This document shows positions 1 to 64,000 of a stretch of 64,000 bases of DNA, one piece after another (the first letter of the stretch is position 1; the number at the start of each line of letters is the position of its first letter). The position numbers and the translations under genes are program-made. The notes beneath the pieces were generated by a model, which was not told where the DNA came from, searched no databases, and was given only the letters and a program-made list of their open reading frames with translations. The stretch is taken from contig JAPEIS010000009.1 in assembly GCA_029531795.1 (NCBI GenBank), positions 372,001 through 436,000 of the forward strand, written 5' to 3'. Source of the DNA: Sclerotinia nivalis (Eukaryota; Ascomycota; Leotiomycetes; Helotiales; Sclerotiniaceae).

Positions 1-250
1 GCACAGCACCGCCGATGTGGATGTGGAAATGGTGATGGGACATATGCATGCCAATGGACAGAATGCGAAACGACTCGTGGGAGCCGTGTTGGATGCGTTG
101 AGTAAACAGGAGCATAGCGAGATGGTGTTGGCGAAACATTGGGAGGGGAAGACGACGGGCATGATTAAATTTATGACGAAGGCGGAGGGAAGGGGTGAGG
201 AGGGGAAGAAGAATGTCGAGTTTTTGTTTCCTGGGGTGTTTGATGCGTAG
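1..250 (+). CDS. C-terminal end of an unidentified protein (partial)
   Basis: An open frame enters from the left edge (frame starting at base 2) and stops with TAG at 248-250, giving the last 82 or so residues of a protein that begins outside the window. The visible part is a mixed helical, charged segment ending in LFPGVFDA. I do not recognise a domain and assign no function. It converges with the MED13 gene, whose stop lies about 515 bases downstream on the other strand. GC content and codon use match the conserved genes that follow, and an uninterrupted frame reaching the edge with a clean stop makes a real terminal exon likely. Confidence 0.6.
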   Translation, partial: HSTADVDVEMVMGHMHANGQNAKRLVGAVLDALSKQEHSEMVLAKHWEGKTTGMIKFMTKAEGRGEEGKKNVEFLFPGVFDA

Positions 251-766
251 AACTATTAGAACCATTAGAACTAGAGGATGTGTGAGGTTGTGGGTAGATA
301 TTGATGCAAGGGATGGATGGGGGATTAGTGGTTTTTGATACCTGGTGCACAACTGCATATATATGAGAATATAGACATGCGATGGGAGTACAATGCATTC
401 CATCTTTATTAGAAGTCATAGATAAACTGCTCATTCTCAGCACATTAGTTGCACAACACGTTGTTCATCAAATAATCACTTCAAGCATTACTCCTCAGAA
501 ATCATTCAAGACGTGTCATATTATCATATCAAATTTATACCGAATTCCTCCCTCTCCTTCGCTATTTTTCCTGATCCCATTCAACATCATATAAACAACC
601 CATTTCACCCAAACCCAAATTCACGATGGGTAACCAACCATATACATATACAAAAGAGGCACCCGGGGTATCTATCAACATCCCAAAAGAAACAGCTGCA
701 CGATTCCGTCCAATCCAATCTAAATCCACCCTTCCCCAAAATTCTCCTTGTCGCAATGACAACCCA
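251..766. other. Convergent intergenic region
   Basis: Holds the 3' ends of the left-edge gene (+) and MED13 (-). Short open frames here overlap on both strands and show no domain. I see no RNA gene or repeat. Confidence 0.5.
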
Positions 767-3700
767 TTAAACCAACATATACAAAGCCTTGACCGCCTTT
801 TCCGCCGCAGCCACATGCCAGGGCCTTCCATCTCTCACAGGATGCACCACGCCCCTAACCCTCGCTAGAGTAGCTAGTCCCCTGTAATAACCCAAGATTT
901 CCCTCAACAAAGTATCATGAAAAGTGCGCGGGTTCCCCACAACTTCCGCATGAATAATATTGACTTCCATTACTAAGGGCGGGTCATTAGTGTTGGTACC
1001 GCTGTTTTTGATAAGATAGCCGGAAATCAGGGCGGGGTTAAATTCGAGGAGGGAATTTGAGTTGTTGAGGCGATGAGAAAGGACGGCGCCCCAGGTTTGA
1101 TCCGTGATGTCGAGGAGGCGGGAGTTTTGATCTGGTTCATGAGGGACTGCGGGTGCTTCGGAAGGGGTAGGAGCGTTCGTTGTTGAGTCACGAGAGGGTG
1201 TGGATGGGATGTCCGGGGAGAAGATGGACGATTGAGATACTTGAGGTGTGGAGACGGGAGTCGTGGCGGGCTGTGTTGTTGTCATTGATGGAGGTGGTAT
1301 CCTTGTTTGTGGAGGTAACATCCGTAATGATGGATCTGTCTGTACAGTGACTAGTGTGAGGCTGATTGAAGCGTTGGATTCTGTGGAGGCAAGACCTATC
1401 CAGAAATCAATCTCGGGTTGTTCCATTACAGCTGTTTTCGCAATGATTATGCGCCAGTGAACCTTTTTGCTCGAGATCAGATCAAGAGTCGTTTCCCAGA
1501 TTTCGTTCGCAATGTCTGTAAAGAGAAGAGTGAATGGCTCATTCTTTCGGCCAAGACAATATGAGGCGGTCATTTGTTTAGTACCCCTATTATCTGACCA
1601 TGCCGCAGTAATCCACCGTTCATCAATACTTTGAGAATAAGCAATATGAAGACATGAGTTTTCTTGTAACAATGCTGGCGATGGATTGACGTGCAGCTTG
1701 AAGTCAATATTTCGGGGAAGAGGTTTCTCTAGAAGAATCGCTGCTGTAGTGGAAGATGATGCAAAATCTACACACCGATCATATACTTCCATTGCGAGAT
1801 GCGAATATTCCGCTGGCGATGGCACTACTAAGGAATTAGGAGCAGCCATAAAATCCAACGGCACAAGCTGTAACACCAGTTCGTTGACAGCTTTCAGCTT
1901 CTTTTCGGACAACGACTTCCTATAAAACTTGAACAAATGCTTGAAGGCAGCGCAAATATTTACCAGCAGAAACGAATTATCGATAGGGTAAACGAAGTAC
2001 ACAACGATATTTTTCTCTTCCGTAGTCATACTTGAAAGGTTCTTGCTCAATTGCGCCATTATGTCTTTGAGAGAGCTTAGACAAGCTGCAGTATTTGAAT
2101 TGACGATTCCTTGATTGTACTCATCAAATGGGTAATGTATGAGACCTTTGGGTGAATCTGGAAACACAATCCTGTCGTGCCCACCAAACCTGAATGATTC
2201 ATACGCCCCTCGCATTTGGTCGAGGAAAATATCCGCATTCTCGGTGATGCCTAAGATATCCGGATGGATGCAAATCGCGTTAACATCTTTGTTTCCTGTG
2301 AAAGGCGCCAAGCCTAAATTATCCCAAAAGTGTATCGCGGGAGGTAGAACGGCCAACTTAGAGTCGCCTCTGCGTACTTCAAGCTGTGGGGGTTGAATGG
2401 GAAATAGGTTGCTCGATCTCAAAAGATCTGTATTCTGTGCTGCCCTAGGATTCGGCATTGGTCGGGGAGGTAGACGCAGAGCCGGGTTTACGACTGGAAT
2501 TCCTGGAATGGTAAGGTATGAGCGCAGGGTACATCTTTTAACATCTTTCAAGCATGTTTTGGTAGCTTTCAGAACTGCAGTCATCAATCTTCTAGTAGCA
2601 AATATAGCCTGGGCATGAGTATCCGCATTTTGACTACTTTGATCATGCACCCTAAGGTTTCCTGACGCTGCCTGGTCTGCGATAATTTGAGCCGTTTCGA
2701 TCAAATCTTGATCCGATAATCCGCTCGGCTGAATGTCGGGTTCGGGGGAGGTGAAATATGGCGTCAGAGACCAATCTGCGGGGTCAGATTCGAAGATTGG
2801 AACCTGCGGCTCAACTATGGATTGAGGAGTTCCCGGAGATGGCTCATACTCTCCGGTGAAAGCGTTGTATGAACTGATGCTCCCTTCGTCAAAATAGCGT
2901 TTTCTTTTCATGCCAAGTCTAACCATAGCCGAAAGCCCTACCGGGAGTGTCTCATCAGAATCAGATGCATCGCTTACACTGTTAAAATCATTGGCCATGT
3001 CTGGTTCCACCTCGTTATCTAGCTCGAACTCAAATTGTCCACTATCATTGTTCAAGATTCGAGTCAGCACTTCAGATCCTGAATGTTTGTTCTCGCTTTT
3101 CCGCCTGTCAAGAGATTCTGGGTTGGTAGGATCGTGCGAATCTATAAGCTGTGGTTTTAACTCATCCTCGGTATATCGAAATCGCCCGTTAGAACCGTAT
3201 TTCTCATCTATCTCCGCCAAGGAATATTCGAATTTGACTTTATCAAATACACTGGATCCGCCGGTTAACTTTGAGGTTCGTTTTACCAGCTGCCCGAATA
3301 CTGTTTCTTTGTCAAAAGGAGCCATGATGCGCGGTGGCGACCGTGGTGGAGCAGGGAATGCCAAGCTGTCGTTAGTATTGGACATTTCAACGTCCACATC
3401 CTTTGCTGGTATTGCGACGCTCTGTTTTAAGGCTGGTTGCCGTAAACTGTTTTCCGCCGGCTGGGCATCTTCCATGATCGTATCCTGAGATACTGGCTGA
3501 GGGACTGACGGCTTACTCGAAATGGGCGACTTTTCATTAATTTTACGTTGATGAGCTGAAGGCAAGCAAGGCGCAACTGGGGAACCTGGCTGAGGGTCCA
3601 TTTGCATATCATCAGGTTGGTCGAAAAAGTTAAAGTCGGCGTCGGTGATGTCTGTGTCGCCAAACAAATCTCCTCCCATTTCTCCAAAAAGATTATCATT

Positions 3701-5408
3701 ATCATTATCGTTTTCGCTAAAGTTCATGTTAGAGTTTGAGTGATGTTTTTGTTCTGAAGTCACCCAATGCTCAGTGTCGATAGTATTCATGATAGAGGTG
3801 GTTGGATTTGCCGCTTCGAGATCATGCGGGAATAAGTGCGCCGGGTTCCCCGGCGTTGTGACTGCACCATCAAATGACGGTGTCGGTCCCCCAGGATGAT
3901 GTACGGCATCAGGAGGCGTAGGGTACATTACGCCAGCATTGTTGCCCTTTTCCAGTATTGCAGTGGAATTGCCATTTGCTTGAATGTTTTGTGCCTCCCT
4001 ATCGGCCTGTTCTTTGGCAGCCTCTAATATCTTCCGCTCCTGTTGCCTATTCAATATAATGCTCGCCTGTTTCTCCGCATTCATAGACCATTCTTCTGCA
4101 AAAGTTAGAGGATCAACATGCCCGAAAGAGTCCGCGGTTGAAGGCTGAAGGTCTGTGGAGGAAGTTTTGATGGTTCTGAAGCATAGTAAAGCTGGCCAAG
4201 GTACAATAGCGCCATCGTCGGGGAAGGGCATATCCGTGTACTCAGGGTTTGAAAACACATAATTAGTATTCAGCACCTGGACAAACATCCAACCCCCTTC
4301 CTCGATTGAAGTTGAATCAAACCCCTTGGTCGATAACCAATCCAAACACCGGGACTGCCATGACTTTATCGTAGTTCCATGAAAGCGCCAACTGTGATCT
4401 TCGGGATACTTTTGTAAATCTGAAATAGGCTGAACACTGGGCAGTTGTTCGTCATCATGAAATGAGTAGAATTTCGCAGGATTCCCCCCTGGTGCTAACC
4501 ATAACTCAGTTCCCTGGGATAAGATCCTTTGGAGCTTTTCTGGGTTTGACAGACTTATACTTTGAAGACCAGGAGTAACGTAAGAACAAGCTTTTATCAA
4601 TAACGTCCCCAAGGAGGTAAGACTGATGTCTAAGTTGACAAGAGTGACTGCGTTGTCGGGAACTTTGGGTGATTGATAATATGCCATTGATCTCGATGGC
4701 GATTGTGAGGGGAGAAGTAACGTCCGTGAGTTGAAAGGAATAAATCCATGGTCACTGCAAAGCCTATGCACAATGGAACCCTGAACGGATGATATGAAGT
4801 GCTCTTGAACCTCTTTCAGAAACGAGAGTGCATCGGTTGAACCGGTTGCCGACTTGACTCCAGGAGATGATGCTGCCGGATCATATATAATCTGGGCTGA
4901 GTTCGCTTGCATGGCCCTGGCATTGACGTTTTGTGCATTTCGTATTGTATTGTCGAGTGGCGAAGGCGAAGACGTGCTAGTCGGGGTGTTCAAGCTAGTG
5001 GCCATTATAGACTTGTTTGGGGCCAGATTGGAAGGCTCATACATCCCTTTATCTTTCTTCAATAATTCGACACCATGCACAGCGGGAAGATTGGCGTGGC
5101 TTAGCAATTCGTCCCCTTCAAGAGGTTTATTTGGGTAATTTGGACTTGGCTGGAAGACCCAGATTCCCTCTCGCTTTGTGTCGTAAAATACCAGGGCGCC
5201 ATGTCTCCTCCATGCGGTTTCAACATCTTGTAAATGCTTTTTTGTAGTTGTGAAGGAAGGTGTTTGCAATTGGGCTTCAAAATATTCATAGGCTATTGAT
5301 GCAAAATTGTTCTGGGTAGATGTTATTAGCTACGGGGTTTTTCGAGTTCAACTAAACAATATGACTTACACAAGACAATACGTTGGTGAGTTGATCGCCG
5401 AGATCCAT
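767..5408 (-). CDS. SSN2: Mediator complex subunit 13 (SSN2/SRB9 family)
   Basis: Spliced gene: exon 1 at 5408-5370, a 58-nt intron 5369-5312 (GTAAGT...CAG), exon 2 at 5311-767, giving 1527 residues. The first ATG (5406-5408) yields MDLGDQLTNVLSC, joined to NNFASIAYEYFEAQ and then the long frame. The length, the N-terminal block with WRRHGALVFYD and GIWVFQ, the long disordered acidic middle (for example an Asn/Asp run near residues 540-550) and the conserved C-terminal region ending PWHVAAAEKAVKALYMLV are those of fungal Med13. In this family the protein belongs to the Cdk8 kinase module (Med12, Med13, Cdk8, cyclin C), which reversibly represses RNA polymerase II Mediator in the nucleus. It shares a divergent promoter region of about 725 bp with ENP2. 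Family assignment is firm; the first exon is my splice inference. Confidence 0.9.
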
Positions 5409-6134
5409 ATCGTAACAGGTCGTAATTCATAAAATGGACATCCAGAACAACCGATGCAATGCGCCGATCCCCCCCTCCTCCGCAACAAGCTATATTCCCC
5501 CTTTATACACCCCAAATGATGCCGTATATGTATCCAAGTAAGTTTGATGAGGATGTTATCAAACTAAATCGGTATATTTTAGTTGTTTGAGTCGGGATTC
5601 TTGAGCTGGACTCGCAGGGCTCCATCTCAAAATGAGGATGTCGGCTGTCGCAGTGGCTGGCTGTTCAGCAAGGTGCGACTAAATGTTGTAACAAGAGACA
5701 AAAAGCAATCAGAGGACAGGTATAGAATAAACTGGTGGGAGAATTGAATATATTAAAAGCATTGAGACAATAGATTGTAATCATCCAACTTCTTAAAGAT
5801 GCTGCTGGTACATCACATCTATTAAAAGTACTTTGGAAGAAGCTTTGATAACATGTTCGGACCATGTTAAAGGTCAAAATTACCGATTACTCGGACTAAG
5901 GAAATGCACTACACTGGATCTGCCAATTCGTTCGAAACAGGCTAAATTATTTCATGATTTACCCATGTCAAAAATTGATTGTCAGCTGTCGGCCGCCGGT
6001 GAAATGAACTTCCGAGGCCGAACGATAAGAAAATAATTTTATTCCGAAGCCTTTTGAATGTGACATCTTTCACAATATGGCAAACTAACCAGTATTTTAT
6101 TAAAATAACTTCTTTTGGCCTATCAGTTGCCATC
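5409..6134. promoter_or_regulatory. Divergent promoter region between MED13 and ENP2
   Basis: 726 bp separate the start codons of MED13 (-) and ENP2 (+), so both promoters must lie here. The region has pyrimidine-rich stretches but no motif I can assign to a factor. Confidence 0.45.
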
Positions 6135-8066
6135 ATGAAGCTCACAAATTCAAGTGAGATACCGGTATACACTGTTTCAGGTGCTTCTACTGCACGCCCT
6201 CTACCTGACTGGCTTGCTCGTAAAAGAAAGCGCAGCTTGAAAAATGATCCGGAATATGCCAATCGTGTCGAACTTTTACAAGATTTCGAATTCGAAGAAG
6301 CCAGTTCTTGTATAAGAGTCAGTGAAGATGGCGAATGGGTTATGAGTACCGGCACGTACAAACCGCAGATTCACACACACTACCTTCCTCATTTATCTCT
6401 TTCGTTCGCAAGACATACCACAACTCTCAACCACTCCTTCATTCTTCTGTCTAATGACTACACGAAATCACTTCATTTACAAACTGATCGCAGACTGGAA
6501 TTTCATACACAAGGTGGATGCCATTATCAAACTCGACTACCTCGATATGGGCGCGACCTTGTCTACGATAGAGCCTCAACGGAAGCATTAATACCTGCCG
6601 TTGGTGTCAATGCAGATGGCCTTGGCGAAGTTTACCGATTGAATCTCGAGATAGGACGTTACATGAAACCATACCAAATCGAAGTTGGTGGTGATGACCT
6701 TACAACTTCTGGTGGCGGTGCTTTGCAAGGAGGCATTAATACTGGTAGCGTGAATTGTGCAGCAATTGCCGAGGAAAGTCATAACCTTATGGCTTTCGGA
6801 ACATCAATTGGTACGGTAGAGTTTTGGGATTCAAGATCCAAAACAAGAGTAGGGATTCTCGGTGCTCGAAAAGGGCAAATCACTGCACTTGATTTCGATA
6901 GGTCAGGTATTTCAATTGCGACGGGATCCTCGGAGGGAATGGTACAACTGTATGATCTTCGACGACCTGTGCCAATATTGACTAAAGACCAAGGATATGG
7001 TTTCCCGATTAAGACTTTGATGCACATGACTACATCTTCACAGGAGAAGAAAATTCTGTCCGCAGATAAACGAATCATCAAATTGTGGGACGAGATGGAC
7101 GGGAAAGCTTGGACTTCAGTTGAACCAGCGGTCGATATCAACTCAGTAGCTTGGTGCAAGAACAGTGGCATGCTCCTCACAGCCAATGAAGGCAAACAAC
7201 AACATGCCTTTTTCATTCCACAATTGGGTCCTGCGCCGAAATGGTGTTCATTCTTGGATAATATGGTTGAAGAAATGGCAGAGGAAGCACCGAGTGAAAC
7301 GTACGATAATTACAAGTTCTTGGAAATACCAGAACTCAAGGCGCTCAACCTGGGTCACCTCGTGGGAACTACCAACCTTTTACGACCATATATGCACGGT
7401 TATTTTGTAGCCAATAAGCTCTACGAGCAAGCCAAATTAATTGCCAATCCTTACGTCTTCGAAGACGAGAGAAACAAACGAGTTAAAGAGAAGATTGAGA
7501 AAGAGAGAGCTAGTAGAATTAGAGGTGGCAAGAAAGTCAAGGTCAATCAGAACTTGGTTGACAAAGTACTCAAGAGACAGGAACGCAGGGAGAAGGTTGA
7601 TGAAACTGCTGGAGTCTTGGGTGACTCACGTTTCGGCAAGCTTTTCGAGGACGAAGACTTCGCTGTTGACGAGCGTAGCAGAGAGTTCCAGGCTCTTAAC
7701 CCCAGTACCAAGGTTGGTGGTGGTGAAGAGACAAAACAACGCAAGGTCGATAGTGAGGACGAATCAAGCGACGATGAGGAAGATGAGATCATTTCGAAGC
7801 CTAAGCCAGCTCCTGAGATGCGTATCTCTTCCTCGTCTTACAAGAAATCCGGACACCAACGTAAAGATAATGCTTTGGGAGCTCGTAAGCAAGGCACTGG
7901 TCGAGTTAGTAAAAACAGGGGTGATGTTGTTGGTGAGCGTTCAATCACATTCGCTCCTGCTAGCAAGAAGGACAAAGAGAAGACCGAGGCCAAGCCTGCA
8001 AACAGCAGGAGTAGACGGGAAGATGCAAGACGAAGCGCCAGTGGGAATGTTTTCAGAAGATTGTAA
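6135..8066 (+). CDS. ENP2: Nucleolar WD40 ribosome-biogenesis protein ENP2 / NOL10
   Basis: Intronless gene of 643 residues. The first in-frame ATG is at 6135; the open frame extends upstream to 6054 but without another ATG. The N-terminus (VYTVSGASTARPLPDW, then the basic patch ARKRKR) and the block LQDFEFEEASSCIRVSEDG are hallmark Enp2/NOL10 sequences. They precede WD repeats spanning roughly residues 40-370, then KDQGYGFPIK, a conserved KWCSFLD block, and the NUC153-like basic stretch (DDRFxxxFEDEDFAVDE type, near residues 500-530). The C-terminus is acidic then basic and ends RRSASGNVFRRL. In yeast Enp2 is an essential nucleolar protein of the 90S pre-ribosome needed for 18S rRNA maturation. 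Length (yeast 707) and the whole domain order agree. It is tandem with nothing and divergent from MED13. Confidence 0.95.
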   Translation: MKLTNSSEIPVYTVSGASTARPLPDWLARKRKRSLKNDPEYANRVELLQDFEFEEASSCIRVSEDGEWVMSTGTYKPQIHTHYLPHLSLSFARHTTTLNHSFILLSNDYTKSLHLQTDRRLEFHTQGGCHYQTRLPRYGRDLVYDRASTEALIPAVGVNADGLGEVYRLNLEIGRYMKPYQIEVGGDDLTTSGGGALQGGINTGSVNCAAIAEESHNLMAFGTSIGTVEFWDSRSKTRVGILGARKGQITALDFDRSGISIATGSSEGMVQLYDLRRPVPILTKDQGYGFPIKTLMHMTTSSQEKKILSADKRIIKLWDEMDGKAWTSVEPAVDINSVAWCKNSGMLLTANEGKQQHAFFIPQLGPAPKWCSFLDNMVEEMAEEAPSETYDNYKFLEIPELKALNLGHLVGTTNLLRPYMHGYFVANKLYEQAKLIANPYVFEDERNKRVKEKIEKERASRIRGGKKVKVNQNLVDKVLKRQERREKVDETAGVLGDSRFGKLFEDEDFAVDERSREFQALNPSTKVGGGEETKQRKVDSEDESSDDEEDEIISKPKPAPEMRISSSSYKKSGHQRKDNALGARKQGTGRVSKNRGDVVGERSITFAPASKKDKEKTEAKPANSRSRREDARRSASGNVFRRL

Positions 8067-8296
8067 TTGTCCGAAGATAAGACTTCATGATACCCCTTTC
8101 ATAATACAGAATTTTCAAACCCCAGAAATTCGAATACCTACAAACTATGCCCCCCACAAAAAACAAATGCCATTATTCGCAGAACGACGAGACGGTCCAC
8201 ACATTTTATCCATTTCATATCATTCATCCCATGGGTATCAAACATTGAAACATCAGAACACAAAACAAAAGCCGTTCCAGCAGCCATCATCACCTA

Positions 8297-9089
8297 TCAT
8301 CTATCACTCCTCATTCTCGTCGCCCATTTCGATTTTGGCGCTTCCGACAACTCGAATTCCATCATCTTCCCTTCTCCTTTCTCGGCATCGTTCACGCTCA
8401 CAAATGTCTTCGATATCTTTGGCGTGGGCGGCACCTCGTCAATTCTCTCCAACCCGCGATTACTGGGTCTCTTATGCGCATCCTTTCCGAATGTAGCTCT
8501 TCTGGGTGTCAATGCAACAGCTACTTTGCGGGCCGACGCGCGGAGTTTCTTGCGCACTTCCCAGGAACGCTTTTTGGCTAGATAGAAGAGTGTTGCGGAG
8601 ATTACTGTTTGAAGCGTGAGTTGCTGGGTTATTTTTAGGGGATCAGGAGTAGGGACGAAAGGAATTCATACTTCCAAAAAGACACACGCCAATGACGGCA
8701 ATAATAATCGCAATCAAAGCTCCAGTCGACAATTGTACGCCTCCGCTCGAAGTCCCTGATGCTCCCGCATCACTATCAGCACCATTACTTCCAGCGGAAC
8801 TTGCGGCATCACCTGCGGATGGGTCATTGGGGGCGGAAGGTTCGGAAGTAGCGAGCGCGGAGAAAAATGATGCGACGGAGCTAGAGGACATGGCCGGGGT
8901 GAGCGATATAGAGGTTGTGGGGGATGGTGTTTCTGTTGTTGATGATTGGGGAGTAGTTGTACTTGATATTGACGTGGAGACGGGACTTAAAGTGGAAGTA
9001 ATAAAAGAACTTTGTGCCGAAATTCTACCCAGAAGGAAAAAGAGGAAGAAAAAAGTGAAGGAAACTCGAAGATTGAAAATGTCCTTCAT
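8297..9089 (-). CDS. Secretory-pathway single-pass membrane protein with Ser/Thr-rich ectodomain
   Basis: Two exons: 9089-8672 and 8604-8297, with a 67-nt intron 8671-8605 (GTATGA...CAG) in phase 1, giving 241 residues. The first ATG gives MKDIFNLRVSFTFFFLFFLL, a strong signal peptide. A Ser/Thr/Pro-rich segment follows (about residues 30-120), then a Gly/Ser spacer, and one membrane segment (about 122-147) that the splice junction completes. The cytoplasmic tail of about 90 residues starts KKRSWEVRKKLRAS and is basic, then Ser/Pro-rich. The architecture resembles fungal wall sensors of the Mid2/Wsc type and Skg6/Axl2-like anchors, but I see no WSC cysteines, so only the topology is supported. 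It converges with ENP2; the stops are 230 bp apart. Confidence 0.75.
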
Positions 9090-11337
9090 AATGAAATAAA
9101 ATAATCCTTGAATCAATTTCCCAATGTGAAAACGCTAGACCCCTACTGAAGATTTGCAAAACCAATAATACTCAAGTATGAATGGAGGAGGAAAAAATCA
9201 ATGAAACTCCTGACGCCGTGATAGTGATAGTGGCATACAGAAATGATACAAAAGCAAAAAAACGACAAATCAAATAGTAAGTGAAGAGAGATGAATGGTG
9301 TGATGAGATGACGGGCTGAGAATGTGGAATCTGGGTTCATATATCTACTAGGTATGTCTTGTTCCATTTCGGGTGTGTAGGTGGTTGTAAGCGCTTTTGT
9401 ATACACTCTTCTTTGCTTGTACTACGGAGATATATCATTGGTGTGGTCGCTGAATGGGTGTAAGATGTGCATATTTATTTCTGTATGAAACTATCAAGTA
9501 CCGGATATGTACTGTGTATGGCTTGGATAGAGTTTGGGGTTGAATGCAACGTTTTTTTCTCGAGTTTGATTCGTGAGCGGAGGGATTTAAGCGCCAACGT
9601 GTTGGCGCTAGGGGGGGTTTGGACCTATGGGGTAGAGAGATGGGTTATGTATGAATGATTGCCGAGATATTTTTGCGGGAGTGAGAAGGGATGGGTTTGG
9701 AATGGCCGTGGTTGATGAGTAGATACTAGGTAGGTGAGACGGTAGAAGTTGGTAATTTGATGAGGGGTGGTATGGGGATTGGTCGTGGCATTTTGGTACA
9801 TGTAATCTTATGCAATCTGTGTATGGTATTCAATCGGGTATGTTACCGATGGCAGATATTACTCGGGAGAAAATATCAACGTATGAATGTATAAATTGAA
9901 TGCAAGCAATATACGCAGGTAAGATATTTTTATATCATTTGCTTGCATACAATATATAGCATACAATATTCAATTACTCCGCAAGATGTGCAATATAAGG
10001 GGTTTTGGTGTTATTGATTGGATACAGACTCAATATAATAAATAATTTGGTCAAGCTGGGAAGTTATTTTTAAAAAATTGATGCGTTTCGGCTGTCGAGA
10101 TTTCCGTAAGGGCCTTTTCGAATACTGCGTGTGGTGGTATTGTGGTTGGATGTTGAGGCGTCGAGGAGGATTTCTGTGTCGGGTTGTTTTGTGTTTTTTG
10201 ATTGATACAAGATTTTGAGGTATGTTTTCGGTGTGTTTGGAGGTTTGAACTGGCGATGTGATGAGTTTCTTCAAACGGATTTACATGTCGCCGTTTTGTG
10301 GAGTGTTTGAAGAGTTTTTGTGTTGGCTGGTAGGTACAATGTACACATTCATGATGTTACTCTCGATAATTAACTTTAACTCTAGCAGACGATAGGCTTG
10401 GATCTTAAAATAGATCTGAGAATCATAATTGACTGGTGACTTGCAGGTGACAATCAATAATTTAACGTTAGAGGAGGGCACAGTAATGCATTGTTCACCT
10501 ATTTTCGGGCGTTGGTAATGTCGGGCTGGAGATTATGTCTTAGGACTCTTTTTATATTAACAGATGTAAACTAAGAAGTGAGCATCATCGTTTGCAACCA
10601 TTCGCTATCTATCAGGTGCTATCTATAAGGTAGGGTCTGCATATCAATTCATCTCGAAGTCGAGAAATTTGATAATCACGCGTTTATCACGTGTCTTCAA
10701 CTCAAGTCGAAGTATATCTTCATTCATGGTGAGGACATCAAGAGAAATGAAAACCATGCTTTCAAATCAGTTATGTTAAGAGAAAATATCTTCACGATGC
10801 CGTTCGCTTATTATATTCAATTTATGGGTGAGGTCCAACAAAGACTGCATTTGGCTGGTGCAGGCGAATATCTATAGAAAAGGAAGGAACGAAGATGCTC
10901 CTGCCTTCACAGTCAAACTCACACATCTTGTGCCTGAAGTCATCTCTACCCCACATTTGCCTCTCCTCATTTTCCAATCTCATGTTACAAGCTTCAATCA
11001 ATTCTCTCTTCATCTTCGCACACTTTCATTCCATTCATCTCGTTCGCCATATACTTGAAATCTCATACTTTCATATCCTCGTCATCTTCATTTAGAACTT
11101 ACATCAAAGCTTCACGTTCGAGCGAACAAACGAACGGAGGTGAATTGAGGAGATTGATCGCCCTCCTATCTGAGTATTCGGGACTCGGTTCTGCAAAAGT
11201 CCCAGTGACTCAATCATTCTTTTGCATGGTCTTCACTTTTTGTGTATAAATACTCTTTTGTCTCTTTCTAGGTAGGAAATCGTTACCTCATAAGTTATTT
11301 AATACTTATGCATATTTTAGTGTTCATCCTCGTCGAG
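9090..11337. other. 2.2 kb intergenic region
   Basis: No convincing gene. It holds the upstream region of the membrane-protein gene, a 20-bp inverted repeat at 9590-9609, an imperfect AT-rich inverted repeat near 9910-9960 (ATGCAAGCAA / TTGCTTGCAT), and from about 10.8 kb the promoter and leader of the coiled-coil gene. The leader may contain a 5' UTR intron ending near 11328 (TTTTAG). Confidence 0.5.
9590..9609. repeat. 20-bp near-perfect palindrome
   Basis: AGCGCCAACGTGTTGGCGCT: 9-bp arms around a 2-bp centre. It lies about 500 bp upstream of the membrane-protein start (9089). It is GC-rich in an AT-rich spacer and could be a dimeric factor site; no factor is assigned. Confidence 0.5.
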
Positions 11338-14300
11338 ATGGCTTTGAACCCGGACGAGCAGGAGAGTCAAATCGTGGCCCCGCTACATTCTCCTCCTCCA
11401 GAACAAAATTATCTTGACGAGGCATTCCCGGGAGGTGCAGATGGCTATCATAATGCAGGTGGTGACCAGGACTTCGATGCTGATGATGAACAAATGGATG
11501 ACACTGATGCTGAAGCGGACGAAATGGATTTGGATCCACAACCGGTTCCCCAGCAAGACAGCAACAAATCTTTCGTCGAGGAAACTCAATTTGCAGACAT
11601 TGAGAAAGATACTCAAGCAACACGACATCAAGAGGAGTCTATTGAAAAGGAGATTCAAAATGCCAGTTTTGGTTCTCGATCCTTTGTTGAAGAGGCACAA
11701 TATGCAGGTATTGAGATAGATACACAAGCTACTGAAGATACTCCTCAATTTCCTGGTTCAGATCCACCATTTCAGAGACAGGGTATTCTTGAAAATGGTC
11801 AACCAGCCAGTAACGCTGTTCATCATGCCAATATATCGCCACCCAAATTCATATCAAAACCCAAAATTCCAGAAGAAGCTCCCTTCAAATTTGGTATTCC
11901 AGCACATGCGAGAAAGAATCGTGAGCCGACAGTTCAGAATCCATCCACATCAAAGGTTGGATCTCAACCGGAGAGAGTCGTATTACCCGGAGGTGAGTTA
12001 ATCGCAAAGAACTATTGAATTGCCAGTATAATAATAGCGTACTAATGTACTGCCAGCCACTCCCATGCCCGATTCTCGCGATGAACCTTCAACAAAACCA
12101 GTACAGTCTACACAAAAAGCACCCTTCAGAGATTATGAAACTGCTGCAACCCATCTTGTTTCCGATCGTTGTGCTGCTGTATCTGTCAAGTCATTTGTTG
12201 AGAAAGAAGCAATCCGTACTGCAGAAAACATGGCATTGGTCGAGCAGGTATCCGATGCCTGCAATTTACCTTTACTGAGTTCGGTTGACTCTCCGAGAGG
12301 CACCCTTCCGACGACTCGCAACGATTCTAGACACCAACAAATGTCTCATAGTCGTGCTGGCTCATCTGCCAAGACTCAAGTGCCAGAGAGAGAAGTGGAC
12401 TCAGTTATCCAGAACAATTCGGCGGCTCCTCCCACTCAAATACCCACTAAATGCTTGACGGATCCATTGCTCCAGACGAAAGAAGGTATGGCAGCTTCTC
12501 ATAATATCTTCTCGCAGTCTGCAAGTGGCACTGGTTCATCAAAGGATGAGAACACTTTGGATAAATCAAATAAATTATCGGTACTGAGAACTTCTCCCAA
12601 TCAACAACCTAAGCCAGCCGGGCCACCTTCACCTCGACAAAACACTGTTACACCGGCACGTGGTCCACAACGTCCCAGGATGAGACAAAAGTCTTCGAAT
12701 CAGTAAGTGAACTTCCCGTTCTTGTCAAGTTTATCATCTGATTTTAGCAGAATGAATCGTGTCAGTGTGAAGACCAAATTCGATGTTCACAACTTGGTCA
12801 AGAAAGCTCCATTTCCAGAAGCATTTTCGGATAAACCAAAATTGCAAGTATATCGGGATATGGCAAGTAAAACTCAAGTACCAGCGCCACAATCGAAGAC
12901 ACAGCCGCAATATTCAGAATCTCGATCAACTGAGGAAGAACTGCCCACTCGGATTCAAGCAGCTGTAGAATCAGAGTCCAGGATATTACCTGCCAGTATC
13001 AATCCGGTTCAAAGCGCTCAGCGAGCATGGGCAACCCAGCCAATTACAAGTGATTTGTCTGTTTCACATTCTCGGGTTCAAGAATCCAATGCTAGCATTG
13101 GAGACTCGATCATGAAGTCTGCAGTAGATGATGAGAACCAGCCAGTAGAAGCCTCCAGACAATCTCATCAATCTATTCCAATCTCCAAATTCCAACCAAG
13201 CCATCCTGTTGCGCATACTGGCTGTCATGCGTCAATGCATCCACAGCCTTCCCGCTCCGTGTCACAAGCAAATATATCTCGACCTCACTCACGACAAGAT
13301 TCATCTCGACCCCAGGCGACGACGCGAACTCAGGCCGGACATCAGACTCAGCGAAGAGTCATGAGTAGACCAGTGAAATCACATGATCTTGAACCTCAAG
13401 GTATATCTGAGGCGGCACTGAGCCACATTGGTCGGACCAAAGTCGCTAAAGCAACAATTGTGCCATCTCAAGGTGAAAGTAATCAAATTGGAGACCATAT
13501 CAGCAGCCGACAGGAGAAACCTTCACTGGATTTTGATGGTCTTCATCATGTTGTTATGGAGTGCCAGAAACAACAAGGGATTATCCAAACTCAAGTGAAT
13601 GTTATTTCAAATCTCAATGCCAAGCTGCAAGACGCAGAAGCCCAACTGCGAGATACATGTGTAATCAATGAAGAATTGGAGGCGAGAAAGGATGAATTGT
13701 CCAAGAGAGTCGAGAGATTGAATGATCTATCCAATAGATACAGAAAACATATCAATGAAGTTGTCGTTTGCCAGAAGTCTCTCAAGCAAGATTCAAAAGA
13801 GATGAAGAAATCGATGGGAAATTTGAAATTGGTTTCCACAAAAGAATTTGAGGATAGACAAGCTCAGATCAGCAGGATGACGCAGCTGTTGGAGGAAATC
13901 AAACAGGCTCGAGAAGACAAAACGCAACAGGACTTGAGGAATGCCAAGTTCAAAACTTTGGGTGAAAAGATTGATTCACTTCAGCGTGAAAATGATCGTC
14001 TCAAGGCTGTTAATGATTCAAAGATAGCGGAACTCCAACAAGAACGTTTACGCATCGAAGAACTTCAAAAACAAATCAGTAATGGTGACCTTGATCGTCA
14101 CAAAGAAGTAATGGAGATTCTCCAAAAGCCTCAAGTCGACACCCTTGGAGAACTTACTAAAGAGGATGGGATTCTTACCAAGGTTTTGAACTCCAGTGAA
14201 GGAGTTCAAGGGAAGTTTAACGAAATTTCGAAGACAGTTACAAATTCTCTCAATCAGACATCGGAGTGGCAACAAACTCTGACCAAGATTCTCGAAAACT

Positions 14301-16363
14301 TTTACTCTAGAATTCAGACGAAGCTTGATGACAACGGCAGTAAGGACACCAATTTCCAAGAGTCGACCGTCAAGCTCTTTGATGGTCTTGGAGAACGTCT
14401 TGATCAAATCAATGGTGATCTGAATGAAAAGATCAAACTCAGTGAGCAGCTCAATGTGCTCCGAGAGAGCAACGCTACTTTGAAAGCAAATTTGAACTCC
14501 AAGGACGCAGAATTGGAGAATCATGTCGCCCGGATGTATGAGTTAACCCGAGAGCTCGCAGACGTTCGTTCACAGTTAATCAATAAAGCTGAACAGCTGG
14601 CAATCTCAGTTGCTCAACCAAGAGAGGATCCAGAATTGAAGAAGAAGGTCGATGACTTGATCACGGAGACATCCAGGTTACAAAAACTGCTCAGCATTGC
14701 AAACGATGATAAGAGCCAGGCTGAAAATAGTGTCCAAATTCACCAAGCAACAATTACTACTACTCAAAATCAATTACGCGAGACAGAGGATAAAGTGCGA
14801 AAGGCCGAGGCTACCATTGAAAAAATGGAAGGAAATAATCGAAAGCTCCAAATTGAGTGTAGATCAGCCATGGAGAGAGTTCGGCAGGAAACTACACAGC
14901 TCGCCTTGTCTCAAAAAAAGGATCTAGTCGCCCAGCATGACTCCTTAGTCAATGATCTTAAACATAAGCAAACGGAAACTGAGAAAAAGCTACATGTAGC
15001 GGTTGAGAAATCAAAGAAATCTCAATGGGCCACTGATGAGCATGCGAAGACGATCAACAGACTTAAGTCAGAAATAGCTACTTACAAGGACCAGCTATTA
15101 CAGCAAAAGCTTCAACTTCAAAGCTTAGAGGAAAGTTCCATTTCTGCTCCTCAACTTCAGAAATACAAACAAGAACACAAACAAGAGATATTATCAATTC
15201 GCCAAGAGCAAGCAAATCAACGTGCATCATCAAATGCTTGTCGAGACGAATGCCTTAAGATTAAAGGTGAAATTGAGGGTGCTCAGAAACGACTTCGTGA
15301 TATGAACGACGCAAACGAGCTTCTGATGAAAGAGAATGATCGGTTACGAAAGCGTTTAGAAGACGTCAGCCCGGTGACTGAGGATATTGTTGGCGGTCCC
15401 AGTCGTGTTGATGATACTCGGCCATCTTCACGTAGGCCTGCCGAGCGGAGATCTAGCAATTTCCACAATCAGCCCCACGATAAACTCATGGGAGGGAGCC
15501 ATTCTGAATTCAAGATTGATGCAGTACTCGCATCATCTTCTTCGCGAACCATATCATCTGCTTCACGGACCTCATCTTCGCAAGTATATGGCGACAACAG
15601 CGGCGGAAATCAGACTCCGACCAAACCCTCTACCAACATCGCTTCTCTAGAGACAAGCCCTCTCACCGATTTGGAAGACATCATGCCAAATGTGCAATCC
15701 GCACATAGTCGTGAGGAATTGCAGCGAGTATACAACAAGAATCGCCAAGTATCGAATGATAAGATTGCACAAATGGATAGCGTTCGATCCAAGTACTATC
15801 CTCATGGAGAGCATACCCTTGGCACTCCGAAGTCCAAGACCAACAAAGTCGTGATTGCTGTTGAAGGAGAATCAGTTAGTACACCAAATCAAGCATCTGT
15901 ACCCGTCCCCTCCATTGCAGAAGAAAATATTCAACGCCGAATGAACAAGCCGGCCAAATCCGCTTTGAAGAAGACTGATCATCAGGACTCTTTTATTAAT
16001 CCAGATGGCTCACAAAGTCAAGTCTATAATCCAAGAGACGAGAGACTTACTGCAGTCTTCAAAAAACCAGCGCCAAGAAACAATCGTGGACTCGATACTG
16101 GCCTTCATGCAACTTTGGGAACTGGCGCGAGCAGTTACAATCGCATCGCAAGTTCAACCCCGAACATTCCTAATTCGAGAGCACCAGAGCCTCGATATGA
16201 GCCAACACCAGAGATCAAGCGCAACGCCATTAAAAGAGCGAGATCAAATTCATCCCTCGCCGCTCAGAATCTACAACCTACCAAGCCTGCGAAAGCACCC
16301 AGAATGTACCACCGCCAACAGACAAACAAGACAATTATTCCAGACTCCCAAGATCGATTGTAA
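11338..16363 (+). CDS. Large coiled-coil protein with disordered ends
   Basis: Three exons: 11338-11992, 12057-12702 and 12751-16363, with introns of 64 and 48 nt (GTGAGT...CAG and GTAAGT...TAGCAG), giving 1637 residues. I start at the ATG at 11338 because the ATG 30 bases upstream lies in what looks like a 5' UTR intron. Residues 1 to about 690 are low-complexity and acidic, then Ser/Gln/Pro-rich. A dense heptad-repeat coiled coil runs from about 700 to 1300. The tail is Ser/Thr-rich and basic, with SPLTDLEDIMP near 1400, and ends TIIPDSQDRL. No enzyme domain is visible. The order disordered head, long coil, disordered tail fits structural proteins of the synaptonemal complex or spindle pole, for example Sordaria Sme4 / Podospora Me4. 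That link is only a suggestion. Confidence 0.8.
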
Positions 16364-17298
16364 GGTGAAATATCCATGGCACAGATGGCAATATCACAGG
16401 TCAACCAGTGTCGGGATACCAACTTGCACCTCGAATTCCAAATTCGCCCTATCCAGATTGGTAATAGCATCTTCACTTCGAGTGTTGACGCCACTGCTAT
16501 ATTATTGCAGACTTTCGCAAATTTTGTACGTACGAAAGAAGAAAAATGGAGTTATGTTGACAACTTATAATGGCTATACATTGCAAGAGAGAGGATTTCG
16601 GCGCATTGAAGTTGCTGTTGATCATTAGCTTTTAATAAAATGTTGTACTATGGAAGGTGAATAAAGGAGACAGGAGGAAGAAAAGATGTGGAATGAGCTG
16701 ATGTTGCTGTAATTGTCAGGAAGTGAATGTATTTCGCCAGTTGTTGCTTATGTATACCAGAAGGTAGATCACCAGATATTAGGCTCTATGCTTGCTACAT
16801 AATCTAGAAATCTAGAATCCACATCAACAACGTTGTCATTCATCATTTTGCATTGTGTAAGTCGAAATAAATGGTGATTGTATTCATGATGTTGTCCCAT
16901 ACGCCATTCCATGCATCTATTCATACAGTACCAAGGTTGTGTGATTTGTACACTTTTTGTTTGGTTCCTAAATCCACTCCCGTACTAACTCGGTCTATGG
17001 TTTATCGTGCAGTATGAATGCAGTAGCCCCAACATGTCTTCCAAATCCTCTCTCGCAAGAAATAGCATCTTTTTCTCAAATGCATATGCCACGATATAAC
17101 GTTCTCTCGACTCCCCCTCGCCTGGCCCTCATGCATATCCCTCAGTGCTCACTTTATCCTCTATCCTCTGGTATCTTATTTTTCTTTTCCTTTTTCTTTT
17201 TCGTATCTTTTTCGTATCTTGAGCTTCATATCTTCTCTTGACCAATGGCTTGCGCGCTTTGAGTATCGACGGATAAATAATTAATGTAATCTATCCAT
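16364..17298. other. Convergent intergenic region
   Basis: Contains the 3' regions of the coiled-coil gene (+) and the bL33m gene (-). Pyrimidine-rich tracts near 17170-17230; no gene or repeat seen. Confidence 0.45.
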
Positions 17299-18354
17299 CT
17301 ATTTCGAACCACCACCACGTTTCTGCTCGAGAAATAGAACTTTTTTGCGGACTAGATGGGTGGGAGGGGGGTGTGGTTAGCTTGAGGTTTTTTTTGATGG
17401 GGTTTGTAATGGGTTTTGGGTGATTGAATAGAGATGGTGAGATGTGGTGTGATTTAATGGGGAGAGGATGGGATTATGAGTTGGGTGTTTGTTTTTGGGA
17501 TGGGAGTTTTGGAGATGCGGGGAGGAAAAGGGAGGGCGGAGGAATTGGGGAGTTGAGAAGGAGGAGGTGGAGGAGGTATTGAGAGGCGCAGTGGATTGCT
17601 GAATCGGAAGTAGAAAGTGAGATGTGTGAGGAATTGGAGGGAGGAAATCGTTTGCGCACTTTGTGCGCGGGCGTTTGGAGTTTATGGATGGAGGTGAGGT
17701 AGTCGGTTTGTTTGCCGTGTTTGTTGCGCAGATGGTGAAGTGCATCTCAATTGCTTTGTGCTTGTTTCGACGTTTCCTCGTTCGATGTAATGTGATGCGA
17801 ATGCTCAATATCGTAGTCCTCGCACTCCCTCTCCATTCTCATATTTCCCTCCCTCTATCTTCCATCCTCAACCCCAGAATCTCAATCACAAATCCCCCCA
17901 GCCTCCTCTGTCCATTCCCAGTCTCCCAATCGCTTCTCGTTCCTTCCTTCTCCCACCAATCACCAATCCCTCTCATCCCAAATCCTTACGTCCAGTCCAA
18001 TAAAGCAAACCGAAACCAAAATAAAAATAAACTCACCAACAGGGTCATACTTCAACATACTAAGCGGTCGATGCGCACGCGGTCGAATAAGCGTTTTGTA
18101 ATATCCCGTTAGAGCCATTGATATGAGGCGGACGGGGATCGTGCGGGATTTGGCTGTGAGGGGGTGCGGAGTTAGCTATTTATTGGGGAGTGAGGGTTGG
18201 AGAGGGGAGAGGGAGCGTTGGGGGGAGGGGAGGAGATGAGGGGGGAATTGAGGGGGATTGGAAGGGGAGATGATTTGTGGGTAGACGTGTGCATTGTAGG
18301 GAATAGAGAGTTATAGCGGGAATGAATGTATATACACGTACCTTTTTTCGCCAT
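17299..18354 (-). CDS. MRPL39: Mitochondrial large-subunit ribosomal protein bL33m
   Basis: Three exons: 18354-18342 (13 nt), 18153-18037 (117 nt) and 17351-17299 (53 nt), with introns of 188 nt (GTACGT...CAG) and 685 nt (GTGAGT...TAG). Joined they give a 60-residue protein beginning [18 protein letters not shown], continuing [17 protein letters not shown] and [18 protein letters not shown], and ending RGGGSK. This is the full length and conserved pattern of the bL33 family (yeast Mrpl39), a small basic protein of the mitochondrial 54S subunit. Each exon alone is too short to show as an open frame, and larger chance frames in the long intron hide it. Both junctions fall inside conserved codons (A5 and V45), which supports them. 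The 685-nt intron is long for a filamentous ascomycete. Confidence 0.9.
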
Positions 18355-20555
18355 CTTGAGATTTATGGATTGAGGGGGGGTGTGGAAGGAGCTGGACGAT
18401 GGGATATGGGTATGCCTCTCTAATTGGGACCTTGTGTATAAAATTATTCCGACGCGGATGTTGGGTTTGTGCCTCAGGTTTGGAGTTTTTGAAAGATGAG
18501 GGAGGAATGGAATTTACCCGAGGATTGCCCGGTGGTTTTGGATGGGATTGATATTCAATGGTGTAGATGGGTGGATAAGCTGGATTAGAGTCGTGTGCAC
18601 GGAGGATGTGGTTACTATTTGAGGGAAGTTTATTTTATTTTTCTTGAGAGAGATAATTGGGATCCTCAATCGCGCGACAGGTTGTGCGATGTCACGTGCT
18701 TGAGAGCAGTGAGGGGGGATGTTTGACTTGATTTACGGAGTAAAAGTAGAAAGTTGTCCCGACTCTTGAAGGTTCTCAAGTGGATTTCTTGGAATTTTGG
18801 TAACGCTCTTGAGAAGAAGGTTTGGGAAAGGGTCATGTGAATGAATGGGCGATGTCGCATCGTTTTCATCTTTTTTACTTTTGTTTTGATTCATGTGAGG
18901 TTACCCCTTTTTCATGGTAAATATTTAGTAGCTATGATAGGATGGATAGGTGCGTAGTATCTCGTTGATTTAGAATTACAGTGCGGACAGATGGATTGAA
19001 AGAGGTACAGTCAAATATCCATTTTGTTGATTGAGACTTACAGTACAAAAGGTACTTTTTCTTCTCTAATCTCGTTGGATGGAAATGAAGATGTAAAAGT
19101 TACAGCAGATCATCTTGAGTTTCGGAGCTGCAACTCAATGTCATGCCGTTAAACGAGTCGATCGAAAGCTAGAACCGAGTAGTGAATTCATCACAATATT
19201 ATTCATGTTACACAAAGCGGAACAGAATTATAATGGCTATTCATCCCCATGGCAGATCTTCCCAAAGGGCTAGAATCAACCGTTGAGACGCATGCAGTAC
19301 ATAGCAAAATACTACCCAGATACCTTGGAGTAAGCCCTATTGCATCAAAAGAATTCATCAACACCCATCATTCAAAACATGGCAAACGTCAAAGATTGAA
19401 GTTTCTCGATGATCAATGGCTTCAATATCCATATCTAGGATTGATCAAATCGATATTGTATCTAGAGTGGGGTTTGATCTCGGTACTCGGATAATCCCTT
19501 AATCAGATCAATGCGTAAAGTGTACGTGGAAGTGGAAGTGGAAGTGGAAGTGGAAGTTCTTTGCTCCATTTTATTTTAGATTTATGGGTTGTATTTGTAC
19601 TCGAGTAGTACAAACAGACATCATTACTACCCATCATCGAATTCCTAGCGATATCTAACAATATCTACCTAGATGCAACTGATTCACATTCTTATGCTTA
19701 TTTCTTATAACTATCAATGACAAGTACATTCCGGTGTGTTTTGGAGGATATCATTAGTTTCCTATTTATTGTATCTTTTCTTGAGCTTCATTTAATTCTA
19801 GTGATAAAGTCAGTACGATACTATCCTTACCTAGCACGGAGTAGGTGTCTATGTTTCAAGCGAAACCAAAGAGTGAAGCTAATATTCAGATGTCATTCCT
19901 ATTTCACCGATTGAGGCTCTCAAAAACCATACGAGTCTGAATCGATATCTACCCTACTAACCTTACTACTTACTAATCGTGATCACAGATGGAAACATAA
20001 TAAATAAGCTTGCAATAGGTACAATTTGTCTCTTCTCGGATCATCATTGAAAGATTCAATTTTGATTGGTCGATCCTCACTTTATTTACTCCCGAAACAA
20101 TATGTTATGAAGATCGAGGAATCCTTTTTCCCATCATTCCCAACCATCTTGAACATCTACAAACAAAATGTCTATCTTTCTTTCATTTCCCTCGATTCCT
20201 TCTTGAGAAGTTAGATGATTGGACCATAATTTTAATTAAGCTCCGGACTAAGTAAGAGTAGGTAGTGTACGTATTATACTCGTTTTAGTATCCTTTCACC
20301 CATCACTCTTTTTAACTACCAAGTATACTAACTACCCCCAAATGTTGATTTCAATTTCACCCCCACTTCGCTCAAATCATGTTTCTTAAACGTTTAAAAA
20401 GTATTTCGACGCAATGGATAGAAAAGAAGAAAGAAAATCATGTCAAGAAGTACAAGGGATTTTTATGTATCACACACACAATACCTAGTACCTACCTATC
20501 ATCAAAAGTCATAGTCATACATATACATACTTCTGTCAAAACTCACTGACCAATC
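18355..20555. other. 2.2 kb intergenic region
   Basis: Upstream regions of bL33m (-) and the LOV gene (+). An 81-codon frame at 19249-19494 has no recognisable domain, and I do not call it a gene. A hexanucleotide repeat lies at 19526-19557. Confidence 0.4.
19526..19557. repeat. GTGGAA hexanucleotide repeat
   Basis: About five perfect copies of GTGGAA in a row; a simple microsatellite. Confidence 0.8.
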
Positions 20556-21384
20556 ATGTTAACTCCTGAACATGAAGAACAGCTTAAGAAGCTTAAAGAG
20601 GTGAGTGCTTTCTCTGCTATTGTTATGAGATATCTTTTGATATATTGAAGCTTATGATTTGAAAATAGCTTCAAGCTTTATATGCCGAACATGCTGCTGC
20701 TCAGAATCAGCAAGATCAACAAGATGGAATTTCTCGTCCAGATAGTAGAGATTCTGCTTCTTCCGATCCTATGATCTTTCCTGGCTTGTATTCTCCAAGT
20801 GGTTTTGATGTATTGCAAATTCTGGTATGTCTCAATTCCAATACGAACTTCAATTGCATTTGCTTCTGAGGTCCTCTCAAAAGCGCATTGATATTAATCT
20901 CGCATAGTATCAAGTCCAACGACGTCCAAATCCTACATATGCCTTGGGAAATATCGATAGCGGAGTAGCTCTCGTCCTTTGTGATTCTTCACGTCCTCAT
21001 TGTCCCATCGTTTACTGCAGCGAACCATTCCAGCACTTAACCGGTTATTCCCAAACGGAAATCATTGGCAAGAATTGCAGATTCCTCCAAAATCTATACG
21101 ATCCCAAGACGTTCGAAATTCTCGGTAATGCTCCTACGACCAAGGGTCTTCAAAATCCTACAAATGATCCGAATTCTATCGCGAAATCAACAATTCGAAA
21201 GGCGTTGGAATGTAATTTGGAAGCTCAGGTTACTCTTATTAATTATCGAAAGAATGGAGAGAGGTTTCTTAATGTTTTGACGACGGTTCCGGTTAAATGG
21301 AGGACGGTGGAGGGAGAGGAAAAGAATTATATTGTTGGGTTTCAAGCGGTGGCTCCTCCTATGTTTCGAACTCCATCTTCTTGA
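20556..21384 (+). CDS. vvd: VIVID/ENVOY-type LOV-domain blue-light photoreceptor
   Basis: Exons 20556-20600, 20669-20824 and 20908-21384 (introns of 68 and 83 nt, both phase 0) give 225 residues. A short N-terminal cap holds FPGLYSPSGFDVLQIL, equivalent to the N-cap before the LOV core in Neurospora VVD. The PAS/LOV core follows (about residues 77-217) with the flavin-binding signature GKNCRFLQ at residues 121-128; Cys124 is the expected photo-adduct cysteine. A long loop of about 30 residues after it (NLYDPKTFEILGNAPTT...) is typical of VVD-class flavin proteins. INYRKNGERFLN and YIVGFQAV complete the fold. There is no zinc finger or kinase, so it is a stand-alone LOV protein. In VVD this fold dampens White Collar signalling (photoadaptation); the same role here is inference. 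Confidence 0.9.
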
Positions 21385-22470
21385 GGATCTGCTGTTGGAG
21401 ACTTGCGTTATTAATCTGATTGGTCTGCCTAACCAATTTGATACAACCTCCAATTTGATACAACCTTTCTTGAACTTGGTTTACATATCGTCAGGTCGGT
21501 ACTGGCATGGAGGGGGGGAATTCTCGATTATTTTCACACTTTGAGCATAGGTTATTGGATGATACCCCCAATTTCTAAACAAGAGATCTTGGGCATTATT
21601 AGATGGTCATTCAAGGAGTACAGGAGCAAAGCATTGGGTATGGGATGGTATAGTATGGCGCTGGTGGTTATTTGATCAGGTAGGCTTAGGCTAGACTTTT
21701 GGAGTTTTGGGTACCTATATTATCGTCTGTTGATATGGGATGAGAGGGTATAACAATTATCGGGGGGGGCTGGGGGGTAGATGAGAAATTATTATTTGAT
21801 CTTTGTGAATTCGGATTATTGTTGATGGGTTTGTATGTGTCGTGTGGGTGTATGTGAATTGTTGTCTATTGTTGTAATGAGTATAAAGTTTATTATAAAA
21901 GATTATTATTTGATTGATTCGGATTATAGAGCTTTACTATAGTGTATAATGAATGAAAAGTATTCCTATCTTATTTATATCGAACACTATAGATAACTCT
22001 ATGAGATTTTTCAAATAAATATAAATATTATCTAATATTTAATATCGCTCAAATAATATTGTTGGAAGGGCAATCAAGTATATATATAATTATATATGTC
22101 TAATAATCTATAGTTAAGCTAGAAGATATAGAGGACTAGTACGGAAGCCTAGTACTTGTAAGAGTTACATGTAAAGAATCAATTAATTGTAAAACAGTAG
22201 TCGAATTTTTCACTAGCATTATTCTTTTTAATCAATGAAAAAACCATACAAAAAGATACCAGAACATCTATAATCCGTTATCATTCCGTTCAGCATTCCA
22301 TCCTTCTATATTCAAAACAAAAAAACCTCTCTAAAGTATTTCAAGCTAATCGTTCGTGTTCCCTTGTCTATACACTTATCATTAGCAATGAGGACGCCCT
22401 CTTGTAGATTTCCTGATCGATGTCGTTGTGTAATTGTAATAGTACTAGTGTGTATCATATGTTCTAATAA

Positions 22471-22526
22471 ATATCTTTCAAATCATATCTTTCAAATCAT
22501 ATCTTTCAAATCATATCTTTTAAATT
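22471..22526. repeat. 14-nt tandem repeat
   Basis: Four copies of ATATCTTTCAAATC in a row, the last slightly diverged. Confidence 0.8.
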
Positions 22527-23059
22527 ATATCTATCTATTATCTATCCTATAGTTTTCGTAATAGTAATAATAATATGATAGCATTCATGTTTTTTTTTTG
22601 TTGTTTTTTTTTTGGCGGGTGGGGAGGGTGGGGGGGTTGAGGTTGATGTTGTAAAGTTGATATTGGGAGATTGTCAGATTAAGATTAGTATATTTGATTT
22701 GGGATTTTGACAGGGGTTTTGTTTCGTTGGTTGCTAGAAGTCAAAGTTATGAGTTCAAGTGTCGATTTTTGGGGTGTAGAGTTTGATAATTAGTAATGGA
22801 TGTGAGGTAAGGTATGTAGGTTTGAAGGTATGCGGGTATGTGGGTTTTAGACGATATGATGTTTGGGCTGAGGGGTATTGAGATTTCGATGTTTTGTGTG
22901 TGAATGTGGAATATGGAGTGTAGAGTTGAGGATGGAGTTGAGGATGGAGTTGAGGGTGAGGGTTAGGGATGAGGGTAAGAGGTGAGGGTTAGACATGAGG
23001 CTATTTGGGGTTGCTTGGGGGTGTTTAGAATGTTTGGGGTGGATGGGGGATGAGGGGAT

Positions 23060-23518
23060 CAGTGATGGGAGTAGTGTAAGTTAGTATTATGGTGGCTGAT
23101 ATTGAAGTATTTGGTATCACAGCAGTACGTTTAAATTATAGCATTATGTATTACAATACGTATATAACTTAATATATATCACTGTCCATATACGAAAATA
23201 CTGGAATTCGATAAATTCCGGTAAATTCTAACGAATCCCTTTCCGAAATAGATAATATTGAAGCAACATTAGACAAATTCTATTGAATTCCAGTGGATAT
23301 TGTTAAAATATTGCCTATTTCGGAAAGGAATTTGTCGGCATTTATTGAATTCTAGTATTTCCGTACATGGACAGTGATATACAATATTCTAGATCATACT
23401 CAATATTTTCAGTGGTATAGTATTCAATATTATACACTCCAATGCGTATCCAAAAATGCTATACCCTTCACTATAGTGGGGGGTATAGGAATTACGCCGT
23501 ATACTACTCCCATCACTG
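23060..23518. mobile_element. MITE-like element with 16-bp perfect terminal inverted repeats
   Basis: Both ends carry CAGTGATGGGAGTAGT (23060-23075) and its exact reverse complement (23503-23518), 459 bp apart. No transposase frame lies between them. The interior is AT-rich and is itself interrupted by a second hairpin element. I cannot see a clear target-site duplication. The exact 16-bp match of both ends makes chance unlikely. Confidence 0.75.
23178..23378. mobile_element. Hairpin MITE nested inside the outer element
   Basis: The left arm ATCACTGTCCATATACG and the reverse complement of the right end ATCACTGTCCATGTACG match, and the similarity continues through AAATACT, GAATTC, ATAAAT and TTTCCGAAATAG for about 70 bp per arm. 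The element is about 200 bp and is nearly one imperfect hairpin. The flanks are ATAT-rich, so a TA or ATAT target duplication is possible but cannot be resolved. Confidence 0.8.
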
Positions 23519-23576
23519 GAGAGGATAAGGGAATGAGGGATGAGGGTGTTTAGTAATACGGAGGTTGAGGTTAGGA

Positions 23577-23652
23577 GTGAAGGATGGAGGGTGAAGGATG
23601 GAGGGTGAAGGATGGAGAGTGAAGGATGGAGAGTGAAGGATGGAGAGTGAAG
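23577..23652. repeat. 14-nt purine-rich minisatellite
   Basis: Five copies of GTGAAGGATGGAGG/A in tandem, within a longer stretch of related GGATGGAG/GTGAGGGT motifs. Confidence 0.8.
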
Positions 23653-24614
23653 AGGGGAAAGTGAAGGGTGGAGGATCGGGAGTGCAGAGTATAAACTGTA
23701 GGATAGGGTTGAGCGTGGGTATTTAGTAATGCGAAGGTTGGGGTTGAAATTAAGGTTGAGGGTATAGGATACAGCGTGATTTTGATTATACTAGGCTGTG
23801 GAAATGGAAGTAATACTTGAAATGGATAGGCACGAGGGGTTTGTTCAGTTGTTTCTAGCGACTTTATTATTTGCTCTACATGTTGAGTTGAAATTCAGAG
23901 GTATATACTTATATAAAAGCCTGGGTATAAGGTCTCGGGGAGAGGAGAGGGGGAAAGGTGTTTCGAGTCGGGTAGACAAGCAGATGAGGAGATAGAGAAA
24001 TGAGGGTAATAAAGGTTATTGTCGGGATCATGGTCATATGATCATGAAGAAAACTGTAGTTAAATTATATGATCGTATTAGATTATGTGATTATAAGGGA
24101 CGGTACGAGTTTCTTCAATATGTATTTAAGGAGTTCGTTCTTTTAATATAGAATAGTAACAATTAAGAATAAGGTTTATCAAATAGACTAAAGTACTTTA
24201 TATTTTGAACCTTACCATTTGATACCAACAGTTATATAGAAGATAAGGAGACAAGGAATGATGAAAGTCAAGTGAATTTGAAATTGGTAATTGGTAAGTG
24301 AATATAATTAAGTATATTAAATACGTTAAGTTAGATTTAATAAGATGATTATAGTTGTAGTGAATGAATGAACATTGGACGCGGGTGAATGTTGAATGGT
24401 GAATAAAATTACTCTCTCGTATATTCAAACTAATATCCAGAAAGTACTATATATTAGCAAGCGAGGGACTCAATGAGTAAATTATTGTAATGATGAAATG
24501 ACTCGGGTGAAATAATGAAAAGATGGTGGAAAAGTAAGACGGTAGGAAGATGATAAGAAGCTAGAAGGACAAGATATGAGATTCAGATGGAAAGTTCAGG
24601 GCGAAATGAGGGTT

Positions 24615-24925
24615 ATGTGTATATTAGTGTGAGAAAGTTGGATTGCTAGGGCCACATACGTAGCTAGTTCATGGGCATTAGATTATATAATCCTTCGTAG
24701 TTAAATATAAGAAGAAGGCTTTGCTTTCCTTTCTAGAATAATCAATCGTTTTCATTAATCTTTTTGTATACCTATTGTATACAACCCCAACTCATTGTTA
24801 TTTACATTAGTTCTACTATTCGAAGTTTATACAATGTAGTCTGATCAGTTCGTATCCTATTCCCCCTCGCAACGTGCTATCGGGACGCACGTATCTCGAC
24901 CTACCTCTTTCACATTAGGAAGAGG
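24615..24925 (+). mobile_element. Decayed retroelement-like fragment, copy A
   Basis: About 300 bp align in inverted orientation with 29010-29330. Shared blocks include GTGTGAGAAAGTTGGATT, AATCAATCG and ACCTCTTTCACA/T. Differences are mainly C/T and G/A transitions, with copy B more AT-rich. No coding frame. An LTR or other non-coding part of a retroelement is the most likely identity. Confidence 0.6.
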
Positions 24926-25935
24926 AAGGTAGTGAGATGGTCGTCGAAATTTTTAGGACACTTTACTCATCAAGTAATAATCTAATTTGAAAGTTAGTTG
25001 TAAAATTCTTGGTCTTTTAGCAAGGCCGGTAGCTTTGAATTATAAATGTTGTTATATAGATTCCAGTTAACAGAACCTAGCATGTGCGTTTTGTTTTCGT
25101 ATATATATCGTAGATGTATTGCTCATTTTAGCCATCTATACCAGACTTTGGGCATGTATTTCCGTCTGGGATAACTCTTACATTATATTGTTTCTCTCAT
25201 CTTGTTCGACATCTCCGATCCGCAAATTCTATATTGTACTGTCTGTATCAAACTTCTAGCAGTTTTCGTGGTAAGTTTCTATTGTACTGGTCTGTTCTCA
25301 TCTGGATAGCTGTTTATAGACGCATAGTGTTTTTGTGTCTTTTGATGCGACTACTACCTATCCAGCTTTTTATTTTCCGGGCATTTGAAAGATTGACTTT
25401 AGATCAAAGTCAACATGACTCTCTTGTTCAACAGTCTTCTAGACTTCCTTGGAGTTCCATCAATTACGAATATTCAGATCAAAAGTATATGCACATTCCA
25501 TATATCCAAATCACAATAGATGCAATATACAAATTGTAGGAAGATATTTATTTGGAGCTACCCTTCATGCAAATATTCTGAAGCTCCGTGTCAGAATATT
25601 ATGATGAGTGCCTAAAGCTATAGAATGTCCCTCTTCCTAAAAGTCATACATATCCCGAAAACACCAAATTCATTGCAATAAAAGTCAACATGAGTTCCTC
25701 TGCACGCTAACCGAAAAATGTCTAGAAACTCCCTGCTCGAAACCTGTCGCTCAAAATATCCATGATCGTACCAAACATTGAAATTGTCCCTTTTTTTCAA
25801 AATGCTTGAACCGTCGATTCGTATGTCGGATAGAAAGTGTATGTCGGAATATAAACCATGGTATTGAGATCTCGATCAGAAAATGCGTAGATGAACGATC
25901 ATTTTGCCAACGCCGGGGGAGCTCGTAGCTTACAC

Positions 25936-26278
25936 TTAATTTATTCTGGCTCTGCCCTTAGCTCTATACAGTAGTTAGCATATCTCTATCATATCCCAAA
26001 GGATGTATAACTTACTCTCCCAACTTATACTTAAGCTCCCCCATTTCGTCCTTCAATTTATTATTCTTCTCAATTTCCTTCTTCAGTTCCTTCTCCAGCT
26101 GTGACTGTCTCTCACTTGGCCAAAAATCCATAGCTAAGTTGGACGCTAAATTGAACACAAACTTTATGACAAGGTAGTAGAAGTAGCAGGTGAGAAGAAA
26201 GGCGAGGAAATTGGCCGTATCAGATGCCAATTTTTGGTCTGTGGGATTGGAAGATTTGGCTGTTGGAAGATCAGACAT
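25936..26278 (-). CDS. Small single-TM protein with C-terminal coiled coil (paralogue 1)
   Basis: The ATG at 26276-26278 starts MSDLPTAKSSNPTDQKLA. The first exon runs 26278-26016; an intron 26015-25964 (GTAAGT, GCTAAC branch-like site, TATAG) leads to a 28-nt last exon 25963-25936, giving 96 residues. Without splicing the frame would stop two bases after GGAGA, so the unspliced form differs only at the very end. The protein has one membrane segment (about residues 22-44, rich in Phe, Leu and Tyr) and then a strongly charged coiled coil with a QLEKELKKEIEKNNKLKDEM core. No known family is recognised. The gene about 1.6 kb upstream has the same plan (short head, TM, charged coil, phase-2 intron near the end). 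Expression is unproven. Confidence 0.55.
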
Positions 26279-26689
26279 GTTGATGAATGAATAGAATTGG
26301 TTTGATGATGTAATAATGGTAGTCTCTTTGAAAATCAAGTTTGGGGAGATGGAATGTTGTTGGAGATAGATGCTAGGAAGTTGTAGTGTGGAAGATAATT
26401 TAATGTTGTAAATCATGGAAGAATGGAGGCTTTTAAGTACTTGAATCTCAGTCCTTGAATCTCGCTTAATTGATGTTATTCTCATGTGTTCGTCTCCGGT
26501 GTTTACGGTTATATTGAAATGGCTGTAGTGAACATCTGAATACTGTTTCAGACAAGGCGTGAACATTTGATTGAATTACTAGTGCTCTTTCATTACCGTA
26601 TTTGGGGTTCTAGAGAAATATATTTGAATTTATATACCGGTTGGATAATTTTTCCAGTGAACACATCATTGAATTTGTGAAGAGACATA

Positions 26690-27209
26690 AGAGTTCTGGA
26701 ATCTACTCACCGCACACCATTCGAATTCGTGACAGAATCCCTACAAAAATCATATTTTCTCATATAAAATTAAATATCAAATAACTTTTTCATTATCCAA
26801 TAGAATCGATTGAAATTTCAGAATATAATAATTAATTATAAAAAGATTTCAGAAAATTATACATTTTATTTTTAATAATTTTTGATTGAAAATTACAAGT
26901 ATTTAAAGTTGAAAATTTTCAAAATTTTCATTGTGTAATGGTTTTTTCATATTTTCCCTATATAAAATAAGCGATTTTTTTTGAACTTTTTCATTTCTTT
27001 GATTTCGAATATATATAATTTCAAAACAAAAATAAATAAAAATATTTTATTTAATTTTTAATAAGTCTTGATTAATTATCTTTTTATAAATACAGAATTT
27101 AATAAATTATCTTAATATTTCATATATATAATAAAGATCTAAAAAGGTGAAAAATCGTCATTTTTGGTGTGATTTCGCTTAGTGTGCCGTGAGTCCGGTC
27201 CAGAACTCT
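26690..27209. mobile_element. TA-flanked MITE, copy 1
   Basis: A 520-bp AT-rich element bounded by inverted ends: AGAGTTCTGGAATCTACTCA on the left, and on the right the complement of AGAGTTCTGGACCGGACTCA. Terminal similarity covers about 30 bp. It is flanked on both sides by TA (26688-26689 and 27210-27211), the target duplication of Tc1/mariner elements. It has no transposase frame. A nearly identical copy lies at 52587-53105. It sits between the two small TM-protein genes. Confidence 0.85.
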
Positions 27210-27838
27210 TACAATAATTCCCCAATAATCAGGATTACGGTGCAATCATGAAAGACTTTTGATTTGTCAATCTATTTTATATAATAAAATTATTTAAATC
27301 GATATGATACAGTATTCCATCTACTAGCTAGCTAGATTAGTCAACCAGAGACCTTACATAGATTCTCTGGCTTGTATAAAGTTTCTGAGTTATCACATTA
27401 TCAATAAACCTTTTTTTACTTGAATACGAACAATATTATTTAAATAAATGAAGCGTCCTTGATAATTTATAACTTGTAAATATTGAAAGTCTTTACATCT
27501 GGTCTGCCACTTTCCTTATTGGACGGACATAGCATGATGTATCCTCCTAGAACACCTGAATCAATTTCTGACCCCATGATTTTGCAACTCAAATAAATAC
27601 CCAAATATCCATAATCACCAGTGGACCCATTGTTCTCTTGTCCAGTCGAAGATTTCCTCGTCGCTATACCTTATTCATTTTATGAGCGATGATGAACTTC
27701 AGATTGCCTCTAATGCCAAAATTTCTAAAGCATCGACTCAAACCGTAAGACTCGACTCACAACGCCGGATTTCAGGAAGAGAAAATCAAAAACAGAAAGC
27801 TCCGTTTCGGCCGTAAAAATTTCGGGGAAAAAATCGGT
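27210..27838. other. Intergenic spacer
   Basis: AT-rich, contains a short CTAGCTAGCTAG run near 27325; no gene seen. Confidence 0.4.
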
Positions 27839-28200
27839 TCAAGAAGGAGAATCTGCAGGGGCTGCGAAGACCAATCTATTCATCTCATGCTCCCATTGAT
27901 CCCTTAAGCATATATTAGTACATAAAATCTGAATTTGAAGTGTAGAATGCCAGTTTACCTTTCAAGACGAACTCCTTCCAATTTTAAATTCAGCTCTGTT
28001 AATTTGACGAACAGTTCCATCTCCGTCTTTTTGTCCTCTGATAATCTCTGCTCTCTCTCCTTCTTTCCAGGGCCCATATCAAAAGCATGGAACATGATGG
28101 AAATTATTATGAAAAAGATACAAATCACTACAAGGTTTATCGAGATCACATCGGAAACGTAATCCCAATCGCTGAGTCGTTGTAGTTTTGACAGTGCCAT
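27839..28200 (-). CDS. Small single-TM protein with C-terminal coiled coil (paralogue 2)
   Basis: ATG at 28198-28200. Exon 1 is 28200-27959, intron 27958-27903 (GTAAAC, TACTAAT branch site, TTAAG), exon 2 is 27902-27839, giving 101 residues. The head MALSKLQRLSDWDYVSD is followed by one membrane segment (about 19-42, Ile/Phe/Val-rich) and a charged helix rich in Glu, Lys and Arg (GPGKKEREQRLSEDKKTEM onwards). After the splice it ends DQWEHEMNRLVFAAPADSPS. Topology and intron phase match the gene at 25936-26278, suggesting an old tandem duplication, although identity is low. No function can be assigned. The good branch site supports a real gene. Confidence 0.55.
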
Positions 28201-29950
28201 CTTGGTAAAATAAGTTGGTAGCGGTGATGTGATGATCGTGATCGTGAATGAGGAGGATGGTTGGTAATGTTAAAGGTGGTGGAGGTAGTGAGATGTGGTT
28301 GAAGATCTCTTGAGAAATACTTTTGGGGTGGTCGACAAAGATACTTATAGTTGAGATTAATGGGATTTTATACTGATGTCGTAAGATTTTAAGATCATCC
28401 ACATGATGGTAAACTACTACGGCTAGGTTATGAGCTATCTCTCACTTATTAGAGAAAATTGAATAATTCACTGGTAATAATACATGACCCACTTCCAAAG
28501 AAATTTAAGTCTTGATTGGACATTCAATTGAGGGTAGATTTAGATTTCAATCACTATACAGGTAGTATACTGCGAATAGAGATAGGGGCCTTATGTAAAG
28601 CAGGGCTAGATTATAGAAAAGTATAATAAGAGTTGACTTTAGTATTATATACTTTATTTTTTAAAGAAAGCTTAATCATATTATAGAATCAATTAATGCA
28701 ATTAGATCTTTTTGAAGTTATTTCGAAATTTATTATTTACAAAATGATAAATAACCTTTCTTAATTAAAGGTAAGGAAAGATAATGTCACGGGTTCGTAA
28801 CCCGTTCCTAGCTAGTCTGCATGGATGCCTAAGGCACCCATCCCCCATATAGTCGGCGCTCTTCCTAGCACCTTCTTCCTCCTTCGTAGAATATCATCAT
28901 ATCATAAAGCATCCTACCACCACCGTGATAGATAAATAAAATGAGTTCTTTTCAATCTGCCCAATCATATACCTCAATTGATTCGTCCCCCTCTCAAAGA
29001 ACTTATTAAAAACCTATTGTGAAAGAGGTAGATCGAGATATATATATCCCGATAATACACTACAAAAAGGAATAGGGATAGAAACTAATCAGATTATATT
29101 ATAGAAACTTCAAATAATAAAACTAATAGAATTAATAATGGATTTGGATTATATATAATAGATATAGAAAAAGATTAATGAAAAACGATTGATTATTTTG
29201 AAAGAGGAAATAAAGCCCTTTTCTTATATTTAATTACAAAGAATTATATGATCTAATGTCTATAAACTAGCTATATATATAACTCAAGTAATCCAACTTT
29301 CTCACACTATAAATAATAAAGAGAACTAGATTATTATATATTGTAAAGCGATTCCTATCATTATGCTTTATATAATTACATTTTGTATATCTCTAGTTGC
29401 GAAGTTGAATGTAGTCTATTCGTCCCTTAGAGGAATAGCCGAGAACTGCAGAGAAAAGTAGCTAGAGGACATTAGAGGAGGACTAGTATTGGTTTATGAT
29501 TACTTATATTCTTCTGACATTGGTTCATAGGATAATTTCAGGATATCATATAAGATTTATCTTTTATTTGGTAAGATAGATATAAATCTTGAACTCTAAG
29601 AGGTTTGAAATGTATCCGTCCATATATTTCTTCAGAGAAACATGCATGCTGCCGAGGGACCCAAATCATCGCTATCTCCCTCAGTCATCCACCCCAAAAT
29701 ATAATTCCAAAAGATCCATAATCACTGCCATATCAGTTTGCATTCATCCACGCCTTGCCAAAACACCAACCTATACTAGTCAAATTTGGAAACAGTACAT
29801 CGAAGATAGAAAGTTTGGTCGTGAAATAATTCGGAGGAAGAATTTTTAACGATGAGATCTTCGATGGGCACTTGTTTTCTTTGGAGGTACCTGCCCTCTT
29901 GTTTCCGCGTTAATATATGACTTTTTCTATGTTGAGGCAATGGATTTATC
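28201..29950. other. AT-rich spacer with retroelement remnant
   Basis: Upstream region of paralogue 2, then AT-rich DNA. A block at 28786-28850 starts TGTCACGGGTTCGTAACCCG, an inverted-repeat start like that of some fungal LTRs, and is followed by copy B. No gene seen. Confidence 0.45.
29010..29330 (-). mobile_element. Decayed retroelement-like fragment, copy B
   Basis: Reverse complement aligns with 24615-24925 over about 300 bp. Relative to copy A most changes are C to T or G to A, consistent with repeat-induced point mutation. The flanking 28786 TGTCACGG end may be the true element terminus. Confidence 0.6.
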
Positions 29951-30322
29951 TTACTCCTTCAAATCCTCCAATAGTTCTTTGAAATACTTGGCTCTCGAGC
30001 GTGGGTCCATAGGCTTGTTACTGTCCAAGTGTTCATAATCCTCCTGACCTTCCTCATAAACCTCTTTCCATTTGGGTAATTGTGCCGGAGGACCAATCGT
30101 GTTAGGGTGTTCACGATAGAACTCCATCAACAAGTGTGGTGAGGTCTTGAAGTTGGAAATTGGGTACCATTCTGGATCTTCGTCATGGCCTACCCAAGCT
30201 GCTCTAACGTATAAACTCTTCCATTTCTTCTTGATGGCAAGAATTTCCTTTACCTCCCATTCTTCATTCTTGTCATCTTTGGTTGATGCTCGGCTATGCA
30301 AAACTTTGTTTTGAGCTTCCAT
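29951..30322 (-). CDS. Stand-alone chromodomain-like small protein
   Basis: Intronless frame of 123 residues from the ATG at 30320-30322. Residues about 21-70 read as a chromodomain: EWEVKEILAIKKKWKSLYV (first strand), then VRAAWVGHDEDPEWYPISNF (the W-x-G-(Y/H)-x-E-x-x-W-x-P core), then a closing helix LLMEFYREHPNTIGPPAQLP. The rest is charged and ends KYFKELLEDLKE. Chromodomains bind methylated histone tails, and close relatives sit at the C-terminus of fungal gypsy-type integrases. Here there is no integrase or HP1 shadow domain. A domesticated retroelement chromodomain or a small HP1-like adaptor are both possible. One canonical aromatic-cage position is uncertain by eye. Confidence 0.75.
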   Translation of the reverse strand: MEAQNKVLHSRASTKDDKNEEWEVKEILAIKKKWKSLYVRAAWVGHDEDPEWYPISNFKTSPHLLMEFYREHPNTIGPPAQLPKWKEVYEEGQEDYEHLDSNKPMDPRSRAKYFKELLEDLKE

Positions 30323-31946
30323 GGTGGGATTTTCGAATGATTTTGTTATGGACGATGTGGTGATATGATGGCGCGATAGGGAAATGGTTTTGGACTGAAG
30401 GAATATCTTTGAGGGAGTTTCTGAAGGTGAGAGATATCGTTTGAGGGCAGTTGAGAGAAATTTGTGGGTATTGAGAGGAGGTGATCGTCTTTGAGGCTTG
30501 GCAGTTAGAAGTGGTCGTGGATTTGGATTAACTTTGCAGAAGCTTTTATGTGAAAGATTAAGATTGAGCTTGTGCCTTTATGCCGCTAGTACTCTCTCTT
30601 TTTAATTGAATAAAGGTATGTTTGTTATTTGTGGCATTTTCCATCCTAGTGAATTAGTCGTATCTTTATTCTTTTCAGCTTCATTCACTTAATAACTCCA
30701 GATTATCATACAAGGTTGATTTGCTGGTTTGTTAGTAATTGCTCATCTAAAAGCAGATGAGTGAATGAAATCTTTTCAAGTGGATAATTTAACTTCGATG
30801 AAAATATATCGGATAATAACTATTAGATATTAGTGAATCTGCCAGAAAATCATACATTTATCCCCCTTCCAGGAGATACTCTAAATTCAACAAATAGATT
30901 ACATTCATGGAAGTAAGTTAATGGCCCTTATGATCATCAACATCAAATTGAATAATGAATTAGTCAAAAAGAAATAAGGAGAATGCAGGAGCGTGATCTT
31001 AAGATCTGATAATGCTTTGATCGACCAACCACAAAAGTCTCATAAATTCTATATCTTCAAGCTGTATATCCATCCAAGCACAAGGAAAACCATCTAATCA
31101 TCTTATATGTTATCCTCCTTGGTATTGCTGATGTTTGGTGAGTAAAAGAGTTGTGTAATATAACTTGATGGTTAAAGAATCAATAAATAATGTGTATAAA
31201 ATGGTGTATTTCTACTTTCAATAGCATCTCAGTTTCATACAGATCCATCGCATTCATTTAAGCAAGTTTTCGGCTTGTTCAATCTTACATATGTAATAGA
31301 AAATAACCCCAGTGAAGCCTAGAGCACCTGATGCTATGATGCTTGAAACTGAGGTTTATAAAATGGTTTCTGTAGAGATCTGAGTCGAGAGGATAGCAAT
31401 TATTGCTTGACTCGAGAGAGAAACTGAAATGTCTCACAAATAAACACATGATGCATATGAAGCTCGAAATAATTACGACATGGCCTTGGACTTCTCCCAG
31501 TTGGAGAAGAAAGACACTTTTTGCACAGAAATAAATTATCAAACAATCTCTTTTAATATCTCAAAACTCTTGAACTTTTAAAACAGCTGTGGGAAGAAAA
31601 AATTGCTTCTAGTGTGCCGACACCTTATCCCCCTCAGATAACTCCACACAACAACTAGAAGGCCCTCCAAAAAGAACAAAATATATAACAAATTGAGAAA
31701 AGTGGAATCCCGAAAATTTTAACCATTTCGCTTGACTTATGCTTGCCAGCATCTCGTCAAATACAGACATGGTCACCATCCCTCGATAACTTCACAGCCT
31801 GTGCTGCGAACCAAACCAACTAGACGTTACAACCAAGCTCAACACATTGCAGCCAAAAACCTATAGAAATACATCAGTACAATCCTCTCAATCAGACACC
31901 CCACCCAACCATCCACCAAAAACCTACATATAAATCACCCCTCCCT
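30323..31946. other. Intergenic region
   Basis: Promoter of the chromodomain gene, then 1.3 kb of AT-rich DNA with no supported gene. Confidence 0.4.
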
Positions 31947-32267
31947 CTACTTAGTATTCTTATTCACAATACTCTGCATCTCCGCCACCTCATCATTCGC
32001 GACGCCCTTCGAAGCAGCCGCACTCGCATTCTTCACCGTAACCAAATTCCGCAGCTCACTCTTCGTAGCGATGTATTTGCCGCTAGACCATGTTCCCATG
32101 TGTTTAACGATGTTGTCTCCAATTGCATCGTCGATCGTTCCGGCGTTTTTCGATACAAAGGTTGCGGCTTTTCCGCCTTGGTATTTGGCGCTGTAGTTTA
32201 GGCGGATGGCGAGGGTTTCGGTGGCGAGGAGGAGGAGGCAAAGGAAGAGGAGTTTTGGGGTGTACAT
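31947..32267 (-). CDS. Small secreted protein
   Basis: Intronless, 106 residues. MYTPKLLFLCLLLLATETLA is a clear signal peptide, with predicted cleavage after about residue 20. The mature part of about 86 residues is basic, rich in Ala, Asn, Lys and Ser, and has no cysteine. It starts IRLNYSAKYQGGKAATFVSK and ends VNKNTK. It is more GC-rich than its surroundings. No family is recognised. A secreted effector or surface protein is possible, but the absence of cysteines sets it apart from most small effectors. Confidence 0.7.
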   Translation of the reverse strand: MYTPKLLFLCLLLLATETLAIRLNYSAKYQGGKAATFVSKNAGTIDDAIGDNIVKHMGTWSSGKYIATKSELRNLVTVKNASAAASKGVANDEVAEMQSIVNKNTK

Positions 32268-33972
32268 TTTTGGGGTGGTTCTGGGTGAGAGTGATTGGTG
32301 ATGAACGGGTGGGTTGAGTTTAAAGTTGCTTGAAGTCTTGTTGAAGTGATATGGATGTTGTTATGAGCGTTGATAATGAACGTGGTCAATGAGTGATGGT
32401 GTGAGTGTGGTGTAGAAATTTTCCACATTGGATCATTGAAAGGCTCTTATATCCTCATACTTTTTCTCCGTCCATGCCATGTTCTACAATGAGCCCTTAA
32501 TGCAATTCCTACATTTTCTTTCTCAGCAGGAAGCAATCCTTTACACTACTGTACTCGATTTTTGGAACCCGAATAATCTGTGTATACGTGAAAATCATGC
32601 AAGTTGAGTGTAATCTTAGTCCTTCATAATGCTCAGGCCATTGACAGGAACTGAGAGAATTAGACAGAGTAAATAAACGTTGCATTGAAGGATCGTTTGA
32701 GATGAGATATCTTGAGACCCGGTATTGCATGTATGTACTCCATACATTATTCTCTTCATTATCCTATTGATGAAAGACCAACAACGACCCATCCCAAGCT
32801 CACTTGATCAGGTTATTTACGGAATGCATTGCTCAAGTCTGGAATGTAATCCCTACTAGACTTTCGGAAATAACTTATTATGGGGATACGGTCCGCAATG
32901 TCGATTAGGTTATAGCAATAAATAATGAGGTCAAGACTTCTCCTTCAACCACAAGCGGAACCTAAATTCTATCCGAAGTAACCTTAATTTCAGCCCCTTG
33001 TCTAACGAGCTGTCAGATCAGACGTCCCTGCTTCTCCACTTCTTTAAATCCTACAACTTCGGAAGGATTGAAGCTTAACTGAGCAGGTAATCTATCGTTC
33101 CACAAGGTAGAAGCCGGACAGTATTTGCTCCTCATCCTACGTTTCAAAGCTCACTAGAGCTGAGTGCTTCGTGAATTTCATTACATTATAATGGAATAAT
33201 ATTCGTGCAGCTTTCTGAAATCGAAATAAGTAACCAACGCCGACGCTTTCATGAGTTCTCGCAGATTGAGATGTCTCCCACATTGCCATGTATTCCTTTT
33301 CTATATACACTTTTTTTAACCTCTTCTCGTGAGTTAAGATTGGTGGTAAGGTTAGAAGTGCGTTCCTTCTCTGTTAAGAGACCTTATCTTACTTCAATCG
33401 CTTCAGCTTACTTAAGCTAATTTAGCCATACTCCATCCAACATAACAAAATGATACAAATACTGAATGAAATCTGACAACAAGCTCTGTTTCCGTAAATT
33501 TCCAGTTTCAGTGGGCAACCCAACCTCATTTGCCTGTAGTTTCAAATCGTCAATGGCGCAAGCGTTCCATGCCCCGCCCCCGCAAATTAGCGGAAATTAA
33601 TTAACTTTAGTTCTTAGAGGGAAGGCTCTATAAATATATATATCAACAAGCTTTGAGGAAGAGAATCCTTAAGGTTTAATCTTTCTTTAGAAATTTCAGC
33701 TGCTGCGCAGCTAGATACGAAATGTCGTCTTACTGCATGTATCCTAATATGGATTAGCGTAGGATGATGTGAGGGGGGCTGATGTCTGATGTCCATTCAC
33801 CAATCTACGCCACAATGAGACAGCAAACAGCAGAGAAATAGCCAGGATTTAAATCATTCGAAAATCAAGAAGGTAATCTTACATCGCTCATACACAACCC
33901 CACGAAGACTCTCACTACTTTCCGCATCACTCACACCAATACCAATCTACAGAAACACGATACCAAACAGCC
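32268..33972. other. Intergenic region
   Basis: 1.7 kb without a supported gene; upstream sequences of the secreted protein (-) and the 2EXR protein (+). Confidence 0.45.
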
Positions 33973-34836
33973 ATGACAACAACCACAACCACAACCACAC
34001 CTTCCACGTTTCCCCTCTTCTCAAACCTCGTTTTTGAATTACGCTGTCAAATATGGCGGGAAGCTCTCCCCTCCGAATTCTCTCCAGCTCTCTATTTCTA
34101 CAAGAAAGGATGTTGGCAACCACGAATTTTCACCGAGTCCGATCCAGGATACTGCGACGAAGTGAGCGAAAATTACAGCTCCGAAGATCTGAACCGGAAT
34201 TTCGAATTTCGTTTCAATCTGCTGGATAAGATTCAATTCCAAACACCTCTCATGTTTGTGAATCACGAGGCTCGGGATATCGTCCTTTCGTGGGCTCGTA
34301 CTGTTGGGCTTGAAATATGTGGGGGAACCTTAACTCCGCGTCTTGCTCTGCCTTTCAATCCGGCTCGTGATATACTTTATGTACCGCTCGAACAATGGGA
34401 TGAGTTTTATGTTGAGCCATATGATCGATCTTTTGAAGAGGATATGATTGATATTAGCCATGGTACATTCAGTGAAGTTACGCGTCTGGCTGTACCGGAA
34501 GAATTGTTTGATAAGGATATCAACGCCTTGGAAGAGTTGTCTAGGTACTACTATAGTATCGAAGTATTATACATCATCATCGATACGCCAGCGGAATTGA
34601 GGTCGGTGGATAATGGAATGCATGTACAATCGCGATGGGAGTGTAGAAAATTTCCAAATTGGGCGTACATCTGGAACGATGAGGAGCAGATCTTTAAAGC
34701 TAGTGACGAGAGAATTCTTGGGTGTGGGTTTCCTGAAGAGATGATTTCGAAGGTTTGCGAAAGGTTAGGGGAGGAGATTATTTCGGAATCAGGCTCGATT
34801 CGTGAGGTTCAACCTGTCTTTGTTGTTAAGGGATAA
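33973..34836 (+). CDS. 2EXR-domain protein
   Basis: Intronless, 287 residues. After a Thr run, FPLFSNLVFELRCQIWREAL matches the signature F-x-x-L-P-x-E-L-R-x-x-I-W-x-x-A-L-P of the 2EXR domain (an F-box-like fold widespread in filamentous ascomycetes). MFVNHEARDIVLSWA (about residues 95-109) is the usual second conserved block, followed by NPARDILYVP. The function of these proteins is unknown; members are often numerous and lineage-expanded in Leotiomycetes. The rest is acidic and ends REVQPVFVVKG. Start chosen at the first ATG, directly after a purine-poor leader. Confidence 0.85.
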   Translation: MTTTTTTTTPSTFPLFSNLVFELRCQIWREALPSEFSPALYFYKKGCWQPRIFTESDPGYCDEVSENYSSEDLNRNFEFRFNLLDKIQFQTPLMFVNHEARDIVLSWARTVGLEICGGTLTPRLALPFNPARDILYVPLEQWDEFYVEPYDRSFEEDMIDISHGTFSEVTRLAVPEELFDKDINALEELSRYYYSIEVLYIIIDTPAELRSVDNGMHVQSRWECRKFPNWAYIWNDEEQIFKASDERILGCGFPEEMISKVCERLGEEIISESGSIREVQPVFVVKG

Positions 34837-35860
34837 AAAGTGTATTTCAACGATACCCCATACCTATTTTCACAAGGATTTCCATTTACGGTCGTTTTAA
34901 TAGATGTCCTACGAATATTCTCATTTCCATTCTCTTCCAAAAGATCATCGCACTATTCTGCAACGTGCTCGAAATCCATGCACTTCCCTTGTATTCCCTA
35001 ACAAGGCTACCTGCTCCACACACTCAAAGCTCTATTCTCAATATCAATTTTTCTTTCATGACACATCCTCTGAACTTTGCACACGAATATATTCCAGTAT
35101 CTACCTCAAATACAACACATATCACTTTTCTCATTCACTTAAACAAATGACATGATGGGAATTCTAGCAGGTGGCCCTAATGTACCAACGATAGTACTTC
35201 ATAACATTGCAACTCTTAGCTACTCCTCACTGCATAATCATTTCAAGAAATACACAAGATAATCAGTCTACTTCTTCTCTAGATTCTTTAGATTCTCTCG
35301 AAACCTCACAATCAAGCGACGCAGACCAACCATTTCAAACGCGAAGTAAGTGCTGATAACTCTTTTTTCCTATTTAAAGAGATAAAGCTAAAACTTTCAT
35401 AACACGGTAGTCATATTATTCTGGAAGTATACAAATATTCGACCCCCATCTTCCCGATTTTCAATAACCACTTGACAACTTTTAGGAATGCTCTTAATTT
35501 CCTTCAAATATATTTATCCGATATTCTACAATGGACAGGTCAATTGATATATGCCATGTAATAATATATGTAGTAGGTTTCTGTAAGCTTTTTGGGTATT
35601 CTGATAACGAAATAAGATTGCTTTTGAGTGTAAAGAAAAGTAAAGTAATACAAAGGAGACCAAGAAAGTGAAATGTAAGATCGGGGTGATGGTTCTATTT
35701 ACATAAGAAAGGTAGCGGGTGCAACAATCGAGCTTTCGTCACTGGCAATGGCCAGCCATCAAATTCTTGACAACAAAACGTAACATCAGCAACGCCCCAA
35801 CCTAGCAAGCTAGTAACCGTAGAATGAGCCCGCTCATGGAGTTCCTAGCATTTGTTGCAT
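34837..35860. other. Convergent intergenic region
   Basis: About 1 kb with the 3' regions of the 2EXR gene and the RTA1-like gene. No gene, RNA or repeat seen. Confidence 0.45.
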
Positions 35861-36886
35861 TCATTTTGTCAAACCCTCCATCTCCGTAGATGATAACCTT
35901 CTCGCCCTTATAATACGAGTATCCTTGATGAATTTCCCTGGATGAATGATAAGAAAGATGAAGACCACCAAGAACATCAACGCAGCATCAAAGAGATAGA
36001 GAAATACTTCTTTATCTCCAATCGTCATAGTGTGTTTTCCGATATAAGTGAGAGATCCATCATCATTTCTCGTAGCATATGCAAACCCCCCACTATTAAC
36101 CTGTTGCGCGTACTCAATCGCACGCACCAAGTTTCGAACGATGAGTAGTAAGCTGACTGCATACAATGCCCGAAAATATTTCTTCCATCCGCATTCCGCA
36201 TAACGGTTGCTGCTCGAGTAACCCTCTTGATTCTGCTCGAAACGGGCTGCGATACGCCAAGCCATGAAAAGGAAGAAGCAAAATGCTATGATCTGGAATA
36301 TGAGACCTCCAAGAATGACTTTGTTTCCCATAGAGATGGCTTGTGTGTTTCCTGAAGCTTGGACACCTGCACCAGCAAATTGACTGATAAAACAGATGAT
36401 GTCGATTAGGACGTATATTTTGGTCAACCATCGTGGGCTGATCATCGAGTACTCTTCTGCGCCCAGAGCAACGGTGATTCGTGCGAGAGTCATATAGGCT
36501 GTAGCTGCAAGGAAAGTCGGGGCGCCGAGGATGAGGATCATTTGAAGTATCCAGGGACCTATGTCGCTGACGTTGTCATGACACTTACTCCTGCCATAGT
36601 ATCCGAATGTTTCGCCTATAGTTGTTAGCTCAATGTATAGGAAAATTTGTTATTGGTTAAGACGTTGGCATTTCTTGGTCTCTGGAAATCGATACTTACA
36701 TATTCCGCCTAAGATAAAGCTTACGAAAAACCATGAGCGTAACGGAAACATGTAGATTATATGCGCAAGAGTACATAATGCGAAAAGTGCCACAAAGCTA
36801 TAGGCAGCGGAACCGGAGGGATCATAAGTGAAATATATGCCTCCTGTGATATTTCCTGAGGGTGATTTGATGAGGGTGATATCCAT
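35861..36886 (-). CDS. RTA1-family seven-TM lipid-translocating exporter-like protein
   Basis: Exons 36886-36700 and 36615-35861, with an 84-nt intron 36699-36616 (GTAAGT...ATAG, phase 1), give 313 residues. The junction restores GGICETFGYYGR, the family's G-G-x-x-E-x-x-G-Y-x-x-R motif. Seven hydrophobic segments follow the order of the RTA1 family: FVALFALCTLAHIIYMFPL, the MILILGAPTFLAATAYMTLARI block, a third containing IDIICFISQFAGAGVQASG, VRNLVRAIEYAQQ, and a last helix ending LIIHPGKF. Family members (yeast RTA1, RSB1) lie in the plasma membrane and relate to sphingoid-base or phospholipid translocation and azole or 7-aminocholesterol tolerance. The neighbouring divergent gene is a UPC2-like regulator. 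Substrate unknown. Confidence 0.9.
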
Positions 36887-37984
36887 TGTTTAAGTTGTCC
36901 TTGTTCAAACTGGGTTAAATAAGGTCAAAATGTGTAGAAATAGGTCAATGAGTATGATGGGGAAAGGTTCTCAGATGTCTGAAGTATATGAAGTGGAAAG
37001 CAAGTGGTAAGCAAGATGAATTTTGGAAGAAAGCACGAGATAATGAAGTCATGATAAGTAGGTCGCTGTTGAATATTAGCTGTAACAGACCTTACCGTTT
37101 TGAGGAAAGTTATACGCAGTACGAAGTCTGGTATTTTGACCATACCCTAGCATTTAGATCGAGTACTCCCGACCTAACAATGCTAAGCCCCGGCGTCTAC
37201 GAGCTGGCCTAGGGGTCGCGGTTATCCAGAGAATACGGCGATAATCATCTCCTTGATCAGACCATTAGCCCTCAAAAAGTCCCTGGGTGTTCTATTTTTG
37301 GAGATCCGCTTCATTCTGCCCTATAGATTTAGAACCATCGAGGTACTCCATTAACTTTATGGAAGGGTAAACCAAGTCAGGACTCTCTAAGTCAGAAGTT
37401 GTGATGATTGCTTGTCGGAGGTAAAAATAAATTTTGCGGTTTAGAGGAAGATGGACCCCTTCGTCAAATTCATTTTCATACTAACCAAATCATCTAACCC
37501 AATTGATCCAAATATCTACAGACTAATCCACTTTAGGAAGTCATGAACGAGTACGATCAAGATGCACAGACCACCATGCTGCGCCAAGAAGCACTAATGT
37601 CGCAACGTATCTTATTAATTTCGTTTTTCGTATTCCATTTCCTGAAGCAGATATATATACGGGTAGGTTTGTACTATGTACTATTCAAAGTCTGAAAAAA
37701 CTTACTACACTTATTGAATCAATACCATACAGCAAGAAAGAAATCAGCCACAGGATTTTCAACAATCTGTATCCTACTTATTCATCGTATACCAGACCCA
37801 AATAGTACACCAAAAACGCCGAGGAATAACACAATTGTTGGTGTAACGGTTCAGAATAGTGCCATCTCTCTGCTTCCACGTGCATATTCATCTATTGGTC
37901 ATACTGCCCACTATTGAAGATTGGCATATTTTGCATAGCTTTGCTCAAAGTCTGAGGCGCGACTGCGTAATACGTTCCGTCCCG
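36887..37984. promoter_or_regulatory. Divergent promoter region between RTA1-like gene and Zn2Cys6 regulator
   Basis: 1.1 kb separate the two start codons. No individual site is assigned. Confidence 0.4.
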
Positions 37985-39248
37985 ATGATCCGAAGACCCC
38001 ATACGAAGTCACGGAATGGTTGTCACGGCTGTAAAAAGAGACGGATCAAGGTGTGTTTGCAGTATTCAATAATCTACTTGTCCCTCTGAATTCCACCTCC
38101 GAAGCTCTTTCGCAAAATTAAACATGGCATTCCTCTCTACTCTATTTCAATCACTGACCTCTCTTTGTTTTACCTCGAAGTGTGACGAGGAAAAGCCAAG
38201 CTGCCAGAAATGTACCTCACGTGAGGTCGTATGTACCTACCCAAAGCTACGGCCTTTGGTCTGGGTTGATGACGTCCCCTCTGCTACAAAAACCGGCCAA
38301 GAAGGACCAAAAGACAGCAATGACTCTTCACCTCCATCATCTAGCTCAACCCCTCAAAATGAAGAGACTTCCAGCACGAAAGCCCCGTCTCTTAGCCTCG
38401 AAAACATAGACTTGGTCATCCATTGGTTCACAAAAACGGTCCATACAGTTAATCCAACCTCCAATCCCGCTGCTCTCAAAACATCTCAGACTCTCATCTT
38501 AAACGAGGCAATGCAGCATCACTTCCTCCTTCATGGGCTACTTGCACTTTCCGCCCTCCATTACGCCGAATCCCATGCAGATCCTCAGAAGTATATTGAA
38601 ATTGCCACTACACATCATACACAAGGGCTTAATCTCTACCATTCCGTTCTTTCCAATATGAGCAAACAGAACGACACAGCTTGTATTGCTTTCTCGAGCA
38701 TCACTGCCATGTTCGCTTTTGGTGTCTCGCGGCCGAATTCGACGACACTGGTAGCAACGGAATTAATTGACGATTTGGCTCAAGTTTTTGGTCTAACCAG
38801 AGGATGGGGTACAATTATGAAAGTGACAAGAGCATCCAAGTTCCCTCTTCAAGAAGTCAAAGACATCACTTTATCAACGGATGCAGAAGATGCTTTTGAT
38901 CGACTATATGCTTCGAATCAAGGCCAGATGACAACCATATACAAGCAAGCGATCTCTTCTCTAAAATCTGTGTTTAAAAAGGCAGAAGAAGGACAGAATG
39001 ATAATCCGCATCTGGCCTTAGAATGGGGAAACTTTATGTCAGAAGAATTTGTGAATTTAATTAAGGCACGAGATCATTTTGCTTTGGTAATTGTAGGGTT
39101 TTATTGTGTGACTTTTGAAAAGGTACCGCAGGTATGGTGGCTCAAGGGTTGGAGTAAGGGACTTTTTGGTGTTATTTGGAAGGAAGTTGATCACTCTTAT
39201 CATGAGGTTTTGGAATGGCCGAGGGCCATCGTTGGGTTTGAGATATAG
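37985..39248 (+). CDS. Zn2Cys6 transcription factor, UPC2-like
   Basis: Exons 37985-38050 and 38181-39248 with a 130-nt intron (GTGTGT...AAG, phase 0) give 377 residues. The junction completes the zinc cluster: NGCHGCKKRRIK joined to CDEEKPSCQKCTSREVVC has the Cys spacing 2-6-6-2-6 near residues 13-40. The intron after RRIK is a conserved position in this class. The head RRPHTKSRNG and the later segment LNLYHSVLSNMSKQ...AMFAFGVSRP match sterol uptake control protein 2 (UPC2/ECM22)-like regulators; the C-terminus ends WPRAIVGFEI. Such proteins bind DNA as dimers in the nucleus. It is divergent from an RTA1-like gene, and in yeast RTA1-family genes respond to sterol and lipid stress, so local regulation is a reasonable guess. 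Confidence 0.85.
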
Positions 39249-39556
39249 GTATATGTTGGAGTGAAACAGTAGGGTTTCGGAGGATCTAAATACTGGGAAA
39301 TAATAAACGAGGATGAGGAAATGAATAATGGAATATAAAGAAGGCAGGTACATCTAGCTGATAATAACAAGCGGCATGAAAACCTTGTGAAGTATGTCGT
39401 ATTATGGAGAGTGAAAGTGAAAGTGTGGATTTATAAATTGAATATATTCGATGCAGAAACCACAATATTTCCCATCTCGAGATTCTAGAAACTAACACAG
39501 CACCTTCTTAAATCTTAAATTCTTACAATCCCACCCCTCCCACTTCCTTGCAAAAC

Positions 39557-40237
39557 TCAGAAATAAATATCCGCATCATCCCCCACTCCCTCTTTCCATC
39601 CATTCCTCCCCCCAATATCCACCCCAATACCCATCCCAATCCCAATCCCACCACCACCAAAACACCCCGAAAACGATAATCTCAACTTCTCCCTCTCCCT
39701 ATCCCTCTCCCTCTCATCCACAATCCTAATCCCCGTCTCGAGCACCTCCCTCACATGATCCCTCTCCACCATAATCGCCATTTTCGGTTTCGAAATTTCC
39801 CGTTCCCCTTTAATCGCCCCCTCATCCTCCTTTGCATCCGTGACTTTTCCTCCCAGCCCTGCTGTAACAGTCGTGATAACTGTTCCTGTTCTCGTTCCCG
39901 CTGGTAGGTTATTATTCTTATTTTCTCTATCTTGTGTATAACTATGATTATGATTATGGTTATCTGACGTGGTACTAGTTGTATTGGTGAAAATTAAATA
40001 ATCTCTAAATCCAATGTGTTCGGAAGTAGAAGGGCGGGGTGTGAGAGGATGGGGAGAGATGGGGGAGGGAAGAATACTGGTGCGGATGGTGGGGTAGGAA
40101 TAAGTGTGGGAATGGGAGTGATGGGGATGAAAGGTGGAGGCGTTGTCTTTGGAGGTTATCCAGTGCAGGACTAGGACGCTGAAGAGGATTGGGTGGGTTA
40201 GCTGTCGCGTGGGAGATGAGGATTTGATGAAGGACAA
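39557..40237 (-). CDS. Uncertain low-complexity reading frame
   Basis: A 226-codon frame without a good start: the first in-frame ATG lies about two thirds of the way in (MAIMVERD). The frame has a short hydrophobic stretch (ILFSVLVLHWI), His/Ser/Thr-rich and Arg/Glu-rich parts, and a Gly/Ile repeat near the end. An upstream exon would be needed (an acceptor-like GATAG lies just upstream), but I could not find one with an ATG. It may be a gene with an unseen first exon or a chance frame in biased sequence. Confidence 0.25.
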   Translation of the reverse strand: MSFIKSSSPTRQLTHPILFSVLVLHWITSKDNASTFHPHHSHSHTYSYPTIRTSILPSPISPHPLTPRPSTSEHIGFRDYLIFTNTTSTTSDNHNHNHSYTQDRENKNNNLPAGTRTGTVITTVTAGLGGKVTDAKEDEGAIKGEREISKPKMAIMVERDHVREVLETGIRIVDERERDREREKLRLSFSGCFGGGGIGIGMGIGVDIGGRNGWKEGVGDDADIYF

Positions 40238-43200
40238 TGGTAAGTGGAATGATGGGAAATCGGGAACGTACTATCGACATTACAACACATAAGACATATC
40301 CAACCGGGTTCACCCTTCAGCACCAACAATAAAGTTAAATTACTGATAAACATCAGTCATCAGTCATCATTTCTAAAATCTCGGAACTAACGACTTACAC
40401 AACACTCGAAGTGAGTGCACAACAACTTCCAACAAAAGTCCGAAGTGCAACAGTACGCGTTTGTGAATTTGGATTATTTCTATAAGAATAGAGACCTATA
40501 AAGGTCAGTCAAGAGACCTGAACATATATCGATATCGGATCACCTTGTAGTGGAACGAGGAATAATGAAGTAAGGTAAACCTATAACTGTTAGGCTATTA
40601 TTTTCAATATATTGAACATCAAAGACTTACATTGACTAATATATCAAAAGCCTGTCAAACTTGTTAGTCGAAGTGACACTCGATATGGACCAGAGGACCG
40701 GAGAAAATTAGGAGGCAAGACATACAATAAGGGGTATCATTGCAACTTTCTTCATCCCGATCCGACATTCGCCATTTTTGTAATTGGCAAACCGGCTAGA
40801 TTATAAGTTAACAGGAGCCTTCATGCAAATACCTGGAGGTTACACGTACAAGATGAAATTCAACGCGATAACTACGCAGTAAGGTACTGAAAAGATCAGT
40901 ATATGAACTATCGCATAAAAGCCAAGGTCCTAACTTAGCATTCCAAAAGAATTGAAAAGGTAAAGAGCATCTTTGACGATCGACGGATGATATACTGCCA
41001 TTCTCATCAATATATAGAATCACGAGGTTGGATATTTGTACTCACAACTCTTTCAACGAGGAAATAGTAGATAAGCTGTTGGGTTTTGTGAATTTTGCGC
41101 CCGATTACGGTGCAGGGAAACATACAACCTAACGCCATTTTGTAAGCAACGCTGATGAAATATGGACTAAGAACAATTATCCCAATCCCAGTCCGAGGAT
41201 GACAAGTCTAGTTTGAGACTCACTTTTGTTGTCATGTAGCAAGATAAACACAATATGATAGCATTGGAGCACATATGTTTTGAAGAACTGACACCAAAAC
41301 CCGCCGAAATAACTGCAGTCCCAAGTACAAATATGAGGGAGTCAAAATATATCAAAATTACCACTACTCAATCATCAGTCTCAGAAACCTAACAGCGTTG
41401 GGCATAAATACTGAAAACTTACACCAACAAACGAGCGGGTATCGAGACCAATCCTGTACGTTTTGAACTCGACGAGCTGCATGATAAACTCAGTATTTTT
41501 GCCAACGATGCAGCTCCTTTTACAGAGCCAAAAAAACTTACTCATGCAGATTTCCAAAACTGCCATTGATATCATGGATAAAACAACTGAGAAGACCGTT
41601 CCAGCTCTTGGTTCATTTGCTGATGACTCCTCCATTCGATCTATCAGGACTCCCATGATTGACCTAAATTATCAATCGAAACGCATACCTAGGGCGACGG
41701 AGAGATGGTTGACTTTCATCAAAGGCGATTTTACACAGGATTCTTTCCCGTATGCCATAACTCTTTTCATATCTGAGTATGCTACTGTTATCGCATTCTC
41801 ATATTTATTGTGTAACGCCTGGTCTTAAACTAAGCCCTGGCTTGCCTCGCGAGTGCCATGGCTTAATGTAGAACAAGATAAATGGAAAAGTTCCACGGCA
41901 TATTCAATGAAGCATGTTGAACCGAGTAAAGCGAGATACTCGTGTGACAACAATGTAGGTAGTACTGCAGAAAATCCCACGAGTCTGAAAATTAAATTAA
42001 TAGCTGTTAGGAGAAATAATCCTGATCTTTCCTCGGCATAAGATACTCAATAAATCCAGCAAAAAGAAACTTGTGAAAGTGCGAAATGATGTTGTGAAAC
42101 ATTGGCTTCGGCCGCTTGCGTCCAACAAAGTAATTGTGTTACCAAGTCGCCGGATATTGTGCATGAAGCAAGGGATGAACAATTCTTGTGATAGAAATTG
42201 ACGAGATAAGATTACATCCTCAACTATGACTCTAGCAGTCCTTATAAATTGGAGTTTAGAGCCACTATTATGATATTCGTGGGGGTATACTTGCTTTTCC
42301 CTGGTATCCACGCCTAAAAAGAGAAAATAGGCAAAAGAAAAAGCAAACCTATCCATCATGTGCATCGCTAAGTAAATTGGCTGCCATCTTCCCAAGAATT
42401 TATACTATACAATGCAGAATCGAGTCGAGTCAATAACTTTAGTTTGATCGTCAAAAAAGCAAAAAATAGATTTGCGGTTCCAAGGCTGTGGAACCAATGG
42501 AACTTTACCGATGAATACATACTTGCCATCCCAAAATACAGAAATACTGACACTTTCCAGCCTTTGATTGGAGGATGAAACTATTCGATGCATAACAACT
42601 TACCATTTTTATACCTACCAGAATTCTTACCCACTATGCATAACCATGATTACAACCCGATATTAACAACAACATCTTTATTCCGCATCTTGATCGTCTT
42701 CTTTTCATCTTTTGCAGCTTTCTTCTCCATCTCTTTTGACCTCTTCGTTTCCTTCTTTTCCCTTCTCGATAATTGACGGGACTCACTTTCTTCACCAACT
42801 GTATTCTGCCAGGATGGATGATATTCATCCAAACAATGGTAAATAGCATAATATAAGGCATTAAGGACCGTGAAACACCACCCATGATATGGCATTGGAT
42901 TTTTGCTTGGATTAAGGCCGACTGGAAATTCTAGTAAGCGGTAGATGATTCGAGTTGTAACGAGTGAGCGCGAGAAATGCAAACATGATAAATAACAGGC
43001 GTTCCAGTGAATAGACGGACTAACTACTGTAATCCCAGGTACACAGCCATTCTATTCTGAAGTGATATTTACATGATGCTATCGCAGATGCCGTTGCAGA
43101 ACTACTGCTTGCTATTGTTGTCCTGGAAGATATGACTGTTGAGGATGTGAAATGCCTGGATGAGAAATGTAGAATTTCACGCTGGGGACGGACAATAACA

Positions 43201-45429
43201 GGTCTCAGTACAGTGTCTGATGTATAGTCGCCATTTCTGAATAATATCAAAAGCACCATCCCATAGAATATTTCTATGATGAGGTCAATTCCAACGCGAA
43301 GCTCTGAATGAACGAAAGCGGCCTTGCAATGCGGAAACGTTGAAACGGTGGGTTTTATCATAGTGAATGTGCCGATTGACAGGGCTCGTTGGCCAAATCC
43401 CAGCGTCCTTGATACAGCCATGTAAGGAATTCGTTAGCACGGATGAAATACGAGTGAAGAATGATAATATATGATTTTTACGTAAAGATTGATAGTGACG
43501 CTATCCATTGCGCTGGCAAAGGCTAGGCACAGCCCAGTTGACCCCTTATGCACCTAGAAATCGTCCAATAGGATTCCGCTTACCCGGAAAACTCTTTGAT
43601 GTAGCACGTACCCTTACACGTGACCTTCGAAGCCGGTGGAGCGACATTTGACTTCGAAAACTGTCCGCCAACGATTCATATGGATTTAAACATCAATCCA
43701 ATCAAAAGATGCATAAGAAAGATAGAAACATCAAGTAAACAATTCTTCAGGTTCCAGATATTCGGAACCTCGTATTCTGAGCGAATGGATAAAACCCTGA
43801 GTAGCTGAATATCGGTTTTGTCCTTCCACACCGAAAGAATTTCCCGAAGAACAGATATCCGTTTATGATGAGATTCGTATAATGGACCAGACCAGAAGCT
43901 TATCCCAGCCCGTATTGTTCCACCAATATCCCTATTCCTGCTCCTTGAATAGAAAATGTGATATTTTCAATGCAGTCAGCGGAGTCCTGTACGGGCCTAG
44001 CATGCAATGGATTCGAGGAGTCTCAAACGAATCTACTATGTACACACCTTCTAGCGCACCCTCAAAGTGTATAGATTCGTTGCCTTAAACCATCAATCAT
44101 TCTCGATCTCAAATGCAGCACTTCTGTTTCTGGAAACTTAATACGTACAGGCAGCACTAGACCTCCAGATCGTCTCAACAAAAACCCAGTAATACCTCTC
44201 AGACATTGTTTCACAACCCGTTAGACCATTGCCAAGAAACGCCAAAAGTATGAAGATTCATCTCTATACATCCGAGTATTAATCAATAGATGAACCGCCA
44301 AACAAATAGTCAGAAACAAAGATTAGATTTAAGCTTCAATACCAAGCTTTTCTGCCAAGGCGGGAGTTGTTCTGACATATTCACATATAATTGGGTTGTT
44401 TCGAGATGCCAAGACTGGGGTATGAGATAGGGGTCTAGAAGCACGTTTTGAGGCATTTTAATATGTGAACGCTCATCAAATGAGGAACATCGATGGATGG
44501 ATTATGTTTTGACGTGATATGTCTTCTTAATTGACAAATAATTAGGTAGGTACCTAGGTACTTCGACATTGATCCTTCGTATAAGAACATAAGGTTATCA
44601 CGATATCGATATAAATAGGTAACTGGCTACGACGCATCGCCTACTTTACTGTACCCTGCGCGCCACCAATCTTGTATCTTCAAACACAAATCTCACATAC
44701 CCCCCATCCCCCAATACAATACGATACGATACAAATTTCTTATTATCCATTGATTCCATTCAGCCAATCATGCAGCACCCCGCAACTTCGCCACCAACCG
44801 AAATTGCTCGAGCCTCACTCCAATGCATCGTACCTTCCTTCTCTCCTCTCTAGCCTCAATCTACAGCCAATCAACGCATCTCACAGACACATTGATCCAT
44901 GTACACTTTCACATACAATTTCATGAAATGGGATTTTTCAGTATCACCATAAGCTTTCTTCGTTTCAACAGCCATAAAATTTCTCAACTTCCTTCAGACG
45001 AACCCTGGAGCTGAGAAAGTACTTGTCGCTCTGTCTCTTACTTGATATGAATGAGTCTTCTTTTTCATGTTTATATATAAGCTGGAGGATGACCCATATA
45101 TTTTTCATTGGGATCTTTTCTGATTGAGATTTCTTTTCCGTGTCACATACTACTTTTACTTCTTTACTTTCTTACCTCTTATATTCACTCAGCCTTTCAT
45201 GTTGATTTGAACACTCCCTCTATTTACTTTAGTTAAGGCTGGAGCCTTTCCTTTCTTTATTTCCTTTACTGCTGCTAGATTGAGCAAATATCTTCAAACA
45301 TCAAATCAACCTACCGACCTTGAACATTTCCGCTTTACCTCCTGTCTTTGCATTGAACAACATCCTCACACCTCAACTCAATTTACTTTCTAAAAAACCA
45401 GTCACATCACACCACACACCACCACCAAA
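40238..45429. other. 5.2 kb gene-poor stretch with exon-like fragments
   Basis: No intact gene found. The minus strand holds several short hydrophobic segments with splice-like borders (for example 41656-41406 followed across a GTAAGT...CTGCAG interval by 41297-41246, ended by TGA) and an RTA1-like remnant at 42780-43000. From 44.1 kb onward it is the long upstream region of the TLC-like gene. Confidence 0.45.
42780..43000 (-). pseudogene. RTA1-family C-terminal remnant with frameshift
   Basis: Reading the minus strand, TTRIIYRLLEFPVGLNPSKN and MPYHGWCFTVLNAL match the family block R-x-x-Y-R-x-x-E-x-x-x-G...W. The expected continuation PYIMLFTIVWMNIIHPGR, with the diagnostic HPG, is in another frame a few bases on. 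A frameshift therefore separates the sixth and seventh helices. I find no convincing N-terminal half upstream. Decayed relative of the gene at 35861-36886. Confidence 0.6.
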
Positions 45430-46532
45430 ATGACCAACCCCTACACCAATTCCCCACACATAACCAAGGTCCCCCTCGAAACCATCTCCAAACTCGCTCC
45501 CTTCTCCGGCCTCATCCTCTCTCTAATCCTAATCCTCTACTTCCTAATCCGATACTACCTCCTCGAACCCATTATCCTCCCCCGTCTCTACAAGTCAACC
45601 TTTACAAGCATGCCTTTGGGCTCTCCTCTCCGTCTCGGCTTCATAAACCATCATATCGCCGGCCTTACTAAACTTCTCATCCTGCTTCTCGCAGCATATC
45701 CATTTATCTCCGTAACTTTCCTAACGGCTTCTCTGCATACACCGTTTGCGAAAGGGAGTCAAGTAACAATGGGTGATATTTTGATAGTGGCGGCGCAGAT
45801 GTTGATCGCGATGTATATATTTGAGTTATTGTATCGACCGAAGATTAGTCCAGTGAGTGTGGGTCATCATGTTGGGACTATTTTGATTGGGCAGAGTGCT
45901 ATTGCTATTAGTTTGGATTTGGTGAAGGAAAGGGATGCTACCATTGAATTTATTTTGTGTACGGTTTGGGGTATGTTTTCCCTTCCGTCTTCCTTCTCCA
46001 TTCCCCTTCCGTCTTCATTTTCCGTTTCCCTTCCCCCTCCATTCATTCCTCCCCTCCCTCCCCAAACTAACAACCCCCAGGAGCCTTCGACATCATCTCC
46101 GAATTCCTCCCCCACCTAACCATAATCCTCTACCGCGTACACCCCACCTCTCACGCCTTCCTCCGTAAAATCTTCCGCATCGCCGCAATCACAACCTTTA
46201 CAGGTACAATCGCCGAAACAGTTCTCACAATGTTTCTCTTCGGCAGTTTGTGGGATCGATGGACTTTAGCGTTTAAAATGACAACTCCAATGTTGCATGT
46301 GGTGTTTATGGCGGCGCAGTTGTGGGGGACGTGGAATTTTGTGGGGTTGTATAGGAGGCAGGGAGTGTTGATGAGGGAGATGGAGAAGAGGGGTGAGGAG
46401 GAGGCGGGGTTAGGGATGGGGATGGAGGAGGAGAGGGGGAGTGTGAGTGAGGTGGAGGAGGAAAGAGGAATAGGATATGGTGGGATTGGGAGGAGGGTGA
46501 CGGCGACAAGTGGAGTTGGTTCCGGAGAGTAG
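45430..46532 (+). CDS. Multi-pass membrane protein, TLC-domain-like
   Basis: Exons 45430-45970 and 46081-46532 with a 110-nt intron (GTATGT...CCCAG, phase 1) give 330 residues. About seven hydrophobic segments: residues 25-45, 75-100, a third ending near 137 (MGDILIVAAQMLIAMYIFEL), one around 150-165 after SPVSVGHHVGT, then after the junction (WGAFDIISEFLPHLTIIL), FRIAAITTFTGTIAETVLTM and TPMLHVVFMAAQLWGTWNFV. The spaced His and the order of helices resemble TLC-domain proteins (TRAM/LAG1/CLN8-like), which act in lipid synthesis, sensing or transport in ER or other membranes; I see no ceramide-synthase HHxxxDD motif. The tail is Glu/Gly-rich. Exon 1 is C-rich and codon use shifts near 45750, but the frame stays open. 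Confidence 0.75.
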
Positions 46533-48274
46533 TTCAAATCCGAGTGGAGAGACCTTTCGAACGATATTGTGATATCTGGAAGGAAAACTCCTATATCGAG
46601 AACAAGGTGATGAAGACTGCGGTAATGGGGAAAAGACCTGAAGTGTTGAGGCATAGGGCGTTGCATCGAGCATTTTGGTATTGGGATATCGCATAGCATT
46701 GGTACTGGTACATGGTGTGGATTCGAGAGAGATGGACGATTCATGTATAGGTATGTGAGGAGTTTCTGGGATTCATCAATTGCATGTGTATGATAGAAAA
46801 ATAGTGGCATGTATGGTATAGAATAATATTGATTGAGCTAGCTTTTTGGACCTACCTATCTGCTTAAGAGTTACCAAGAAGGGCATCGAGACGTAGTGTA
46901 CCGGTATGACTAATCTCTTTCGAGGCAATGGCCATCTGGCAGCCCGATTCTGGATTTCTAATCAACGCGGACGAGCACCGTGTATGGCGATTCCTCCCAC
47001 CCACATATCATCATATCCTAACCGTTTCACCCCATCGCCTATGACCCATCCTACCACCAAACCAACAGCCTCATCCATGTATATATAAACCCCTAAAAGC
47101 AAAACCCAATTAGTCTCAATAATCACTCACTCCATAGAAATAAAAATCAAGAAAGCGAAAATAATAAAGAGGATGTTGAAAAAATAAATCAGAAGCTGAA
47201 CGCGTTCTCAGCAATTGCAACGTTGTGCATCTGAGTGAGCTGGGTATAACGTATGTGTTGATCATCATTTTTATTTTTTTTTATTTTTTTTGGGGGTGAA
47301 GGATTGGGTGAGGGATTGGGTGGGGGGTTTGAGAGGAGAGAGTGGAAGATTGGGGAGAGGGAGAACGTACGGTTGTGGTGGTGTGGTGATGCTGGTTGAA
47401 GAAGAGGTAAAACTGGTGTTAGTTTTCAAGTTGCGGAATTTCGCATTGGCATTTGCATTTGCGGTGCGGGAAGTAGCTATTGCTTGCTCTCTCTCCTGTG
47501 CTGGTGAATAATCGTGCCAATTTGATTGGATTGGATTTGATTTGATTTAATTGAGCATTCAGCTCATTGATCCATCAATCAATTGAACCTTCCTTACACG
47601 ATAAATCATCGCAGCCGTTGTGTGAAGTTATTTCCATAACCTACTGAGCGGTATGGTTGGTATAAAAAAAAAAGTTGGAAGAAATAGAAATTTTTTGGGA
47701 AAAGGGCGCTAGAAGGGTTTTTTTCTTCTTGCGTGGTGGGATTTAGTAAGTTATGTAGTACGTGCTCGGGACACACCTGGTAGGGAGGAGGGTGTGGATT
47801 GAGAGATTTGGGAAATTTACTTGGTGCACGCCTCTGCTTCTGCTTCTGCTTCTGGGCTTTGGTGCAATGCGAGAGGATTTCTTGCGGGGATTTCTTGGGG
47901 ATATTTTTGCTGGGTGGGGGTGAGTAGTTATTTCACGACGGGTTTTGGGATTCAATAATACAGTAATGGAAATCAAAAGTTAAAGATAAGAATAAGGCTT
48001 CATTTGATTGCTCAGCTCAAGCTATAACTATAACTATCCATATCTCCCATTCCTTCTTTCCTTCTTTCTTCCTCATCATTCTATATCCAAGCTGTAGAGC
48101 AGTTCTATGTATCATATCATTATAATAAGCATTATTTAAGGGGCGTATATCATTCAGTCATAAAGGAGTCTATTCGCAATCAATATTAGTATAAGATTTT
48201 GTCGGCCATGATAGGCAGAGAAGAAAAACTCACGTATTAATTACATAATAAAATTCGCCAAACCGTTGATGGGT
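46533..48274. other. Convergent intergenic region
   Basis: 1.7 kb with simple T-, G- and CT-rich tracts. Splice-like segments on the minus strand (47189-47239 reads LTQMHNVAIAENAFSF before a stop) hint at a small multi-exon gene, but I could not build one with a start codon. Confidence 0.4.
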
Positions 48275-49556
48275 TTAAGCTACGATCTCGGCTTCGGCAA
48301 CGGCACGCTTGTAGTGATCGTAGGATCCGTAGTTTGTGTAGCCGGTTGGGGTGGGGGTTGGTGTTGCGGTGGTGGAGGTTTTGGTACTGGAGGTGGAGGT
48401 GGTGGCGGGGGTGGCGGGGACGTAGTTCTCGTAGTTGCCGTCTGTAATAAGAGAAGAAATGGTTAGTTATGCTAAAAGTGGATTGGGTGCGGTTAATGGG
48501 GCTGGTTGGGATGGTATAGGATGATAGATATAGCGAGGAGCCACGGACAGTTGCCATAGTCACCATCTGAATTAACAGAAAGCAAAGTCAGCATTGCTCG
48601 GGCGAAGCCTTGAGACAATTGAGAACATGAGAGTGCGAGACTGGCTTAATAAAACGAGAAATGAAGCGAAACTTACAATCACCGTAGTTTCCATAGTCTG
48701 CTGGGTCGGCTTCTGGAGCACGTGCTTTCTTGTTCTTGTATGCTCCGTCTAGGGGAAATGATTAGCTCATGCTAGTTTGTACAACGAGTATTACTTACAA
48801 TTTGCGTATGAACCATATCCGGTTGGTGTTGGTGTAGCAGATGAGGTGCTTGATGAGGTTGGTGTTGGTTTAACGGATGAGGAGCTTGATGAGGTTGGTG
48901 TTGGTGTAGCGGATGAGGTGCTTGAAGGAACTGTTGGATAGTTTACGTAGTTGCCGTCTGCAAGATTATATTGTTAGCACTGTATCAAAATAGCTATTAG
49001 TAGACGAACAGTTTCCGTAGTCACCATCTAGAGGAGATTGGGTCAGCATTTTATGGTCATACATTCGAGATTTCAAGAAATAATGATTTGAATGAATCCA
49101 ATGAAATGTATAAGCTTTGGTTGACTTACAATCTCCATAGTTTCCATAATCAGCGCGTTTTGCTGCTGGAACAGGCTCTGGTGCGGCTGCTCTGACTTTC
49201 TTGTTCTTGTAGGCACCGTCTATGAAAGGTGTTAACCATGTGAGAGCTGGATATCCGGTTGATATATCTGCTTACAATTGGCATAGCTACCATATCCAGT
49301 AGGGGCTGGTGTAGGCTTGGAGGATGAGGAAGAAGAAACTGGATATTTCTCATATGTGCCATAGTTTCCATAAGAACCATCTAGAAAGTGTGTCAGTATC
49401 TTACTTTCATTCCGTGGGGAAGGTACTCTTACAGTCACCATAATCCGCTGGAGAAGCATCAGCTTTAGCTTCTGGTTGAGGCTCTGCAACTGGTGCAGCT
49501 ACTGCGCCAACAGCGGCGAATGCCAAAAGCGTGATGAAGTCTCGTGAGAAAAGCAT
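48275..49556 (-). CDS. Secreted Tyr/Gly-rich repeat protein with two 18-nt microexons; candidate RiPP precursor
   Basis: Eight exons: 49556-49433, 49380-49276, 49219-49130, 49027-49010, 48957-48799, 48748-48677, 48566-48549 and 48441-48275, all seven introns in phase 1 and about 50 nt. They give 250 residues. MLFSRDFITLLAFAAVGAVA is a signal peptide. Every junction forms a Tyr codon. Exons 3-4-5 and 6-7-8 are an internal duplication: GAYKNKK, an Ala/Pro spacer, ADYGNYGD, GDYGN (the microexon), GNYxNY, then a Ser/Thr/Pro linker. Exons 2 and 5 both end GYGSYAN. Dibasic sites occur at K83K84, K97R98, K172K173 and K240R241. The unspliced sequence has stops, so the ladder of junctions is needed. 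It could be a structural surface protein or, given the UstYa-like neighbour, a processed peptide precursor. Confidence 0.8.
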
Positions 49557-51167
49557 ATTGAATGAAGTCTGGTTGAAGTAATTGAAATGGTAAAGATAGA
49601 ATCAGATGTTGATGATAGGAGAAAGATGAGGATTGATGAGGGGGATGATGATCAAGTATCGTGGGGTTGATAGATCTTAAATACCTTGAAAAATCTATAA
49701 TCCGTCTTGATATACTGTCAAGAATATCCATCTGAATACATTTTACCGAAGAAACCGACACTATCACCCACGCATGAATAGTATCGAAAGGAATCTATTC
49801 TTGGCATGACATTCAGTCGGTCAAGACTCAAGTAACTTGGTTGATAGGAAAAGTAATATTTCCACGTCATGATACTGCGGGTTTCCCACTCGGGCTAACA
49901 CACAAACATCAATTTTGATAGATATTGAGCGATATAGTAACCTAAAGACGTGATGGAAGTAAGGAGAACGAGACCGAATAGATACATCCTGCACTTTGTA
50001 CGTAGGGGAAAACAACTCATGTACTGAATAGCCACGCATTGCGGTATCGCGTAATTCGTATCTGCATAGCCACTTGGCTAATGTTATGTTGGAAGTTGCG
50101 GAACTATGATGTCGCCGCACAAAAGTTTCATAAATTCCCATAATTGGAAAGCTTATGTGAGGCTGGGATATGGTATAATAGAGAGGGACTGCATAGAAAT
50201 TGCGGGGTCTAACAGGTTAAAACTCGTGTTGGGAGGCTCGTATCTTGATGATGATCTACGTCCAGGTGATTGATACGAGAACGCACGAAGATCCATTTTT
50301 TAAGATCTTGGCATTTGAATAATTGGGTATATCTTCATTGTTGGAATACAAAGTATTAAATAAGGTTATGGTTAAAAACTTATTCCGTCTTCTCATTGTA
50401 TGTATCTAGGAAATAAGTATCTAGGAAATGATAGGAGGAATATTATACGAGTGACAGTTGTCGAGTATTGTATAATTTGCGTGGTTCCGCTATAAGAAAA
50501 ACCTACGGAGTATGTTGACATAAAAACCCGTGTGAAGTTATCAAACCTGGAAGTGGAGAAGTAAGAAGTAAGACCTTATTTCTAGAAACCAGAACGTCAA
50601 GTAAAATGACAACACAAGCCCTATTACCCATTTTTCCAGCATTCAATGTTACTCCGTACTCCGTGATTCCGACAGCAATGTGCACCCTATAATCCCTGAA
50701 GATATAACCCCTGAAGATACCCTCAGTGACCCACTCAAAAATCATTGTACCTCGTAGATCAATTTAACAGGGTGGTATCACCAAATGTTTAAGCTTCATC
50801 GGATTTTCCCGCATCTGCAACATCAGTTCAACATCAACCAACCTCGTACAGCACAACAGTTATGTGTATGTGTCATGTCATGGGCCTTCATTCTGGTGCC
50901 ATGTTATCAGATCGGATCATTATTACATCCGATGATATAGGGCTTAATTGACATTGACTAGATAACTTTTAGTAAGTATTTTTCAATACTTGGATGGCGA
51001 AGTCGCTGTAACATCAACTTCATTCATCTCGTCTCTTTCTTTCAAACTTCATTCATCTTTTGATCTGAACCCATCTCATACTTGATATATTCAAATGATT
51101 GATCGTTGTCGACTATTCTCTTCATCTTGAGATCTTCATTGAACCCCACTACATCCGTTTTGTCAAT
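49557..51167. promoter_or_regulatory. Divergent promoter region between repeat-protein and UstYa-like genes
   Basis: 1.6 kb between the two start codons with no supported gene. Palindromic and AT-rich stretches, but no assigned site. Confidence 0.4.
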
Positions 51168-52195
51168 ATGTCTTATACTCCATTTTCAGACAAGTATAAC
51201 GAAGTACCTCAATCAGAGGATGGTGAAGGATTACTATCGCATACCCAGCCAAAATATAAACAATCCCCCAGACGAAATAACATCCTTTGGTATATCCTGT
51301 CAATACCGGTGATATCATTATTGTCAGTCGCTTTTGGTATATGGATTGGTGCTCGATTTGTGGCGAATCCTGCCAAATTATGTCCATCATATGTGCAACA
51401 TTATTGTATGACCCAGTATCTGACCATTCATGTTTTAATTCTAATATGAAAATAGCTCCTATACTGAATGATATTGATACTTCATATCAACCAGTAATGT
51501 TCAATGGATCATTCATGAAGGAAAATGTGTTTAGATTAAAAGCAGGCCCTGAAGTGGATGAAGCTTGGGGAAGCCTAGGAGTACATTGTGAGTACTATTT
51601 TGTATCAATTGACTCGATTAAAGCTAATTATCCATAGATCGAAGTTTCGCATTACCAGCTAGCGAAGCAGAAAAATCCGGATTGACATCAGCTCATGTTC
51701 AAATAAACGAAAAATATGGGGGAGGATTTCCGGTAAACTTAGAAGGACTACATCATTTACATTGTCTTAATCTTGTAAGACAATCGCTATATTACAATTA
51801 CGACTATTACCACGAACAAGGAGAAGGAGCATTCGTGAATGATGATAATGTCGTTCAATATCACGTCTGTAAGTTTATCCCCAAATCCGCCATTTCATCA
51901 CATATCACTTCACTCAACGCCATTCTTCAACCAAAACACAAACTAACACACCCCAGCCCACTGTCTAGACATAATCCGCCAACAACTCATGTGCCAAGTT
52001 GACACGGGCGTCCTCGGCCAAGTATGGTGGGATAAATCGAAACCACAAGCTTTCGTAGACTTCAATACCGAACATAAATGCAAAAATTTCGACGCGATAA
52101 GACAATGGGCAGAGGGGAGACAAATGCCTGCGGGTGGCGCTCCGGATTTCTTACAGAGACCAAAGGAAAGTGATGTTCTTGAATCTATACCCTAA
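51168..52195 (+). CDS. UstYa-family (DUF3328) oxidase-like membrane protein
   Basis: Exons 51168-51405, 51456-51587, 51638-51868 and 51957-52195, with three phase-1 introns of 50, 50 and 88 nt, give 279 residues. A short cytoplasmic head is followed by one membrane segment (about residues 39-61, ILWYILSIPVISLLSVAFGI). Then come the DUF3328 landmarks: AWGSLG near 117-122, the first HxxHC at H162-H165-C166 (HHLHCLNLVRQSLYY) and the second at H199-H202-C203 (HVSHCLDIIRQQLMC), the latter formed by the last splice. UstYa-family proteins carry out oxidative cyclisation in fungal RiPP pathways (ustiloxin, asperipin, phomopsin) and chlorination or other oxidations elsewhere. Both motifs are intact. 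It is divergent from the secreted Tyr-rich repeat protein, which makes a precursor/oxidase pair plausible. Confidence 0.9.
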
Positions 52196-52586
52196 GATGG
52201 GATGATGAAGATGATGAATTACAAATGATGTATTGATGGGATGAGGCTTGGTTGGGTCGGATATGGTGTTTTGGATGGGATATATGGGGTGGGATTTGAT
52301 TGGAAACCTGGGTTATGTTACGAGTAATGTCAATTGTAATGTTCAAAAATCGCGAAGTATCTACAGGGAGATGTGATGAATAACCAGCTACATTCCCCTC
52401 ATCTTTTCACGGCCAGGTCTAGAATGTAGCAATCTACACCGCGCGACCCTTTCCTAAAGAAGTGGAATCAAAGATACCTTGCTAGTCTTGCTAGTCTTCC
52501 CGCCCCACGGAACGGCACTGATAATAGTCTCTTTTACAATGCCGGAATTTTCCTACCGCTTTCAACACGAACTCGTCCAATAACTA

Positions 52587-53105
52587 AGAGTTCTGGAATC
52601 TACTCACCGCACACCATTTGAATTCGTGACAGAATCCCTGCAAAAACCATATTTTCTCATATAAAATTAAATATCAAATAACTTTTTCATTATCCAATAG
52701 AATCAATTAAAATTTTAAAATATAATAATTAACTATATAAAGATTTCAGAAAATTATATATTTTATTTTTAATAATTTTTGATTGAAAATCACAAGTATT
52801 TAAAGTTGGAAATTTTCAAAATTTTCATTGTGTAACGTTTTTTTCATATTTTCTCCATATAAAATAAACGATTTTTTTGAACTTTTTCATTTCTTTAATT
52901 TCGAATATGTATAACTTCAAAACAAAAATTAATAAAAATATTTTGTTCAATTTTTAATAAATCTTGATTAATTATCTTTTTATAAATATAGAATTTAATA
53001 AATTATCTTAATATTTTATATATATAATAAAGATCTAAAAAGGTGAAAAATCGTCATTTTTGGTGTGATTTCGCTTAGTGTGCGGTGAGTCCGGTCCAGA
53101 ACTCT
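52587..53105. mobile_element. TA-flanked MITE, copy 2
   Basis: A 519-bp element nearly identical to 26690-27209 and in the same orientation. It has the same ends (AGAGTTCTGGAATCTACTCA and the complement of AGAGTTCTGGACCGGACTCA), flanked by TA at 52585-52586 and 53106-53107. Most differences are transitions. No coding frame. Confidence 0.85.
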
Positions 53106-53107
53106 TA

Positions 53108-55572
53108 CCTTCATTTAAGTCTCTTTTTTGCTGTTACCTATCGCAAGCATTGCCCTTTAACTATCACCCACCATCTTTTGTCTAGAACATATAAAAGAAG
53201 CGAAGTATATTTCTCCGCGCTAGCAAAACCCGAACGCTGCCTGATATTTTCTTCTCTGTTGTGTTGGTGTTCAAGCAAAGACGGTGTTTTTTTTTTCATC
53301 TTTTTATGGGTGGGTAGGTAGGTAGGTATGCAAAGTTGGGAGTTCAGATAGTCAGTAAGTAGGTAGTAAGTAGGTAGTAAGTAGGTAGTAAGTAGGTAGT
53401 AAGTAGGTAGTAAGTAGGTAATAAGTAGGTAGTAAGTAGATAGTAAGTAGGTAGTAAGTAGGTAATAGGTAGGTGGTAAGTGAATGAATGAGTGAATGAT
53501 ATTTGCAATGTATATGTGTATACTCTATATATTGAGTTTTTCATTAATATTTGTTCTTGGGATGCGTGGGGGAGATATACCCTATCCTCGAGAAGTGGCT
53601 ATATATATATATATATCTATCTATCGTCAATCTAGTTAGTTATTTAAACACGGGAAAAGGAAAGTATACAACATCTATGGCGATAAGATATATTGATAGA
53701 ATAATTTGTCTGTAGCATTGGGCTGGGATTGGGATTTCTGGAATACTTTCTTTTATATTGATCGTAGTTGATCTTCCTGGATATCATCCATGTGATGATT
53801 ACTAAATTATCATCTAAACATACCTTTTGCTGTTGATTTTTGCGAGAATTGTCTCTTTTCATCTATATTCTCCCCCCATCCCCCAGGGAGATACAACCTC
53901 CTACAGATTCTGTGCAATTAATCGTTCAAATTAAATGACGCATTTAAAAAGCAGTCAAGAAATATATCTTTCACTCCTCTGTTTGTCAATTTGTTCACAT
54001 GGAGATAAATTTACTGTAGTTCTAGTTTCATTTATACTACAAGAATATCCATTGTTTGATTTGATATATAGACGGTATATCGGCTATTGAGGGAATGTGT
54101 TAAATTCCTTCCTTATTTTGTTGGGATATAATGTAGAGATATGGATTCATGGATTTGCTTTTTAATCCTCGGAGTTCTTTTTGGACTTTTGACTTTGAAA
54201 GTATAAAAGAAGTTCGTGGTACAGTTTTCTCTCGTCATAGGATAATCTACCCAAAAAAATCGCGACCGCCTAGGGATTTGTGGAAATCTGTTTTTTGTTC
54301 GATCGAGGATGTAGGGAGGATGATTATGTTGTTATTGTGTGTATATAATACGGAATTGAGAGTTAGGTTTCGTTTATATGTTGTTGTTCTAGGTTGGTAG
54401 CTGGTGATTGTTAATCTTTGGGTATTTGCTGTGACTGGCATTTCCATATTGATATTGGATGAACTTTCTTCCAAGAGAAGATCAAATAAAGGAAGATAGA
54501 GTATAGTTCGGTTACAAGCCACTTGATATGGATATACACAATAGTTCTGCATAGTAGACATGTACACTTTGGTACGCCTGTGTTTAGATAAATGGAGGAG
54601 ATGCAGATGCTGGAGTAAGCTCTTTTATAAACTATTTCGAGCTTCTGTGGGGATCTAAGTTTCATTCACTTTTTTGAACTCGGAATTCCGCTGAACTCCT
54701 AGTTATTTCTGGAGGAGAACTGAGGCAGGTTTTGGATAGGTGACTGCTAGTGATTGGAGTGTGTATTGAGATATATAAAGTAGTATCTGATGAAATTTGG
54801 CAGAAAATAAAGAATGCTGGAATACCTAGCTAAGGAAAAGGGGCAGGGAGGAAGCAAGTGGATGGATCAATAGCTACTACTGTTATGGAAGTAGCATGCG
54901 TTTTGTTTGTAATATATATTGAGATGGAAATCTAATCCAAGACTTGTATCTCAGATTGGGCTTTAAGTTCTTGTCGTCGCTTTCGTATTCTTATTGTCCG
55001 TACACTCTCCAATAGTTTATGATTGGATTTTGCTCTGAAGCTTCCTGGATAACACAGAATATACAACCGAAAGTTTTATCAACGTTGTCATCTAAGAAAC
55101 TGTAGTCACCGTATATATTTTGTTGCTGTCGCTTTATATCCTAGTATACATGCTACAGAGTAGACCACTTCACAGACCTGCCATAAAAAAAGCAAATATA
55201 GTGTTGAATTGAAGTAAACCAATGATGTCAGGACGGAAAAAAAGAGCAAAGTAAGGAATAACTATTGTGCAAAACATTTGATGCTATAATGTGAGCTCAT
55301 ATTTCCTGGTTGAGATCAACAGCCTAATCCTATCAACAATTTATATCCCCCCCTCGTTAAACTCCAGGGAGGATAAACGATTCTATTCACAGCCCCACAA
55401 CGAAATCCCCACTACACCCACAATAATACTCATTGCAACATCCATCCAACTCACCCACCGCAAATGTGGGTACATACGTGGGGTCAACAAAAGAAATTCT
55501 CCCAACCGCTCCTAAACCTTCCACCCCAATTCCAGAACCTCTAACCCAGCCCCAAACCCAAAAAAAGTGACA
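53108..55572. other. Intergenic region
   Basis: 2.5 kb of AT-rich DNA with a minisatellite at 53354-53480 and no supported gene. The region 54.1-54.7 kb has open frames on both strands without domains. Confidence 0.45.
53354..53480. repeat. 11-nt minisatellite of AGTAAGTAGGT
   Basis: About eleven tandem copies of AGTAAGTAGGT, a few with one base changed. Each copy contains GTAAGT, the consensus 5' splice site. Confidence 0.85.
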
Positions 55573-55722
55573 TGCTGCGAGAGGGGTTCGAACCCTCGCA
55601 TCTTTCGATAATGGTGAAATTCTGAGAACTTAAAACCATCGCCTTAGACTATCATTTTAATTAGTACGGATTGATATTCAAGTGGAGAACTATGTGTGAC
55701 TTACCCACTCGGCCATCACAGC
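55573..55722 (-). tRNA. tRNA-Leu(UAA) with an anticodon-loop intron and a second D-loop intron
   Basis: Read on the minus strand. The acceptor stem GCTGTGA (55722-55716) pairs with TCGCAGC (55580-55574), one G-T wobble; discriminator A at 55573. D-stem GCC pairs with GGC once the segment 55704-55649 is removed, leaving GAGTGGTCTAA as the loop. Anticodon stem ATGGT/ACCAT; loop TT-TAA-G...C gives anticodon UAA, with a 12-nt intron at 55628-55617 in the standard 37/38 position. The long variable arm TATCGAAAGATG (ATC/GAT stem) marks class II. T-arm GAGGG-TTCGAAC-CCCTC holds an intact B box, and TGGCCGAGTGG an intact A box. Mature length would be 82 nt plus CCA, normal for tRNA-Leu. Adenine discriminator and D-arm fit Leu rather than Ser. 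Confidence 0.9.
55649..55704 (-). other. 56-nt GT-AG intron-like segment inside the tRNA D-loop
   Basis: Starts GTAAGT (55704-55699), has TACTAAT at 55666-55660, and ends TGATAG (AG at 55650-55649), about 11 nt after the branch adenine. Donor, branch and acceptor are all spliceosomal consensus and the length is that of the protein-gene introns in this window. Its removal restores a canonical D-arm exactly. Confidence 0.8.
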
Positions 55723-58700
55723 TCGTTGTGTTTGTTGGATGAGAGGTTGGATGTGGGGTTTGGGTATATATACTGTTTGTATTGTTTAGATGATGGTGTG
55801 CTGTGGCCTTTTTTGGTAAATTTGAGGGTTCTGTTGTTGATGGATTTTCACCGGGAGGGGGATGGGAAGGAGTAATCTTGCGATCCTATGTCCATGATAG
55901 CGATTAGGGAATTGATGAGCGAGCATGTATATGGAACGATGACTTGTATTAGGATATACATGATTCTTAGATGATGCAAATGCATCCATCATTACTTGTT
56001 TCTCGATCTGCGATGTAGATGTAAAATACTCGCTGATAATATTTTTCAATATCATTGCCGGCTCTAGCTACCCATCATCGTCAAAAAGAAAAACGAGCAT
56101 GGACTCATCCAAATATCTTCATCCTTTACTAAAGATTGCCAAAATGCAAAAAAGCCTACTTGAATCAACGAAAAGAAAGCCAAAAAAGCCAAAAAAAAAA
56201 CCCCCCTGAAAACGAACTTTGACTACCACACCTCTACAAATCACTGATCTATGTATTGTTACCATGAGGATGCAGAATAGCTGAATACTGGCCTTTTCAT
56301 GCCAGGAAAGCAGGATTCTACCTATACTTCTGACGATAAGTAGTGAAAATCTAGTACTCACTGTGCCCTGTGTGGATGAGCAGTTGTATTCACCGCGGTA
56401 GCGGTCATTTACTGCGTTTGGCCATTCTAGTTCTGCTCATCAACTAGGACTTATATAAATAGGCAGCACAATAATAACAAGAAGAATCAAAAGGCATATG
56501 AAGGTCTTTGATACGAAACATCGAGGAATAGATCACCATATCCACTTGTAGTAATATCTTACTATTTTTTTTGCCACTGCTGAAGGAAGATACCTTAATT
56601 CTCCGCTTTAGTTTCGTTCCAGTTTTAAGTGCTTATTGTACTAATTGTTTCCATTCTCATCGTTGTTACTATCCCTAACAAGAAATTACATTGACAAAAA
56701 TCTCATAAAATGGACCTTGGGCTTTGTTCCGATAGAGTCCATGGTTCACACGAAGGTCTTGGGAGTTGCAAAACCCTTCTAGATTCGTTGTATTGATAAA
56801 GTTCTTGTACATCCAGTTACCTAAGTAGTCAAAGCCAATCAAACTTCAACCACTACTCGAACTGGAAATTCCGACTCGAATTCCAGACTCGAATTCAACT
56901 TTGAATCCATACCCTTCACCAGCAAAAAAAAAAGTTACAAGCCAAACAACAGAACACCCCGCAATCCCAAAAAAACACAACCAAACCCCAAAAGCCCCGA
57001 GGCATTTTTTTTGTTCCCTTCCTAGCTAACATTTTCCCCAAAATCTCCGATTATCACGTTCTATAAATATCATGGTCGCAACCCCAAGAATGAAAAAATC
57101 TACAAATATCCACCCTAGACATAATGTCAACGCCTAATCTGTTGTCGCCAGGAAGAGGATAATCCGGCTATTTAGTATTGAATAGATTGTGAATGCTCCT
57201 GTGATGATTGGTGGGAGATATATGATGGTGATGAGTTCCCTCGAACCAAACTTCGTTCTATGATTTCCATTGCCGTATGCATTGTTTGAGGACTAGTTGC
57301 GGCTATAGAACCACTCGGGATTAAACGAGTGGATAATGGTAATAGATTATATCCATTGAGGCAGTAAGGCATGCATGTTTGAGAATTCCCTGGAGACTTC
57401 TTTCATAAGAATATTGCTTCTGGAGATGAATATGCTTCTTCAAAACTATCAACACTCCGCGTGGGTGAAAAGCCTCGATACCATAGGTCTACTTTCAATG
57501 GTGATACGTACCATGTTGTAACCTCAAAATCCTTGTTGTACCTCTAACAATCGCCTGCATACTCAGGGGCCGTAACGTACACCCAATAAAGGTAACTGCG
57601 CACAGAAGGAAGGCACAAATGGAAATTATAGGAGGATGTAAGTCTATTATCATGCCCAATTACTTGTTCATGGACATCAACAGACGATGGATTGTGTACA
57701 AACAATTGCTTATTGGTTTCAGATGTGCAACAAAACTATCTGCTATTGCCTACATAAAGGAAAACTTCCCTACATTCTAGGGGCATTCCCCGCGGATCAT
57801 ATGTTGTCACGAGGAATGATTACTATATAAACCCAATTAACCACTCGGTAATTGTGGCGTCACTCTTATCGTGATATATGTTCAACAAAACTATTCATTT
57901 CTGGAAGAAAATCTCAAATCAGATATGGAGCAAGAAATATCCCTGTTGCTATTATCCAGAGAAAAATCTCTCTATCGCCCAAATTAGATATATGACAAAA
58001 CTGTTAATTACTGAAAAGAATTCTTAATCAGACATGCAACAAAACTTTATGCGCTTGCCATCCAGAGAGAATCCCGCAATCAGATGTGCAACGGAAATGT
58101 CCTCTCACCTGATGATCATGGGATTTACCATTTCAGATGTTCAACAAATGATTTTTAATACACCAATTACTTTCCATCGATATCGTCAATGCCTTCCTAA
58201 ATATACGATCAAGCTCTCTTACCAATAAGCTCCAACACCTTAAATCCATAGCTTATCGTGATGGGATTGGTACAGGCGGGTAGAGCATATGGCGTGATGA
58301 TCATTTTATCCTCATCTATCTCGCAGTCTCAATCCCTCTAATATTAGTTGTTTGATCGAAGGAAAAGTGGAATGGATGTATGAAACAAAACTAAGTAGGT
58401 GATGAGGATTTATACAAGGTAGGGCGAAGATTCACACCAAGCTTAATTTGGTTAGCCATAAAAATGCTCGGGGCCTACCGAGAGCATTTGATTATCTGGC
58501 GCGATAACTTTAACACGTTATACCAATATGCCCAGTGAGATCTTCATAGTGAGCCTTTACTGACATTCAATTCTCAGGTGAGCTGAAGGTAAGCTTGCAG
58601 TTTCGGACATAGAGTACAGTAAGTACGGTGAGCCATACCCCACCAAAGATCTTCATTGATACCAAAAAGCCAAGAGCCAAGATGCGGAGGGAGCTACAAA

Positions 58701-59103
58701 TAGCATCTTTCTGCACAACAATCTATCTACAAGAATTTTATATCTTTCCTTGAACTGTGAAGTTTAAATGATAATGTTGCTTATTGTTTTTCATTTCTTT
58801 CTCCTTTATCCAATAACCAAGTTCTTGGTTTCTTAAACAGGGATTGATTCTTTTAGACCTTACAAACCATGATTTTTAGCGACGTCATAGGGTCTGGCCA
58901 TCTGTCTGCCGGGCAGCGGGAGATTGACACCAAACCTTCTCTTTGAAGAAAAATTAATATATTCTCTAGATGCGCGATAGACCTTTCTAAAATAAAAGTA
59001 TACTTTTCAATCAACTATTATTTCTTCAATATGTTTTGAGATAGAACTTTCATCTGTCATTTCATTTATGGCATTCTATTAATCTTCTCTTACTTCTTGC
59101 ACA
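55723..59103. other. 3.4 kb intergenic region
   Basis: Upstream of the TOK1-type channel and beyond the tRNA. Contains a degenerate tandem repeat at 57719-58160; no supported protein gene. Confidence 0.45.
57719..58160. repeat. Degenerate tandem repeat of about 50 nt
   Basis: At least six copies share CAGATGTGCAACAAAACT-like cores (near 57719, 57886, 57920, 57985, 58030, 58081 and 58134). Several are followed by ATCCAGAGAGAATC-like and AATCAGA-like blocks. The order is preserved but the copies have diverged. Confidence 0.6.
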
Positions 59104-61301
59104 ATGAACGATCCAGGTCTCGATGAACCCATCTCCAACGATGCCGACGATGTAGAGAATCAGCACCGTGATGAGCGAGATGAAACTAAGGAAGATGAAG
59201 ATGCTTTCCTCAACCCAAGGTACGTGAAAGGGAGATCTCTGCAGATATTACCATTTACTCCAAAATAACGCACTTTACTAACAAACATTCCCCTAGTCGT
59301 TGGTGGTTTGCTAGTACCGCATTTCCTCTCATCGCCGGCACATTTGGACCTATGGCTTCAGCATTCAGTATTTGTGCATTAGTTGTACGTTGGAGAGTAT
59401 CGATACCACCAGGCGGAGTAGAAGAGCATGGAATTTACATCGATGATCCGAAATGGTATGCGCATCGTACACTTTTGTAGAAATTATGTTGACTTCGAAT
59501 CAGGTTGATTGGTATAAATGCAGCACAATTAGCAATAGCACTCATTTCGAATCTATTCCTACTTTTAAATATGGCAGAAAGAGTTCGGTTTTCGATTGCA
59601 CAACCTATTACGATTATAGGCTGGTACCTATCATCTTTTACATTAATTGGTTTGACAGCTTGTGCTTCTGGGCCGTTGATACTCCAACCACTTGCTGCTC
59701 ACGCCTATACACAGGCATTCTACTATGCGATATTTTCTGCCGGTCTTTACTTCTTGGTGGCTAGTTTAATGATGGTTACAGTATATGGAGCACATAAAGG
59801 ACATTATGCAAAGGAGTTTAAATTGACTATGAGTCAAAGAACTTTGATGTTACAAACGATCAGTTTTCTAGTATATTTACTTGCTGGTGCGGCAGTATTT
59901 GCTCATGTCGAATCATGGCAATATCTTGATGCTGTTTATTGGTGTGATTTTACACTTTTAACAGTTGGTATTGGAGATTATGCACCAATGACACATTTAG
60001 GAAGAAGTCTCTTGTTTCCCTTCGCAATCGGTGGTATCATCATTTTGGGTTTGGTTATTGGCTCGATTCGATCCTTGGTATTAGATCGTGGGAAGGTTAA
60101 ACTAGGAGCAAGAATGGTTGAAAAGGAACGAAGGCGTATTTTAAAGAAAACCCAGAAGAAAAATATCGAAATATTAAAGCCCAACGAAACAGGAGAGTCC
60201 GAGTCAAACAATACGCTCATCAATAATGATGGTCTTACGGAAAGAGAAAGACGTCAACAAGAATTCGAATTAATGAGACAAATTCAAGAAGAGGCAGCTA
60301 CCAAACGTCGTTGGACTTCTTTAATCATTTCTGGAACTACATGGTTTGTACTTTGGTTTGTTGGTGCAGCAATATTTCGAGTCACGGAGTATACACAAAA
60401 CTGGAGTTACTTCGAATCTCTTTACTTTTCTTACACATCTCTTCTAACCATCGGATATGGTGATTATTATCCACAATCCAATTCTGGAAAACCATTTTTT
60501 GTTTTCTGGTCTCTTCTCGCCGTTCCATCTCTCACAATTCTTATCAGCAATATGGGCGACACAATCATCAAGGGGATTCGTGATTTTACTCTTTGGATAG
60601 GAAATTCTACTATCTTACCTGGTGAAAAAGGAGTACGGCATTCTCTCAAAGAAACAATAAATAAGTTGACATTCGGAAAAATATTTGAAGTTTCTGAACT
60701 ACCTCCTGGTATTGAAGGAGCAGCAATCCCTCGCAATGCTGATAGAACAACTGGACATGAGTCGGCGAAAAATGATCCGGAGTCTGCAGCTCAGCGGGTT
60801 CAAGGTGGCCGAGTAGATATCGAAACTAATCGCGCTAGAAAACAAGCAGAGGAAAATGATAGGTTGCCTAAAAATCGACATGATTATCATTGTCTACTCA
60901 TCAAGGAAATCGGAAAAGTGATGAGACATCTTAATAGTTCCCCACCGAGAAAATACTCATTTGATGAATGGGCATGGTATCTCAAATTAATAGGAGATGA
61001 TGAAAGCGAGGCTGGCAATCATAGAAAGGCGGTTAGGAAACCGGAGGATGGGAAAGAGTTAGGGGGTGCGAAGGGGGAATGTGAGGATTCGGGGGAAAAG
61101 TGGAGTTGGGTGGGAAATAGAAGTCCGTTGATGGGGAATAAGGAGGAGAGTGAATGGGTTTTGGAGAGGTTGCATAGGACGTTGGAGAGGGAGTTGGAGG
61201 GGATAAGGAGGGAGGAGATGGAGAGGTGTGGTGAAGAGGATAGGAATGCTGTGCGGGGGAAGAGAAAGGTGGGAAAGGAGGGAGATAAATCGGAAGATTG
61301 A
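59104..61301 (+). CDS. TOK1: TOK1-type outward-rectifier two-pore K+ channel
   Basis: Exons 59104-59219, 59297-59455 and 59504-61301 with introns of 77 and 48 nt (both phase 2) give 690 residues, against 691 in yeast Tok1. After an acidic head the protein has eight predicted membrane segments in the TOK order (first near 42-66, three more before the first pore) and two pore loops: TVGIGD at about 245-250 and TIGYGD at about 407-412, both with intact selectivity filters. The segment LLAVPSLTILISNMGDT follows the second pore, as in the family. The long C-terminal tail is charged and ends GKEGDKSED. The protein is expected in the plasma membrane, letting K+ out on depolarisation and setting membrane potential. 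Intron-exon joins restore RWWF and DPKWLIG. Confidence 0.93.
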
Positions 61302-63877
61302 TTTCTGGGAGATGAATTGTAATTGTGGTTTGCATGGTATGGCGTTGGCAGAGTATAATACCACGTTTCAGTCCGCTGCAACTTGCTTGGGACTTCAAGC
61401 ATACTGGCGTTTGAGTATTGGGATACCCATTCTGCGTTCTACATTTTGAGGAGCTTTGCCTCGGTCTGTATAAAAGAAATATATTTATAAATAAAAAAAA
61501 CTTGATAATGAAGTGTACACATCTACTATCATGGCCTCCCAGACACTTTCTCAGAGTACCAACCTTTTGGCTCTTAATTTTTGTACTCTATACGCTTATC
61601 CCCATGCTATACTATTCTTCTACTATTATATGATAGAGGAAAGGGGTAAATGAAAGGGGGGGTTTATATATGTTTTTGAGAACAATAAAGGTGGGGAAAA
61701 GTAAATACAAGTGTAGAATGAGGATAGGGTTAAGAGAGATAGGGTAGAGAGAATGGATTTTACTTTTAGCTTTTGGGTTCGTACCCGATTACCTGAGTGG
61801 GCGCTAGGTATCTAGGTATTTAGAATATTTTTTTTCCAAAGGCAAGGTATCGGTATCTAGTGTTAAAAGCTTTTGTGATGTGTAACAGGAAGTTTTTCTT
61901 TCTCGTATATTGTGTTTGGAAAATATATGAGATTTGGGAAATTTGGTAATTGCATGTTAGGGTATGAGGGTATGAAATAGAGAAAAGTATCCTCAGAGAT
62001 TTCTGGTTGTCGGAGTTTGTTTTTGGTTTTGCTGTCTTTTTATCAATATTATTCATTATTCATTACCATTACCGTAACCCTCTTAAAATTATATCATCGA
62101 TAACATAAAAACTGTTAAATACACGCATGCTCTCATCCCCATCCCATGGAGCTTGCGGATAATTCGGGGGGGATCTAGGAGTAATGTTGTGCAGCTATTT
62201 TCACTCCTCGCTCCGGTTTGCGAAGTTCCTGGAGCTGTAACCCTAGTTTTCTGTTTGATTGTTTGAGGGAAATTTGGGTACTAGGGGAGGAATATATATG
62301 CTGGGGTTGAGGGGTACTGAAGGGTGGAGAGGCGATGGGTGAGTGGTGGGGTGGGTGTGGGTAGAGTTGATGTGAATATACGCAGTGAAGTCGACACAAT
62401 ATGGGTGAGGGAGAGCGAGGAGAGGAAGAGGGGAGTTAGAAGAGTGATAGTGAATTGTGCTGTGGTGTTAGGGAAATCTTACAGAAACTTTTACCGGAGT
62501 CTTTTGAAAGATGACAAGAAGAATTGAAGAGACTGTGTTATATAAGTCTTCATTCTACCCAGTTTCTTCTTCGCGAATCCTCATCATAAGCACAGCGTTC
62601 GGTTTTCAAGGACGGCTTACATGAGAAATATTCTTCTAGATAAGACCTGGACCTCAATTAACTTTCAACTTGGCATTGCAGGCCATTTGATGTATTGCTA
62701 TCAATTATAATTACATCTATTCACTCTCATTTCTCGTATTATTCTTGTCGCTCTCCAATCCAGTCACTTTTCCGCGCATTGTACACTACATTGGTAATAT
62801 CTCTAGCTTAGTAGGGTTGTTTTGCTAAATTAAGATACAAAATAGTAGGTAAGTTGCTTTGTGAGCCATGCTAGGGAAGTATCTCCTTGGGGGTTCTCAA
62901 GAAGTTGTGCTTTGCTCTTTGTAGTTTTTGAGATGGAGCTGGGGTGGGATTTTTATATGAAGGAGGTTTGGGATGGATTGGGAGATGGGAGGAATATAAA
63001 GGAGTGATATTAAAAAGTGAATCATAATTGTATTTGTTCCATTAATTCGCTCATACCCCCACACTAGGAATATACGTGGGAAAGAAACTCCCTGCAAATC
63101 GCTCCCATCCTCGAAACTGAAATCTTATTCAACTTACTGCTAAATAGCATATATAATTCTCTCTTCGCCCCTACCGGTTCCTCTTCAATATTTTACGATA
63201 CGCAACAGTTCAAAGGCTGATGGGGACAAATATCAATTGAAAGGTTCCTCTCCATTCATTGTTTCTAAGAATATCATATAATCAGATTTCGATGCTGTAT
63301 ACTTACATACGAGGAATTTTTGGAAAAGGGGCGGGGACCCTTGCTATCATCTGATTGCTGTTATTTATTTGTCATTTATGCAGTTTATGTTGTCTATTTG
63401 CCGTTAGCATTATTGTTCTCATATCTAGATAGTTACATTAATCATATTTTTGTCAATATTTTGCGACTGATTTCATCGCTCATCAGACTGTGAATTTATA
63501 TAGGAGCTTAACACAGCTAATCCTTGCCATGGGTAGTCGATCGCTGTTTCATAGTTTCTTGGTAAGCGTTCGAAGAAGGTAGATATGTTTAAGTAGCCTT
63601 GGGTATGGATTTCATTCTTATCTCCTTGAGTGCCTCGATACAGGACTGGTTGTATAGTGATTCTAATTTCCCACTAACTTTCGCCATAGTGAATACACAC
63701 ACCTCCTTACCAATCTTCCTGATGAAAATCTCTTGCTGTTTAGATAAAAATGCTTGAATCGTATGATGATTTTAGTAAAAGAATACCAAAAACCTGGAGA
63801 AAATTTCAGTGTGAAGTTAGTGAACCAATACATAAATCTATTTATTATTAACTCGATATTATGAAGTTTTTATCATC
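61302..63877. other. Intergenic region
   Basis: 2.6 kb of AT-rich sequence after the channel gene. Short frames on both strands lack domains. No RNA gene or clear repeat seen. Confidence 0.45.
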
Positions 63878-64000
63878 ATGGGTAAATATTTAAATAGTTT
63901 AATGAGGAAAAATCATTCCACTGTCTCTTTTGCTACTTCTCTTGTTGCTCAAGCTGACCATCCAATTGCTACTTCCCATACACGGTGATAGCACGATTAG
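63878..64000 (+). CDS. Possible first exon of a gene running off the right edge
   Basis: ATG at 63878 opens MGKYLNSLMRKNHSTVSFAT, continuing SLVAQADHPIATSHTR before TGA at 63986. The Ser/Ala/Arg-rich composition looks like a mitochondrial presequence. A donor-like GTGATAG at 63985 could splice out the stop. The window ends too soon to decide. Confidence 0.25.

Follow-up and report, generated by a model that had tools for sequence, protein, structure and literature searches.

A predicted spliceosomal intron in the D-loop of both nuclear tRNA-Leu(UAA) genes found in Sclerotinia nivalis

By the prevailing division of labour the tRNA endonuclease deals with nuclear tRNA introns, while spliceosomal introns are a matter for Pol II transcripts, the fission yeast U6 gene being an exception. 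In the sections cited here a yeast review follows the same lines: its spliceosomal introns belong to Pol II transcripts, and tRNA introns are treated apart (PMC5499181). Most eukaryotic tRNA introns are described as lying at the anticodon-loop position, and short inserts in the D- or T-arm as likely pseudogenes, red algae and nucleomorphs being the exceptions (PMC4090602). The ectopic introns of Cyanidioschyzon merolae, nucleomorphs and archaea do lie, like the insert that we describe below, in the D-loop or D-arm of a tRNA, but they are discussed as endonuclease substrates, often with a bulge-helix-bulge, and the portions of these papers that we draw upon describe none of them as a GT-AG spliceosomal intron (PMC4090602, PMC3978253). 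Another likeness is to Schizosaccharomyces pombe U6, a Pol III product that carries an mRNA-type intron in its transcript (PMC10484740). That RNA, however, is itself a spliceosomal component, and reverse splicing close to the catalytic core is the supposed origin of its intron, whereas the host in S. nivalis is a tRNA and the fungus's own U6 gene is intronless. The U2-type introns of Sclerotinia and Botrytis protein genes are GT-AG and short like the inserts considered here, but are found in mRNA genes; their median length is reported as 62–78 nt in S. sclerotiorum and B. cinerea (PMC3158057). A literature search, with most subscription papers and preprints outside its scope, turned up, among the texts and extracts that it covered, no nuclear tRNA gene reported to carry a spliceosomal intron.

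Against this background, and reasoning from sequence, we think it very likely that a gene on contig C9 of S. nivalis encodes a functional tRNA-Leu(UAA) with a spliceosomal intron in its Pol III transcript, that a second gene on contig C4 does likewise, and that besides these two no UUA decoder is to be found in the assembly. The window that we analysed is a stretch of 64,000 nt (C9:372001-436000) of an assembly of 50.3 Mb in 31 contigs, and positions below refer to it unless a contig is named. The C9 gene comprises the following features.

55573..55722, minus strand: tRNA-Leu(UAA) gene, C9 copy; 150 nt with two introns, mature tRNA 82 nt without CCA
55705..55722, minus strand: exon 1, 18 nt, with the acceptor 5' strand and the D-arm to G19; sequence GCTGTGATGGCCGAGTGG
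55705..55715, minus strand: A box TGGCCGAGTGG, intact, its end coinciding exactly with the intron start
55649..55704, minus strand: putative D-loop intron of GT-AG type, 56 nt, at position 19/20 (after G19); sequence gtaagtcacacatagttctccacttgaatatcaatccgtactaattaaaatgatag
55699..55704, minus strand: candidate 5' splice site GTAAGT, with GTAAGTCACA common to this gene and its C4 paralog
55660..55666, minus strand: branch-site motif TACTAAT, with the branch-type A at 55661, 12 nt from the intron end
55649..55650, minus strand: candidate 3' splice site AG
55573..55648, minus strand: exon 2, containing the anticodon intron
55617..55628, minus strand: anticodon-loop intron ttctcagaattt of the ordinary type, 12 nt, at about 37/38, boundaries set by eye
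55584..55594, minus strand: B box GGTTCGAACCC, intact
55560..55566, minus strand: Pol III terminator, a run of seven T that starts 7 nt past the gene end
55765..55772, minus strand: upstream TATA-type element TATATATA, at -50 to -43

An earlier, sequence-only reading of this DNA had placed a 56-nt GT-AG insert in the D-loop of a tRNA-Leu(UAA) gene at 55573-55722, and the sequence bears this out, on a strand (minus) that the reading had not given. It had also described an 82-nt class II tRNA from which a 12-nt anticodon intron would still have to be removed, and these lengths are reproduced in silico, the gene measuring 94 nt minus the D-loop insert and 82 nt minus the anticodon intron as well. 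The splice signals that it listed are all in place, the insert beginning with GTAAGT, containing TACTAAT and finishing with GATAG, although the distance from branch to intron end, put at about 11 nt, turns out to be 12 nt; and the A and B boxes are as intact as it had said. Exon 2 opens with TCTAAGGC, after which come the anticodon TAA (read by eye), the 12-nt intron, a long variable arm, the T arm, the acceptor 3' strand and the discriminator A (A73). All seven acceptor pairs are standard, and the features of a functional tRNA-Leu(UAA) are present together: class II cloverleaf, UAA anticodon, A73, both internal promoter boxes and a terminator.

The same reading had suggested counting the other UAA-decoding Leu genes of the genome, and one other was found. 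BLAST of the whole C9 gene against the genome finds two places, the gene itself and C4:1760416-1760557 (76% identical), the latter within a second tRNA-Leu(UAA) gene at C4:1760409-1760565 that also has a UAA anticodon and carries a D-loop insert of 53 nt, GTAAGTCACAACTTAATTCAACCGTCAAAAGTCATTACTAATAAAATCAACAG, at a position identical to that of the C9 insert. The mature cores of the two genes (67 nt, with acceptor strands and introns excluded) agree at 66 positions, while the acceptor stems, GC CG TA GC TG GC AT in C9 and GC GC TA CG GC TG TA in C4, differ on both sides at five of seven pairs and yet are paired throughout in both. That all five changed pairs still pair argues for selection for function in both copies. 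The D-loop inserts have in common GTAAGTCACA, TACTAAT, an AAAAT and the final AG, with the branch-motif A lying 12 nt from the intron end in each, whereas only 15 of 28 aligned columns match in the middle of the intron; the anticodon introns, 12 nt in C9 versus 22 nt in C4 (as measured by ARAGORN), match at 9 of 22. Comparison of window positions 45001-64000 with C4:1755000-1774999 gives a single BLAST match of 146 nt, the tRNA alone, the compared flanks being unrelated. An identical insertion site, conserved signals and unrelated flanks together suggest that the intron predates a dispersed duplication of the gene. Both copies also look maintained, and the indications for both points are strong but, with two sequences alone, not a statistical proof.

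Genes of this kind are missed or misread by gene finders, and tRNA-Leu(UAA) may have been overlooked likewise in other fungal annotations. In an S. sclerotiorum small-RNA study, reads were retained solely where they matched genomic tRNA loci perfectly (PMC5315462), a filter that would have discarded any reads across a spliced D-loop junction. A default ARAGORN run over the window reported no tRNA, and with introns of up to 300 nt allowed the program called the C9 stretch a tRNA-SeC(tca), misplacing its intron, which it made 69 nt long, and reported nothing at the C4 copy; Rfam gave the C9 gene 15.5 bits at a loose threshold, against a cut-off of 29 bits, and left it unreported at the gathering threshold. 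In tRNAscan-SE 2.0 the search for non-canonical introns is described, in the part of the paper cited, for archaea (PMC8450103). Exact removal of the D-loop insert, in silico only, changes the picture: ARAGORN then names the C4 copy tRNA-Leu(taa), with a mature length of 82 nt, and draws a cloverleaf for the C9 copy, which it names Stop(tta) because it places the anticodon intron elsewhere. The minimum-energy folds of both unspliced precursors are non-cloverleaf, and that of the D-spliced precursor with its anticodon intron kept is a cloverleaf in C9 and not in C4; this C4 fold and the Stop(tta) call weigh against our reading.

Which machine would remove the D-loop insert? Canonical 37/38 introns, the substrates of the Sen endonuclease and the Trl1 ligase, are present in both genes (12 nt in C9, 22 nt in C4), and the 12-nt one sits, as an endonuclease-type intron does, at 37/38 and flanked by the anticodon stem. 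The D-loop insert differs from them in its position at 19/20, in its GT, branch and AG signals and in its want of a bulge-helix-bulge, and resembles a U2-type intron in its GTAAGT...AG ends, nearby branch motif and conserved signals around a drifting interior, the last of these as judged from two copies only. GTAAGT, TACTAAY and AG spaced to give exactly 53 or 56 nt occur at 2 of 494,474 placements in 124 kb searched on both strands, one for each length, and these two are the tRNA inserts themselves; a first-order Markov control gave the composite motif, at 53–56 nt, in none of 4,944,740. Looser spacing in the same 124 kb yielded three matches (the two tRNA inserts and one of 47 nt) versus one in the reversed sequence, and when any length between 45 and 90 nt was allowed the motif came to 11 of 11,364,530 placements. 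An insert of 53–56 nt is too short for a group I or group II self-splicing intron, and self-splicing was dismissed on that ground.

A rival that we rate as very improbable makes the insert an ectopic tRNA intron of the sort known from red algae, nucleomorphs and archaea, which the tRNA splicing endonuclease would excise. Cases in C. merolae and nucleomorphs certainly exist, some of them lacking a clear bulge-helix-bulge (PMC4090602, PMC3978253), and nucleomorph tRNA introns for which these sources define no such motif are excised nonetheless, by a route given there as unknown, so an endonuclease could act at a D site even where the motif is absent. The motif is indeed absent here. In a direct test the D site of either copy forms one of four central pairs and no outer helix, and in the same transcripts the anticodon site has a 6-bp outer helix with two (C9) or three (C4) of four central pairs. 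The sequence-only reading had held that a GT-AG intron in the D-loop would not fit the endonuclease route. Against this rival, too, what the two inserts chiefly conserve is their GT, branch and AG motifs, and the D-arm, which the insert breaks, is a reported contact of Sen54 (PMC4090602).

The second possibility, that both genes are interrupted pseudogenes and that an intact tRNA-Leu(UAA) gene lies in genomic DNA that the assembly lacks, we regard as hardly more than a slim chance. It has in its favour that D-arm inserts in eukaryotic tRNA genes are usually read in this way (PMC4090602) and that the assembly is in 31 contigs with its completeness not stated, and an intronless UAA gene could be lacking from it. 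Within its 50.3 Mb, however, no intronless nuclear UAA-decoding tRNA came to light: a BLAST search that used the intronless tRNA of 82 nt gave three matches, confined to the C9 and C4 loci, and five sequence patterns agreed. A D-arm/anticodon pattern with up to three mismatches found a tRNA-Ser on contig C31, which is apparently mitochondrial, and one chance match, with no UAA gene; an anticodon-plus-B-box pattern found the C9 and C4 genes and one chance match (with an unrelated tRNA some 850 nt from the latter); its other B-box form gave two chance matches only; its version for longer introns gave four tRNA-Leu(CAA) genes and two chance matches; and a pattern allowing any normal D-loop gave six matches versus 31 in the reversed control, with no T-arm sequence behind any of them and no tRNA according to ARAGORN. 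When the 16 loci of stray pattern matches were passed to ARAGORN with introns of up to 150 nt, the sole tRNA was the C31 tRNA-Ser(UGA). An intact tRNA-Leu(UAA) elsewhere, which the sequence-only reading had named among the findings that would make this copy an interrupted pseudogene, is thus nowhere to be found in the assembly by BLAST or the five patterns, and no intact gene that shares their anticodon makes either copy redundant there. Also at odds with a pair of pseudogenes are the single insert site and conserved splice signals of two dispersed copies, and the compensatory acceptor changes, intact A and B boxes and T-runs that both possess. The reading had left two options, a Pol III transcript spliced by the spliceosome or an inactivating insertion; the C4 insert at the same site and the failure to find an intact gene render the latter unlikely and, with the shared splice signals, point to the former, a spliceosome-processed Pol III transcript.

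How far the insert extends to other tRNA genes was looked at in several ways. The tRNA-Leu(CAA) family has four genes (on C1, C8, C11 and C5) with near-identical exons and variable anticodon introns of 34–36 nt, and the D-loop insert is absent from all four. A CAA pattern with a short gap was discarded, having given three chance matches and missed the four CAA genes, whose introns are longer. A Leu-specific D-loop-intron pattern run over the genome picked out the C9 and C4 genes only; this search by pattern was made for Leu alone among the isoacceptors. The Rfam model RF00005 was set aside as a genome census, since 63 of 2986 candidates were scored and neither UAA gene was listed, so that its silence is no proof of absence. 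ARAGORN recognised 30 of the 31 RF00005 matches outside C24, C25 and C31, none with a D-loop insert, in what is a biased survey, neither method having been built to see such inserts. Scans for a tRNA-Leu with a D-loop intron in viral contigs (one match and none) and in genome contigs (16 matches) were likewise rejected: by eye none of the 17 continues as a tRNA, and three contain CTAA.

Whether the cell has need of such a tRNA can be judged from its codons. Of the 431 Leu codons in seven large open reading frames of the window, 72 are UUA; one of the seven, a potassium-channel gene, is matched in databases (UUA 14 of 57 Leu codons in the part counted) and the other six are open frames. The potassium-channel frame is 100% identical to an S. 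nivalis database protein over 99% of the query. This gene, of the TOK type (window positions 59220-59503), has short GT-AG introns of 77 nt, with TACTAAC, and of 48 nt, with no evident TACTAAY. By the standard wobble rules UUA is read by a UAA anticodon only, and neither by CAA nor by the tRNAs that read CUN. Since no UUA decoder besides the C9 and C4 genes was found in the assembly, the translation of UUA would on this reckoning depend on the spliceosome.

The signals around both genes are those of Pol III. The A and B boxes are 110 nt apart in C9 and 117 nt apart in C4; a run of four T starts 6 nt past the end of the C4 gene, and the run of seven T 7 nt past that of C9; and a TATA starts at -50/-46 in C9 and at -45 in C4. 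Among 30 control tRNA genes of S. nivalis, 19 have a TATA at -25 to -75 and 23 a T-run within 45 nt. A point against our reading is that introns are not a general habit of Pol III genes in this fungus, to judge from its U6 snRNA gene (C1:7073134-7073240), which matches the whole Rfam model and has no intron. The weakest rival, that the spliceosome acts on a Pol II read-through transcript of the tRNA gene, draws on the general knowledge that spliceosomal introns normally occur in Pol II transcripts, but it seems to us remote in view of the A and B boxes, the T-run just past the gene, an upstream TATA like that of many tRNA genes here, and the report of a spliced Pol III product, fission yeast U6 (PMC10484740).

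For a Pol III transcript spliced by the spliceosome, we infer the following course. Pol III, directed by the intact A and B boxes, would transcribe the C9 gene; splicing in the nucleus by the spliceosome would then excise the 56-nt U2-type intron and so restore the D-arm; and the tRNA endonuclease, which reads the tRNA body, would afterwards remove the 12-nt anticodon intron together with a ligase. The C4 paralog, with its 53-nt D-loop intron, would presumably take the same two-machine route. We consider it likely, on a broader view, that in S. nivalis, and possibly in a wider fungal group, every nuclear tRNA-Leu(UAA) gene carries a spliceosomal intron in its D-loop and all UUA translation is spliceosome-dependent. 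If this is true, the division between endonuclease and spliceosome breaks down for a tRNA that none of its genes can supply without the spliceosome, an essential Pol III tRNA needs both machines, spliceosomal action extends to Pol III transcripts that are short and have to adopt a tRNA fold, and the decoding of one codon is tied to splicing.

Some further tRNA-like sequences came to light elsewhere in the genome. The contigs C24 and C25, each of about 57 kb, contain head-to-tail units of about 4.48 kb, and one tRNA-Ala(UGC)-like gene, organellar in appearance, recurs in every unit; the longest open frame in the C24 unit is 118 aa (code 4), and nothing in that unit matched the 10 kb of C31 used for comparison. 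Two other tRNA-like genes, at C8:783078-783218 and C14:1202473-1202627, score 52 and 46 bits with Rfam and contain 70 and 82 extra bases, which ARAGORN places as anticodon-loop introns and whose ends look alike by eye.
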